From assembly GCA_947476195.1 (NCBI GenBank), contig CANJPT010000016.1:1-49738 (forward strand): a stretch of DNA of 49,738 bases. Reading direction: 5' to 3'. Shown here piece after piece: positions 1-49,738 of the stretch. The position numbers and the translations under genes are program-made. Below the pieces are notes generated by a model. It searched no databases. It was not told the DNA's origin and was given only the letters and a program-made list of their open reading frames with translations. Position 1 is the stretch's first letter. Each line of letters starts with the position of its first letter. The stretch comes from Lewinellaceae bacterium (lineage in GTDB: Bacteria > Bacteroidota > Bacteroidia > Chitinophagales > Saprospiraceae).

Positions 1-7
1 CCAGTTT

Positions 8-52
8 TCAGTTCCATGTAAATCCCATTTTAGCAAGTTGAGCGTTTATTTT
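8..52 (-). pseudogene. duplicated 3' tail of hsdM
   Basis: Read on the minus strand this encodes KINAQLAKMGFTWN followed by a stop. It is almost the same as the last residues of the HsdM at 2139-4547 (KVNVHLAKMGFTWN). An in-frame stop lies six codons further upstream, so it is a tail only. The nucleotide match to 2139-2183 has several mismatches, so the copy is not recent or came from a diverged hsdM. It lies on the far side of darT-darG and reads like a target-site or recombination duplication. Seen directly; the origin is inference. Confidence 0.7.
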
Positions 53-352
53 TATGGTGTTTTTGATTTATTACACTATAAATCAAGTTTGTCGAGTAAC
101 GTAATGTTGCAACGCTGCGTTGCACAAGTCTGGGCGCTCGAAAAAAATCTGCAGCAGTGTGCGGCCCTCTTTTGGGGTTTTATATTGTTTTAAGTGCTTG
201 AATTTAAACGTTTTAGAGCGTTTTTGAGGGCGTTTTTTGTCGCAAACTTCAACAGTTTTTGCGACATGCTCATAGGTTGTGACAGTTGTAGTGAAACTGT
301 GAAACAATGATTCCAAGCCTTTTTCGTCCTGTACTAATATGGGGCTCTATGG
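53..352. other. gene-poor stretch downstream of darG
   Basis: No convincing gene was found. A 77-codon open frame on the minus strand (83-316) begins with TTG, matches nothing I recognise and is rich in Lys and Thr. A hairpin is present: TGTCGCAAA at 238-246 pairs with TTTGCGACA at 258-266. Just before it, short GCGTTTT-type units recur between 205 and 238. The hairpin could help end the darG transcript, but it has no clear T tract on the minus strand. Confidence 0.4.
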
Positions 353-1393
353 TCAGGGCAGCAATGCACTTTTTTCTAATCTCTTGATAGCGATGGAAAC
401 AAAATTCGGGTTAGAGAACATGGTTTTCTTCCGGTCGCTCCATTGCTCAAGCTGTTGGGTGATTAGCGTAATATCATTGGTGGCCTGTTTTTGGGCAATA
501 AAATCAATGGTTGATAATAATTCTAGCCCAAAAGCGGAATAGAAGCCTTGTAAAAACTGTTTGGTTTTGTCAACAATGTCGGTGTAGTCGGTTTCTTTTT
601 TTTCTGCCAGGAAGGACAAAACGTCCTTTTCGGCATCCATAACCAAACTCAGTTCGTCAAAAGGTTTCTTATCCTTGGAGCTGTATCCAGACAAATAACT
701 TCCATTGAGGTAGTACAAAACATGTTTAACCTTACTGGAGTAAGGGCCATAAAAATTGGGTTGGAATTCCAGTTTGAATACATCCTTTGCCCCAAAGCGC
801 TGCAAAAAATAAGCAACTTTTTCAGCAGCGAACTCAGAGACAAATTCGCCGCTGCGTACCAGATCATACAAAACAGCCAGAAGCATGGCCCGCGCCGGTG
901 TAAGAGCAACCCGCTCTTTCCGAAGCACTTCTTGCACCACATAATTAGGTTGATAAACCAGCACCTGACAATCAACCGCTGAAAGATGCTTTTCGATGAT
1001 GGTCTTGACTCGGCTCCAGTCCAAACCTCCGTTTCCTGCCCCTAAGGGTGGCACTGCTATGGATTTTATTTTTTGTGCCTGGATTATTTGTACAAGTGAA
1101 GTCAAGCCTTCTTCAATATAGCTGTACTCCGATGGTTTGCGCCAGTCCGTTTTAGTCGGGAAATTGATGATGATCTTTTTTCCTCCAATCAAGGTTTGTT
1201 CTTCTGTTACAAGCAGCTTGCCAATCCCTATAGTTTTATCCTTACAAGCCTTGAGATATTGCTTGTAGTTTTCGGGATATGCCTTTTTGAATTGTAAGGC
1301 AATGCCCTTTCCCATGACACCCACAGTATTTACCGTGTTGACAAGCACTTCGGCCTGGCTTTCGAGCAGATTACCTTCGATAAATTGAATCAT
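353..1393 (-). CDS. darG: DarG antitoxin: macro-domain DNA ADP-ribosyl glycohydrolase
   Basis: Predicted antitoxin that removes ADP-ribose placed on thymidine in single-stranded DNA by DarT and also binds the toxin. The 346-residue protein has an N-terminal macro domain (about residues 1-155): it opens MIQFIEGNLLESQAEVLVNT and carries NTVGVMGKGIALQFK and the loop AVPPLGAGNGGLDW, the ADP-ribose-binding parts of this fold. Residues about 160-346 form the C-terminal region typical of full-length DarG. The length is normal. It starts 3 nt after the darT stop, so the two are translationally coupled. Family role is established knowledge; assignment rests on the macro signature plus the adjacent DarT. 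Confidence 0.9.
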   Translation of the reverse strand: MIQFIEGNLLESQAEVLVNTVNTVGVMGKGIALQFKKAYPENYKQYLKACKDKTIGIGKLLVTEEQTLIGGKKIIINFPTKTDWRKPSEYSYIEEGLTSLVQIIQAQKIKSIAVPPLGAGNGGLDWSRVKTIIEKHLSAVDCQVLVYQPNYVVQEVLRKERVALTPARAMLLAVLYDLVRSGEFVSEFAAEKVAYFLQRFGAKDVFKLEFQPNFYGPYSSKVKHVLYYLNGSYLSGYSSKDKKPFDELSLVMDAEKDVLSFLAEKKETDYTDIVDKTKQFLQGFYSAFGLELLSTIDFIAQKQATNDITLITQQLEQWSDRKKTMFSNPNFVSIAIKRLEKSALLP

Positions 1394-1396
1394 GGC

Positions 1397-2020
1397 TTAG
1401 AAGTAATAATCAGGTTTAACATATATCTGGTTTGCAGGAACACCCTTATTAATCAGTTCGTTTTTGGCAGCTTCGTTGTAAACAATCCAAAACACAATGG
1501 CTTCGGGCGGAATGTCTGATTCTACTAAAAACTCTGCTTCTTTTCGTCGTTTTAGGTCATTATCGTTATCCTGTTTCCAGTATTTTGCACCTATTGCGGG
1601 CTTATCTATCAGACTGTCAATGTTTTGAACATCTTTTTTGTCGAAAAACTCAGTAAATCCGTCTACAGCATGGCCATTCGTAAATACAAATGGCAAATCA
1701 TGGTCTATCATCTTTTGTACCGTGCTAACACAATAAACAATTTTCTCCGGCGGTACAGACGGCACCGTATTGAACCCTTTTTGAATAACGTAGAGCATGG
1801 GCATCCGCGCACCAAAATAAAATGGGATGTACAAACCCAAGGCTTTGCCATTTGGCATTTTGAATTGGCTCCGGCTACTGATCAGACTACTATCGCCAAT
1901 AGACACATAGGAAGTATTGGCATTGGGCGAAGATGCATGCGCAATGCCATGTTGAAGCACATGTGGGACATTGTCAATGTGCATCATACGATAAATGCCT
2001 GTTTTATCCAATTCTGCCAT
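1397..2020 (-). CDS. darT: DarT toxin: ssDNA thymidine ADP-ribosyltransferase (DUF4433)
   Basis: Predicted toxin that attaches ADP-ribose from NAD+ to thymidine in single-stranded DNA, blocking replication; DarTG pairs act in anti-phage defence. The 207-residue protein shows the family pattern: N-terminal YRMMHIDNVPHVLQHGI, the PFYFGARMPMLYVI segment, and KRRKEAEFLV, whose EAEFLV glutamate matches the catalytic position. It begins with ATG about 118 nt downstream of hsdM on the same strand and is followed after 3 nt by darG. Toxin before antitoxin is the usual darTG order. No truncation or frameshift seen, so it is probably active and kept in check by DarG. Confidence 0.9.
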   Translation of the reverse strand: MAELDKTGIYRMMHIDNVPHVLQHGIAHASSPNANTSYVSIGDSSLISSRSQFKMPNGKALGLYIPFYFGARMPMLYVIQKGFNTVPSVPPEKIVYCVSTVQKMIDHDLPFVFTNGHAVDGFTEFFDKKDVQNIDSLIDKPAIGAKYWKQDNDNDLKRRKEAEFLVESDIPPEAIVFWIVYNEAAKNELINKGVPANQIYVKPDYYF

Positions 2021-2138
2021 AAAAAGTGGCTAAAGATAGTGTTTTTGATTTACAGTTTTTCGATCAACAGAAGCGGCAAGAGGCTATCTCATAATTTTAT
2101 CAATTTATTCCTCCGCTTCCTTGCCATGAAGTCGGACT

Positions 2139-4547
2139 TTAATTCCATGTAAACCCCATTTTAGCAAGGTGAACATTTACTTTTTCCTCCCATTGGGACA
2201 CTTCGCCCAGCAGCGCAGGAAGCGTCGTTTCATAGCGTTCTGCCAACTCCTTGATGCGTTGGGTCAGCCGTTGACTGATGCGCTGCATTTCGTTCTTCAC
2301 CGTGTTTTCGATGGTGGCAATCCATTTGTCCTCTACCACCAGTGTCTTTATTTCGGCTTCCGTCAGGGAGGGGTATTTGTCCTGTAGTTTTTTGTCCAAC
2401 CCGGCTTTGGTCTCTTTCACCTTTCTGTTGGCTTCAGCTTGCTCCTCTGACAGTTTCAGGTATTGCTCCAGCACCTTCTTCTTTTCCAGTAACTCAGCAT
2501 TGGTTTTGTCTGCTTTCAGGTCGGCGGCTACCGTCTTCAACTCCGCATTTACAGTAGCTTTGTTTACTTTGTCCAAGGAGCCGAAGAAACCTTCCTCACC
2601 GCTGTGTTCCTCCTCCAGTTCTTCCAATTGAGCGGCAAGCGCATCGCGGTTGGCCTCTAATTGCTCCAAGGCTTTTTGCTCGGTTTCAAAGTAGCGGTGT
2701 ATCAAAAGTCCTTTGGGAATGAGTCTGCCTTCAAATTCTTTCTTCGCCCATTCCACCGCATTGCCAACTTTCCAGCCATCGCTGACCAGCAAATAGCAAT
2801 CGTCCTGCATGGTTTCCATCCAGTAGGTCATCAGGTGCTGGTACACGTCGTATTTATCAATCAGTTGGAGGTTGCTGAAGGCATCCAGCAAATCTTTACT
2901 GAGGGTATGAATGAAGGCTTTGGGCTTGGTATCGGCATCAATAGCCTTACAAATCGCCGTGTTTTTGTTTTTCCAAGCAGTAAATACTGCATTCACCTTA
3001 TTGGAGTAGGTGACGAATTCAGGATGGGAGAAGATGTTTTGCTTGATGTCTTCCTGGGCGATTTTCAGTTTGCTGAAATCAGGCCGCTTGCTTTTTTCAA
3101 ACAGGTGGTTTTTGAGGGTCGGGTAAACCGTCCAATAATGTTGGAGTGCTTCGAGGTCGGCATTCGGGATGTCGCCCTGCAAATGCGCTTCGATGTTTTG
3201 AATGTCTTCGGATTCGGTGCTGTCTATGTAGCGCGGAATATTCAGGTTAAATTCCTTTTCGGCAATCTCCGTCAAAGAGACCATCCGACTGAACTTGGGT
3301 ACTTCAATCTGTTTGTTGAAGACATCTACAATCTTATGTATGTCCTGTTCCCGGAGCCGGTTTTTGTTCCCATCTTTTGCAAAGCCCTTCCCGGCATCCA
3401 TCATAAAAACACCCTTCCGGGATTCGGCATTTTCCTTGTCCAACAAAATCAGACACGCAGGAATGCCAGTGCCGTAAAACAAGTTGGCAGGCAGCCCAAT
3501 GATGCCTTTCACGATGCCCTTTCGAATCAGGTTTTGGCGAATTTCCGCTTCTGCATTTCCTCGGAAGAGGACACCGTGGGGCAAAATAACCGCTGCTTTA
3601 CCATTGCGTCGAAGCGATTTGACGATGTGCAGTAGAAATGCGTAATCGCCATTTTTGGCAGGAGGTACGCCGTAGCCGTAGAAACGACCACTTTCCTGTT
3701 GTTCTTCCGGAATATTCACCCCATTGCTCCAACTCTTAAAACTAAACGGGGGATTGGCAACGACGAAATCAAAAGTTTTGATCCGTCCGCTATCATCCCG
3801 AAAAAGTGGATTGGAGAGGGTGTTGCCATGCTTGACGACTGCGGTGGGGTTGTTGTGCAGGATCATATTCATGCGTGCCAAGCCAGCGGTGGTGGTATCG
3901 TTTTCCTGCCCAAACACAGAAATCAATTTCTCTGCTTCATCCGCCACTTTCAAAAGCAGCGAGCCAGAGCCGCAAGTGGGGTCATACACGGACGTTTCGG
4001 AGGTTGAGTTTTGGCTGTTGATCCCGATAATTTTTGCCATTACCCGGCTTACTTCGGCAGGGGTGTAAAACTGCCCCTTGCTTTTGCCACTTTCGGTAGC
4101 AAAGTGCCGCATCAGAAATTCATAGGCATCCCCCAAGATGTCATCTCCTTCTGCACGGTTGCCCCCAAAATTCAGAGAAGGGTTTTCAAAGATGGCAATG
4201 AGGTTGGTCAGTTTCTTCACCATGTCTGCCCCGCTACCCAGCTTGTCGGGGTGTGCAAAGTCGGGCATATCCGACAGTTTGTTGGCTTCCGCGATGGGGC
4301 CAATGATCTTTTTGTTGATGTCCTCCCCGATGTTTGGCGTGTTTTTTAACGCCACCATGTCCTGAAACGTAGAACCTGCGGGAATCTTGATCGGGGCGAA
4401 AGGTTGCCCTGCATATCGGTCGCTGATGTATTTGATGAAGAGCATCACCAGCACGTAATCTTTGTATTGGCTGGCATCCATGCTGCCGCGAAGTTCGTCG
4501 CAGGATGCCCAGAGAGAGGAGTAGAGTTCTGATTTTTTGATTGCCAT
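2139..4547 (-). CDS. hsdM: Type I restriction-modification DNA methyltransferase subunit HsdM
   Basis: Adenine-N6 methyltransferase subunit of a type I restriction-modification system. An HsdM N-terminal helical domain (from about residue 1: IKKSELYSSLWASCDELRG) is followed by the methyltransferase domain with SAM-binding DPTCGSGSLLLK and catalytic NPPF (ANPPFSFKSW), then FYGTGIPACLILLDK. At 802 residues it is much longer than the usual ~500: the C-terminal ~300 residues include a long charged, Lys/Glu-rich stretch (about 630-790) that looks coiled-coil. No hsdS or hsdR is in the window; they may lie beyond position 1 after the darTG cassette. A candidate -7 element TATCTTTC lies about 130 nt upstream on the minus strand (4682-4675). 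Confidence 0.92.
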   Translation of the reverse strand: MAIKKSELYSSLWASCDELRGSMDASQYKDYVLVMLFIKYISDRYAGQPFAPIKIPAGSTFQDMVALKNTPNIGEDINKKIIGPIAEANKLSDMPDFAHPDKLGSGADMVKKLTNLIAIFENPSLNFGGNRAEGDDILGDAYEFLMRHFATESGKSKGQFYTPAEVSRVMAKIIGINSQNSTSETSVYDPTCGSGSLLLKVADEAEKLISVFGQENDTTTAGLARMNMILHNNPTAVVKHGNTLSNPLFRDDSGRIKTFDFVVANPPFSFKSWSNGVNIPEEQQESGRFYGYGVPPAKNGDYAFLLHIVKSLRRNGKAAVILPHGVLFRGNAEAEIRQNLIRKGIVKGIIGLPANLFYGTGIPACLILLDKENAESRKGVFMMDAGKGFAKDGNKNRLREQDIHKIVDVFNKQIEVPKFSRMVSLTEIAEKEFNLNIPRYIDSTESEDIQNIEAHLQGDIPNADLEALQHYWTVYPTLKNHLFEKSKRPDFSKLKIAQEDIKQNIFSHPEFVTYSNKVNAVFTAWKNKNTAICKAIDADTKPKAFIHTLSKDLLDAFSNLQLIDKYDVYQHLMTYWMETMQDDCYLLVSDGWKVGNAVEWAKKEFEGRLIPKGLLIHRYFETEQKALEQLEANRDALAAQLEELEEEHSGEEGFFGSLDKVNKATVNAELKTVAADLKADKTNAELLEKKKVLEQYLKLSEEQAEANRKVKETKAGLDKKLQDKYPSLTEAEIKTLVVEDKWIATIENTVKNEMQRISQRLTQRIKELAERYETTLPALLGEVSQWEEKVNVHLAKMGFTWN

Positions 4548-4939
4548 TTAATTTTCTAATTCTTTGATATTCAATATTAAAGAAAAACACCCCTGCTCCT
4601 GCGTTAATCGCAGAGGCAAGGGCGTATTGGTAATGGAGGCGATTGAGTCATTCGGATTACGGCTATTTTCGGGGGAAAGATAGCACCGTATTCCGACTTC
4701 TTGGGCCTGATTTACCCTTTTGGTTTTGGGCTTTTCATAGTAGAGCTTAGGGTACAATACCATACTACCACTTGGCAGCCGCCAGGAGACTTATCCGGTT
4801 TAAACCGGAAGGTCGCAAACATCAGTTCATTGGTCAGACGCTGGGGCTGTTTTGAAGGCATTTACAGGAACACCCCAATTGAGCTTGGGGAATGAAAAAA
4901 CGCCCTGAAAGTTCAATTTTGCGTATTTTTTCAATAGCA
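4548..4939. other. intergenic region between hsdM and the SDR gene
   Basis: No convincing gene. It holds a perfect 16-bp palindrome TCCGGTTTAAACCGGA at 4794-4809, a possible operator, and a small hairpin (CCCCAA 4873-4878 / TTGGGG 4885-4890) about 50 nt past the SDR stop codon that might terminate the sugar-acid operon. A 71-codon frame at 4548-4763 (minus) directly abuts hsdM but has no recognisable features. Confidence 0.4.
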
Positions 4940-5707
4940 CTAATCCTGCTTACTCCCGGCAATGGTGATGCCCAGGCCACCATCTATTCGGATGGCCTGC
5001 CCGGTGAAAAAGCCGCCATTTTCGCCTGAAACATAAACAATCAGTGCTGCCACTTCTTCTGGCGTACCAATCCTTTTCAACAAATGCATGTCCACACATT
5101 CCTGATATACCGCTTCCGGATCAGGTGAAAGTTGGATAGCATCGCGTAACATAGGCGTATCAATCGTGCCGGGACAAACGGCTATACAGCGAATTTCCGG
5201 ACCATAATCAACGGCGATGCTCCGGGTTAGCCCGAGCAGGGCAGTTTTAGAGGTCACATAGGGTGCAACCGTTTTTTGAGCTATAAAGGCCTGTACACTC
5301 GACACGTTCACAATTACGCCTTGTCCTTGCAGTTGCATCTGTGGAATGGCGTGTTTTGAACACAGAAAAGCACTTTTCAAGTTAACATTCAGGACAAGAT
5401 CCCATTCGGCTTCCGTGGTTTCTGTCACCTTTGAATACCGTTGAATACCTGCATTGTTTACCAAAATATCCAGGCGACCAAAGGAGTGAACAGCTTGTTC
5501 TATAGCCTGTTTCACTTGCGTTTCCATTGAAACATCACAGCGTATAAACAGTGCGTTTTCGCCCAATTCATCCACCAATTGCTGCCCCAAAGGATCGGTG
5601 TCTAACAAGACAACCCTGGCATTTTCCTTATAAAAAGCGCGGCAGCAGGCCGCTCCAATTCCTTTTGCACCGCCCGTGACAATAACGGTCTTGCTGTTAA
5701 AAAACAT
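4940..5707 (-). CDS. SDR-family NAD(P)-dependent oxidoreductase
   Basis: Classical short-chain dehydrogenase of 255 residues. Seen: the Rossmann motif TGGAKGIG near the N-terminus, LVNNAG, a catalytic serine in VNVSSVQA, and the YVTSK catalytic Tyr-x3-Lys. It ends with the usual GQAIRIDGG segment. The start chosen is the ATG at 5707 (MFFNSKTVIVTGG), after an A-rich leader; an ATG at 5728 overlapping the stop of the upstream SMP-30 gene is an alternative. Last gene of a four-gene operon. From context it could oxidise an aldose at C1 to a lactone, or act as an SDR-type mannonate oxidoreductase (fructuronate reductase), as known next to uxuA in Bacillus. Sequence alone does not decide. Confidence 0.85.
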   Translation of the reverse strand: MFFNSKTVIVTGGAKGIGAACCRAFYKENARVVLLDTDPLGQQLVDELGENALFIRCDVSMETQVKQAIEQAVHSFGRLDILVNNAGIQRYSKVTETTEAEWDLVLNVNLKSAFLCSKHAIPQMQLQGQGVIVNVSSVQAFIAQKTVAPYVTSKTALLGLTRSIAVDYGPEIRCIAVCPGTIDTPMLRDAIQLSPDPEAVYQECVDMHLLKRIGTPEEVAALIVYVSGENGGFFTGQAIRIDGGLGITIAGSKQD

Positions 5708-5720
5708 ATTATTATTTTTT

Positions 5721-6569
5721 TCAATCATGTGACGGCAAGGCCAATCCGATGATACCTGCATCAATTTTTGTGATGTTCCAACGTCCAAGGTTGGCTGCAT
5801 AGATCTGGTCCATTGCAACACCTCCAAAGGCGATATTGGTTGGATTGGACAAGGTATGCCCTTCCCAATCCTCGATCAGGACGGTAACCTCCTGTTTCGG
5901 TGTAACCTTAAAAATCTTGTTGGGTGAATAACAAGAAACGTAAAGATTACCCATCGCATCCAAAGCCAGGCCATCGGGTACCGTTTCCGGAAGGGTACAA
6001 ACAAGGCTACGTTCGCCCGCACTGCCGTCTGCCTGCATGGCAATTCGTTCTACGCCGGGTAAAAAAGAGACTGCCACAAACAGATGCTTTTCCTCCAACC
6101 CCATGGCCATTCCATTGGCAAAATTGAATGGACCCGCATGCCAGATTTCACCGCTGCCCTCTGGTGAAAACTTCAAAATCTTGCCATTAACGGATCTAAA
6201 TTCTCCACTTTCACTGACGTATAAATTCCCCTTTTTGTCAAATACCGCGTAGTTCGGTATATTGAACAGATGTCCAGCTGCTCCCTCGGCGAAGCGTTCC
6301 AGTTTTAAAGTATTCAGGTCTAAGTGCCAAATACACTTTTTCCCTAAATCACAGATTGCCAGCCATTTAGCACCGGGACTAAACGCAATACCAAGGATGA
6401 ACCCACCGGTATTAGCGACCTCATCGACTACTTTACCATCCGATGAAATACGGTAGATCTGGCCAGCTTCTCCGCCTGCCCAGACGCTGCCATCGGGATG
6501 TACTGCGACACACTCGGGGTGATCGAGGCCGGCCGCAAATTCGCTTGCTTTTGATAAGAGTGGATGCAC
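5721..6569 (-). CDS. SMP-30/gluconolactonase-like six-bladed propeller hydrolase
   Basis: Predicted sugar lactonase of 282 residues. Repeated propeller strands are visible: DHPECVAVHPDGSVWAGGEA, GFILGIAFSPGAKWLAICDL, LYVSESGEF, DGLALDAMGNLYVSC and NPTNIAFGG, each followed by a blade turn. The family uses a metal-dependent site to hydrolyse aldonolactones to aldonates. No signal peptide, so it should be cytoplasmic. It lies between the epimerase-like gene and the SDR, overlaps the alternative SDR start by a few bases, and its leader holds a small run of 7-nt repeats (6578-6598). The lactone substrate is inferred from neighbours (mannono- or gluconolactone). Confidence 0.82.
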   Translation of the reverse strand: MHPLLSKASEFAAGLDHPECVAVHPDGSVWAGGEAGQIYRISSDGKVVDEVANTGGFILGIAFSPGAKWLAICDLGKKCIWHLDLNTLKLERFAEGAAGHLFNIPNYAVFDKKGNLYVSESGEFRSVNGKILKFSPEGSGEIWHAGPFNFANGMAMGLEEKHLFVAVSFLPGVERIAMQADGSAGERSLVCTLPETVPDGLALDAMGNLYVSCYSPNKIFKVTPKQEVTVLIEDWEGHTLSNPTNIAFGGVAMDQIYAANLGRWNITKIDAGIIGLALPSHD

Positions 6570-6577
6570 TTTTTAGG

Positions 6578-6598
6578 TATGAGTTATGAATTATGAAT
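6578..6598. repeat. short heptamer tract, consensus TATGAAT
   Basis: Three consecutive 7-nt units, TATGAGT, TATGAAT and TATGAAT, fill most of the 28-nt gap between the DUF4432 gene and the SMP-30 gene, just upstream of the SMP-30 start on the minus strand. It is the smallest member of the heptad tracts seen elsewhere in the window. Confidence 0.7.
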
Positions 6599-7644
6599 CA
6601 GATAAAATCGCCTTCAAACCCTGAGGCTTCTAATCGAGTAGTCACTATTTGTCCTGCTTCCAGTCGCAGCCATTCACCTGCATCTATTCCTTTTTGTGGA
6701 TCAGGTTGCCATCGATTGGTCCATGGCTCGAGTGCTACTGCATAAGCATTTCCCCACCACGGAGCATCTTTTGTACCATAGCGTTCGAGCCAATACCAAA
6801 GGTGTTTGAAGATCCGTGCGTCCCAACGAATGGCAAAGCCGACATTTTTTGCTTCATTTTTCAAAGCATAAAACGCCCTGTCGTCAAATCCGGAGAGGTA
6901 GGCCATTTCGCTGTACGGCGGCGCAGATGCTGGATGGACCACACTGGCATCATCCTCTATTCCATTGATATTCAGAGCTTTTGGATATTCCGTTTCTATT
7001 CCGGGTTGAAAACGACGGTTTGGGGGCATGAGTGGTTCTGCATAAAATGTACTTGCGTTAGTGGTAATTTTTGCGCCTTCAGTTAGAAACGGCAAACCAA
7101 ACGCGATATGATGCCCCCATACGATATCCAGGTGTGTTGCAGCTTCATTGGTCAGTTTTTCATCAATGAAAAGCGTGGCCTTGCCAGCTTCCAGGGTCAG
7201 TGTTTTTTCAATCAAGAGTGGCATTCGAAGCGGGCGGGACCAAAGTTTTAGGGAAACTTTTTCCGGTGTATTTTCTACAATGGCATACTTCCAGGGTGTG
7301 AGCGAAACCTCCCCATGTTGGCCTAAAGCTGCTCCGCGGTAATTAAAAGCAGGGCTATTGGGCAAAATTTCCTGCCAACCACCGTAGTAATAATCCTCGA
7401 ATTGATTGTCTGTACCGCGCTGTTGCGAAAAATCCTGATTGGGATTCAGAATACCTTTTGCCAGCCGGAGCATGAAATCAACATCTTTCGGTTTGTATCG
7501 AAATTCAAAAATATCACTACCCCGTCCGGCCAGAACCCCGATACGCAGGAAGTCATTTTCCAACCAAACGACGGGCATGTCCTTGTAGGTCCATTCGTCA
7601 GAGATCGTACATTTACCCGTAGGGAAAACAGGATTTGTGAGCAT
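6598..7644 (-). CDS. Aldose 1-epimerase family protein (DUF4432-like)
   Basis: Predicted cytoplasmic mutarotase-like protein of 348 residues with the galactose-mutarotase beta-sandwich pattern: NDFLRIGVLAGRGSDIFEFR near the start, QEILPNSP, the histidine-bearing IVWGHHIAFG, and EPWTNRW near the C-terminus. Members interconvert sugar anomers or bind sugars; for the DUF4432 branch the substrate is poorly known. It begins 3 nt after the mannonate dehydratase stop, so it is in the same transcript. In this operon it could supply the anomer used by the SDR. Function inferred from fold and context. Confidence 0.75.
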   Translation of the reverse strand: MLTNPVFPTGKCTISDEWTYKDMPVVWLENDFLRIGVLAGRGSDIFEFRYKPKDVDFMLRLAKGILNPNQDFSQQRGTDNQFEDYYYGGWQEILPNSPAFNYRGAALGQHGEVSLTPWKYAIVENTPEKVSLKLWSRPLRMPLLIEKTLTLEAGKATLFIDEKLTNEAATHLDIVWGHHIAFGLPFLTEGAKITTNASTFYAEPLMPPNRRFQPGIETEYPKALNINGIEDDASVVHPASAPPYSEMAYLSGFDDRAFYALKNEAKNVGFAIRWDARIFKHLWYWLERYGTKDAPWWGNAYAVALEPWTNRWQPDPQKGIDAGEWLRLEAGQIVTTRLEASGFEGDFI

Positions 7645-7647
7645 AAT

Positions 7648-8721
7648 TTATTCTTTTTCAATCGCTTGAAGCACACCACGCATGTACCCGAGCGCATAGG
7701 ATTTTCCCGCATGCCAGGGTGCATTGCAACTCATTTCTGGCGTATGGTCCGGGATAATAACACCATTGTATTGATTCTTTTTCAAAATTCGAAGCGCACG
7801 CACCATGTCAATATCCCCCTCATCCACGAAGGCTTCCCGGTAATGCGGCACCTTTCCAATTACGTTTCTAAAATGGATGTAGCCAATGTTTCCGGCAGCG
7901 GAATGCTTGTCGAGCAAATCGTAAAGGTCCCCATCAGGCATCTCCTGCAGGGTGCCCATACAGAACTCAAAGCCATTGGAAGGGCTATTGGAGAGGGACA
8001 AAAGCCGTTCGTATTCCTCAAAATTATGAAATAGCCGGGCCGTTCCGCGCAGTTCCGGTAGTGGTGGATCGTCGGGATGAGCGACCAGGCGAACGCCGCA
8101 CTCCTCGGCGATGGGCAACAATTCACTTAAAAACCAGCGCAGTCGCTCCCACATTTCCACCTTTGTCACAGGTGCAAGGGTTCCGGCAAGGGCATCCTGA
8201 TCGTAGGTCATATTCCATACCATTCCCTTGGGTATAGGCAATTGTGCATTGATTTTGGCTTCGTCGAATACCACCGACATTGCCGCTCCCCTACCCTCCG
8301 GGCCACTTGTCCAACCCCAAACGCCCGCCAGACTAAAGTAATAACCCAATACCGGAATGCCCGCCTTGCCAATATTGCGCAACATAGTCTTCAGGTCTTC
8401 CATTTGCTGATACTTTTTAGGCCCGTCCAAAAGGATGTCGTACCAATGTGCCGGATCAAAGTTTTCAATGGCCGCCCAGGTGAGCCCATGCGATTCGATC
8501 TGTTTTTTCAATGCGAGCAGTTCGTCGAGTTGCCAAAGTTTGCCTTCGTTTGGGGTGAACCCCCAACCGCCAAGATAATTTTGGGTCAAAGAAGGGTTAT
8601 CCCCCCCTTTAATGTAATCGACCAACTGAACCACAATATGGGTGGCTCCACATTGCTTTGCAAATCGAAAATTCTGATCGTTCAGAAGGCTTTTATAGAG
8701 TCCTAAGCCAAGTTTAATCAT
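7648..8721 (-). CDS. uxuA: Mannonate dehydratase
   Basis: Predicted D-mannonate dehydratase (D-mannonate to 2-keto-3-deoxy-D-gluconate), a TIM-barrel metal enzyme. The 357 residues start MIKLGLGLYKSLLND and show the family's metal-ligand segments: LVAHPDDPPLPELRG, FCMGTLQEMPDGD, YIHFRNV and the adjacent HYREAFVDEGDIDM. It is the first gene of the minus-strand operon. A perfect -7 element TACCTTTG ends only 4 nt before the ATG, so the message may be leaderless. No uronate isomerase or KDG kinase/aldolase is in the window. Assignment is strong; whether mannonate comes from mannose oxidation or from glucuronate is open. Confidence 0.92.
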   Translation of the reverse strand: MIKLGLGLYKSLLNDQNFRFAKQCGATHIVVQLVDYIKGGDNPSLTQNYLGGWGFTPNEGKLWQLDELLALKKQIESHGLTWAAIENFDPAHWYDILLDGPKKYQQMEDLKTMLRNIGKAGIPVLGYYFSLAGVWGWTSGPEGRGAAMSVVFDEAKINAQLPIPKGMVWNMTYDQDALAGTLAPVTKVEMWERLRWFLSELLPIAEECGVRLVAHPDDPPLPELRGTARLFHNFEEYERLLSLSNSPSNGFEFCMGTLQEMPDGDLYDLLDKHSAAGNIGYIHFRNVIGKVPHYREAFVDEGDIDMVRALRILKKNQYNGVIIPDHTPEMSCNAPWHAGKSYALGYMRGVLQAIEKE

Positions 8722-8725
8722 GTAC

Positions 8726-8733
8726 CAAAGGTA
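8726..8733 (-). promoter_or_regulatory. -7 promoter element TACCTTTG of the uxuA operon
   Basis: Exact match to the Bacteroidota TAnnTTTG element on the minus strand, with only GTAC between it and the uxuA ATG. Transcription would be expected to start at or within a few bases of the start codon. No clear TTG -33 element was seen. Confidence 0.6.
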
Positions 8734-8826
8734 GGTTTTTTAATTTTTTAATACGGGAAGAAATTAATTTTATTTGCAGGAATCTGCATACCTTTCGAGA
8801 GTCATTTATTCACAATAAAACCCTGT

Positions 8827-9981
8827 ATGACAGTCTCTTATTTAAAGGTTTGCCATTCCATTTTCGTCATCGTCTTTTTAAGTTGGATCACCATGACCCC
8901 TGCATGTAAGGACGAAACTGACGACTTTACTTCTGGAAATTTTTATCCTATTGATCCCAATACGGTAACACCAGATACGACGAAAGACACTACCGTCATT
9001 GTGGTGCCAAGCTGCTGGGAAGCACCCATTTCTGTTAGTTTGGCGACGGATTTTAATCAACTTTTTACACGCTACGGTGGTGGTTGGACTGGCGGTGATG
9101 CTACCTACTCCATCCCTTTGCCCGATGGACGTATTCTTTGGCTTTTTGGCGATAGCTTTATGGGCAGTGTTAAGCCTGACCGGAGCCGGACGGGCAGTCC
9201 CTTTAAACGAAATGCGTTTGTGGTACAGGATGGCAATAATTTGACCACTTTGACCGGTGGATCGAATGCTTATTTGGTTCCAACGGATGCCAGTTGGTGG
9301 TATTGGCCTGGTCATGGGTTGGCTTATGGTGACACCCTGCAGGTGCTAATGTTCGGCTTTAAATCAACGGGCGGCGGTGCCTGGGACTTCGCTTATGCGA
9401 GTCTGGATGTGGCTACTTTTCATTTACCTGATTTTACCCTGATTTCTCTTGAACGCAAGGTGACTGACCCTGCAACCAATTATGGCGCTTGTGTTTTGGA
9501 AGACGGCGGCTATACTTATCTATATGGTACAGAGAAGGTTGGACTTTCAAAATTCATGCACGTTGCACGCGTACAGGGCCATGATCTGAACGGCGTTTGG
9601 GAATATTTCAATGGGATAAACTGGACGACGGATCCGGTAAAAAGCGCCCGGGTATTTGCTAATGTTTCAGACCAATTTTCGGTATTCAAGCAAAACAGTA
9701 AATTCTATTTATTGACCCAGCACCACATCTTTGGCAGTGAGATCTACATCTATGATTCTGATCAACCGACTTTAGGTTTCGCCCACAAAAGAACCGTGTA
9801 CTGTACGCCTCAATCCAACCAGGGTAACCTCTTCACCTACAATGCTTTTGCCCATACGGAGTTTTCGAGCAATGGTGAATTGTTGGTATCCTATAATGTG
9901 AATAGTTTTGTGTTTGCTGATGTATTTTCAAATGCTGACAATTATCGCCCGTTTTTTGTGCGGGTAAAAGGCTGGGAATAA
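8827..9981 (+). CDS. DUF4185/DUF5005-like propeller lipoprotein (first of tandem pair)
   Basis: Exported protein of 384 residues; N-terminal hydrophobic segment followed by TPACKD, a plausible lipobox cysteine. A Thr/Asp-rich linker (about residues 30-60) leads to a beta-propeller-like domain with GGDATYSIPLPDGR, LWLFGDSFMG, NYGACVLEDGG, YLYGTEK and SYNVNS. This acidic propeller pattern resembles DUF4185/DUF5005 proteins; some DUF4185 members are glycoside hydrolases (D-arabinanases). It is the paralogue of the next gene, 1 nt away, and is divergent from the uxuA operon. Probable cell-surface carbohydrate-active or binding protein; the enzymatic role is inference. A weak -7 element TACCTTTC lies at 8789-8796. 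Confidence 0.7.
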   Translation: MTVSYLKVCHSIFVIVFLSWITMTPACKDETDDFTSGNFYPIDPNTVTPDTTKDTTVIVVPSCWEAPISVSLATDFNQLFTRYGGGWTGGDATYSIPLPDGRILWLFGDSFMGSVKPDRSRTGSPFKRNAFVVQDGNNLTTLTGGSNAYLVPTDASWWYWPGHGLAYGDTLQVLMFGFKSTGGGAWDFAYASLDVATFHLPDFTLISLERKVTDPATNYGACVLEDGGYTYLYGTEKVGLSKFMHVARVQGHDLNGVWEYFNGINWTTDPVKSARVFANVSDQFSVFKQNSKFYLLTQHHIFGSEIYIYDSDQPTLGFAHKRTVYCTPQSNQGNLFTYNAFAHTEFSSNGELLVSYNVNSFVFADVFSNADNYRPFFVRVKGWE

Positions 9982-9982
9982 A

Positions 9983-11164
9983 ATGAAACCATACTTTGCT
10001 TTCGTATTTTTCGTGATCGTACAGGCTTGTTCAATCAAACCGGGTGCATCACTACCTCCAAAAGAACTCCATTACTCTGTCAAAGCTGCACCGGAGTGGA
10101 CGAACCTGTTTTACCGCCAATCTGGCTGGTTTGGGGCGGATGGTATTTTCTCTATTCCCCTGAGTGGGGTAGATAAGGTTGGCAATGATGGAAACCGCGA
10201 AACACTGCTGCTTTTCAGCGATACCTATATCGGAGAAGTGGAAAACGGCAAGCCTAAGCCTGGTAATACGATGGTCAACAATACTGTAGCCATCGTAAAA
10301 GGCAATTCAGCCCATTCAGACAGCATCCAATTCTATTACAAAAAAGACCCGTCTGAAGTGCCTCAAACCTTTTTTGTGCCCAAAAATACAGAAGGAAAAA
10401 AAGAACATTTCTGGTTAGGAGATGGCTTTGTAAACCAGGATCGGGACAACACGCTCTATCTTTTTGCCTACCACATTCAAGTAACCGGCCCTGGGGTTTT
10501 CGACTTTCTTGAGCCAGATGTATCGCTTTTAGCAATTCCTAAGGCACATTCCCGCCCGCCCTTTGAGCAGCAGCGGCAAATTAAAACACCCCTTCACCTC
10601 AACATTCCGGCCCTTGGTGAAGGCAATTTTGGTGCGGGTGTTTTGGTCAATACCCAGTGGGCTGGCGCGCCAAATCCAGATGGCTATGTGTACGTATATG
10701 CCTGTATTGGGAAAGATAAAAACCTTGTAGCCGCACGGGTAAAATCCAAAAACTTTGAAAAATTTGAAAAGTGGCAATACTGGAACGGAATGGAATGGAC
10801 ACCCGATATCCTGCAATTGAAAGCAATCACCAATGCCGTTTCCAATGAGCTAAGTGTCACGCCGCTATCCGATGGCCGATTTGCGCTGATTTTTCAGGTA
10901 ATGGGGTTGTCGGACAAGGTCGGAATGCGCATCGGTGACAGCCCGGTGGGGCCATTTGGTGCGATCCAGGAAATTTGGCGCACTCCGGAAATGGACGACG
11001 GGCTTTTTTGTTACAATGCAAAAGCCCATCCAAATCTATCTAAACCGGGCGAATTGCTCATCAGTTACAATACCATTACACCTGATTTTTGGAACGACAT
11101 CCAAAAGGATGCACATATTTATCGTCCAAGATTTATCAGACTGATCTGGGAAAATAAAAAGTGA
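9983..11164 (+). CDS. DUF4185/DUF5005-like propeller lipoprotein (second of tandem pair)
   Basis: Lipoprotein of 393 residues; short signal MKPYFAFVFFVIVQACS with lipobox VQAC. The domain mirrors the preceding gene: WFGADGIFSIPLSG, LLLFSDTYIG, GNFGAGVLVNT, YVYACIGKDK, WQYWNGMEWTPD and LLISYNT correspond to segments there in the same order, so the two arose by tandem duplication, now much diverged. Start ATG lies 1 nt after the previous stop, indicating one transcript. A strong bidirectional terminator begins inside the stop codon. Convergent with the mannoside locus, so possibly part of the same glycan programme. Catalytic activity not proven. Confidence 0.7.
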   Translation: MKPYFAFVFFVIVQACSIKPGASLPPKELHYSVKAAPEWTNLFYRQSGWFGADGIFSIPLSGVDKVGNDGNRETLLLFSDTYIGEVENGKPKPGNTMVNNTVAIVKGNSAHSDSIQFYYKKDPSEVPQTFFVPKNTEGKKEHFWLGDGFVNQDRDNTLYLFAYHIQVTGPGVFDFLEPDVSLLAIPKAHSRPPFEQQRQIKTPLHLNIPALGEGNFGAGVLVNTQWAGAPNPDGYVYVYACIGKDKNLVAARVKSKNFEKFEKWQYWNGMEWTPDILQLKAITNAVSNELSVTPLSDGRFALIFQVMGLSDKVGMRIGDSPVGPFGAIQEIWRTPEMDDGLFCYNAKAHPNLSKPGELLISYNTITPDFWNDIQKDAHIYRPRFIRLIWENKK

Positions 11165-11209
11165 CTGGAAACCAGCAGGCCTTGAATTGCCTTTCTGGTT
11201 ACCAGTCAC
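11161..11209. terminator. bidirectional terminator between convergent genes
   Basis: Long hairpin: GTGACTGGAAACCAG at 11161-11175 pairs with CTGGTTACCAGTCAC at 11195-11209 (14 of 15 pairs), with an inner AGGC/GCCT pairing. It begins one base before the stop of the second propeller gene and lies 24 nt past the stop of the opposing lipoprotein gene. Confidence 0.85.
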
Positions 11210-11233
11210 GAATAAAAACTCAGTGGTCAGGCA

Positions 11234-12040
11234 CTATTTAGGTTGTGCAGTCCACTCAAACGTCCAGTCGTAAATAATACAACCAAACACCGTCAAATCA
11301 ACGGTTTGTTTGGAGAGTATTTTAGAATTGTTGGCGGTTGAAATTTTGTAAACCTCCACTAAAATGTCCGCTGGATCGAAAACGTTCGGTGACTTCATCG
11401 TCAACTCTGTTTCATCTGCATTAAGCGTCCAGGTATCCCCTACCCGGAAACCATCGAATTGGCAAGATCCTGAGCCGCCTGTAATTGGACCGTACTCCAA
11501 CTTGAAAGTACCATTAGAATTGAAGACAAAATAGTTGTCTTTTTCGCAGTCAACTATTTGCTCCGTTTCTGGATCGCTGGCAGCACATTTTCCAAGTTTA
11601 GATTTCCACAACCAATTGTAGGTGGTCAACAAATAAGCAACACTCGCTTCAGTTGTGATGATGAAATCAGCCGTAGCTGTTTTGCCGTCGTTGTCTTCCG
11701 CAACAAATTTGAAGCGAATCGGGGTGGTAAGCCCTTCTGCTGACAAGACATAATCATGCGTGTGTGTCAATTCGGTGAGTGTTTCTGTACCAGCGGTACC
11801 AAAAGAAGCATCCACGTCAACACCTTTGTACTTGGTAATTTTCAAGGACTTCAATCCAGCAGAAGCTGAAACGGTGGCCGTAGTAGACGCCGTTGCACCG
11901 ATTTTTCCAGAAAAGGAAGTGGCCGAAAGAGTGATGGTAGGCGCTGGCTTTTCCTCCTCTTTTTTGCAAGAGTTGAACCAGATTGTTGCTGACACCAACA
12001 GACCTGTGAGTAAGAGTGTAAGAGAATTTTTGAATTTCAT
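11234..12040 (-). CDS. surface lipoprotein of unknown function at the end of the mannoside locus
   Basis: Lipoprotein of 268 residues: signal peptide with lipobox FNSC followed by KKEEEK, an acidic-rich start common in exported Bacteroidota lipoproteins. An Ig-like region (about 30-130, TITLSATSFSGKIG to FIITTEAS) is followed by a region with YNWLWKSKLGKC, a Cys pair and YFVFNSNGTFKLEYG, resembling lipocalin-like lipoproteins. It occupies the SusE/SusF-like position but is far downstream of susCD, after the FG-GAP gene (51 nt gap). May bind glycan at the cell surface; no family assigned with certainty. Confidence 0.6.
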   Translation of the reverse strand: MKFKNSLTLLLTGLLVSATIWFNSCKKEEEKPAPTITLSATSFSGKIGATASTTATVSASAGLKSLKITKYKGVDVDASFGTAGTETLTELTHTHDYVLSAEGLTTPIRFKFVAEDNDGKTATADFIITTEASVAYLLTTYNWLWKSKLGKCAASDPETEQIVDCEKDNYFVFNSNGTFKLEYGPITGGSGSCQFDGFRVGDTWTLNADETELTMKSPNVFDPADILVEVYKISTANNSKILSKQTVDLTVFGCIIYDWTFEWTAQPK

Positions 12041-12091
12041 GTTGAAAAAGTTTATGTGTGAATGAAAATTGATTTACAACTTATGTTTGTT

Positions 12092-15000
12092 TTATAGAAT
12101 GCGCCTGGACTTTTCAGTTGTTGGGAAATAACGGCTGTTCTGACCAAACTGTTCAGAAGATGTATGGAATTCAAATGCCTGCATTTGCCCGTTATTGACC
12201 CCGGCAAGAACCATCTGCTTGCCTGACTGCAGGGTTAGCATGGCCAGACTTTTGCCAACACCGGCTACAAAAAAGCCACTCCGGGTCGCATCCACCGGTT
12301 GAAAACTGCCCGATCCGTTGCCAAGCAAAAGCAAGCCTTTGAAGGCATCATAGCGTCCAGACAAAACATTGGGCGAAAAGGAATTACCCACCAACAGAAG
12401 GTCAGGGCGTGAATCGCTATTAAAATCAGTACAGAGTATGGCATTGATGGGCGAAGTTTGAGCCAGCACAGGCAATGAATTGATTGAAAACCGTCCGTTT
12501 TTCTGGATAAAACAAGCGGATTGCAGAAATTGACAGCTTTTGGAATACGTAGCTGCCAAGGCTTCCTTCCCAAACATTTCCTGCACCGAAGCCGCCGCAT
12601 ATAAAGCATATCGGGGGTATTTATTCCCAAGCCCACCGATTTGCGACAGCAGGTCATTCCTTTGGTGAACCGGTTTTTCTTTCCCTTCGACCTGCCTGCA
12701 AAGGATGGCGTCGAGACTGCCATTTCCATCAAAATCTTTGGCATAAATGCGCATGGGCTGCTGCTCCGTTGCCCGGTATTTTGTATTCAGGCCAAGGTTA
12801 CCCACTACAAAATCCAAGTCTCCATCGCCGTTCAAATCGTGTATGTTGAGCGAAGTCCACCAGCCAGAGGTTTGAGCCAAGCCCATTTCCTTTGTTGCAT
12901 CTAAAAGCTTACCCTGTTTATTTTTAAATACTGAAACGGGCATCCATTCTCCCACGAGAACAAGATCTGGAGATCCATCTTTGTCTACATCTGCCCATTG
13001 AGCAGCCGTGACAATGCCTGGCCGCTCCAGGCCGGGACAGTTGGTAGCAGTAATATCAGAAAACTGACCATGATCATTGCGCAATAAATAGCTGCGACTT
13101 GGCAAGGGGTAATATCCTGGTTCTGCACTCCCTCCGACAAACAAGTCAAGGTCACCATCCCCATCAAAATCAGATGCAGTGACACATGTGCCGGGCGTAT
13201 GCATCTTTGGGAGGGTATTGTTCGATAATTTCAGATTTCCGGCCCCGACATTCAAATACAATCTGTCTTGATAGAAGGGACTGTCCGCTTCCCACTCACA
13301 ACTTCCGCTTACCACGTAAAGATCCATCTGCCCATCACCATTGGCATCAAAAATAAGTGCGCCTGTGTCCTCGTACGCCTTTGCATCAGGGAGTTCTTTG
13401 GGGGTAAAATGTCCATCCTTGCCTTGATAGAATATACGTCCCGATTGTCCCTTGCCGCCACCCGTATAAAAATCTTCCAAGCCATCCCCATTCAGGTCAC
13501 CGGTCGTTATCGTTGGGCCGTTTTCAGAAAACTGGTGTGGAAGGAGGGGCTGGTACTGAAAATCATTAAAGACCGATTCCTGGTGCACAAAATCAATGCC
13601 GAGGCCATTACGCAGCCCTTCCATAATAGCCACAGGCGAATGCGTAGATTTTTGAGCAACTGGCTTTGCATCTGCCTGTTTCAAGGTTAGGGTTCGATTG
13701 GCCGAAATACTGGTCAATACCTCACAATTACCGTTGATCCAACAGATTTCAAGGGTATCAATGCTTGAAATTTTACCCAAACCCGCATGCAATTCACCTG
13801 TCACAGAAGACATAAAACCCCGAACCGTATATTGCTCCAAATACTGCCGCTGCCCGCCTGATATGATGGATATTCTGGCTCCTATACCAATCGAATTTCC
13901 TGACAAGCCTTCTAATTTGAGATTCAAGTAGTTGTTTTTCAATAATTCATCTGCCTTGTTTTCATAAACAAAAGCTGCCTCATTTATATTATTCACCACC
14001 AAATCAAGGTCGCCATCCTGATCCAGATCAGCATAGGCGGCTCCATTCGAGCAGGAGGCCTGCTCCATGCCCCAAAGTGCTGACTTTTGGGCAAAAGTCA
14101 AATCCTGATTGTTCTGAAAAATACAGTTGGGCAAGCGTTTTCCTTTAAGCTGTCTGATTTTGGGCATCATTTGGCGGTCTACTTCAGCACGATCTTTAAA
14201 CATAGAAAGATTATTGGTGTAATCAATAAAATCCTTGTCTGTGATATTGCGCAGGTACCCATTGGTTATGTACAGATCTTTCCAGCCATCATTGTCGAAA
14301 TCGGCAAAAAGGGGTGCCCAACTCCAATCGGTAGCAGAAATACCTGACAATTGACCAATTTCAGCATAGACGGTGGACGGAGGAGACAAATTACTTACAG
14401 CCGTTTTATCTGCGTTTGCCTGTCCACTGTTCATCGCCAATTGAAGTGTGTTTCGCATATACTGTGGCTCATAACCAGCCTGTTCTATGAGTTGCCATTT
14501 GTCCCAGGTTACGGCTCCGGCCATTGTCTTTTGGCTATAATCGGCTTCCGGCAACATATCCATCGTAACGAGGTCAGGCCGGGCGTCGTTGTTAAAATCT
14601 GCAAAATCACAGCCCATCCCGTTGTAACTCTGGTGGCTGAAATAGTTGGAGATTTGGTTTGAAAACCCCTTCCCTTGCTCGTTGATATATAGTATATCGT
14701 TGAAAATAAAGTCATTGGAGATGTATATATCCTCCCAGCCGTCGCCGTTCACATCACTGATGGCAATACCCAGACCGTAGCCCTCGGTAAGAATTCCCAG
14801 TGCTTTGGTTTTATCCGTAAAAGTTTGGTTTCCGTTATTTTGGTAAAAATGATCGTTGCTGCTGCCTTCACCGTGTGTCTTTTTGAGCAACGGCGTGTTC
14901 ACGGTTTCCCTTTCGTTGGCGTGGTTCATGACATAGAGGTCGAGATCACCATCGTGGTCATAATCGAAAAATGCTGCTTGGGTGGAATAGCTCGTATCAG

Positions 15001-15493
15001 CAATGCCATAATCATTTGCTGCTTCCCTAAATGACAACACCTGCTGTTTTCCCTGATTGATGAACAGCAGATTTTTTCGCTGCTCCGGCTTCGGATACCC
15101 GGCAGTACAGACATAAATATCCATCCATCCATCTCCATTCACGTCTGAAATGCTGACGCCCGTACACCACTGAGTGGTACTTAACCCTGCTTGTTGCGTT
15201 ATATCTTCAAATTTTAGTCCCCCTTTATTTAGGTAAAGTCGGCAGGATCTTTCGTTCCCCGTGAAGAAAACATCCTCCAGCCCGTCATTGTTAAAATCTG
15301 CGATGCCTACGCCTCCACCGTTGTAATAATAGAGGTAGTTGAGAATATTCAGGCTGTCGCTTTCTGCCAAGGTATTGGCGAAATCAATGCCCGTACGCGT
15401 GGGCGACAAGAGTTGAAATAAAGCGGGCTCAGTTCTTTTGCACGCGCAAAAGAATTGAATAAGCAGTAGCAAAATGTAGACTCGCTTTACCAT
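12092..15493 (-). CDS. FG-GAP/VCBS-repeat, ASPIC/UnbV-domain lipoprotein
   Basis: Large exported protein (1133 residues). Signal peptide MVKRVYILLLLIQFFCACK with a cysteine lipobox. The body carries many Asp-rich FG-GAP calcium-binding repeats, e.g. GIADFNNDGLEDVFF, SDVNGDGWMDIYV, DYDHDGDLDLYV and DFDGDGDLDLFV. An ASPIC/UnbV domain sits in the middle (about residues 520-610: GNSIGIGARISI, QYTVRGFMSS, LHAGLG), followed by a second set of repeats. The likely start is ATG 15493, 18 nt after the GH92 stop and preceded by AAGG; an upstream ATG at 15514 overlaps GH92. Such proteins are frequent near susCD in Bacteroidota but their role is not settled. Probably surface-exposed. Confidence 0.8.
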   Translation of the reverse strand: MVKRVYILLLLIQFFCACKRTEPALFQLLSPTRTGIDFANTLAESDSLNILNYLYYYNGGGVGIADFNNDGLEDVFFTGNERSCRLYLNKGGLKFEDITQQAGLSTTQWCTGVSISDVNGDGWMDIYVCTAGYPKPEQRKNLLFINQGKQQVLSFREAANDYGIADTSYSTQAAFFDYDHDGDLDLYVMNHANERETVNTPLLKKTHGEGSSNDHFYQNNGNQTFTDKTKALGILTEGYGLGIAISDVNGDGWEDIYISNDFIFNDILYINEQGKGFSNQISNYFSHQSYNGMGCDFADFNNDARPDLVTMDMLPEADYSQKTMAGAVTWDKWQLIEQAGYEPQYMRNTLQLAMNSGQANADKTAVSNLSPPSTVYAEIGQLSGISATDWSWAPLFADFDNDGWKDLYITNGYLRNITDKDFIDYTNNLSMFKDRAEVDRQMMPKIRQLKGKRLPNCIFQNNQDLTFAQKSALWGMEQASCSNGAAYADLDQDGDLDLVVNNINEAAFVYENKADELLKNNYLNLKLEGLSGNSIGIGARISIISGGQRQYLEQYTVRGFMSSVTGELHAGLGKISSIDTLEICWINGNCEVLTSISANRTLTLKQADAKPVAQKSTHSPVAIMEGLRNGLGIDFVHQESVFNDFQYQPLLPHQFSENGPTITTGDLNGDGLEDFYTGGGKGQSGRIFYQGKDGHFTPKELPDAKAYEDTGALIFDANGDGQMDLYVVSGSCEWEADSPFYQDRLYLNVGAGNLKLSNNTLPKMHTPGTCVTASDFDGDGDLDLFVGGSAEPGYYPLPSRSYLLRNDHGQFSDITATNCPGLERPGIVTAAQWADVDKDGSPDLVLVGEWMPVSVFKNKQGKLLDATKEMGLAQTSGWWTSLNIHDLNGDGDLDFVVGNLGLNTKYRATEQQPMRIYAKDFDGNGSLDAILCRQVEGKEKPVHQRNDLLSQIGGLGNKYPRYALYAAASVQEMFGKEALAATYSKSCQFLQSACFIQKNGRFSINSLPVLAQTSPINAILCTDFNSDSRPDLLLVGNSFSPNVLSGRYDAFKGLLLLGNGSGSFQPVDATRSGFFVAGVGKSLAMLTLQSGKQMVLAGVNNGQMQAFEFHTSSEQFGQNSRYFPTTEKSRRIL

Positions 15494-15510
15494 TATTACC
15501 TTAACAACAA

Positions 15511-17865
15511 TCAATTTTCATCTGACATGGAAGGCGGCGCATCTTCAGCTTTAGAGCCCCAATACTCATTCGGAGTTGGCCCCATCACCAGTACCAGTTT
15601 TCCGCCGTCTACGAGATCTTTGTGGTAAAACCAAGGCTTTGTTAGCGGCTTCCCATCCAGGGTTGCCGATTGGACATATCTGTTTTCTTTTGAATTATTG
15701 ACCGCTTCTATCGTAAAACTGCCGCCCGAATAGTAGTTGGGATCTAGACGAATGGTCGCTTTATCAAATATCGGGCTACCGATTTCGTAGGTCGGCTCTA
15801 CATCGCAGCCGCCCCGCATTTCAAACAATCCCATGGCACTCATGACGTACCAGCCCCCCATTTGGCCCTGATCTTCGTCGCCTGGCCAACCGTCCATGGG
15901 GCCGCTGCCATAGTAGACGTCCATGATTTCCCGGGCCCATTTTTGGGTGAGCCAGGGTTTTCCAGCGTAATTATATAGGTAAGCTGCCTGCATATTGGGC
16001 TGGTTACCATGGTTAATGGGCAGCACGCCCATGGCTAAAAGACTATTCTCGTTTGTATATTCGGAGTTAAATTTCCACTTCCTGGAAGCCAAAAATCCTT
16101 CCTCCAATCGGCGGTTAAACTCGTCTTTCCCCATCAAACCTATCAGCCCTTTCAAGTCTTGCGGCACGAACCAACTGTATTGCCAGGCATTGCCTTCCAC
16201 CCAACCCTGGCCGAGAAATGTGGTACAACAATAGGCGTCAAAAGGCTTTTTAAAATTACCATCGGCCTGACGCAGATTCATGTAGCCGACACTGGCATCC
16301 CAAATGTTTTTGTAATTATTTGCCCGATGCTTGAAATACCAATAGTCATCGGTTTTACCCAATGCCTTGGCCATTTGGCTCACCGCCCAATCGTCGTAGG
16401 CATATTCCAGCGTATTGGAAACAGGACCATAATCATGGGGTACATAGCCGAATTTCAGGTATTGGTCCAGCCAGCGGTTGCCTGCAAAACCCCCGCCTGG
16501 GTGGGGAATGCCCTGCTCCGTTTGGTTATGGTGCATTGCGACATACGCATGTTCAGGATCGTAAAACTTGTGGATGCCTTTTTGGTAGGAACTAACAATC
16601 AATTCTATCTCATGAGAAGCTACCATGATTCCGGAGTATTCCAGGCCTTCCGGGCCTTTGCAAAGCCAACCGCCTTTGTCGTAAAATTCCAGGAGCGATG
16701 CCGTCCATTTGTCGGCCAGATCTGGCGTAGCCAGTGTCCAAACCTGGTTCAGATTCCAGAAAGTATTCCAAAATGCATCGCCACCGTACATGGGAAGATC
16801 CGGGTTTTTGAGTTGTTGTACCCGTTCATACATGTCAACGTATTTGCCATTCACATCGCTGTAAATCGTGCGGCCCACATATACCCGATACAGATTGGAG
16901 TAAAATTTCTTTTTATCCACCTCATCCTTGCCTTCCACATCTATTACGCTGAGCAGGTCATTCCAAACTTTGCGGCCGTTGCGATGTACCGCATCGAAGT
17001 CCCAGCCAAAAGGCTTGGTAATTTCAGTATCCAAATTCAGTCGGGCTTGCGCTATACTAACGAAAGAGATACCGGTTTGAACCAAAATCTGTTCGCCTTC
17101 CTTCGTTTTAAAATGAACAAACGCGCCAAAGTCTGAATGATCCCAGCCAGAAAAAAGAGAGTCCACTTTGAAATTAATACCATTTCTGTTCCAACCATTC
17201 AGGTCGTGAAATGGCTTGCTAAAGCGAATTACAAAAAACAACTGATACTCATTCCAGCCGGCGCCACGTAGGGCCTGCTGATGCGTATAGCCTTCAATTT
17301 CGGTGTCACTTACTTTATAAATATGTGAATCGGTCAATTCAGTGCCGTATTCGGAGTCAATTTGCAGATCGATCATTACCCGGGCGCTATCGGACTTTGG
17401 AAAAGTGTAGCGTTGAAAACCAGCTCGGGTTGTGGCCGTTATTTCAGCCTTAATTTTCGTATCTTCCAACATGACGGAATAATAGCCTGGAGTAGCTACT
17501 TCAGTTTCGTGGCGAATGCGGGAGCGATAGCCGCCATCCGGGTCGTTTTCTTTGCCCGGGTCGATTTGAAGCGGTCCAAGCGTGGGCATCATCAACAATC
17601 CGTCCATGGTCCAGGAGTGGATGTGGCTGAAGCCTGCAATATTTTCGATGTTATATTCATAACCTGCCTTCCAGCCCTGGCGTTGATTGTCGGGACTAAG
17701 TTTGACCATCCCGAAAGGCATGGAGGCACCTGGAAATTGCATCCAGCGGCTATCGTGATTGCCGATCATGCAATCTGCATAGTCAACAGGTAGCTTCTTC
17801 GCGCCCATTTGCGCTGCGCAAATGGTGGACGTGAAAAGGAGAAATATGAGTCCGTATTTGTTCAT
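15511..17865 (-). CDS. GH92 family exo-alpha-mannosidase
   Basis: Calcium-dependent alpha-mannosidase of 784 residues with signal peptide (MNKYGLIFLLFTSTICAAQ). Hallmarks: the N-terminal MGNHDSRWMQFPGASMPFGM-like motif (here GNHDSRWMQFPGASMPFGMV), LSPDN, the central GDAFWNTFWNLN and the C-terminal catalytic-domain stretch GWPGDEDQGQMGGWYVMSAM with its acidic residues. Full family length. Start chosen at 17865 because the signal peptide begins there; upstream in-frame codons overlap the MFS gene. It releases mannose from mannans or N-glycans, which fits the downstream PMI, sugar kinase and transporter. Periplasmic or surface location; no lipobox. Confidence 0.93.
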   Translation of the reverse strand: MNKYGLIFLLFTSTICAAQMGAKKLPVDYADCMIGNHDSRWMQFPGASMPFGMVKLSPDNQRQGWKAGYEYNIENIAGFSHIHSWTMDGLLMMPTLGPLQIDPGKENDPDGGYRSRIRHETEVATPGYYSVMLEDTKIKAEITATTRAGFQRYTFPKSDSARVMIDLQIDSEYGTELTDSHIYKVSDTEIEGYTHQQALRGAGWNEYQLFFVIRFSKPFHDLNGWNRNGINFKVDSLFSGWDHSDFGAFVHFKTKEGEQILVQTGISFVSIAQARLNLDTEITKPFGWDFDAVHRNGRKVWNDLLSVIDVEGKDEVDKKKFYSNLYRVYVGRTIYSDVNGKYVDMYERVQQLKNPDLPMYGGDAFWNTFWNLNQVWTLATPDLADKWTASLLEFYDKGGWLCKGPEGLEYSGIMVASHEIELIVSSYQKGIHKFYDPEHAYVAMHHNQTEQGIPHPGGGFAGNRWLDQYLKFGYVPHDYGPVSNTLEYAYDDWAVSQMAKALGKTDDYWYFKHRANNYKNIWDASVGYMNLRQADGNFKKPFDAYCCTTFLGQGWVEGNAWQYSWFVPQDLKGLIGLMGKDEFNRRLEEGFLASRKWKFNSEYTNENSLLAMGVLPINHGNQPNMQAAYLYNYAGKPWLTQKWAREIMDVYYGSGPMDGWPGDEDQGQMGGWYVMSAMGLFEMRGGCDVEPTYEIGSPIFDKATIRLDPNYYSGGSFTIEAVNNSKENRYVQSATLDGKPLTKPWFYHKDLVDGGKLVLVMGPTPNEYWGSKAEDAPPSMSDEN

Positions 17866-17885
17866 ATTATTATTTGTTGATTTTT

Positions 17886-19241
17886 TTACCATTCCCGCTC
17901 GATCTCCTCCAAAGTCTTCTCCTTTGTCTCTGGCACCTGTGTCAGGACAAAAAAGAAGCCCAGCAAGGACATTCCGCAAAACACCCAAAAAGTAATGGCA
18001 GCACCCGCCGTTTCAAGTAAAATCGGGAACATCTGCGTAACGATGTACACCGCTATCCAAAGAGAAAGGGTGGCCACTGACATGGCTACACCGCGCATTT
18101 TGATCGGGAAAATTTCGGCGATTACCACCCAGGTTACCGGTCCATAGGAAGCAGCAAAACTGGCTATATAAAGCAGAATAAAAACGAGCAATCCGTAACC
18201 TGTCCACCCGAAATGGAATGCAAGGCCTACCATCAGCAGGCTCAAGCCCATACCCGCACCGCCCCAAAGCAGCAGTGTTTTGCGTCCCCATTTATCCACC
18301 CAATGGATCGCAACAAAGGTGAACAGTACGTTGATGATACCAATGATGACCGTCTGTTGGAATGCAGCATCTGTGCCGGTACCAACGGCTTTGAAAATCT
18401 CCGGTGCATAATACATGATGGCATTGATGCCTTGTACCTGGGAGAACACGCTCAGCACAATGCCTACGAAAATCGCTTTTCGGAAGCGACCGGTAAACAA
18501 TTCCTGCAGCGTGCCTTGCTTTTCGTGTAAAGTGTCTTTGACTTCTTGTAGGATCTCGCCCGCCTTTGCTGCACCATTTATGCTTGAAAGTACGGCAAGT
18601 GCTTCCTCTTCCCGGCCTGCTTTGGTGAGCCAACGTGGGCTTTCAGGCACAAAAAGTAAGGCAACAAAGAATAAGGCAGCAGGCAAAACACCTGAAGCCA
18701 TCATATATCGCCAGCCGTATTCAATGTTCCAGGCAATATCTCCAGAGCCCTGAATCAGCGTATTGACAAAGAAAATCAACAGAATACCAATGACGATGGC
18801 CAACTGGTAATAGGACACCAATTTACCCCGGATACTAGCAGGAGCCAGTTCGGTGATATATAAGGGAGACACCATCGAAGCTGCGCCAATGCCCAATCCA
18901 CCAATGAACCGATAAATGGCAAACTCGGTCAGCGTTGCCGGTATGGCAGCCCCAATCGCAGACACGGCAAATAAAATTGCAGTCAAAATCAGTACTTTTT
19001 TCCGTCCAAAACGGTCACTCGACCAACCCGCGAACATTGCCCCAAAAATGCACCCTATGATGGCACTTGATGCTGCCCAGCCAGTCATGGCAGGTGAAAG
19101 TTCAAATTTGATTTTTAAAAAGCCGATAGCGCCCGAAATGACCGCTGTATCATAGCCGAAAAGCAACCCGCCCAGTGCCGCTACTGCCGTGAGCATATAG
19201 ACGGTGCGCATGTTAGTCGTGTCGTTGAATGTAGTTGGCAT
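17886..19241 (-). CDS. MFS sugar porter (sugar:proton symporter)
   Basis: Inner-membrane sugar transporter of 451 residues with about 12 predicted membrane segments. Sugar-porter motifs: DRFGRKKVL after TM2, YRFIGGLGIGAASM, VPESPRWL before the central loop, DKWGRKTLLL, and the C-terminal PETKEKTLEEIE. Most likely start is ATG 19241 (MPTTFNDTTNM), about 20 nt after the PMI stop; a frame extension to 19274 overlaps PMI. Placed between GH92 and PMI, it probably imports the released mannose from the periplasm. Confidence 0.93.
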   Translation of the reverse strand: MPTTFNDTTNMRTVYMLTAVAALGGLLFGYDTAVISGAIGFLKIKFELSPAMTGWAASSAIIGCIFGAMFAGWSSDRFGRKKVLILTAILFAVSAIGAAIPATLTEFAIYRFIGGLGIGAASMVSPLYITELAPASIRGKLVSYYQLAIVIGILLIFFVNTLIQGSGDIAWNIEYGWRYMMASGVLPAALFFVALLFVPESPRWLTKAGREEEALAVLSSINGAAKAGEILQEVKDTLHEKQGTLQELFTGRFRKAIFVGIVLSVFSQVQGINAIMYYAPEIFKAVGTGTDAAFQQTVIIGIINVLFTFVAIHWVDKWGRKTLLLWGGAGMGLSLLMVGLAFHFGWTGYGLLVFILLYIASFAASYGPVTWVVIAEIFPIKMRGVAMSVATLSLWIAVYIVTQMFPILLETAGAAITFWVFCGMSLLGFFFVLTQVPETKEKTLEEIEREW

Positions 19242-19260
19242 CTTTATTTTTTTAATGAAT

Positions 19261-21012
19261 TCAGTTTCTAACAAATGCTTTTAAGGTGGCACATTCAGTC
19301 CCCACACCCGTTCCATAGGGCCGAATACTGTATCCACCCACCGATGCAGGAATGATAAATGTCTCGGCATAATGCACTACAAACGGCTCAAAAGCATCTA
19401 ATGGACTCTCTACTATGGCTTCACTACCTTCTACTAAATTAAGGACATTCAGATTGCCCTCCGTTTCATGGTAGACTTTTTCTGTAAACCAATGTCGCCG
19501 GGTTTCAATAAATTCTGTTTTGTGCAACCCGGTACGCTCCTCTCGCCAGCCAGGTCCTTCGGCAATCTGTTCAACCTGGTTTAAGAGGTTATGAGCTACC
19601 CAGTCAGTTCTGCGTGCCCAATCAATATTCTGTTTGCCATGCCCGATGTTGATAGCCCGCGGCAATCCATCCAGACCGAGACGCCCCCAATCCCAAAGTT
19701 TGAAGGTGAAAATGTAGGGAGTGGCGCTAATTTCGAGTACCATGCTGTTTTTTCCAGAGCAGTGTACCGTTCCGGCGGGAATAAGAACGTGATCATGCTT
19801 TTTAACCTTCCAGCGGGCCACGTGCTTGTCAGCATCAAAGGGTGGACCACCATGCTGCGCCGCTTCCAGTTCGGAGATCATGGTTTCCGGTTGTGCGGAA
19901 TCATTTAAGCCCAAATAAACACAGGCATCCTCCTTGACATCCAACATGTAATAACTTTCGTCCTGGGTATAAAACATGCCAAAATGCTCCCGGATATATT
20001 CGGTTAGGGGATGGACTTGCAGACTCAGATTTCCACCATCCATGGTATCCAAAAAGTCGAAACGAATGGGAAATTCTGCCCCAAAACGCGCAAATACATT
20101 TTCACCCAATAGCTTTTGGGGTTGATAAAAAACAAGGTTGATGGAGGGGGTTTCAAACGTAAGACTGCCAAAATCAATCAGCAGGCTATTCTCTTCCGGA
20201 ACACAATCAAAACACCAGGCATAGTTGACTGCTGTACGGTCAAGATCACATACTTCCTTCATCCATTGCCCGCCCCAAGGGCCAGGGTCGAAAAAGGGAA
20301 CTACCCGAAAGGGCTGATTTGCAGTTTCAAGCAGGGCCGCTCGGATTGCTCCTCCAGTGGTCATTTTAGGGCTGCCTGCAGCATTTGTGTCAAGCACATA
20401 ATCCCATTGCCCCAAAAGCATCTTTTTCAACCGATCAGCCACTCGCCAGTCTACGAAATAAGCGCGCTTGTACAAGCGGCTAAACTCCAGAGAATGGTTG
20501 TTAGCGCCAAGGTTGGCGACTTCCTGCCGCCGCATACGCAATTGGATTTCCCATCGCGCCATGTCAGCATACACCAAAAGATCCCAGGAACCTGCCACAA
20601 CCGAGGCGCCTGTTCCATATATGACCACTATTCCCTTGGCCTCCTCTATGCTATTTTTTATGTCAGCCAAATTGACCAGATCAAAAAACTGTTCGATCCT
20701 GAGCCTTGACAGGTAACCAAATATACGGTCATCCGTCACATCAGGGTAAGTCAATTGGTCCATTTCATCCTCCCTTAGAAATGCAGTTTTTGACTCAAAA
20801 AAGGCGTCTGGTTGAATCTCGCTTTGAATGGCCGAAACAATTTCCTGATCGTTTACACCTGGATATACTTCAACAACTACAACGATTTTCTGCTTGCCTT
20901 TTGCTGCAATTTCGGTCCTTATTTTTCCTGCAATAGCCGACCAACCCGACCAACATTGCTGTTCGTAGCCGGTAATTTTTACGGTTGGATATTTGTTGTA
21001 GTTTGAGTTCAA
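19261..21012 (-). CDS. class I mannose-6-phosphate isomerase-like protein with extra N-terminal domain
   Basis: 583 residues. The C-terminal half (about 290-583) is a cupin-type phosphomannose isomerase: zinc-site segments SLQVHPLTEYIREHFG and HVLIPAGTVHCSG, then EISATPYIFTFK. The N-terminal ~270 residues are not part of classic ManA: IVVVVEVYPGVND, a helical region and GIVVIYGTGASVVAG followed by DMARWEIQLRMRR suggest a nucleotide-kinase-like fold, but no clean Walker A motif is present. It would interconvert mannose-6-P and fructose-6-P. Co-transcribed with the ROK kinase (18 nt gap) and the MFS gene. Similar long PMI proteins occur in Bacteroidota (from memory). Confidence 0.82.
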   Translation of the reverse strand: MNSNYNKYPTVKITGYEQQCWSGWSAIAGKIRTEIAAKGKQKIVVVVEVYPGVNDQEIVSAIQSEIQPDAFFESKTAFLREDEMDQLTYPDVTDDRIFGYLSRLRIEQFFDLVNLADIKNSIEEAKGIVVIYGTGASVVAGSWDLLVYADMARWEIQLRMRRQEVANLGANNHSLEFSRLYKRAYFVDWRVADRLKKMLLGQWDYVLDTNAAGSPKMTTGGAIRAALLETANQPFRVVPFFDPGPWGGQWMKEVCDLDRTAVNYAWCFDCVPEENSLLIDFGSLTFETPSINLVFYQPQKLLGENVFARFGAEFPIRFDFLDTMDGGNLSLQVHPLTEYIREHFGMFYTQDESYYMLDVKEDACVYLGLNDSAQPETMISELEAAQHGGPPFDADKHVARWKVKKHDHVLIPAGTVHCSGKNSMVLEISATPYIFTFKLWDWGRLGLDGLPRAINIGHGKQNIDWARRTDWVAHNLLNQVEQIAEGPGWREERTGLHKTEFIETRRHWFTEKVYHETEGNLNVLNLVEGSEAIVESPLDAFEPFVVHYAETFIIPASVGGYSIRPYGTGVGTECATLKAFVRN

Positions 21013-21030
21013 TATTGTCTGTTTTTATAG

Positions 21031-21954
21031 TTAGGAGGCCAAGTGCCCCATCCCCAAAACACCTGCCCAATCAGGCTGTTGCGCCGCCACCACTGTTACT
21101 GCATTTTCTGGCAACCAGGCTGCCTGGTTAATTTTATTTTGAATAAAAGGCAAGATCACCTCTGCACTATGCATCACTCCACCGCCAATAACAATTCGTT
21201 CAGGGTCATAGGCATACACGAGGTTCAGGATGCCTGCAGCCCAGACTTCGAGGCAGCTTGCACGCACGGAAAGTGCAAATTTTTCGCCCGCTGCTGCCAA
21301 TCGGAATACCGCTTCAAAATCAGGATCTTCGCCCATCGCGAATGGACTTTCAGCATAACCAGGATGTCGCTTCAAAAGCTCAGGCAATGCCCAGGAAGAT
21401 GCTTCACTTTCTAAACAACCAATATTGCCACAGTTGCAGCGGTGTCCATCAAAGCGAATGTTTTGATGCCCGCCGAGATTACCCGCCAGGTAATGACTGC
21501 CTTTTAAGAGTCGACCATTCATCAAGGCTGCAGAGCCGACACCCGTACCAATGGTAACCATCACGAGGTTGTTCGTGCCTTTGCCTGCGCCATATTGCCA
21601 TTCGCCTACCAATGCAGCCCTTGCATCATTTTCCATGAACAGTGGCGCCCCCCATGTTGTTTTTGCCCAATCGGTGAGATCCAGGTCGTTGGCATCATTG
21701 TATTTGGTGTACTTGTAAAGCAACCTCATCCGATCGCTATCTACAATGGTCGGAAATGCCATTCCGATACCATCCAGACTGGCACTGCCGGTTTCCTGCA
21801 TCATTTGCCCAATTTGCTGCTCGATTAGGGGCAACAATGCGGCGAAGCTATCACTCGACGGAACGACAATACTGGCGGAAGCGAGCAATTGCCCGTTTTC
21901 GACCACGCCGAATTTGATTCTTGTTCCTCCGAGATCTAAGGCGATTACAGGCAT
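21031..21954 (-). CDS. ROK-family sugar kinase
   Basis: Predicted cytoplasmic hexokinase-type enzyme of 307 residues. Seen: N-terminal ATP-binding ALDLGGTRIKFG, FMENDARAALVGEW, VTIGTGVGSAALMNG, and the ROK zinc site GHRCNCGNIGCLE preceded by GNLGGHQ. No N-terminal helix-turn-helix, so it is a kinase rather than a ROK repressor. With PMI next door it probably phosphorylates mannose (mannokinase) or glucose; specificity cannot be read from sequence alone. It begins 11 nt after susD. Confidence 0.9.
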   Translation of the reverse strand: MPVIALDLGGTRIKFGVVENGQLLASASIVVPSSDSFAALLPLIEQQIGQMMQETGSASLDGIGMAFPTIVDSDRMRLLYKYTKYNDANDLDLTDWAKTTWGAPLFMENDARAALVGEWQYGAGKGTNNLVMVTIGTGVGSAALMNGRLLKGSHYLAGNLGGHQNIRFDGHRCNCGNIGCLESEASSWALPELLKRHPGYAESPFAMGEDPDFEAVFRLAAAGEKFALSVRASCLEVWAAGILNLVYAYDPERIVIGGGVMHSAEVILPFIQNKINQAAWLPENAVTVVAAQQPDWAGVLGMGHLAS

Positions 21955-21965
21955 ATTTTTATAAT

Positions 21966-23459
21966 TTAGTACCCATTATTTTGCGGAAGCAAATTCTGAT
22001 TCAAATCGATCTCGTTTTGAGGTACCGGAAAAAGCTTGTGGAATGCCTGCGGTAAAACACCTGGTTTGGCGATCGGTACAAGCGTTTCCAGTTTATTAAA
22101 ACGGACCAGGTCAAACCAACGCTGGCCTTCGGCTACAAACTCCCATCTGCGTTCGAGCAATAAGGCATCCTTGAATGCTTGATAGGAAAGTCCTTGCAGA
22201 TCGGGAAGAATAGGTAGTTCGATGGTTCCATTGAATCGGGCGCGCTTGCGGACTTGGTTGACTGCAGCGTATGCGTCTGCATTGGGGCTCTGGTTCAATT
22301 CATTTAGAGCCTCCGCTTTCATCAGTAAAATATCAGCGTAGCGGAGATAGGGGAAATCGTGGTCGGTATTGCCTGCAAGTGGCTCATGGACCTTATCCCA
22401 ATACTTCTGAATGTGTGGCTCGACGGTAGTCGTTGTCCCATCCAGATTTTGAATGCTGGTCAACAAGGTCACTTCTCTGCGCCTGTCTTGTGCATTATAG
22501 CTGTCGTACAGATTTTGGGTAGCGACATGCCAACCCTGAGCATTTACACCAGGAATTTGACCTGTCAATTGCTTCGGCAAAAGGCGAACGTTGAACTGCC
22601 CTGCTTCCCAAAAAGAAATACTGTTGTTTGCAGTGCCAAAACCAACACTGAAAAGCGTTTCCTTTCCGTTTTCGTTTGGAACCCAAAATGCCACTGAGTA
22701 GTCATTGTACAGCTCGTATTTATGGGAATTTATGACCGAATTGCATTGGTCAATGCATTTTTGCCATTCCCCTTGAGTCACATAAACCTTGGCCAATAGA
22801 CCAGTAGCGGCACCTTTGGTTGCCCGACCCAGGCCATTACCGGCCGCGTAGCTTTCCGGCAGGTTTTGGGCTGCAAAATTCAAATCCTCAATGATTTGGG
22901 CATAAACCTCTGCTTTCGGATTGCGCCGGGGCCTTATGTCGCCATTCAAAGTCAATATCAATGGAATATCGCCAAACCACCGCACCAGATCAAAATAAAG
23001 CATTCCGCGGAGGTACCGGGCTTCGCCAATGCGTTGATTTTTGAAGGTTTCCGAGGCTTTAACTGAAGGTATACCTCCGATGGCAAAATTGGCATTGTTG
23101 ATGCCTTTGTACGCCAGTGTCCAAAACTCGTTCAAGGACGCATTCACTGGACGCTGTGTAAAGGTTGCCAACTGATCAAGGTCAGTTGCCGGCAGTTTGT
23201 TTTCCATTTCATCGGAACACAAGCCTGCGACTACCCAATAAGTACTGAAATATACACCTCCAAAACTGGGCGCAGAACTGGTCGCATTCAGAATGCTGTA
23301 AATGGAATTCACTGCAGCAGTGGCATCATTTTCTGTTTCAAAAAAGTTGTCCACGAACACCTGGTCCTTGGGGTCTTCCACCAACAGATTTTTACAGGCG
23401 AGTACGCCAATTGTAACGAAAACGAGGCAGATGCTATATTGAATGAATCTGTTTTTCAT
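21966..23459 (-). CDS. SusD/RagB family nutrient-binding outer-membrane lipoprotein
   Basis: Surface glycan-binding partner of the SusC channel; 497 residues. The signal peptide ends at a lipobox (GVLACK), followed by NLLVEDPKDQVFVDNFFET, a typical SusD opening. The SusD core shows EARYLRGMLYFDLVRWFGDI, KGAATGLLAKVYVTQGEW, PYLRYADILLMKAEALNEL and ERRWEFVAEGQRWFDLVRF, all hallmarks. It directly follows susC (17 nt gap). Together they import oligosaccharides, here presumably mannosides given GH92 and PMI downstream. Confidence 0.96.
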   Translation of the reverse strand: MKNRFIQYSICLVFVTIGVLACKNLLVEDPKDQVFVDNFFETENDATAAVNSIYSILNATSSAPSFGGVYFSTYWVVAGLCSDEMENKLPATDLDQLATFTQRPVNASLNEFWTLAYKGINNANFAIGGIPSVKASETFKNQRIGEARYLRGMLYFDLVRWFGDIPLILTLNGDIRPRRNPKAEVYAQIIEDLNFAAQNLPESYAAGNGLGRATKGAATGLLAKVYVTQGEWQKCIDQCNSVINSHKYELYNDYSVAFWVPNENGKETLFSVGFGTANNSISFWEAGQFNVRLLPKQLTGQIPGVNAQGWHVATQNLYDSYNAQDRRREVTLLTSIQNLDGTTTTVEPHIQKYWDKVHEPLAGNTDHDFPYLRYADILLMKAEALNELNQSPNADAYAAVNQVRKRARFNGTIELPILPDLQGLSYQAFKDALLLERRWEFVAEGQRWFDLVRFNKLETLVPIAKPGVLPQAFHKLFPVPQNEIDLNQNLLPQNNGY

Positions 23460-23476
23460 GTTTTTTTACCTTTTTT

Positions 23477-26400
23477 TTAAAATCCGATTTGAATTCCTCC
23501 GATGATTGATCTTGCAAGTGGGTAACCACCATAATCAATACCTTGAAGCAAATGGCTTTGTCCGAAAGCATTGACTTCCGGGTCATAGCCTCGATATTTA
23601 GTGATTGTATAAAGGTTATTCACGCTGCCGTATAGGCGGAATTTACTGAACTTATTTTTTTTAAGCCACTTTGATGGTAGATTATACCCGAGTGTTAAGT
23701 TTTTTACCCGGACGAACGAGGCGTCCTCGACTTGTGCATCGCTGAAGATATTGCGTTCCGAAGGATTGACTTTAGGGTATTCGTTATTTGGATTTTCGGG
23801 CGTCCATCGGTTGTCATAAAATTCTTTAAGCACATTCGTTTCAGAATTCAGCGAACCTATTTCAAATAAGTAAGCATTTACGACATCATTACCCTGTACG
23901 CCTTGAATGAAAATCGAGAGGTCTAAGCCTTTCCAGGAAAGAGTATTGGTCATACCCCAAATAAAATCCGGGGTGGCATTGCCGATTATGCTTCGGTCTG
24001 CTTCATCGATCACCCCATCTGGTACTCCAGTAAGGACGCCTTGAGCATTTCTGCCGTTGATGTCCTTATACTTTCTATCGCCTGCTTTGGCCTTTTGCCC
24101 CTTGAGGTGCGGGCTGTCCAAGGCTTCCTGATTGGACTGGAATAAGCCATCAGAAGTAAGCCCAAAAAACGTCCCGATAGACTCCCCAACGCGCAGGATA
24201 CTCCAGCCGCTTGGCACCGTCAATACACCTGGCACTGGAATGTCGACCCCTTGTGTAAGTTCGGTAATTTGATTGCGGTTGATAGAAAAATTCAGGTTTG
24301 TTTCCCAATCAAAGGCTCCGGTCAAATTGTGCGAAACAACGGCAGCTTCAAAACCCCGGTTACGCAATCCTCCGATATTGTATAGCGCGCCCGTGAATCC
24401 CGTCGTGGCAGGCAAAGGCGTATACAGCAGCAGATCTCTCGTTTGTTTTTGATAAATATCCACCGTTGCCCCTACCCTGCCTTTAAAAAATTCAGCATCC
24501 ACGCCAAAATCAAATTGGCTGGTGCGTTCCCATTTTAAATCAGGATTCGGGTAACGCAGTGGTTCCTGTCCAACATAAGCTTCCGAATTGTTGAAGGTAC
24601 CTTGGCCAATCGTACCCACTGTTGCCAGCGAAGAATACGGAGCAATTTCCTGGTTGCCAATGATGCCGTAACTCAGGCGGGTTTTCAAGGTGTGGATCCA
24701 ACTGATCTTTTGGATAAAATCCTCTTCCTGCATTTTCCAGGCGATCGAACCTGAAGGGAAAAAGCCGTATTTGTTGTTCAAACCAAACTTGGAAGAACCA
24801 TCCACTCGGCTGGTAAGCGTGGCCAGAATCCTGTTGTCAAACGTGTAATTTAAGCGACCCAGATAGGAAATAATGCCCCAGGTGAGCTCCCCCGTGCCGG
24901 CAGGTTGTGGATTTAGACCGCTGCTGAGGCTATGCCAGCCTGTGCGGTTATCTGGATAATCCAGGGTGAATGCAAACACCCGCTCGGAGTGAAAACCCTG
25001 GTAGGTGTTGCCGATCAATGCATCAAAGGAATGGCGTTCATTGATCTTATGTGCATAACTAAGTGTGTATTCCGTAAGCCAACTTAAACCGCCAACCGTC
25101 GCTACCACTGCTTCGCCATTGCTGGGCGCCCCTCTTTTTAAGTAATTCGGTACAAAACGATTGTCCTTTGCCGAAAAGCCGTCAATACCTGCACTGGCTT
25201 TCAGGTTCAACCCTGGAATTATAGTATAGATACCGTATAAATTGGCAATTCCCCTTCCGTAGTTTGAAATATTATCGGTCTCTACAGCATCAGCGACAGG
25301 ATTGCCAATGTTTCGGCCCCGATCGTCCTGAAAAGTATAACCGCCTGCTCTGTTAGGATCCAATACAGGCAAGGTCGGTGGAAAAAGCAGGGCCGAAGCG
25401 GTCGCGCCAGGAAGCAATGTTCCCGTCCCAGAGCTTTGTGCACCCGTCAAGACTCCATTTGATTTAATAAAGCTCATACTGATGCTACTACCCACTTTAA
25501 ACCTAGAATTGATTTTTTGGTCAATATTGCTGCGTATGCTGTAGCGTTCAAAATCAGAATTCAGAATAACCCCTTGCTGCTTAAAATAGCTCCCACTCAA
25601 AGAAAACTGCGTGTTTTCGCTGCCGCCCAGTGTACTTAACTGGTAGCTCTGCATAGGGGCCACTTGAAAAATAGCCTCCTGCCAATCTGTTCCTTTGCCA
25701 ATATTTTCGGGAATAAGATACCGGGCGTCTAATGGTAGTCCAGAATCCTGGCTATATTTATTCATAAAATTGGCGAAAGTCTCGCCATCAAGCATTTCCA
25801 GTTTTTTTGTCACCTGCGCAATGCCATAATACGTATCAAAAGTCACACTCCCTTGCCCGGCCTTGCCGCGTTTGGTGGTAATCAAAACGACCCCATTCGA
25901 GCCTCTTGAACCGTATAAAGCAGTGGCAGAAGCATCTTTCAGGATCTCGATGCGCTCAATATCTCCGGGATTAATGGCAGACAAGCCATTCAGCGAGGAG
26001 CCTGCTATACCGCCGGCATTGGTCTGACTGTTATCGCTGGTGATGAGCATGCCATCAATCACATAAAGTGGTTCGTTGCCAGCGTTGATAGAACTACTGC
26101 CGCGAATACGGATGGAGGTTTCGCCCCCAGGCCGCCCGCTTACCTGTGTCACCTGTACGCCTGCCGCACGCCCCTGCAAAGCCTGATCGAGCGATACTGG
26201 AGCTATCCGGTTTAGATCTTCGGAAGAAATCGAAGAAACAGATCCCGTCAGGTCACTTTTTTTGACGGTACCATAAGCGACAACGACCACATCTTTAAGC
26301 AAAGATGCATTGGGACTGAGTACCACTTTGAGGACGCTTTGGTCGCCGACCTCCAGCACTTTTGTGTCGAAGCCAATATACGTAAATACCAAGGTGACAC

Positions 26401-26593
26401 CTTTCGCTGCTGCCAGTTCAAAGTTGCCATCTACGTCAGTGGTAGTTCCAATACTCGTATTTTTCACCATCACTGTTACACCCAACAGCACTTCACCGTC
26501 TTCGGAGGAGCTGACTTTCCCCTTTATGCGTTGCGCATGAATCGTGCAATAAATGCCTGTGAAAAGAAGGAAAAAAAGTAGTGTTCGTTTCAT
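23477..26593 (-). CDS. SusC/RagA family TonB-linked outer-membrane transporter
   Basis: Outer-membrane TonB-dependent importer of 1038 residues. Signal peptide MKRTLLFFLLFTGIYCTIHA is followed by a carboxypeptidase-regulatory-like domain (RIKGKVSS to TTTDVDGNFELAA), the TonB-box/plug region DVVVVAYGTVKKSDLTGSVS, the RIRGSSSINAGNEPLYVIDG plug motif, and a beta-barrel ending in RSIIGGIQIGF. The SusC signature KFRLYGSVNNLYTITKYRGY is present. Start set at 26593, where the signal peptide begins; upstream codons overlap gntR. Forms the transport complex with the adjacent SusD. Confidence 0.96.
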   Translation of the reverse strand: MKRTLLFFLLFTGIYCTIHAQRIKGKVSSSEDGEVLLGVTVMVKNTSIGTTTDVDGNFELAAAKGVTLVFTYIGFDTKVLEVGDQSVLKVVLSPNASLLKDVVVVAYGTVKKSDLTGSVSSISSEDLNRIAPVSLDQALQGRAAGVQVTQVSGRPGGETSIRIRGSSSINAGNEPLYVIDGMLITSDNSQTNAGGIAGSSLNGLSAINPGDIERIEILKDASATALYGSRGSNGVVLITTKRGKAGQGSVTFDTYYGIAQVTKKLEMLDGETFANFMNKYSQDSGLPLDARYLIPENIGKGTDWQEAIFQVAPMQSYQLSTLGGSENTQFSLSGSYFKQQGVILNSDFERYSIRSNIDQKINSRFKVGSSISMSFIKSNGVLTGAQSSGTGTLLPGATASALLFPPTLPVLDPNRAGGYTFQDDRGRNIGNPVADAVETDNISNYGRGIANLYGIYTIIPGLNLKASAGIDGFSAKDNRFVPNYLKRGAPSNGEAVVATVGGLSWLTEYTLSYAHKINERHSFDALIGNTYQGFHSERVFAFTLDYPDNRTGWHSLSSGLNPQPAGTGELTWGIISYLGRLNYTFDNRILATLTSRVDGSSKFGLNNKYGFFPSGSIAWKMQEEDFIQKISWIHTLKTRLSYGIIGNQEIAPYSSLATVGTIGQGTFNNSEAYVGQEPLRYPNPDLKWERTSQFDFGVDAEFFKGRVGATVDIYQKQTRDLLLYTPLPATTGFTGALYNIGGLRNRGFEAAVVSHNLTGAFDWETNLNFSINRNQITELTQGVDIPVPGVLTVPSGWSILRVGESIGTFFGLTSDGLFQSNQEALDSPHLKGQKAKAGDRKYKDINGRNAQGVLTGVPDGVIDEADRSIIGNATPDFIWGMTNTLSWKGLDLSIFIQGVQGNDVVNAYLFEIGSLNSETNVLKEFYDNRWTPENPNNEYPKVNPSERNIFSDAQVEDASFVRVKNLTLGYNLPSKWLKKNKFSKFRLYGSVNNLYTITKYRGYDPEVNAFGQSHLLQGIDYGGYPLARSIIGGIQIGF

Positions 26594-26630
26594 AAATTTT
26601 ACCAGTTTTGAATAAGCAATTATTTTTTGA

Positions 26631-27362
26631 TTATCCTCTTTTAACGTCGATGGAATAACTAAATCCATCGCCTTTGTAATAAACCTTATTGAACTCGATT
26701 AATCGACCATCAGTGTCACTTACGATGCGCTTCCGAAAAAGAACGGGGGCTCCTACCTCAAGATTGAATTTGGATGCAAGTGTCTTGTCGGCATTTATGG
26801 CACTGATTTCCTCTCTTGAGATCGCCGCTATTACGTCAAAATCTTCTTCCAGCATTTGATAAAGCGGTTTGGAGAAATTTTCCCGGCCAGTCATTTTCAA
26901 ACGCGGATGAAAACTGGAAATAGTCAACAAACTAGGACCAGAAGCCGTACCACGCAACCTCAAAACCTCGATTATTTTTGTACCTTGTTTTATATCCATG
27001 GCGGTCGCTACTTCTTCACTCGCCGGGAGAATAGTTACCGCTAATTCAAAGTTTACCACGTCAATCCCCCTTGATTTCATTTCTTTGGTAAAACTCCACC
27101 AACTATCTAATCGTGTCGGAATCCTACTGGCAGCCACTTTTGTTCCCACGCCTTTTTTTCGCACCAATAAACCCTCATTTACCAATTTACCGATGGCATG
27201 CCGGACCGTATTGCGCGCAACGCCGATTTTTTCAGCAATGTCAACTTCCTTTGGCAAAAGCTCCCCGTCGCGATAGGCAGCTTGTTCGATGAGTTCCCGC
27301 ATCATCTTTTCAACTTTATTATGGAGCGGCGCTTTGCTTTCAGAATCAATTTGATAAGCCAT
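26631..27362 (-). CDS. GntR-family (HutC/UTRA subfamily) transcriptional regulator
   Basis: 243-residue repressor-type regulator. N-terminal winged helix: LHNKVEKMMRELIE, LLPKEVDIAEKIGVARNTVR and GLLVRKKGVGTKVA. The C-terminal UTRA ligand domain follows (about 85-243: FSKPLYQMLEEDFDV, VGAPVLFRKRIV). The UTRA fold binds small sugars or phosphorylated sugars. It is the first gene of the mannoside operon, 37 nt before susC, with its own promoter and a palindrome next to the start codon, so it very likely autoregulates and controls the whole operon. Start ATG 27362 chosen because the family N-terminus begins there. Confidence 0.93.
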   Translation of the reverse strand: MAYQIDSESKAPLHNKVEKMMRELIEQAAYRDGELLPKEVDIAEKIGVARNTVRHAIGKLVNEGLLVRKKGVGTKVAASRIPTRLDSWWSFTKEMKSRGIDVVNFELAVTILPASEEVATAMDIKQGTKIIEVLRLRGTASGPSLLTISSFHPRLKMTGRENFSKPLYQMLEEDFDVIAAISREEISAINADKTLASKFNLEVGAPVLFRKRIVSDTDGRLIEFNKVYYKGDGFSYSIDVKRG

Positions 27363-27368
27363 TGCTAG

Positions 27369-27382
27369 TATGTTTGAACATA
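27369..27382. promoter_or_regulatory. palindrome TATGTT-TG-AACATA, probable GntR operator
   Basis: Near-perfect 14-bp inverted repeat lying 6 bp before the gntR start codon and just after the predicted -7 element, flanked by GCTA/TAGC that extends the symmetry with one extra base. The position over the transcription start fits repression by the GntR dimer. Sequence seen; binding is inferred. Confidence 0.5.
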
Positions 27383-27383
27383 G

Positions 27384-27414
27384 CAAAGGTTGACATAATT
27401 TTGATTTGTAACAA
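27384..27414 (-). promoter_or_regulatory. promoter of the gntR-susCD operon
   Basis: On the minus strand, TTG (27414-27412) is followed after 20 nt by AACCTTTG (27391-27384), one mismatch from the Bacteroidota -7 consensus TAnnTTTG with ideal -33 spacing. Confidence 0.6.
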
Positions 27415-27562
27415 TTTTTTGAAGTTTTTTTTCTTTAAAACTATAGAGAGCCAAGATTATTTGCTGTTTACCGTTTAGACACTTGGGCAAAGCCAGTTGG
27501 TTATCTCCTTTTATTATACCAAATTGAGATCATGTGTTGTGGCAGTAGTTTGCTTATACGAC
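27415..27562. other. gene-free region upstream of the gntR promoter
   Basis: AT-rich stretch between the gntR promoter and the first of two hairpins that follow the UDP-glucuronate decarboxylase gene. No gene or clear element seen. Confidence 0.4.
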
Positions 27563-27599
27563 AAAGCCGCATAAAGCGTAAAACACTTTATGCGGCTTT
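27563..27599. terminator. perfect 14-bp hairpin in the gntR upstream region
   Basis: AAAGCCGCATAAAG (27563-27576) pairs perfectly with CTTTATGCGGCTTT (27586-27599) across a 9-nt loop. Terminator-like, but T runs beyond the stem are short on both strands. Lies downstream of the UXS gene, after a second hairpin. Confidence 0.55.
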
Positions 27600-27681
27600 C
27601 AATAGTGGACGAAATAGCTGGCAATAAGCTTCGTGACCTACTTGGCACGGATAAATAACAATCCCTGAAAAGCAGCAATCG

Positions 27682-27733
27682 AAGAGACCAGTATCAAATT
27701 TGAAGGACCTTAAAAACTTGATACTGGTCTCTT
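27682..27733 (-). terminator. terminator hairpin of the UDP-glucuronate decarboxylase gene
   Basis: AAGAGACCAGTATCAA (27682-27697) pairs perfectly over 16 bp with TTGATACTGGTCTCTT (27718-27733). It starts 12 nt past the stop codon of the gene at 27745-28695. Confidence 0.7.
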
Positions 27734-27744
27734 GAACCTTCTTA

Positions 27745-28695
27745 CTAATCCAATTTAACGGCCTTCTTGAAATATTCGTAAGTCAATTTCAAACCTTCTT
27801 CCCGATTGAATTTTGGATTCCAGCCAAGTAAATGCTGTGCCTTCGTGATATCCGGACGTCGTTGTTTAGGATCATCCAAAGGCAAAGGACGATAATCAAT
27901 GTAGGCCTTCGGATTTTGCACCAACTCAAGTATTTCGTGGGCAAACTGCATGACCGTGATCTCAGAAGGATTGCCTATATTGACTGGCAGGTGATAATCG
28001 CTCAAAAGCAGACGGTAGATACCTTCTACTAAGTCGTCTACGTAGCAAAATGATCGGGTTTGAGAACCATCTCCAAAGATGGTTAATCCTTCACCGCGAA
28101 TGGCTTGTGCAAAAAAAGCGGGCAATACACGCCCATCATTCACCCGCATTCGTGGACCATAAGTGTTGAAAATCCGGATGATGCGGGTTTCAACTTGGTG
28201 ATAATTGTGGTAAGCCATGGTGATGGCTTCAAGGAAACGCTTGGCTTCGTCATACACACCGCGCGGGCCAACTGGGTTCACATTGCCCCAGTATTCTTCG
28301 GTTTGTGGATGCACGTGTGGGTCGCCGTAAACTTCGGAAGTAGACGCAACCAGAATCCTTGCACCTTTTTCTTTCGCCAGACCAAGCAGATTATGGGTGC
28401 CATGTGCCCCGACTTTGAGCGTTTGGATTGGCATTTGCAGGTAGTCAATCGGACTGGCCGGCGAAGCAAAGTTAAGGATGTAATCCAGCTTTCCAGGTAT
28501 GTGGATGAACTTCGTCACATCGTGATGATAATATTCAAAGTCCTTTTCCGGGAAAAGGTGCTCGATATTGGCAAGATCGCCTGTCAGCAAATTATCCATT
28601 GCGATGACATGATAGCCTTCAGCCATGAAGCGGTCGCAAAGGTGGGATCCGAGAAATCCGGCTCCGCCAGCGATAAGTATTCGTTTTTTAGTCAT
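27745..28695 (-). CDS. UDP-glucuronate decarboxylase (UDP-xylose synthase), extended SDR
   Basis: NAD-dependent extended SDR of 316 residues predicted to convert UDP-glucuronate to UDP-xylose for glycan synthesis. N-terminal [14 protein letters not shown] binds NAD. The UXS pattern is clear: [49 protein letters not shown] with the catalytic Tyr-x3-Lys (YDEAK), [10 protein letters not shown] and [16 protein letters not shown]. Length normal for the family. Single-gene unit with its own -7 element and terminator, separate from the mannoside locus. A related nucleotide-sugar epimerase cannot be fully excluded, but the [13 protein letters not shown] stretch strongly favours UXS. Confidence 0.9.
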
Positions 28696-28749
28696 TTATA
28701 TTCAATATATTAAAAAGCCATAAAAGGTAACCACCTTCAATCTGGAGCG

Positions 28750-28757
28750 CAAATATA
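28750..28757 (-). promoter_or_regulatory. -7 promoter element TATATTTG of the UXS gene
   Basis: Exact TAnnTTTG match on the minus strand about 55 nt before the start codon of the gene at 27745-28695. Confidence 0.6.
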
Positions 28758-28960
28758 AGGTGTTCTAACAGCACTGGCCGAATTGGTAAAAAAGCATTTT
28801 TAATGGAGCAAAAAGAAAAATAAATACCTAAAATCAGATCTGATTCAAAAAAAGTGCGGTATTTGGAGCTTCAATTGTATAACCTGGATTTCCACATTCA
28901 TAAAGTGCTCCTGCATTGAAAAAGAATAGCCCTGTCTTAAAACAGCCGTCAAGTAAATTG

Positions 28961-28987
28961 CTCCTTGCAGGAACATCCTGCAAGGAG
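28961..28987. terminator. perfect 12-bp hairpin with 3-nt loop
   Basis: CTCCTTGCAGGA (28961-28972) pairs with TCCTGCAAGGAG (28976-28987). No gene ends here on either strand, so it may terminate a short unannotated transcript or be a structured part of the mutS2 leader. The rest of 28758-28960 is AT-rich with no gene seen. Confidence 0.45.
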
Positions 28988-28993
28988 ATTTGT

Positions 28994-29068
28994 TTGGGTA
29001 CGGGTTATGGTGCACGGTTTACGGTGCACCGTAAACCGTGTACCGTAACCCGTTAACCGTAGACCGTC
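28994..29068. repeat. palindromic heptamer tract abutting the mutS2 start codon
   Basis: Seven-nt periodic units such as GTTTACG, GTGCACC, GTAAACC, GTGTACC, GTAACCC, GTTAACC and GTAGACC run directly into the mutS2 ATG. The centre (29013-29040) is a perfect 28-bp palindrome, CACGGTTTACGGTG paired with CACCGTAAACCGTG, extending to 54 bp (29000-29053) with two mismatches. The leader RNA would form a very stable hairpin. Confidence 0.85.
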
Positions 29069-29069
29069 C

Positions 29070-31460
29070 ATGATATTTGAGCCGAAAGATGTTTTTCGCA
29101 AGTTAGAGTTCGACAAAGTCCTCGATTTGCTTGAAAAAGAAGCCCTTACCCCTATGGCGGCGGAATCCCTCCGCGCCATTGCCCCTCTGACTGATTTCGC
29201 CAAAATAGAGCAGAGCCTGCGCGAAACCCGTGAATTCAAACTCATGCTGGAGAACAGAGATCGTTTTCCACTGGAAAACTTTCCCGACATACAGCCCAAT
29301 CTAAAAATGCTTGATATTGACGGGTTTACCCTTCAAGCAGAGGCGTTTCAAGGTATTTTATTGGTGTTGGTGATGATGCGCGATGTGTTCAAGTTTTTTG
29401 CCGGAGGTGCAAAAAAGGAAATATACCCAAAACTCTATGAATTAATTCGAGGACTTTCCATTGATGAAGGGCTGATGAAAGCGATCACCGCTGTCTTCAA
29501 CGAAAAAGGGGAGATTCGTCCCGATGCTTCTCCCGAATTACAACGCATCCGACGGGATACGCAACAGAAGATCCGGGAGTTAGATGGTCGTTTTCGACAA
29601 ATTATTCAGGATTATCGCTCAAAAGGCTGGCTGGCTGATTCCCCCGAATCTTTCCGAAATGGTCGTCGGGTGCTTTCTGTTCCTGCCGAACACAAACGCA
29701 AGATCCGCGGTATTATCCACGATGAATCTGATACCGGCCGGACGGCGTTTATTGAGCCGGAGGCGGTCATTGATATCAACAACGACCTTTTCGATCTGGA
29801 ACATGATGAGCGTCGGGAGATCTTCAAGATCCTTAAAGACCTGAGCGATACCTTCCGGCCTTACAGTCCAATCCTGCGCAGTTATTCAGAGGTGCTGATC
29901 CGCTTCGATATTATACGGGCCAAAGCAGCACTCGGGCTTTCTATGCGGGCTGGAATGCCGATTTTAAAGGAAAAACTGATCATCAACGTCCGCAAAGGCT
30001 TTCACCCGCTCTTATACCTGAAAAACAAACCGGCGGGGCGAAAAACCGTTCCGTTCGATGTCAGGCTTAATTCCGAAAATCATATCCTGGTCCTTTCCGG
30101 GCCAAACGCCGGGGGCAAATCGGTGGCGATGAAGTCCATCGGACTATTGCAACTGATGGTGCAAAGTGGCCTATTAGTGCCCGTCCATGAATTGAGTGAG
30201 TTTGGCATTTTTACTCAGATCTTTGCCGACATCGGCGACCAGCAAAGCCTCGACGATGACCTGTCAACTTATTCATCTCGACTGCAAAACGCCCGGATCT
30301 TTATCCAAAAAGCAGATCCAAAAACATTGGTACTAATCGATGAAATGGGCAGCGGTACGGACCCAAAACCCGGAGGAGCCATTGCGGAAGCCATTTTGCG
30401 CCAATTGCACAGAAAGGGGGTATATGCGGTCATCACGACACACTATTCTAACCTAAAAGTATTTGCATTCCGAAATCCCGGTATTCTGAACGGGAATATG
30501 CACTTTGATAAAGATACCCTTTCACCGACTTACGAACTAAAAGTGGGTAGACCGGGAAGCAGCTATGCCTTTGAAATTGCAGAAAAAAGCGGCCTTTCCC
30601 GTGACCTGATTGGGTACGCCCGTAACCGCACAGGTTCCGAAACGGCGGTAGACGATATCCTCATTGAACTCCAACGAGAAAAGCAGGAATTAGAAGAAAA
30701 ACTCAGCGCAGTAAAAGAAAAGGAACAATCCCTTGAGCGACTCATCAAAACCTATGATGGGATGCATCAGGACCTGGATGTTAAACGAAAACGCTTAAAA
30801 CTTGACCAGAAAGAACACGAACTACGACTCAGTGCCAACACCAACCGAGAGGTAGACAAGATCATCCGCGAACTAAAAGGCGAGAAAAACCTTGAAAAGG
30901 TTCAGGAATTCGCCGCTAAACTACGCGAAGAACGCAGCGAAAAAGTACGGCAGGTAAACGAGGTCAATGAAGAGGTTGTCAAGTCAGAGCTAAAATCTGC
31001 AGGTAATGTAGTGACCCGCCCAATTGTAGTGGGCGATTTTGTTCGACTCCGTTCAGGCGGTTCCACCGGGCAGGTAGAAGAGATCAAGGGCCAAAAGGTC
31101 ACCCTCCACATGGGCGGGCTCCGAATCACCACACATCTTCGTGATCTATTGCCTGCTGCCGAACCACTTGCTCAACCTTCCAGCGTCAGTGCAACCGATC
31201 TGCAGCAAATGGCCTCCTTTGATGCCAAAGTGGATATCAGGGGTATGGCCAAGGACGAGGCACTTCAGGTGCTGGAAAGATTTGTGGACAATGCATTGCT
31301 TACCAGCGCCAATACCATACAGATCCTGCACGGAAAAGGCACGGGGGTACTCCGCAATGTGGTGAAGCAAAAGTTACGGGAGTATGGCGGGAATATTGCC
31401 CGGGCGTATCATCCGGAGGATGGGGGTGGAGATGGGGTTACGATGGTTGATTTGGCGTAA
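29070..31460 (+). CDS. mutS2: MutS2 family ATPase/endonuclease
   Basis: 796 residues. The N-terminal MutS-like core and clamp are followed by the ABC-type ATPase: Walker A SGPNAGGKSVAMKS, signature region DDDLSTYSSRLQNA, Walker B LVLIDEMGSGTDPKPGG and ITTHYSNLKVFA. A charged coiled-coil (about 520-640) follows, then a KOW-like segment (DFVRLRSGGSTGQVEEIKG) and a C-terminal Smr domain (KVDIRGMAKDEA, ILHGKGTGVLR). MutS2 suppresses recombination and in Firmicutes splits collided ribosomes. Complete, single-gene unit; the start ATG 29070 directly follows an unusual palindromic heptad tract. Confidence 0.96.
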   Translation: MIFEPKDVFRKLEFDKVLDLLEKEALTPMAAESLRAIAPLTDFAKIEQSLRETREFKLMLENRDRFPLENFPDIQPNLKMLDIDGFTLQAEAFQGILLVLVMMRDVFKFFAGGAKKEIYPKLYELIRGLSIDEGLMKAITAVFNEKGEIRPDASPELQRIRRDTQQKIRELDGRFRQIIQDYRSKGWLADSPESFRNGRRVLSVPAEHKRKIRGIIHDESDTGRTAFIEPEAVIDINNDLFDLEHDERREIFKILKDLSDTFRPYSPILRSYSEVLIRFDIIRAKAALGLSMRAGMPILKEKLIINVRKGFHPLLYLKNKPAGRKTVPFDVRLNSENHILVLSGPNAGGKSVAMKSIGLLQLMVQSGLLVPVHELSEFGIFTQIFADIGDQQSLDDDLSTYSSRLQNARIFIQKADPKTLVLIDEMGSGTDPKPGGAIAEAILRQLHRKGVYAVITTHYSNLKVFAFRNPGILNGNMHFDKDTLSPTYELKVGRPGSSYAFEIAEKSGLSRDLIGYARNRTGSETAVDDILIELQREKQELEEKLSAVKEKEQSLERLIKTYDGMHQDLDVKRKRLKLDQKEHELRLSANTNREVDKIIRELKGEKNLEKVQEFAAKLREERSEKVRQVNEVNEEVVKSELKSAGNVVTRPIVVGDFVRLRSGGSTGQVEEIKGQKVTLHMGGLRITTHLRDLLPAAEPLAQPSSVSATDLQQMASFDAKVDIRGMAKDEALQVLERFVDNALLTSANTIQILHGKGTGVLRNVVKQKLREYGGNIARAYHPEDGGGDGVTMVDLA

Positions 31461-31858
31461 TAAGGCGAAGTTCATAATTTTTGATCCTGGTATCAAACGA
31501 AAAGCTTGTTTCACTTTTCTTTAAAATATCCGCCTTTGACCCAGAATCTGCTTTAGCGGGCGGTCAATACTTTTTTTGACACAAGTCGAGCGGCGAGCAC
31601 AACATTTATTATCGATAAAAGGCCTAGCATTTAGTAAAAAGCGGAATTTATCATAATTCGTTGGAACTAAAAACCATTGATTACTTTTAAAAGCTGCTAC
31701 GGGCCAAAACATATTTTTTTTTATTAGCCAGGTTTCAAAAGATTCAGGACAACAGGGCCTCCTCTTTTTTTTGCACTCCTTAATTTTCTGGCACAACATT
31801 TGAAACAAAATACACATCTCCCAAAAAACGAAAGCATAATCCAGTTATTCCCTATTAG
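31461..31858. other. gene-free region after mutS2
   Basis: No gene supported. Small open frames on the minus strand (31521-31817 and 31724-32155) have unlikely, Lys/Phe/Cys-rich compositions. AT-rich, possibly the decayed 5' part of the T9SS cargo gene whose tail follows. Confidence 0.4.
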
Positions 31859-32242
31859 GATTTTGGCCACAAGGGTTTCGCGTTTACAGAAAAGACGCCT
31901 TCTCCTCTGGTCCCACCCGTTATAAATATCATGACCGCAGCACAATTTCAGACTCAACCGCTTCCGAGCAAAACCGCCGAAGGAAGCGTGGAGCTTTTTC
32001 AAAATTCGCCGAATCCATTTATCGAAATGACACTCTTGTGGTTTCGACTCCCGGCTACCGCAGATATATTTCTCCGCATATTCGATACCTCTGGCCGAGA
32101 AGTGACAGCCAAAAAAGGCACTTATCAGCCTGGCGAAAATCATATCATAATTCACCGCGCTGATCTTCTTGAGCCAGGTTTTTACACCTGCCGCCTTGAA
32201 ACACCCTTTGGCACGGCTTCTCGCAAGCTAATGATGTATTGA
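31859..32242 (+). pseudogene. orphan T9SS type A sorting domain, probably the tail of a decayed secreted protein
   Basis: From 31931 (ATG) the frame encodes a 103-residue protein that is almost entirely a type IX secretion C-terminal sorting domain: VELFQNSPNPFIEMT, LRIFDTSGREV, YQPGENHIIIH, LLEPGFYTCRLE and final RKLMMY. The frame stays open upstream to a stop at 31856-31858, adding a Pro-rich linker (EKTPSPLVPP) but no signal peptide or cargo domain. A sorting domain without Sec signal or cargo would not be exported, so this is most likely the 3' remnant of a lost gene; a short start-site protein cannot be excluded. Confidence 0.65.
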
Positions 32243-32290
32243 GGATATTGGGTCTGAAAAAGCAACGTTTCTTTTCAATCGAAAATAACG

Positions 32291-32325
32291 AAGCCCATTG
32301 CAAATCAAAAATTTGCAATGGGCTT
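32291..32325. terminator. bidirectional terminator
   Basis: AAGCCCATTGCAAAT (32291-32305) pairs perfectly over 15 bp with ATTTGCAATGGGCTT (32311-32325), loop CAAAA. It lies between the orphan sorting-domain frame and the end of the convergent ndk gene. Confidence 0.8.
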
Positions 32326-32446
32326 TATCGTTTGTAATTCAAACTTTCCGATCACGATTTCCACGGGATAAAACTTTAGGAAAGTTACAGCGCGTTATTG
32401 CTTTGGTGTAAAAACCCCAATGCTCCAACTCCAGCATTAAGCAATT

Positions 32447-32866
32447 TTAATACATTTCTACTCCACCAAAGTGGAAGGCGCCTTCAATAGCAGCATTTTC
32501 GTCGCTATCTGAACCGTGTACAGCATTTTCGCCTACGCTGGTAGCGTACTGGGCACGAATGGTGCCTGGAGCAGCATTGGCCGGGTTAGTAGCGCCAATC
32601 AAGGTGCGGAAATCTTCCACTGCATTGTCTTTTTCAAGTATAGCCGCCACGATGGGGCCGCTGCTCATAAATTCACATAGTTCGCCGTAGAAAGGACGAG
32701 CGCTGTGAACGGCGTAAAATTCACCAGCCTTTGCCAGACTGAGTTGTGTGAGTTTCATCGCTACGATACGGTAACCCGCAGCGTTTATCATTTGAAGGAT
32801 GTTGCCAATGTTGCCAGCGCTTACAGCGTCAGGCTTAATCATGGTGAATGTGCGGTTGCTTGCCAT
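32447..32866 (-). CDS. ndk: Nucleoside diphosphate kinase
   Basis: Transfers the gamma phosphate among nucleoside di- and triphosphates in the cytoplasm. 139 residues, standard family length: N-terminal [47 protein letters not shown] with the phosphorylated histidine (NAVHGSDS), and [11 protein letters not shown]. The start ATG 32866 matches the family N-terminus. Single gene with a -7 element about 170 nt upstream; the leader between them is occupied by a large heptad hairpin. Confidence 0.98.
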
Positions 32867-32876
32867 TTTTTGATGT

Positions 32877-33024
32877 ATGTTGAATGAACTGTAAACTATG
32901 ATGTATAATCTATGAACTAAGACGCATGTAAGTATTGTATGAACCTCCTGGAAGGATGGTCGGAAAATCTGACCCCTTTCTATCAGTTTAGTTCATACAG
33001 CACAGTTCATACATCATAGTTGTT
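32877..33024. repeat. heptamer-built giant hairpin in the ndk leader
   Basis: Left arm: tandem 7-nt units of consensus ATGAACT (ATGAACT, GTAAACT, ATGATGT, ATAATCT, ATGAACT, 32884-32918). Right arm: units of the reverse complement AGTTCAT (32990-32996, 33004-33010) with ACATCAT and AGTTGTT, up to 33024. AACTATGATGTAT (32894-32906 region) has its exact reverse complement at 33008-33020. The tip holds GGTC/GACC pairing. The unit lies between the ndk promoter and start codon, so the ndk mRNA leader would carry it. Confidence 0.8.
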
Positions 33025-33033
33025 AACGGGTCG

Positions 33034-33041
33034 CAAAGGTA
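33034..33041 (-). promoter_or_regulatory. -7 promoter element TACCTTTG of ndk
   Basis: Exact TAnnTTTG match on the minus strand, about 170 nt before the ndk ATG, which implies a long 5' leader containing the heptad hairpin. Confidence 0.65.
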
Positions 33042-33128
33042 TTCCAAGATTATATTTCAAAAGGGGTACTAAAAAAGGTTTTTAAAAAAATAATCTGTGG
33101 CAAAAAGGTCGTTTCGCCACGAAGCACG

Positions 33129-33136
33129 TACTTTTG
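33129..33136 (+). promoter_or_regulatory. -7 promoter element TACTTTTG of the nrnA-like gene
   Basis: Exact TAnnTTTG match 18 nt before the ATG at 33154. It rules out the in-frame upstream start at 33097, which lies before the promoter. Confidence 0.65.
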
Positions 33137-33153
33137 CCGTCCTTTTTGAAATA

Positions 33154-34164
33154 ATGGAATTCCCAACCGCGCTCCGTCAACTTATTCACGTTCCGCAGAA
33201 CGTAGCGATCTTCTCGCACCGCAACCCTGATGGCGATGCAATCGGAAGTTCGCTTGCTATGCGACACTACCTCGAACTGTTCGGACATAATGTTCATGTA
33301 CTGTTCCCTTCTGAATATCCTGAGGAGTTTGAAGCTTTGCCCGGTGCGGGTGAAATTTTAATTTGGGACTTACAACCCGAGGAATGCAAACAGGTAATCA
33401 ACAAAAAAAATCTGCTTATTTTCCTGGATTTCAACGCTTTAGACCGGATCGACAAGCTGGGGGATTATGTACGGGACCTACCCGTACAGCGTATTATGAT
33501 CGACCATCACCTTTACCCGGATTCTATTGCTGACTTTGTTTTTTCAGAGCCCTTAGCGAGTAGCACCTGCGAATTGGTCTATGAATTCATTGTCGGTTTG
33601 GGAGACAGGGATAAAATCAATCCCAACACCGTAGGCAAATGCATTTATACTGGCTTGGTAACCGATACTGGATCGTTCCGCCACGCAACAAATTCGAATG
33701 TTTTCCGCATCGCTGCTGATCTGGTGGAACGTGGTATGGACGATACTGGAGTGCAGGATATGATCTTTAACTCCAACAGAGAAAAAAACCTGCGGCTATT
33801 GGGCCATTGCCTTTCCAATCGCATGGAATTTTACCCGGAATTTAAAACAGCTATGATCTGGCTCTCCAGGAAAGATTATGAACAGTTTGACATTCAGCGC
33901 GGAGACACAGAAGGCGTAGTAAATTATCTTTTGAGTGTAAAAGACATACGCATCGCTGCCTTTATTCACAACCAACCCACGGTGGTTAAATTGAGCCTGC
34001 GATCAAAAGGAAATATTGACGTGCAGGAAATTTGCAAAAAACATTTCAAGGGGGGGGGGCATAAAAACGCCTCAGGTGCGTACTCGCATGATAGCCTGAA
34101 AGCCACCATCGAAAAATTCAAAAGTATACTGCCAGAATATAAAGATCGGATTTTGGCAGGCTAA
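33154..34164 (+). CDS. DHH-family phosphoesterase (NrnA-like oligoribonuclease / pAp phosphatase)
   Basis: Predicted cytoplasmic enzyme that degrades very short RNAs and/or dephosphorylates 3'-phosphoadenosine 5'-phosphate. 336 residues: DHH domain motifs FSHRNPDGDAIGSSLAM, LIFLDFNALDRI, RIMIDHH (the DHH triad) and GLVTDTGSFRH; DHHA1 domain at the C-terminus with the RNA-binding GGGHKNASGA. Start ATG 33154 (MEFPTALRQL) chosen because a -7 promoter element lies just upstream. A run of nine G's at 34051-34059 within the DHHA1 glycine motif is a possible slippage site; the frame is intact here. Confidence 0.9.
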   Translation: MEFPTALRQLIHVPQNVAIFSHRNPDGDAIGSSLAMRHYLELFGHNVHVLFPSEYPEEFEALPGAGEILIWDLQPEECKQVINKKNLLIFLDFNALDRIDKLGDYVRDLPVQRIMIDHHLYPDSIADFVFSEPLASSTCELVYEFIVGLGDRDKINPNTVGKCIYTGLVTDTGSFRHATNSNVFRIAADLVERGMDDTGVQDMIFNSNREKNLRLLGHCLSNRMEFYPEFKTAMIWLSRKDYEQFDIQRGDTEGVVNYLLSVKDIRIAAFIHNQPTVVKLSLRSKGNIDVQEICKKHFKGGGHKNASGAYSHDSLKATIEKFKSILPEYKDRILAG

Positions 34165-34171
34165 AAAAATG

Positions 34172-34243
34172 AGTTGCAAGTCTAAAGTACTTAGATCCTG
34201 AAACTTGTAACTTGTACCCTGAAACTTATTACTCGTAACTATC
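34172..34243. repeat. heptamer tract upstream of the first FKBP gene
   Basis: About ten 7-nt units between the nrnA-like stop and the FKBP start. The right part has GAAACTT, GTAACTT, GTACCCT, GAAACTT, ATTACTC, GTAACTA; the left part has complement-like AGTTGCA, AGTCTAA, AGTACTT. Both consist of variants of ACTTGTA or its reverse complement, so the tract is partly palindromic. Confidence 0.75.
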
Positions 34244-34263
34244 ATTCACTTAACTCGACAAGA

Positions 34264-35142
34264 ATGCGCAATTTATTGATTTTGTCTGTTTTGACGCTTT
34301 TCACCTTTGCTCAGGTAGCTTGCCAAAAAGGCAAAGAAGTAACCACAGCTGGCGGAAACCGCGTTATCAACCACACCAATCTGGAAGGGCCAAAAGCTTC
34401 TTTTGGCAACACCGTGCTTATCAGCGTTGACACTTGGGTAAACGACTCGCTTGTGCAAAGCACAACCCGCGACGCAGGCGGCCCACGCGAAGTTCCACTG
34501 CCTGATTCCAGTATGATGAAAGGTAAAGTGCCCGCTGTATTTGAAGCAATTTTAATGATGGCCAAAGGAGACAGCGCCACAGTAATCCAACCCCTTGATT
34601 CTATCATGAAAAAGGGTATTCCTAAAAACTTCGGCGAGGTCAAAGAAATCCGCTACGAAGTTAAATTGGTGGATATTATCACCCCAGATGTCCTGGAAAA
34701 ACGTAATGCAGAGAAATTGCAAAAAGCCGAAGGTGCCAAGGCAGAAGGTATGCTCGTTGCCGAAAAGGTGAAAACAATGCTGGCTGATTATAAAGCTAAA
34801 AAGCTTGATAATCTTAAAAAAACAGACTCTGGCCTGGAATATGTTATCATTGAACAAGGCTCAGGTCCGGCAATTAAAGACGGCGACAACATACCAACTA
34901 ACTATTACGGTGCACGGAAATCTGATGGCTTTATGTTTGACAACTCATACGACCGTGGCGGCCCTGCCCCATTCAATGTGGGTGGTCTTATCCCAGGTTT
35001 CAATGAAGGCATGAAATTGCTGAACCGTGGAGGTAAAGCCTTGTTAATTATCCCAAGCAAATTGGGCTACGGCGAACAAGGCGCAGGTGGCGATATCCCA
35101 CCAAATACTGATCTGGTGTTCTATATTGAAATGGGTATGTAA
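34264..35142 (+). CDS. FKBP-type peptidyl-prolyl isomerase lipoprotein
   Basis: Exported proline isomerase/folding helper of 292 residues. Signal peptide MRNLLILSVLTLFTFAQVAC gives a lipobox cysteine (VACQ). An N-terminal domain with repeated-looking KASFGNTVLIS and AVFEAILMMAKGDSATVI, itself FKBP-like, precedes a Lys/Ala-rich linker (about 150-195) and the C-terminal FKBP domain: SGLEYVIIEQGSGP, NYYGARKSDGFMFDNS, IPGFNEGMKLLNRGGKAL and IPSKLGYG. Followed by a terminator and by a paralogue. Confidence 0.92.
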   Translation: MRNLLILSVLTLFTFAQVACQKGKEVTTAGGNRVINHTNLEGPKASFGNTVLISVDTWVNDSLVQSTTRDAGGPREVPLPDSSMMKGKVPAVFEAILMMAKGDSATVIQPLDSIMKKGIPKNFGEVKEIRYEVKLVDIITPDVLEKRNAEKLQKAEGAKAEGMLVAEKVKTMLADYKAKKLDNLKKTDSGLEYVIIEQGSGPAIKDGDNIPTNYYGARKSDGFMFDNSYDRGGPAPFNVGGLIPGFNEGMKLLNRGGKALLIIPSKLGYGEQGAGGDIPPNTDLVFYIEMGM

Positions 35143-35174
35143 ACCCACGCGGACTTTTCTAACCGCGTATATAA

Positions 35175-35228
35175 GTGAGGCTGTCTGCCAGGTTGATAAA
35201 GGTCTATCACCTTGTTAGACAGCCTCAC
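35175..35228 (+). terminator. terminator of the first FKBP gene
   Basis: GTGAGGCTGTCT (35175-35186) pairs perfectly with AGACAGCCTCAC (35217-35228); inner AGGTTGATA/TATCACCT pairing lengthens the hairpin. About 33 nt after the stop codon. Confidence 0.75.
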
Positions 35229-35384
35229 TCTTCGTTTGAGGCAACAAAACATCCCATCTGCTATAACCAGAGCAGCTTGGTCTTGAACCTCGAAAGTATA
35301 TAGTCAGTTTAAAATCAGGTATTTGCATCACTAAAATCATGCAAATCCCTTTAATCATAGTGATAACTTCATCATTCTGTCAAA

Positions 35385-36239
35385 ATGTTGAAATTCAAAT
35401 TTCTGTTGGCAATCTCTCTTGCAATTGGTGTAAGCATCCTGCAAGCACAAAACACCACCGAACACGGTTATCGGTACATTCATCATTCCAAAAATGGTGG
35501 CCCAAAACCACAACGTGGGGAGGCTATCCTTGGAAATGTGGACGTTTATATCGGCAATTTTTTGCTAAGTAGCTCGAAAAAGAACCCTGGAGGCGTTTAC
35601 CGTTATGATATTCCCGCTGCGACAGAAGAGGTCAGTCATTACCCTCCTCTAATGGACGCAGCATTGCTCATGAGCAAAGGCGACAGTCTTACCATATTTC
35701 AAAAGGTGGACGACAACATGCGTCAATATCTGCCTCCAACCGAAAAAGAACAAAAAGAAATTCGATTCGAAATCGTACTGCTCGAAATCGTAACCCTGGA
35801 GCAAAAGGATGCCGCAAACCGCGCCATCGAATCTGCCATTCAACCCATCGCACAAAAAGTACAGGCTAAAGCAAAGGCATATAGTGCTGGTCTGCTCAAA
35901 AACGAACTAAATGCATTTCCATCCGGATTGAAGATGATCGTCGAAGAGATCGGAAATGGACCAACGGTTCAGGAAGGCGAAGCGCTCCAGGTTCACTACT
36001 ACGGTTGTCTGAAAGACGGCACTCCATTTGACAACTCCTTTATTCGTCGACAGCCCCTGCAGTTCCCTGCTGGCTCTGGTCAGATGATCGCAGGATTTGA
36101 TGAAGGGGTCTTGCACCTTAATCACGGCGCAAGAGCATACTTATTCATCCCTCCAAACCTTGGCTACGGCGATCAGGATGCAGCAAATGGAACGATACCA
36201 GCCAACTCTGAACTCATTTTTTTTATTGAAATATTTTAA
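35385..36239 (+). CDS. FKBP-type peptidyl-prolyl isomerase, secreted paralogue
   Basis: 284 residues; signal peptide MLKFKFLLAISLAIGVSILQAQ, no lipobox, so periplasmic. Same two-part plan as the preceding FKBP: an N-terminal region with MDAALLMSKGDSLTIF (matching AVFEAILMMAKGDSATVI of the neighbour), a linker, then the FKBP domain: SGLKMIVEEIGNGPTVQEGE, VHYYGCLKDGTPFDNS, AGFDEGVLHLNHGARAYLFI and PPNLGYG. Probably a tandem duplication that diverged in anchoring. prfB begins 15 nt after its stop, so the two may be co-transcribed. Confidence 0.92.
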   Translation: MLKFKFLLAISLAIGVSILQAQNTTEHGYRYIHHSKNGGPKPQRGEAILGNVDVYIGNFLLSSSKKNPGGVYRYDIPAATEEVSHYPPLMDAALLMSKGDSLTIFQKVDDNMRQYLPPTEKEQKEIRFEIVLLEIVTLEQKDAANRAIESAIQPIAQKVQAKAKAYSAGLLKNELNAFPSGLKMIVEEIGNGPTVQEGEALQVHYYGCLKDGTPFDNSFIRRQPLQFPAGSGQMIAGFDEGVLHLNHGARAYLFIPPNLGYGDQDAANGTIPANSELIFFIEIF

Positions 36240-36254
36240 AATTTTCCGTTTCCA

Positions 36255-37365
36255 ATGACTATTGAACAACTCAAAGAGTTGAAAGAGAAGCTGGCGGTCC
36301 TTAGGAGGTATCTTTGACGTGGATAACCGCGCCAAAGAAGTCGAAGACCTAACCAGCCAAACCCTCGACCCAACTTTCTGGAACGACGCTAAACGCGCCG
36401 AAGGCATCCAGCGAAAAATCGGCATGAGCAAAAGATGGCTCGACGACTATGCTCAAATCGCTCGTGAAGTAGATGATCTCGAAGGAATTTTCGAATTCCA
36501 AAAGGAAGGATTGGCCTCTGAAGAAGAGGTTGAATCCCAATATGTGCGCACAACAGGTATCCTGGAGGATGCAGAATTCCGCAGCACCCTCAACCAAAAA
36601 GAGGATGAAATGAATGCCGTACTGACGATTAATGCCGGAGCCGGTGGCACCGAAGCATGTGACTGGTCAGCTATGATCCTTCGAATGTATCGGATGTGGG
36701 CTGAACGAAATGGATTCAAAGTCATCGACCTTTTTGAACAGGACGGCGATAGTGCTGGTATCAAATCAGCCAGTATCGAGATCCGGGGAGACTATGCTTA
36801 TGGCTGGCTCAAAGGTGAAAACGGGGTGCACCGACTGGTGCGTATAAGCCCCTTCAATGCACAAGGAAAACGACAAACCTCCTTCACTTCTGTATTTGTA
36901 TATCCACTGATTGAAGGTAATGAAATAGAAATCATTGTCAATCCGGATGACATTCGCTGGGACGTATTCCGGGCCTCTGGCGCAGGTGGACAACACGTTA
37001 ACCGGACGGAATCTGCGGTTCGAGTCACGCACATTCCCACTGGTATTGTAGCGGAATGTCAAGCGGACCGAAGCCAGCATCGCAACCGGGATACTGCCAT
37101 GACAATGCTAAAAAGTCGCCTTTATCAACTTGAACTGCGCAAGCGTCAGGCAGAGCAGGACAAAATTGAGGCGGGCAAAAGCAAAATCGAATGGGGTAGT
37201 CAGATACGCTCTTACGTCTTGGACGATCGCTGGGTAAAAGATCTCCGTTCTGGCTATAAGATCCACAATCCTGACACTATCCTTAATGGCGACCTCAACG
37301 AGTTTCTTAAAGCCTACCTCATGTGGGAACGCAATCCTACAGGTGTGGTAGATGAGGATGAATGA
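36255..37365 (+). CDS. prfB: Peptide chain release factor 2 with programmed +1 frameshift
   Basis: Cytoplasmic factor that ends translation at UGA and UAA. The true start is ATG 36255: 20 codons (MTIEQLKELKEKLAVLRRYL) reach an in-frame TGA at 36315-36317, where the ribosome must slip +1 to continue as DVDNRAKEVEDL. The slip site has all the classic parts: internal Shine-Dalgarno AGGAGG, TAT spacer and CTTTGAC. Total about 369 residues. Class I release factor motifs follow: RF2-specific SPF (HRLVRISPFNAQGKRQTSF) and catalytic GGQ (GAGGQHVNRTESAVR). Automated annotation that starts at 36319 loses the N-terminus. Confidence 0.97.
36303..36318 (+). promoter_or_regulatory. RF2 autoregulatory frameshift site
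   Basis: AGGAGG-TAT-CTTTGAC: internal ribosome-binding-like sequence three nt before CTT-TGA-C. Low RF2 lets the ribosome shift +1 from CTT to continue; high RF2 terminates at the TGA. Established mechanism for prfB; the sequence is a full match. Confidence 0.95.
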
Positions 37366-37411
37366 TAGGGGTATTAGGGTGACTTGTATTCCCCCCCTCC
37401 ATAGAAAACAG

Positions 37412-37445
37412 AAGCGGCGATCCTGAATACTCGGAATCGCCGCTT
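37412..37445. terminator. terminator of prfB (also usable by clpC)
   Basis: AAGCGGCGAT (37412-37421) pairs with ATCGCCGCTT (37436-37445), followed by TCTTTTTTT on the plus strand. Lies between convergent prfB and clpC. Confidence 0.85.
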
Positions 37446-37474
37446 TCTTTTTTAGAACCTATAGGAATGGTCTA

Positions 37475-40060
37475 TCAATTATCACTTGTGTTCACATCTC
37501 CCTCTGCCTCCAAGGCCAATGTATCCCCTCCGCTGAGTGCTTTTGTTTCTCCGGCATAAGCAATGACCAAGCCGTCCTTAGCTTCATTGAGTGTAGCCAC
37601 TAAAGCAGCTCCCTCTGCAGGGTTTTCACTCAGAATAAACTCAGCAAGTGGGTCTTCCACGTACTTTTGAATGGCGCGGTGAAGCGGACGGGCCCCAAAT
37701 TGTGGGTCGTACCCTTTTTCAGACACAAATTCCTTTCCTTCCTCACTGAGTGCGAGGGTAAATTTCATGCTGTTCAGCCTCTGAGTCAAACTCGCCAACG
37801 CGTTATCAATAATCTTGAAAATTTCAGGCTTGCCTAATGAGTTAAATACCAACACGTCGTCAATACGGTTGAGAAACTCAGGAGAAAACGTCTTTTTTAG
37901 AGCGTTCTGAATCACGACTTTGGCATTATCCTCCGCGGCGTCCTGGCGAGCTTGCGTGGCAAAACCTACTCCTTGACCGAAGTCTTTGAGCTGCCGTGCC
38001 CCGATATTCGAGGTCATGATGATCAAGGTATTCTTAAAGTCAACCTTTCGACCCATTCCGTCGGTCAGTTGGCCATCGTCGAGCACTTGAAGCAGAATGT
38101 TGAACACATCTGGGTGGGCCTTTTCAATTTCGTCGAGAAGCACCACCGAGTAAGGCTTGCGCCGCACTTTTTCAGTCAATTGACCACCTTCTTCATAGCC
38201 TACATAGCCTGGAGGTGCGCCAATCAGACGACTTACGGTGAATTTTTCCATGTACTCGCTCATGTCAATTCGAAGCAAATTATCTTCCGTATCAAACAAG
38301 TAGCGAGAGAGGGCACGCGCAAGTTCCGTTTTACCTACCCCTGTTGGACCAAGGAAAATGAACGAACCAATTGGCTTCTTAGGATCTTTTAGTCCAACGC
38401 GGTTACGCTGAATGGCTTTAGATATTTTAATAACGCTTTCGTCCTGTCCAATGACCATTTTACGCAAGTCGTCGGCCATAGCAACAAGTTTTTTGCTTTC
38501 GCTTTGACCCACCTTACGCACAGGAATACCCGTCATCATGGACACAATTTCTGCGATCTCCTCTTCTCCTACAGGGTAACGCGCCACCTTACTCTCCTCG
38601 TCCCACTGAGATTTAGAGAAATCCAATTGTCGAACCTGACGGCTTTCAAGGTCACGGAGATTGGCCGCATCTTCGTAGTTCTGGTTTTTTACCGCAAAAT
38701 TTTTGCGCTCCCGAATGGCCTCGATCTCTTTTTCCAACTCTTCAATATGCTGCGGCACAACGATGTTCTTCAGGTGTACACGCGCGCCCACCTCATCCAG
38801 CACGTCAATGGCCTTGTCTGGCAAAAAACGGTCTGTAATATACCGATCACTGAGTCGGACACAAGCTACAATCGCTTCGTCAGTGTAGCTGACATTGTGA
38901 AATTCCTCATACTTGGATTGTATATTACGGAGAATATGAATGGTCTCTTCCTGACTTGGCGGCTCTACCAGTACTTTCTGGAAGCGGCGATCCAGCGCCC
39001 CGTCTTTCTCAATATATTGACGGTACTCGTCGAGGGTGCTGGCCCCAATGCATTGAAGCTCGCCACGTGCAAGGGCTGGCTTAAAGATATTGGAGGCATC
39101 CAGACTTCCCGATGCGCCACCTGCACCCACCAGGGTATGTATTTCGTCAATAAAAAGGATCACGTCGCGATTTTTCTCTAGCTCGACCATAATTGCTTTG
39201 ATCCGCTCCTCAAATTGGCCCCTGTATTTGGTACCTGCCACCAAAGCGGCAAGGTCCAACATCACCACGCGTTTATTATGCAGTGTACGGCTTACCTTTT
39301 TTTGCGTAATTCGCAACGCTAATCCTTCCACAATGGCTGTTTTACCCACGCCAGGCTCACCAATAAGTACCGGGTTGTTTTTCTTACGCCGGCTGAGAAT
39401 TTGGCTTACCCGCTCGATCTCACGCTCTCGCCCAATAATCGGATCAAGTTTGCCCTCTTCGGCGAGTTTAGTAAAATCGCGACCGAAATTATCGAGTACC
39501 GGGGTGCGGCTTTTCTCCTGACGCTTTTGGGAAGGAGATTGGTAGGTACCACGTTCTTCATCAAAATCGCCTTCAGATTGAGCGGATATCTTGGGTTGAG
39601 CAAGATCTTGCTCCGAACGCACGTACTCAAGTTCTTTTTTGAAAGAATCATAGTCTACGTCGTACTCATTTAAGATCTTGGTACTCCCCATGTCGGCATA
39701 TTTCAGCATTGCTAGCATGAGGTGTTCAGGGTGAACCTCTTCTGTTTTAGTCATTTTGGCCTCCACAAAGGTGGCTTTCAGAATGCGCTGAACCTGAGTG
39801 GTCATGGCACACTCTCCCACATAAAGGTTCTCCGCTGGCGGATAGTTGGAGTAACGAGGAATAGAGCGTTCAATGCGTTTTTTAAGGTCGTTCACATCGA
39901 CTAAAAGTGAGTCAAGTACCCGTACTGGCAAACTATCACGCTCAGTGAGTATGCCCAATAGCAGGTGTTCTGTGCCAACATAATCATGGCCCAACCGACG
40001 TGCTTCTAAGCCGCTTTGGTTGATGATTTGTTTGACAACCGGAGAGAATTTATTATTCAT
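37475..40060 (-). CDS. clpC: ClpC-type AAA+ ATPase, ATP-dependent Clp protease subunit
   Basis: Unfoldase that feeds proteins to ClpP; 861 residues. Clp N-domain repeats (about 1-145: SPVVKQIINQSGLEARRLGH, GTEHLLLGIL), AAA1 with Walker A GEPGVGKTAIVEG and Walker B VILFIDEIHTL, a UVR-type middle segment (FAVKNQNYEDAANLRDLE), and AAA2 with GPTGVGKTELAR and VVLLDEIEKAHP. A VGF tripeptide (GQGVGFATQ) in the AAA2 domain fits a ClpP-docking loop, which argues for ClpC rather than the disaggregase ClpB. Start ATG 40060 (MNNKFSPVV). The C-terminus ends in an acidic tail (EAEGDVNTSDN). Confidence 0.93.
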   Translation of the reverse strand: MNNKFSPVVKQIINQSGLEARRLGHDYVGTEHLLLGILTERDSLPVRVLDSLLVDVNDLKKRIERSIPRYSNYPPAENLYVGECAMTTQVQRILKATFVEAKMTKTEEVHPEHLMLAMLKYADMGSTKILNEYDVDYDSFKKELEYVRSEQDLAQPKISAQSEGDFDEERGTYQSPSQKRQEKSRTPVLDNFGRDFTKLAEEGKLDPIIGREREIERVSQILSRRKKNNPVLIGEPGVGKTAIVEGLALRITQKKVSRTLHNKRVVMLDLAALVAGTKYRGQFEERIKAIMVELEKNRDVILFIDEIHTLVGAGGASGSLDASNIFKPALARGELQCIGASTLDEYRQYIEKDGALDRRFQKVLVEPPSQEETIHILRNIQSKYEEFHNVSYTDEAIVACVRLSDRYITDRFLPDKAIDVLDEVGARVHLKNIVVPQHIEELEKEIEAIRERKNFAVKNQNYEDAANLRDLESRQVRQLDFSKSQWDEESKVARYPVGEEEIAEIVSMMTGIPVRKVGQSESKKLVAMADDLRKMVIGQDESVIKISKAIQRNRVGLKDPKKPIGSFIFLGPTGVGKTELARALSRYLFDTEDNLLRIDMSEYMEKFTVSRLIGAPPGYVGYEEGGQLTEKVRRKPYSVVLLDEIEKAHPDVFNILLQVLDDGQLTDGMGRKVDFKNTLIIMTSNIGARQLKDFGQGVGFATQARQDAAEDNAKVVIQNALKKTFSPEFLNRIDDVLVFNSLGKPEIFKIIDNALASLTQRLNSMKFTLALSEEGKEFVSEKGYDPQFGARPLHRAIQKYVEDPLAEFILSENPAEGAALVATLNEAKDGLVIAYAGETKALSGGDTLALEAEGDVNTSDN

Positions 40061-40341
40061 TATCAATTGAGATAAAATGTGGTCAGTAACTAATTAGACA
40101 TCCAGTGATGATCAAGGTTGCGTTTCGTGCGACAATTTTAGGTCAAATCATCCATACCTACCAAGCTTTTGTCCTGTAGCTTAACATTTATTTCTGCACA
40201 GGGTTCAGCAAGTCGTTTTTAATGCCCTAAATCTCATCATTCTTGACCATTTGCAAAAACCCAGCCGAATGGTTTTAGCTGACAAGTCGTCATGAAAATA
40301 TACTCCTTGAAATTTTTATAAAAATAAAAACGCGCAACCAT
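40061..40341. other. intergenic region between clpC and the STAS gene
   Basis: Divergent spacer with no gene seen. An exact -7 element for the STAS gene lies at its right end; no exact TAnnTTTG element was found for clpC on the minus strand. Confidence 0.4.
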
Positions 40342-40349
40342 TACATTTG
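40342..40349 (+). promoter_or_regulatory. -7 promoter element TACATTTG of the STAS gene
   Basis: Exact TAnnTTTG match 63 nt before ATG 40413. It overlaps an alternative upstream start (40347), which is therefore unlikely. Confidence 0.6.
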
Positions 40350-40412
40350 TCTCCAGAAGTAAATTTGAAAACAAGTTTTTTCAATACAAACATTATTGAC
40401 AATCAGCCGCCT

Positions 40413-40784
40413 ATGAAATATCAGATCGATAAGCAGAAGCATTATGCCGTCCTTTCACTCCAGGAGGAGAACCTAAACTCGACCATTGCACCACAACTAA
40501 AGAGCGATCTCATCCTGCTTTCTCAGGAAGGTGTGCGCAATTTGATCCTCGATCTTTCGAATGTCAAATATGTAGACAGCAGCGGTCTGTCCGCCATTCT
40601 GACAGGACACCGCCTTTGGAAAGACAATGCGTCCTTTGTTCTGGCTGGCGAAATGAATCCGATGGTAACTAAACTCATCGAAATTTCCCGTCTTGAAACC
40701 ATTCTCACCATTATCTCCACCCTCAGCGAATCAATTGATTTTGTGATGATGGAAGAGCTGGAGCGGCAAATTACCGGGGAATAA
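40413..40784 (+). CDS. STAS-domain protein, anti-sigma-factor antagonist type
   Basis: Small cytoplasmic protein of 123 residues consisting of one STAS domain: beta-rich start YQIDKQKHYAVLSLQEENLN, the conserved NLILDLSNVKYVDSSGLSAI with the phosphorylatable serine pair (DSSGL), then LAGEMNPMVTKLIEISRLE. This matches SpoIIAA/RsbV-like antagonists that release a partner from an anti-sigma kinase when unphosphorylated. No kinase or phosphatase partner lies nearby. A stand-alone gene with its own promoter and a strong terminator. Confidence 0.88.
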   Translation: MKYQIDKQKHYAVLSLQEENLNSTIAPQLKSDLILLSQEGVRNLILDLSNVKYVDSSGLSAILTGHRLWKDNASFVLAGEMNPMVTKLIEISRLETILTIISTLSESIDFVMMEELERQITGE

Positions 40785-40806
40785 CCGCATACCCATCAGA
40801 TATTGA

Positions 40807-40844
40807 AAAAGCGTTCTGTCAGTAGTCTCTGACAGAACGCTTTT
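40807..40844. terminator. bidirectional terminator between STAS gene and icd
   Basis: AAAAGCGTTCTGTCAG (40807-40822) pairs perfectly over 16 bp with CTGACAGAACGCTTTT (40829-40844), loop TAGTCT, with T-rich sequence on both sides. Confidence 0.88.
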
Positions 40845-40887
40845 ATTTAAAAATGGGGATGCTACTTGAAGCCGCCCCCCATTACAG

Positions 40888-42153
40888 TTACATATTGGCA
40901 ATAATCTCTGAGCCAAATTCTGAGCACTTTAATTTAGTAGCCCCTTTCATCAAACGCTCAAAATCATAGGTTACACGCTTTTTGCGGATGCTGCGTTCGA
41001 TGCCTTTAACTACAAGCTTGGCAGCTTTGTCCCAGCCAAGGTATTCAAACATCATCATGCCAGACAAAATTACAGATGATGGATTTACCATGTCTTTTCC
41101 CGCATACTTAGGTGCTGTACCGTGGGTAGCTTCAAAAATAGCATGTCCTGTGAGGTAGTTGATATTCGCACCAGGTGCAATACCTATTCCACCCACCTGT
41201 GCCGCGAGCGCATCCGAAAGGTAGTCGCCGTTAAGATTAAGGGTTGCTACCATGTCATACTCCGCAGGACGGAGTAGGATCTGTTGAAGAAATGCATCGG
41301 CGATACTGTCTTTAACGAGCATTCTTCCTGCAGCGAGTGCTGTAGTTTGTGCTTCGTTGGCCGCAGCCTCTCCCTTGGCTTCTTTAATCCTATCATATTC
41401 TGACCAGGTGAACACTCTATCACCATATTCGCGCTCAGCAAGTTCGTAACCCCAGTCTTTAAACTTGCCTTCTGTAAATTTCATAATATTGCCCTTGTGC
41501 ACAATCGTAAGCGATTTACGTTTGTATTTAAAGGCATGTTCCAAGGCAGCGCGAACCAGGCGTTCCGTGCCTTCTTTCGATACTGGCTTGATCCCAATAG
41601 AAGAAGTTTTGGGGAAACGGATTTTATTAACCCCCATTTCATTTTGTAAAAAAGCAATCATTTTATCCGCCTCGGGAGTGCCTGCCAGGTATTCAATTCC
41701 CGCATAGATATCTTCTGTGTTTTCCCTGAAGATAATCATGTCCACCAGACCTGGTTCTTTTACCGGGCTTGGAACGCCTTTGAACCAACGCACAGGACGT
41801 ACACAAGCGTAGAGATCAAGTTGTTGACGAAGGGCCACGTTAAGCGAACGGATACCGCCACCTACCGGAGTAGTGAGTGGACCTTTGATAGCAACCTTAT
41901 ATTCGTCAATGACCTTAAGCGTCTCATCAGGAAGCCAACTGCCAGTCATGTTGAAGGCTTTTTCGCCCGCAAACACTTCCTTCCAGAAGATTTTCTTTTT
42001 GCCGTTATAGGCCTTTTCTACCGCAGCATCGAGTACGCGAACAGAAGCCGCCCAGATATCAGCTCCGGTGCCGTCTCCTTCGATGAATGGGATAATTGGA
42101 TCATTGGGGACTTTTAGTTTTCCCCGTTTAATGGTGATAGCAGAACCTTGCAT
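40888..42153 (-). CDS. icd: Isocitrate dehydrogenase (NADP-dependent, homodimeric prokaryotic type)
   Basis: TCA-cycle enzyme converting isocitrate to 2-oxoglutarate; 421 residues. Seen: [14 protein letters not shown], the substrate loop [21 protein letters not shown] with RSLNVALRQ phosphorylatable serine region, [26 protein letters not shown], the metal-site stretch [20 protein letters not shown], and [14 protein letters not shown] for NADP. Start ATG 42153 ([11 protein letters not shown]) chosen over an upstream TTG. A -7 element TACCTTTG lies about 100 nt upstream on the minus strand. Confidence 0.96.
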
Positions 42154-42251
42154 TTTTTGCCAGTGATAGTTAAACAAAGTGAAATCCCAAATAAATTCGG
42201 GAATAAAGTAGCGATAAGGAAGGTCAAAAAGCCTTCATTATTTGGGCGCAG

Positions 42252-42259
42252 CAAAGGTA
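42252..42259 (-). promoter_or_regulatory. -7 promoter element TACCTTTG of icd
   Basis: Exact TAnnTTTG match on the minus strand, about 100 nt upstream of the icd start codon. Confidence 0.6.
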
Positions 42260-42681
42260 GAAAGGAAGGGGTAAAAAACAGGGCGATTTTACAAGAAAAA
42301 AGCACAAAAAAGCCTCGAAATGAACGAAGTTATTCTGAGTGGAAAAACAATGGCTTTGAGTAAGGACTTATTTCAGAAAGAGGCGCACCAAAGCAAATAA
42401 GATGCCAATAACTTCAACGAGCAACGAGCAACGCAAAAAAAACACTTTATGACTTGTTTTGTCAAAAGTATTTCTACCTTTGGCATCGGCCAACGCAAGA
42501 TATTGTCGATATAGGAGTCGGTTTTTAAGCTCACCCGTTAATATACCTCCGACCTATGCGCGAGCCATTTGCCACAACCAACCCCGGCAAAAACCAGCTT
42601 TTAGTTCACTATGCAACAAACCCCTTGTGGTAAACTGCATGTGAACAAAATTTGCATACAGTGAGCTAAATTTTAAAAATT
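42260..42681. other. intergenic region between icd and the NlpC/P60 gene
   Basis: No gene supported. It contains a short heptamer run at 42415-42435 and a near-consensus -7 element AAAATTTG about 30 nt before the NlpC/P60 start. Confidence 0.4.
42415..42435. repeat. short heptamer run CAACGAG
   Basis: Three contiguous 7-nt units: CAACGAG, CAACGAG and CAACGCA. Small member of the heptad class, in the icd-nlpC spacer. Confidence 0.6.
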
Positions 42682-43227
42682 ATGACCGAAATAATTTCTT
42701 CCAGTCGACCTGAGAAGCCCTCCTTATGCCGTTTCGGAGCTTTCTTTGCCCTTCTCTTTGTAATATTCACGGCAAGCGCATTCAGACCTGTCAGCATCAG
42801 ACCATCCACGGCTGAAGAGGCCGAAATGATGCAATTCCGCACCGATATATCCTGCTACGCCCAAAATTTTCTTGGCCTTCACTACCGCTATGCAGGCCAT
42901 TCACCCAAAACTGGTTTTGACTGCTCGGGCTTCACCAACTATATCCTGAACGAGTTTGGCGTAAAAGTTTCCACCTGCTCCACTACCCAATCCCGTCAAG
43001 GGCTGAAAGTATCACTCAGCGAGGTCTTGCCTGGCGACCTCGTTTTCTTTGGTTCAAAAGGCCGAATTCAACACGTGGCAATGGTGGTAGAAAAAACATC
43101 CAAAGGTATCTTTTGTGTACACAGTACCTGTACCAGGGGAATTATCGTCGAAAATATCTCCACTTCTAAATACTGGAAACCTAAAATCCTATTCGCACGT
43201 GATGTGATCACGGGGCAGGCGGGCTAA
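42682..43227 (+). CDS. NlpC/P60 cell-wall peptidase
   Basis: Predicted peptidoglycan endopeptidase of 181 residues. N-terminal hydrophobic segment (RFGAFFALLFVIFTASAF) for export. The NlpC/P60 domain (about 55-165) has catalytic Cys in GFDCSGFTNYI, His in RIQHVAMVVE and the third polar site FCVHSTCTRG. VLPGDLVFFGSKG is the usual spacer. Acts in the periplasm on cell-wall peptides. A terminator follows 40 nt later. Confidence 0.93.
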   Translation: MTEIISSSRPEKPSLCRFGAFFALLFVIFTASAFRPVSIRPSTAEEAEMMQFRTDISCYAQNFLGLHYRYAGHSPKTGFDCSGFTNYILNEFGVKVSTCSTTQSRQGLKVSLSEVLPGDLVFFGSKGRIQHVAMVVEKTSKGIFCVHSTCTRGIIVENISTSKYWKPKILFARDVITGQAG

Positions 43228-43266
43228 TGCGCCACATTGAAGCAAAACGAAACCCAGTATGGAGAA

Positions 43267-43296
43267 AAGGGTTGCCCTTGCAAGGGGGCAACCCTT
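43267..43296 (+). terminator. terminator of the NlpC/P60 gene
   Basis: AAGGGTTGCCC (43267-43277) pairs perfectly with GGGCAACCCTT (43286-43296); a short T-rich stretch (CACCTTTTG) follows. Confidence 0.75.
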
Positions 43297-43341
43297 CACC
43301 TTTTGATAAAGGCAGATTTTTCAGGAAAAAATTAACGCAGG

Positions 43342-43374
43342 ATTGTCCTTTTTGGGAAAGCGAACCTATCTTTG
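43342..43374 (+). promoter_or_regulatory. tRNA-Thr promoter
   Basis: ATTG at 43342-43345, 21 nt spacer, then TATCTTTG at 43367-43374, an exact TAnnTTTG -7 element with consensus -33 spacing, about 65 nt before the mature tRNA 5' end. Confidence 0.7.
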
Positions 43375-43439
43375 CATTCACTTAATAACAAAACCGCATT
43401 TGCATCAAATTGTGAACAATTGATGTCAAACTACTTCAG

Positions 43440-43514
43440 GCCGGATTAGCTCAGCGGTAGAGCAGCTGATTCGTAATCAGCAGGTCGAGGGTTCAATTCC
43501 CTTGTTCGGCTCCA
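43440..43514 (+). tRNA. tRNA-Thr (anticodon CGT)
   Basis: Complete cloverleaf. Acceptor GCCGGAT pairs with GTTCGGC (two wobbles); D arm GCTC-AGCGGTA-GAGC; anticodon stem GCTGA/TCAGC with loop TTCGTAA, anticodon CGT reading ACG; T arm GAGGG-TTCAATT-CCCTT; discriminator T and encoded CCA. Own promoter upstream. Confidence 0.95.
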
Positions 43515-43592
43515 AGGTGTGAAGTGATAACGTGATTCCAGGAGTCTGCTCCTAAGCACTTTACCACTAAATCGCTTTATACCAACAGGCAT

Positions 43593-43669
43593 TTGGGATA
43601 TACCGCAGCCCTAAAATGTGGATCGTTCAGGACGACGAGGTCGCTGGTTTAAATCCTGTTATCCCGACA
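43593..43669 (+). pseudogene. degenerate tRNA-Pro-like pseudogene
   Basis: Acceptor-like TTGGGAT (43593-43599) pairs with ATCCCGA near 43661-43667. The 3' half is tRNA-Pro-like: TCGTTCAGGACGACGAGG then TCGCTGGTTTAAATCCTG. The D arm is eroded (CTAAAATGTG where TGGTAGCGC-type sequence is expected), the anticodon position reads CAG instead of a Pro anticodon, and AAA replaces CCA. Probably a dead gene from a former tRNA cluster. Confidence 0.55.
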
Positions 43670-43707
43670 AAATAGGTCGCAGCATTTAAGAAGACTCTCC
43701 CAAACCA

Positions 43708-43738
43708 AAAAAAGGCCATCATTTTGACGGCCTTTTTT
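43708..43738 (+). terminator. terminator of the tRNA unit
   Basis: AAAAAAGGCC (43708-43717) pairs with GGCCTTTTTT (43729-43738), with inner TCA/TGA pairing. Typical intrinsic terminator after the tRNA-Thr and tRNA-like pseudogene. Confidence 0.9.
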
Positions 43739-43874
43739 CATTCAAATGGGATTCAAACGCTTCTTTTGAATCACTGTACCTCCTCAATAACTCGACCGTA
43801 GCAGATTCAAGTTTCAAATCCAACAGATTTTAGAGTTTTCTGAACCCTACCTGGCAAAAGATCAGGCAGTCCCC

Positions 43875-44015
43875 TTACTCCACCAGCACCCAAGCCCCCC
43901 ATTTATATACCTCTTTATACTTCTTCCGCATCTTCTTCTGCGCTTTGGCAAAGGCCTCGTGGATCGTCTTACCGCCCAGCCAGGATTTGTTGAACTGGTG
44001 GTACACTTTTGGTGA
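43875..44015 (-). pseudogene. C-terminal relic of a CHAT-domain (caspase-like) protein gene
   Basis: In one minus-strand frame this encodes KVYHQFNKSWLGGKTIHEAF followed by AKAQKKMRKKYKEVYKW and GAWVLVE-stop. The pattern, an EAFxKAQ helix then YKxxYxWGAWVLVE at the very C-terminus, resembles the end of CHAT-type protease domains. An in-frame stop lies directly upstream (44016-44018) and no further homologous frame was recognised, so only about 45 codons survive. Identification is from memory of the family pattern. Confidence 0.5.
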
Positions 44016-44288
44016 TTAGTGACATCACAGGATGACGCTCTGAAGTGTACCGCTGTTGGAAGTTTATCTCTTAATTTGTAGCGTTGTTTTAGGATGGGAC
44101 AACAGCACAAATCAAACTCCAATTTTTTTCTCTTAAGGTATGTCCAGACAAGGTTAAATTGTAACCGATTTCAGAAAAATTTTATAAAAAATCCTGAACC
44201 TCAAAAACATTGATTGGATTAGATGGTGTGCCCTCCCTACCGTAAATTGTTGCTCCGAAACAGATGGAGGCAATTGTATGGTTGTATT

Positions 44289-44296
44289 TACCTTTG
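44289..44296 (+). promoter_or_regulatory. -7 promoter element TACCTTTG of tatD
   Basis: Exact TAnnTTTG match 67 nt before the tatD ATG. Confidence 0.6.
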
Positions 44297-44363
44297 CCGC
44301 ACTTCACTATCAAATGTAGAATTATAACGGTGTAAATCTAGAATTGAAGCGTTTTTTCATCCC

Positions 44364-45134
44364 ATGCATACCCTCATAGATACCCACGCTCATTTATATT
44401 CCTCCAAATTTGATCAGGATCGACCTGAGATGGTTCGTCGTGCCATCGCTGCAGGCATCACACGCTTATACCTGCCCAATATTGATGCCGAGTCAATCGA
44501 ACCAATGCTCGCACTCGAAGCAGCCTTCCCCGAAAACTGCTTTGCCATGATGGGATTACATCCTTGCTCAGTACAACCTGATACCTATGAAGCCGAACTT
44601 TCCCTGGTAGAAAAATGGCTCGGTCAACGCACATGGGCGGGGATCGGAGAAACAGGGATTGATCTCTACTGGGATAAAACTACGCTCGGGATTCAGCAAA
44701 TTGCTTTTACACGCCAATGTGAATGGGCCAAAGAATTGAATCGCCCGATCATTATTCACAGCCGGATAGCCAACCGTGAATCAATAGAAGTGGTACGCCA
44801 GGCTCAAGATGGCCGCTTACGGGGTGTTTTTCATTGCTTTTCTGGAACTTTGGAAGAAGCGCTGGAAATAATCGAACTCGGTTTTTTGCTCGGAATCGGC
44901 GGCACCCTGACCTATCCAAAATCTGAATTACCTGCATTACTGCGCGAAATTCCACTCGAGCATATCGTGCTGGAAACAGATGCGCCTTACCTGCCCCCTG
45001 TACCACACCGCGGTAAACGAAACGAAAGTGCCTTCGTCCGCCATATAGCAGAGGCGCTTTCGGAGGCGAAGGTTTTACCAATCGCTGAAATTGCCCGAGT
45101 TACTACAGCCAATGCCCTGCGCTTGTTTGAATAA
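44364..45134 (+). CDS. tatD: TatD-family metal-dependent hydrolase (DNase)
   Basis: TIM-barrel metallo-hydrolase of 256 residues, family members of which act as 3'-5' DNases in repair. Metal-ligand motifs are all visible: DTHAHLYSSKFD at the start, GLHP, GIGETGIDLYWD, IIIHSRIAN, GVFHCFSGT and LETDAPYLPP. Family-typical PVPHRGKRNES follows. Complete; start ATG 44364 is the natural N-terminus. recQ follows 40 nt later under its own promoter. Confidence 0.94.
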   Translation: MHTLIDTHAHLYSSKFDQDRPEMVRRAIAAGITRLYLPNIDAESIEPMLALEAAFPENCFAMMGLHPCSVQPDTYEAELSLVEKWLGQRTWAGIGETGIDLYWDKTTLGIQQIAFTRQCEWAKELNRPIIIHSRIANRESIEVVRQAQDGRLRGVFHCFSGTLEEALEIIELGFLLGIGGTLTYPKSELPALLREIPLEHIVLETDAPYLPPVPHRGKRNESAFVRHIAEALSEAKVLPIAEIARVTTANALRLFE

Positions 45135-45174
45135 CAATCTTAAAACAAGATGTTTTTTTTAAAAAACATTTGTT

Positions 45175-45182
45175 TATATTTG
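45175..45182 (+). promoter_or_regulatory. -7 promoter element TATATTTG of recQ
   Basis: Exact TAnnTTTG match. It overlaps the beginning of the open frame that starts with TTG at 45170, so translation must start further downstream. Confidence 0.6.
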
Positions 45183-45256
45183 CACCTGAAACCTCCTACC
45201 AGGCTGAACGCATTGCCACCATTGACCACCTTAACCAAATTGACCACATTGACCCA

Positions 45257-47398
45257 GTGAACCTCTCTAACGCTCTTGCTGCCCTAAAGAAATATTTCGG
45301 TTATGACCAATTCCGGCCATTACAATCAGACATTATTCAAAATGTCTACAATGGCCGAGACACCTTGGTTCTAATGCCTACAGGCGGCGGCAAAAGTGTC
45401 TGTTTTCAAATTCCAGCCATTACGCTGGAAGGCGTAACTGTTGTTGTATCCCCGCTCATTGCTTTAATGAAAGATCAGGTGGAAGGGCTGAGCGCCAATG
45501 GAATTCCGGCTGCATTTATCAATAGTAGCATGAGTTCAGAGCAGCAGCGGAATGTTGAGACAGCACTGCTGGCAGGTTACCTCAAGCTCCTTTATGTAAG
45601 TCCGGAAAAACTCGTATCACAAAGTTTTCAGCCTTTGCTTAAAAGTTTGAATATCAGTCTTTTTGCAATTGATGAGGCGCATTGTATCTCTTCATGGGGC
45701 CATGATTTTCGACCGGAGTATACCCAGCTGAAATTCCTAAAAAACCAATTTCCTGGTATCCCACTGATCGCCCTTACGGCTACAGCCGATAAACTCACCA
45801 GAAAAGACATTGTGGAGCAATTGGATTTATCTGACCCCTTAGTGTTCATTGCCTCCTTCGACCGACCTAATATCAGCCTCAGCATCCGCCCAGGCCAAAA
45901 GCGTTTTGAACAGATCGTAGAATTCTTAAAGGAACACAAAAACCAATCCGGCATCATTTATTGTCTCTCCCGAAAGGGATGTGAAGGTTTAGCGGAGAAA
46001 CTAAATTCAAAGGGATTCCGGGCAGCCCACTACCACGCCGAGGTGCCGGCAGCCTTACGCAGCAAGGTGCAGGAGGATTTTATTAATGACCGGACCCCCA
46101 TTATCTGTGCCACCATCGCCTTCGGTATGGGCATTGATAAAAGTAATGTTCGTTTTGTCGTGCATTACAATCTCCCACGCAATCTGGAGGGATATTATCA
46201 AGAGATCGGAAGAGCAGGGCGTGATGGGCTAAATTCGGATGCCTTATTGTTTTTTAGTTACGCCGACCTGATCTCTTATCGGGAAATGATCGAGCAGGGC
46301 GAGGCAAGCGCCGAGCAGAAAGATCTGAAACTGGCAAAACTGGAACGGATGTATCAGTTTGCCGAAGCCCCTGTCTGCCGCCGAAAAACAGTACTCAATT
46401 ATTTTGGGGAGCCTTATGACAAGAGCTGTGGCAACTGCGATGTGTGTAAAAATCCGCCACAGCATTTTGACGGCACAATCGCAGCTCAAAAAGCACTCTC
46501 CGCGATCCTGCGTACCAATCAGCGAGTAGGGATGAGTTTACTTACCGATATCCTGCGTGGCAGCCAACGCCGCGAGATCATGGAGCACAACTACCATGAG
46601 ATTAAGACCTATGGGGCCGGTAAGGAATATGGATATGATGCCTGGCTTTTCCTGCTTTCTCAAATGTTGCATGTCGGTCTTATTGAGATCGCTTATGACG
46701 ACCATAATTGCCTCCGAGTAACCGCTGAAGGGAAGAAAATACTGCTGGAAGGAAAGAAAATATCGCTGGCAATGCCGCAGCTTAAACCAAAACCAGGTGA
46801 AAAAGCTACAATGCCCCGTGTCGTGGAAAAAAGCAAGACACAAATACTGCGCGAAGAATTGCAGCAACGTCTGATCGCATTGCGCAGGGATCTGGCCGTG
46901 CAACAAGGTATCCCACCATATACGCTGTTCAGCGACCTTACAATTCAGCAAATGGCTGATGCCCGACCTTTATCCGACCTGGAAATGCTGGAGATCACAG
47001 GGGTCAGCGAACGAAAACTCCAACTCTATGGTGATGCTTTCATGGGGGAGATCCGTCGTTTTGTGCTGGAAAAAACCGAAGCTGGTGAACGCGTTACTGG
47101 AAGTACCTATTTTATCAGTTTCGACCTTTTTAAGCGTGGACATACGGTAGCTGAAATTGCCGAACTCCGGGGTATCAGTATCCTAACCGTCATGGGACAC
47201 CTGGCTACAATGTATGAACGGGGCGAACTGATCAATCTGGAACAGTGGGTCAGCCCCGAAGAGTGCGATATTATTCAGGGTGCATTGACCCTTTTTGAAG
47301 AACCTTTCCAAATGAAAGCTTTGTACGAACATTTTGAAGAACGGTTCAATTACGATAAGATACGGCTGGCCATTGCCGATTTCAGAAGGAAGCAATAG
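45257..47398 (+). CDS. recQ: RecQ ATP-dependent DNA helicase
   Basis: 3'-5' helicase for recombination and repair. Helicase core: Walker A LMPTGGGKSVCFQIPA, DEAH box FAIDEAHCISSWGHDFRP, CATIAFGMGIDKSNVRFVVH and YQEIGRAGRDG. The RQC zinc site follows (CRRKTVLNYFG, CGNCDVCKNPP) with winged helix (TDILRGSQRREI). An HRDC domain (FSDLTIQQMADARPLSDLEM, then ITGVSE) and a further helix-turn-helix-like C-terminus (GHTVAEIAELRGIS) complete about 713 residues. The start is taken as GTG 45257, before NLSNALAALKKYFGYDQFRP; the open frame extends to a TTG at 45170, but that lies upstream of the -7 element. Confidence 0.93.
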   Translation: MNLSNALAALKKYFGYDQFRPLQSDIIQNVYNGRDTLVLMPTGGGKSVCFQIPAITLEGVTVVVSPLIALMKDQVEGLSANGIPAAFINSSMSSEQQRNVETALLAGYLKLLYVSPEKLVSQSFQPLLKSLNISLFAIDEAHCISSWGHDFRPEYTQLKFLKNQFPGIPLIALTATADKLTRKDIVEQLDLSDPLVFIASFDRPNISLSIRPGQKRFEQIVEFLKEHKNQSGIIYCLSRKGCEGLAEKLNSKGFRAAHYHAEVPAALRSKVQEDFINDRTPIICATIAFGMGIDKSNVRFVVHYNLPRNLEGYYQEIGRAGRDGLNSDALLFFSYADLISYREMIEQGEASAEQKDLKLAKLERMYQFAEAPVCRRKTVLNYFGEPYDKSCGNCDVCKNPPQHFDGTIAAQKALSAILRTNQRVGMSLLTDILRGSQRREIMEHNYHEIKTYGAGKEYGYDAWLFLLSQMLHVGLIEIAYDDHNCLRVTAEGKKILLEGKKISLAMPQLKPKPGEKATMPRVVEKSKTQILREELQQRLIALRRDLAVQQGIPPYTLFSDLTIQQMADARPLSDLEMLEITGVSERKLQLYGDAFMGEIRRFVLEKTEAGERVTGSTYFISFDLFKRGHTVAEIAELRGISILTVMGHLATMYERGELINLEQWVSPEECDIIQGALTLFEEPFQMKALYEHFEERFNYDKIRLAIADFRRKQ

Positions 47399-47428
47399 TG
47401 CATTTGCCAAGTGCCGCGTCCAATTAAT

Positions 47429-47550
47429 GGCCCATGATTTGAGGAGGCAAATTTTTCCTTCATCAAGGCGTGAGGAGGGCTCAATACGGGATATTGTAAC
47501 CGACGAACAACGCAGAGGAAGGGAAAATTAGACCGCCTAATTCATGGGCC
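47429..47550. repeat. imperfect inverted-repeat element downstream of recQ
   Basis: Left arm 47429-47461, beginning GGCCCATGATTTGAGG, matches the reverse complement of the right arm 47518-47550 at 25 of 33 positions. Outer and inner sequences remain partly symmetric. The middle (47462-47517) has no open frame of note. Size and shape resemble a MITE or a very large hairpin; no transposase is nearby. Confidence 0.6.
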
Positions 47551-47559
47551 GTAGGCCCT

Positions 47560-47685
47560 AAATAGAAAATGGCCCCGTCGCTCGTTTGCGCCAGGACCAG
47601 TTTTCCCTTGTATAATCTCATGAAAGTGTACGAATCTGTGATCAATCGTTCTCTTTACTTTACCTCGCTGTTCTCTCTGATTGAT
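47560..47685 (-). ncRNA. putative small RNA, copy 1
   Basis: Minus-strand RNA predicted from structure shared with the copy at 47884-48014. A closing stem ATCAATC (47685-47679) / GATTGAT (47647-47641) encloses a purine-rich loop; then a conserved 15-nt box TTTCATGAGATTATA (47625-47611); then a terminator hairpin, stem TGGTCCTGGCGC / GCGACGGGGCCA (all 12 pairs if G-U allowed), loop AAACGA, followed by TTTTCTATTT. A variant -7 element CACCTTTG sits directly upstream (47697-47690). No open frame of note. Confidence 0.6.
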
Positions 47686-47883
47686 GATACAAAGGTGAGG
47701 TCATTTTGGGCTGCTGTATAGGACAGCAAACCTTTTTGGGTCACCCAGTATTTTCAAAGTGTTTTTGGGTTAAAATTTAATTAAAACATTGATTATCAGG
47801 TTTTTAATGAAATTATTTTGCCACGTTTTACCACATAAAACCCTGCTTTTTTTGAAAAAAACCAAGATTTTGGTTCAAATAAG

Positions 47884-48014
47884 CACAAAAAAAACGCGGC
47901 GCTCGTTTGCGCCGCGTTCGGATTTCCCGTATATAATCTCATGAAAAATTTCAAATCAGGTTGTCAATGTTTCGCTCGTTGTTTCTCGTGCGCTGTCGTT
48001 ATCGCTTATTGACA
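47884..48014 (-). ncRNA. putative small RNA, copy 2
   Basis: Same plan as copy 1: closing stem TGTCAAT (48014-48008) / ATTGACA (47968-47962), GA-rich loop, box TTTCATGAGATTATA (47946-47932), then a perfect terminator stem AACGCGGCGC/GCGCCGCGTT with the identical loop AAACGA (47893-47918) and a run of T's. Upstream, TTTG-20 nt-CACTTTTG gives a Bacteroidota-type promoter with one mismatch in the -7 element (48025-48018). The stems differ in sequence from copy 1 but pair equally well. Confidence 0.65.
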
Positions 48015-48025
48015 GTACAAAAGTG

Positions 48026-48346
48026 CAGCAGTCTGTACCGCTCGACAAAGACATATTTAAAGGTTTGTTGAATTTTATTTCTTGGTTTAATATTGTCTAA
48101 AGCCAGAAATAAATTTATTTTTCTGAATAAAAAGGCAAAAAATACACCTAATGACCTGTTTAAAGCATTTAATTAATTCTATTTTGTTGAAAATAATATT
48201 GCAAAAAAGACCTTTTTATTGCTGAAAAATATTTTAATTCAATATAATGTGTGAATGAAATGCAATTGTCCAAGTGCTTTATAGCAGATACGTGACGTTC
48301 TTACACCATTTTTGTTGTCAGCTCTTTTTTCACAAAAAAAGCGGTG
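48026..48346. other. AT-rich gene-free spacer
   Basis: Between the second small RNA and the T9SS cargo gene. AT-rich, with the -33 part of the sRNA promoter near its left end; nothing else seen. Confidence 0.4.
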
Positions 48347-48354
48347 TACCTTTG
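48347..48354 (+). promoter_or_regulatory. -7 promoter element TACCTTTG of the T9SS cargo gene
   Basis: Exact TAnnTTTG match 76 nt before the ATG at 48431. Confidence 0.6.
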
Positions 48355-48430
48355 AACCGTGATAGTTTAATCCAGACCAACGGATTAGTTGGTTCATCTC
48401 TAACAACCTTTTTTCAACATCTAACATCCG

Positions 48431-49567
48431 ATGAAAAGAATGCTACTTGCTACAGCCCTTTCCACCATTTGCGCTTTCGCAACTGCCCAGATCACCGTTA
48501 CCAATGCAACCTTTCCTGCTGCTGGCGATTCACTTGTCTATGCAGTGGACAATGCTCCCTTGGGTATAAATCCAGCTACCGCTCCTGGCGGACCTCAGGT
48601 ATGGGACTTTAGCACCCTACAAAAAGATACAAGCCTGTCCTTGGTCTACCAACAAGCTTCAACCGGCAACCAGGCTTCTAATTTCCCAGGCGCTGACCTG
48701 CTCACCAAAAGTCAGGCCGGAGAGACTTATTATAATTTAACAAACAGCAAATTTGAAGTGCTCGGATATGCTGGAGCTGATCCAGCTGGTTTTGGACTGA
48801 ATGTGATCGCCCGGTTTAACCCAACAGTTACTGAACGAAAATCGCCGCTTAAATTCTTTGACGTAAGTCAACAAAGCACTAATTTGTCCATTCCATTCAG
48901 CGCAGCAGCTATTCCAGATAGTCTTCTTGGCGGTTTTTCCATCGATTCAATTCGTGTTCGGATATCCAGCGACCGACTCGATGTGATCGATGGATTTGGC
49001 ACCTGTAAGATTCCTGGAGGCACTTACCCTGTTCTGCGCCAGAAGCGCACCGAATATACTACTACTGGAATCGATGTTAAAGTGCCATTTTTAGGATGGT
49101 TGGACCTTAGCCTCCTGATTGGCGGCGGTGGTGGTGGATTAGGCGGATTCCTTGGTACCGATACAACAATAAGCTACACCTTTTTGAGCAACACGGAAAA
49201 AGAGGAGATTGCTGTAGCAAACATGACTACTGACCTGAGCACTGTGGTTGATATCCAGTTTAAAAATATAAGCAGCACCCCAGTTGTTGAGCCTGTAGAT
49301 GAATTTTTAGGTAGCATTCAGGCATTCCCAAACCCAGCAGTTGAATGGGTTCGCTTTGATTGCACAAATCTTACGCCTGGAGACTACACGCTGAAGATCT
49401 TCAATATCATTGGCAAATGCGTGTGGAAGAAAAACTACACGCTTTCTGGCACAACTTCCTTCCGAATGGAATTGGATGGTTTCAAAAAAGGAACCTACAT
49501 TTATAGTCTGGTAGATCACCAGGGTAATTCCGTGGGAACCAAGCGATTGGTCGTTCTGAAACCTTAA
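48431..49567 (+). CDS. secreted protein with T9SS type A sorting domain
   Basis: 378 residues. Sec signal peptide MKRMLLATALSTICAFATAQ. The central ~270 residues (beta-rich, Thr/Ser-rich, with a Gly-rich stretch near residue 235: LLIGGGGGGLGGFLGTD) match no domain I recognise. The last ~80 residues form a type IX secretion sorting domain: IQAFPNPAVEWVRFD, YTLKIFNIIGKCVWKK, LDGFKKGTYIYSLVD and KRLVVLKP. It should be exported across the outer membrane and anchored to or released from the surface. Function of the cargo part unknown. Confidence 0.88.
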   Translation: MKRMLLATALSTICAFATAQITVTNATFPAAGDSLVYAVDNAPLGINPATAPGGPQVWDFSTLQKDTSLSLVYQQASTGNQASNFPGADLLTKSQAGETYYNLTNSKFEVLGYAGADPAGFGLNVIARFNPTVTERKSPLKFFDVSQQSTNLSIPFSAAAIPDSLLGGFSIDSIRVRISSDRLDVIDGFGTCKIPGGTYPVLRQKRTEYTTTGIDVKVPFLGWLDLSLLIGGGGGGLGGFLGTDTTISYTFLSNTEKEEIAVANMTTDLSTVVDIQFKNISSTPVVEPVDEFLGSIQAFPNPAVEWVRFDCTNLTPGDYTLKIFNIIGKCVWKKNYTLSGTTSFRMELDGFKKGTYIYSLVDHQGNSVGTKRLVVLKP

Positions 49568-49592
49568 TAAAATAGTTTCAATGCAGGCCTTA

Positions 49593-49627
49593 AGAAAAGT
49601 CATTCCGAAAATCGGGATGACTTTTCT
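49593..49627 (+). terminator. terminator of the T9SS cargo gene
   Basis: AGAAAAGTCATTCCGA (49593-49608) pairs with TCGGGATGACTTTTCT (49612-49627), one G-T wobble, followed by CATTTTT. Confidence 0.88.
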
Positions 49628-49644
49628 CATTTTTGTCCGTTAAA

Positions 49645-49738
49645 ATGGATATCCAAGCTTCCGTCATACAAGCCTTCCGCCGCAAATTCGGCGAAGCACC
49701 AGCCATCGTCGTTCGCGCACCCGGACGCATCAACCTCA
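49645..49738 (+). CDS. galK: Galactokinase, N-terminal fragment cut by the window edge
   Basis: ATG 49645 opens MDIQASVIQAFRRKFGEAPA and reaches VVRAPGRINL at the end of the window. APGRINL is the start of the GHMP-kinase signature (galactokinases continue with IGEHTDY), and the preceding FRRKFGEAP helix is typical for galactokinase. Only 31 residues are visible, so the assignment is provisional; another GHMP sugar kinase is possible. It follows a terminator and so begins its own unit. Confidence 0.65.
   Translation, partial: MDIQASVIQAFRRKFGEAPAIVVRAPGRINL

Follow-up and report, generated by a model that had tools for sequence, protein, structure and literature searches.

Comparison with related genomes indicates that two putative small RNAs (sRNAs) on the minus strand of the window, the 49,738-nt stretch of Lewinellaceae DNA analyzed here, belong to a multicopy, structured RNA family that is real, specific to one genus, and absent from Rfam 15. 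Promoter-like sequence, a terminator, and non-coding character place its members, provisionally, among intergenic trans-acting sRNAs. We propose that these ~125-nt RNAs carry a box that acts as a seed, pairing over the start codons of target mRNAs and blocking ribosome loading. We lean toward this reading and regard its target model, which was added here, as a fair and testable prediction that is not established; the first-pass annotation of this DNA proposed no function.

Anatomy of the two window copies

Direct reading bore out the earlier description of two minus-strand copies, ~320 bp apart, built on one plan; their boxes are 321 bp apart. In both copies, the minus strand reads from a −7-like element through the 7-bp closing stem and its purine-rich loop to the box, which is followed by a GGGAA segment and a terminator. 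The features, with what each assignment is based on, are as follows.

45170 to 47398, plus strand: recQ-type helicase gene, convergent neighbor, 165 nt away (Pfam; neighbor clusters)
47560 to 47685, minus strand: sRNA copy b, closing stem to weak T-tract, ~126 nt (direct reading; covariance-model match, 100.1 bits)
47571 to 47598, minus strand: copy b terminator hairpin, loop as in copy a, one mismatch, weak T-tract (direct reading)
47611 to 47625, minus strand: copy b invariant box (direct reading)
47641 to 47647, minus strand: copy b closing stem, 3′ arm GATTGAT (direct reading)
47679 to 47685, minus strand: copy b closing stem, 5′ arm ATCAATC (direct reading)
47690 to 47697, minus strand: copy b −7-like element CACCTTTG (direct reading)
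47886 to 48014, minus strand: sRNA copy a, closing stem to end of T-run, ~129 nt (direct reading; covariance-model match, 128.9 bits)
47887 to 47918, minus strand: copy a intrinsic terminator, loop AAACGA, T-run (direct reading; helix 3 pairing)
47919 to 47929, minus strand: copy a short hairpin CGG-GAAAT-CCG (direct reading; helix 2, weakly supported)
47932 to 47946, minus strand: copy a invariant box TTTCATGAGATTATA, proposed seed (direct reading; family conservation)
47962 to 47968, minus strand: copy a closing stem, 3′ arm ATTGACA (direct reading; covariation)
48008 to 48014, minus strand: copy a closing stem, 5′ arm TGTCAAT (direct reading; covariation)
48018 to 48025, minus strand: copy a −7-like element CACTTTTG (direct reading; family TTTG)
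48046 to 48049, minus strand: copy a −33-like TTTG (direct reading)
48064 to 48071, minus strand: copy a upstream element TCAACAAA (family consensus near −50)

The first-pass annotation had also given both copies fully paired terminator stems with a shared loop, AAACGA. The shared loop stands, but full pairing does not in copy b, where one mismatch is present. Its upstream region differs from that of copy a and is missing TCAACAAA. Similarly, the count of two copies holds for the window, but the genome to which it belongs has at least four: exact boxes occur at four sites, all of them with the anatomy described above (the two window copies, C6:79917, and C51:32652). Box sites with two mismatches are at about the control level in this genome (8, versus 7 for the reversed pattern). 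One of these eight, GTTCATGGGATTATA at C21:37075, represents a class of elements in which this box is followed by a hairpin (L007 at this site, L213, L218, and L238); in the last three, the hairpin is terminator-like with the loop CAAATGAG. Three of the weakest among the 122 matches of the family covariance model (see below) are of this class, which is probably a sister RNA family.

Pairing and covariation in relatives

The earlier reading of the two copies as paralogous small RNAs with compensatory stems gained support from comparison across many relatives. In an alignment of 39 members, the closing stem is 94.0% paired and the terminator 98.9% paired, and covariation was above that of all slid controls, with none of 500 shuffles reaching it on any measure. 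In an alignment of 123 distinct members, which was fitted to the structure, 95.7% of the closing-stem cells and 99.4% of those of the terminator (helix 3) are paired, and covariation was likewise unreached by shuffles and above the slid controls. Two-sided changes among these members were found at 7 of 7 closing-stem pairs and 8 of 9 terminator pairs (15 of 16 together). Loss of pairing in relatives without compensation, which would have spoken against selection on RNA structure, was looked for and not seen.

The short helix that follows the box (helix 2) was paired in 61.7% of cases in the 39-member alignment and in only 75.4% in the 123-member alignment, so it is weakly supported. Minimum-energy folds of both window copies (z of −3.0 and −2.5) contained the terminator and lacked the closing stem, as did the RNAalifold structure. 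Evidence for the closing stem comes from the covariation counts.

Range and copy number of the family

A covariance-model search of relatives had been suggested in the first-pass annotation. The model used (R1), built from 39 members, matched 41 of 42 genomes of the genus, with 122 matches in total and 1 to 6 per genome; the single genome without a match is 82% complete. In an even sample of the order, all nine genus genomes were positive compared to none of the 289 other genomes; stricter filters were used for this sample, so weak relatives could be lost. The box itself, at one mismatch or less, was found in 35 of 36 other genus genomes (60 genomes searched), often several times per genome, and some of these matches are not sRNAs. 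In other genera, 10 of 23 genomes had the box, with one mismatch only, and none of the nine such loci that were fetched (L013 to L021) showed the sRNA anatomy. Scanning public genomes for the exact box returned at least 119 stretches; among the matches listed, the records with recognized anatomy were titled Saprospiraceae, Saprospirales, Chitinophagales, or (uncultured) Bacteroidetes/Bacteroidota. One of 57 regular-expression matches, in Aquimarina (L106), was a false positive and was left unused.

Members often occur in tandem, with two or more within 2 kb in 24 of 41 genomes. For instance, G005 (L235/L032, C5:124385-124906) has four copies at ~129-nt spacing, with a promoter-like element at the first copy only and a T-run at the last copy only, an arrangement that by its sequence has the look of a polycistronic array. 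We also considered and rejected transfer by phage or plasmid: viral contigs contained no exact 25-nt match, and blastn of copy a against phage and plasmid records gave no match.

Some stray sites were also noted. At L028 (G032:C87), an exact box immediately precedes a terminator whose sequence is quite different, and this site is outside the covariance-model matches. At L388 (G021:C11:58451), a near-box, TTTTCATGAGATTT, lies between direct repeats resembling a CRISPR array, possibly by chance.

Upstream regions and genomic neighbors

Among 120 distinct upstream regions of the family, TTTG at −7 was present in 113, and a further TTTG was found 20 to 32 nt before it in 60. In addition, the upstream regions have in common TCAACAAA near −50 (66 to 93% per base) and, ahead of the −33 region, a T-rich stretch; both are well conserved, which suggests shared transcriptional control of the family. 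The pattern fits what we take to be the Bacteroidota promoter form. By sequence, the predicted promoters would be of Bacteroidota type, and most members have a promoter-like sequence of their own, from which they are presumably transcribed. TAnnTTTG occurs in a Bacteroides transcriptome paper.

The recQ-type gene that converges on the window copies recurs in relatives. In 19 of the 40 genomes with flanks examined, that of the window among them, a member has such a gene at a distance of 3 to 520 nt (median, 31), locus L172 (G032) being excluded; this adjacency means that the site is probably old. On the opposite side of the window copies from recQ is a gene for a protein with a secretion-system sorting domain.

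Complementarity of the box to a conserved start region

Read as its reverse complement, the box TTTTCATGAGATTATA gives a start region, TATAATCTC-ATG-AAAA (referred to here as the anti-box). In the proposed mechanism, the 5′ end of the RNA would fold into the closing stem around the purine-rich loop, and the mid-RNA box would act as the seed, pairing over the start codon of target mRNAs (TATAATCTC-AUG-AAAA). This pairing would block ribosome loading and turn the target gene down. In relatives, the best predicted targets are an HYR-domain protein and short leader ORFs that precede genes for other probably secreted proteins.

Outside the sRNAs, anti-boxes with one mismatch pointed to one protein start (P0001) in three genomes, G007, G009, and G014. 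An HYR domain is present in a gene of this type (L322), and P0001 is probably secreted, judging from its N terminus. Fetched by protein similarity, P0001 orthologues had matches in 42 of 42 genomes, of which the 30 best loci were examined. Contiguous pairing of at least 10 bp through the ATG, with G-U allowed, was found in 19 of these 30, which share ancestry and are not independent samples, compared to 8 of 305 generic starts and 3 of 29 orthologues of a TonB-dependent receptor, reused as a control set (see below). Leaving out the three discovery genomes gave 16 of 27. At 12 bp or more, the counts were 9 of 30, 0 of 305, and 1 of 29, and the median duplex energies were −16.25, −10.4, and −10.7 kcal/mol, respectively. 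TCTCATG was found at none of 345 generic starts. The non-coding stretch from −7 to −1 showed 60% identity between P0001 orthologues, about as conserved as the coding part, whereas the stretch from −15 to −8 showed 36%; in the control gene, identity from −7 to −1 was 33%, unlike its coding part.

The pairing is not universal. It falls short of 10 bp in 11 of the 30 P0001 orthologues, though the family is present in 41 of the 42 genus genomes. In the genome of the window, one extra base disrupts the match at the P0001 start, and the duplex energy there (−12.4) is ordinary, equaled or bettered by 26% of generic starts.

Other candidates were tried and rejected. First, a global enrichment of anti-boxes was not convincing. 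In 10 genomes, 50 matches lay outside the sRNAs (80 minus 30 in sRNA copies) compared to 13 for the reversed pattern, but controls that keep ATGAAAA with the upstream part shuffled gave 41 and 32; exact anti-boxes numbered 7 versus 3 and 1 for these two controls. The excess over like-for-like controls is slight. Second, the only exact 12-nt anti-box outside the sRNAs in the genome of the window is at the start of a TonB-dependent receptor gene (L449; Pfam Plug), a tempting target because the Bacteroides sRNA FopS acts on such genes. The anti-box is not conserved there: the other 28 orthologues score 8.5 to 13, and the 3 of 29 reaching 10 bp include that of the same genome.

A separate observation concerns G014, where anti-box matches on two contigs (C397 and C437) lie symmetrically from both contig ends, which gives the contigs the look of large inverted duplications, likely artifacts of assembly.

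Short leader ORFs that start in anti-boxes

Further anti-boxes, forming a second set, stand at the start of short ORFs, and most of these ORFs run into strong intrinsic terminators. Leader ORFs starting in an anti-box were observed at L292 and L309, L291, L317, L318/L410, L319, and L320, further at L307, L288, L289, L398, L422, and L445, and less clearly at L419 and L421. They are 10 to 19 codons long (33 to 36 at L419 and L421), MK..CT is common to several of the peptides, and the hairpins behind the leaders at L419 and L399 are weak. Several leaders precede two genes, a small one (X) and a larger one, whose products are both probably secreted, as suggested by their N termini; a Pfam scan of copies of the two genes gave no match.

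Homologues of X were found by similarity in 29 of 42 genomes. Of the 29 upstream regions scored, 10 have a leader ORF starting in an anti-box, and it is missing from 19, including that of the window's own genome. The leader anti-boxes at L421, L422, and L445 have two to three mismatches and were outside the reach of the motif search. In four further X upstream regions, AATAATCT(T/G)ATGAAAA occurs near the gene, and in L423 the start region of X itself has TTTAATCTCATGACAA; little is seen in the remaining regions, that of the window's own genome among them.

The in-frame leader stop lies within 12 nt of the 5′ arm of the terminator in 12 of 15 leaders (of 19 examined, 4 had a weak hairpin or few Ts and were dropped; L416 and L417 are nearly the same). 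This placement is only suggestive, since 8 of 15 stops in the +2 frame are placed likewise and ATGA or GTGA invariably closes the +1 frame early. The leader ORFs are possible attenuators or sponge RNAs. In an attenuation scheme, which we regard as improbable, the sRNA would block translation of the leader ORF, the terminator at its stop would form, and the downstream surface-protein operon would go untranscribed, with tandem paralogues setting the dose.

Alternative explanations

The most conserved parts of the RNA are the box core, GGGAA, and the terminator loop CAAANGAG. Of the 123 distinct members, 105 have the exact box, a frequency to be read with caution, since the seed set was found partly through the box. 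Its TCATGAG core and CAAANGAG are ~100% conserved across the 123 members. In silico, the box is only moderately open (unpaired probability of 0.60 versus 0.47 for the whole RNA). It is conceivable, if rather doubtful, that TCATGAG and CAAANGAG are similar sites for one RNA-binding protein, which the many copies would titrate. Such a sponge would account for the conservation of both, as termination alone presumably needs no invariant loop, and for the retention of the box in genomes whose P0001 start has no complementarity. However, a search covering RRM_1 only found no candidate protein (RRM_1 was found in 4 of 10 genus genomes, including that of the window, and not in the other 6), and the conserved anti-box at P0001 and at the leader starts would be left unexplained.

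The box is found in other contexts too and the copies are often tandem, which would suit an element acting as DNA, such as a protein-binding or recombination site; compensatory changes in two helices, with promoter-like sequence upstream and a terminator downstream, point instead to RNA and make this very unlikely. A 6S-like RNA that binds RNA polymerase is harder still to sustain. The closing stem around a large open loop and the several copies would fit, but the most invariant part sits outside the closed loop, and neither 6S RNA nor any other Rfam 15 model reached its gathering score in the window copies. At that score, the whole window gave only a tRNA-Thr, and sub-threshold matches in the sRNA stretch look like chance, in agreement with the first-pass annotation, which knew of no named RNA family with this box in Bacteroidota. 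Least credible of all is a small-protein gene starting at the ATG in the box (ATG AGA TTA TA, read as MRLY or MRLYx by construction in exact-box members), as the box-to-GGGAA spacing varies (3 nt in 81 of 105 members and 1 nt in 17) and the terminator loop is spread over frames 0, 1, and 2 relative to this ATG, with counts of 25, 43, and 29, respectively, in the 97 among 105 exact-box members with a recognizable terminator loop. This scatter, with no conserved coding frame, argues for a non-coding family.

Comparison with known systems

To our knowledge, few sRNAs have been characterized in Bacteroidota, and no general sRNA chaperone is established there. In the open-licence literature, the box and core strings returned one unrelated human-RNA paper only, and searches on Saprospiraceae sRNAs and on conserved Bacteroidota sRNA families returned no relevant title among the matches listed.

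For the reading that we prefer, a seed that pairs over start codons, the nearest known kind is FopS and GibS of Bacteroides. As described in excerpts of two papers (PMC11697453 and PMC7366714), these sRNAs have a conserved seed that pairs near target start codons, and FopS has 14 copies that act mostly on susC-type outer-membrane transporter mRNAs. By analogy, the family may work like FopS, and we do not file it as a member. Like FopS as described there, it consists of multicopy paralogous Bacteroidota sRNAs, and like both, it shows complementarity between seed and start codon, in relatives though weakly in the genome of the window. There are also differences. First, the excerpts describe FopS by bands of ~65 to 70 nt and a 5′ seed, whereas the RNAs here would be longer (~125 nt), with a closing stem, and their seed would be internal; this description sets the two apart. 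Second, GibS is described as 145 nt with a largely unstructured 5′ part, unlike the shorter RNAs with a closing stem found here, and the GibS covariance model (RF04182) reached 19.5 bits, on the opposite strand, its cut-off being 115 bits. Third, the family here is often tandem and was found only in one Saprospiraceae genus. Finally, the family here is present in genomes with no detected RRM_1; association with the RRM protein RbpB counts toward membership in FopS/GibS.

The predicted action on leader ORFs resembles that of RyhB, which in an excerpt of PMC11550727 acts on the uof leader ORF of fur in Escherichia coli; in both cases, an sRNA is aimed at a short upstream ORF. The difference is that most leaders here are then followed by intrinsic terminators, which would suggest, as a prediction only, control of transcription read-through. 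Such a leader-ORF/terminator arrangement would be an unusual mode of sRNA action. With this comparison, Bacteroidota gain a well-supported RNA family that Rfam 15 lacks, together with a concrete and testable prediction of seed and targets for Saprospiraceae surface proteins, in a genus represented here by assembled genomes. Should the pairing be real, paralogous sRNAs that target start codons, as seen in gut Bacteroides, would have evolved in Bacteroidota on more than one occasion.
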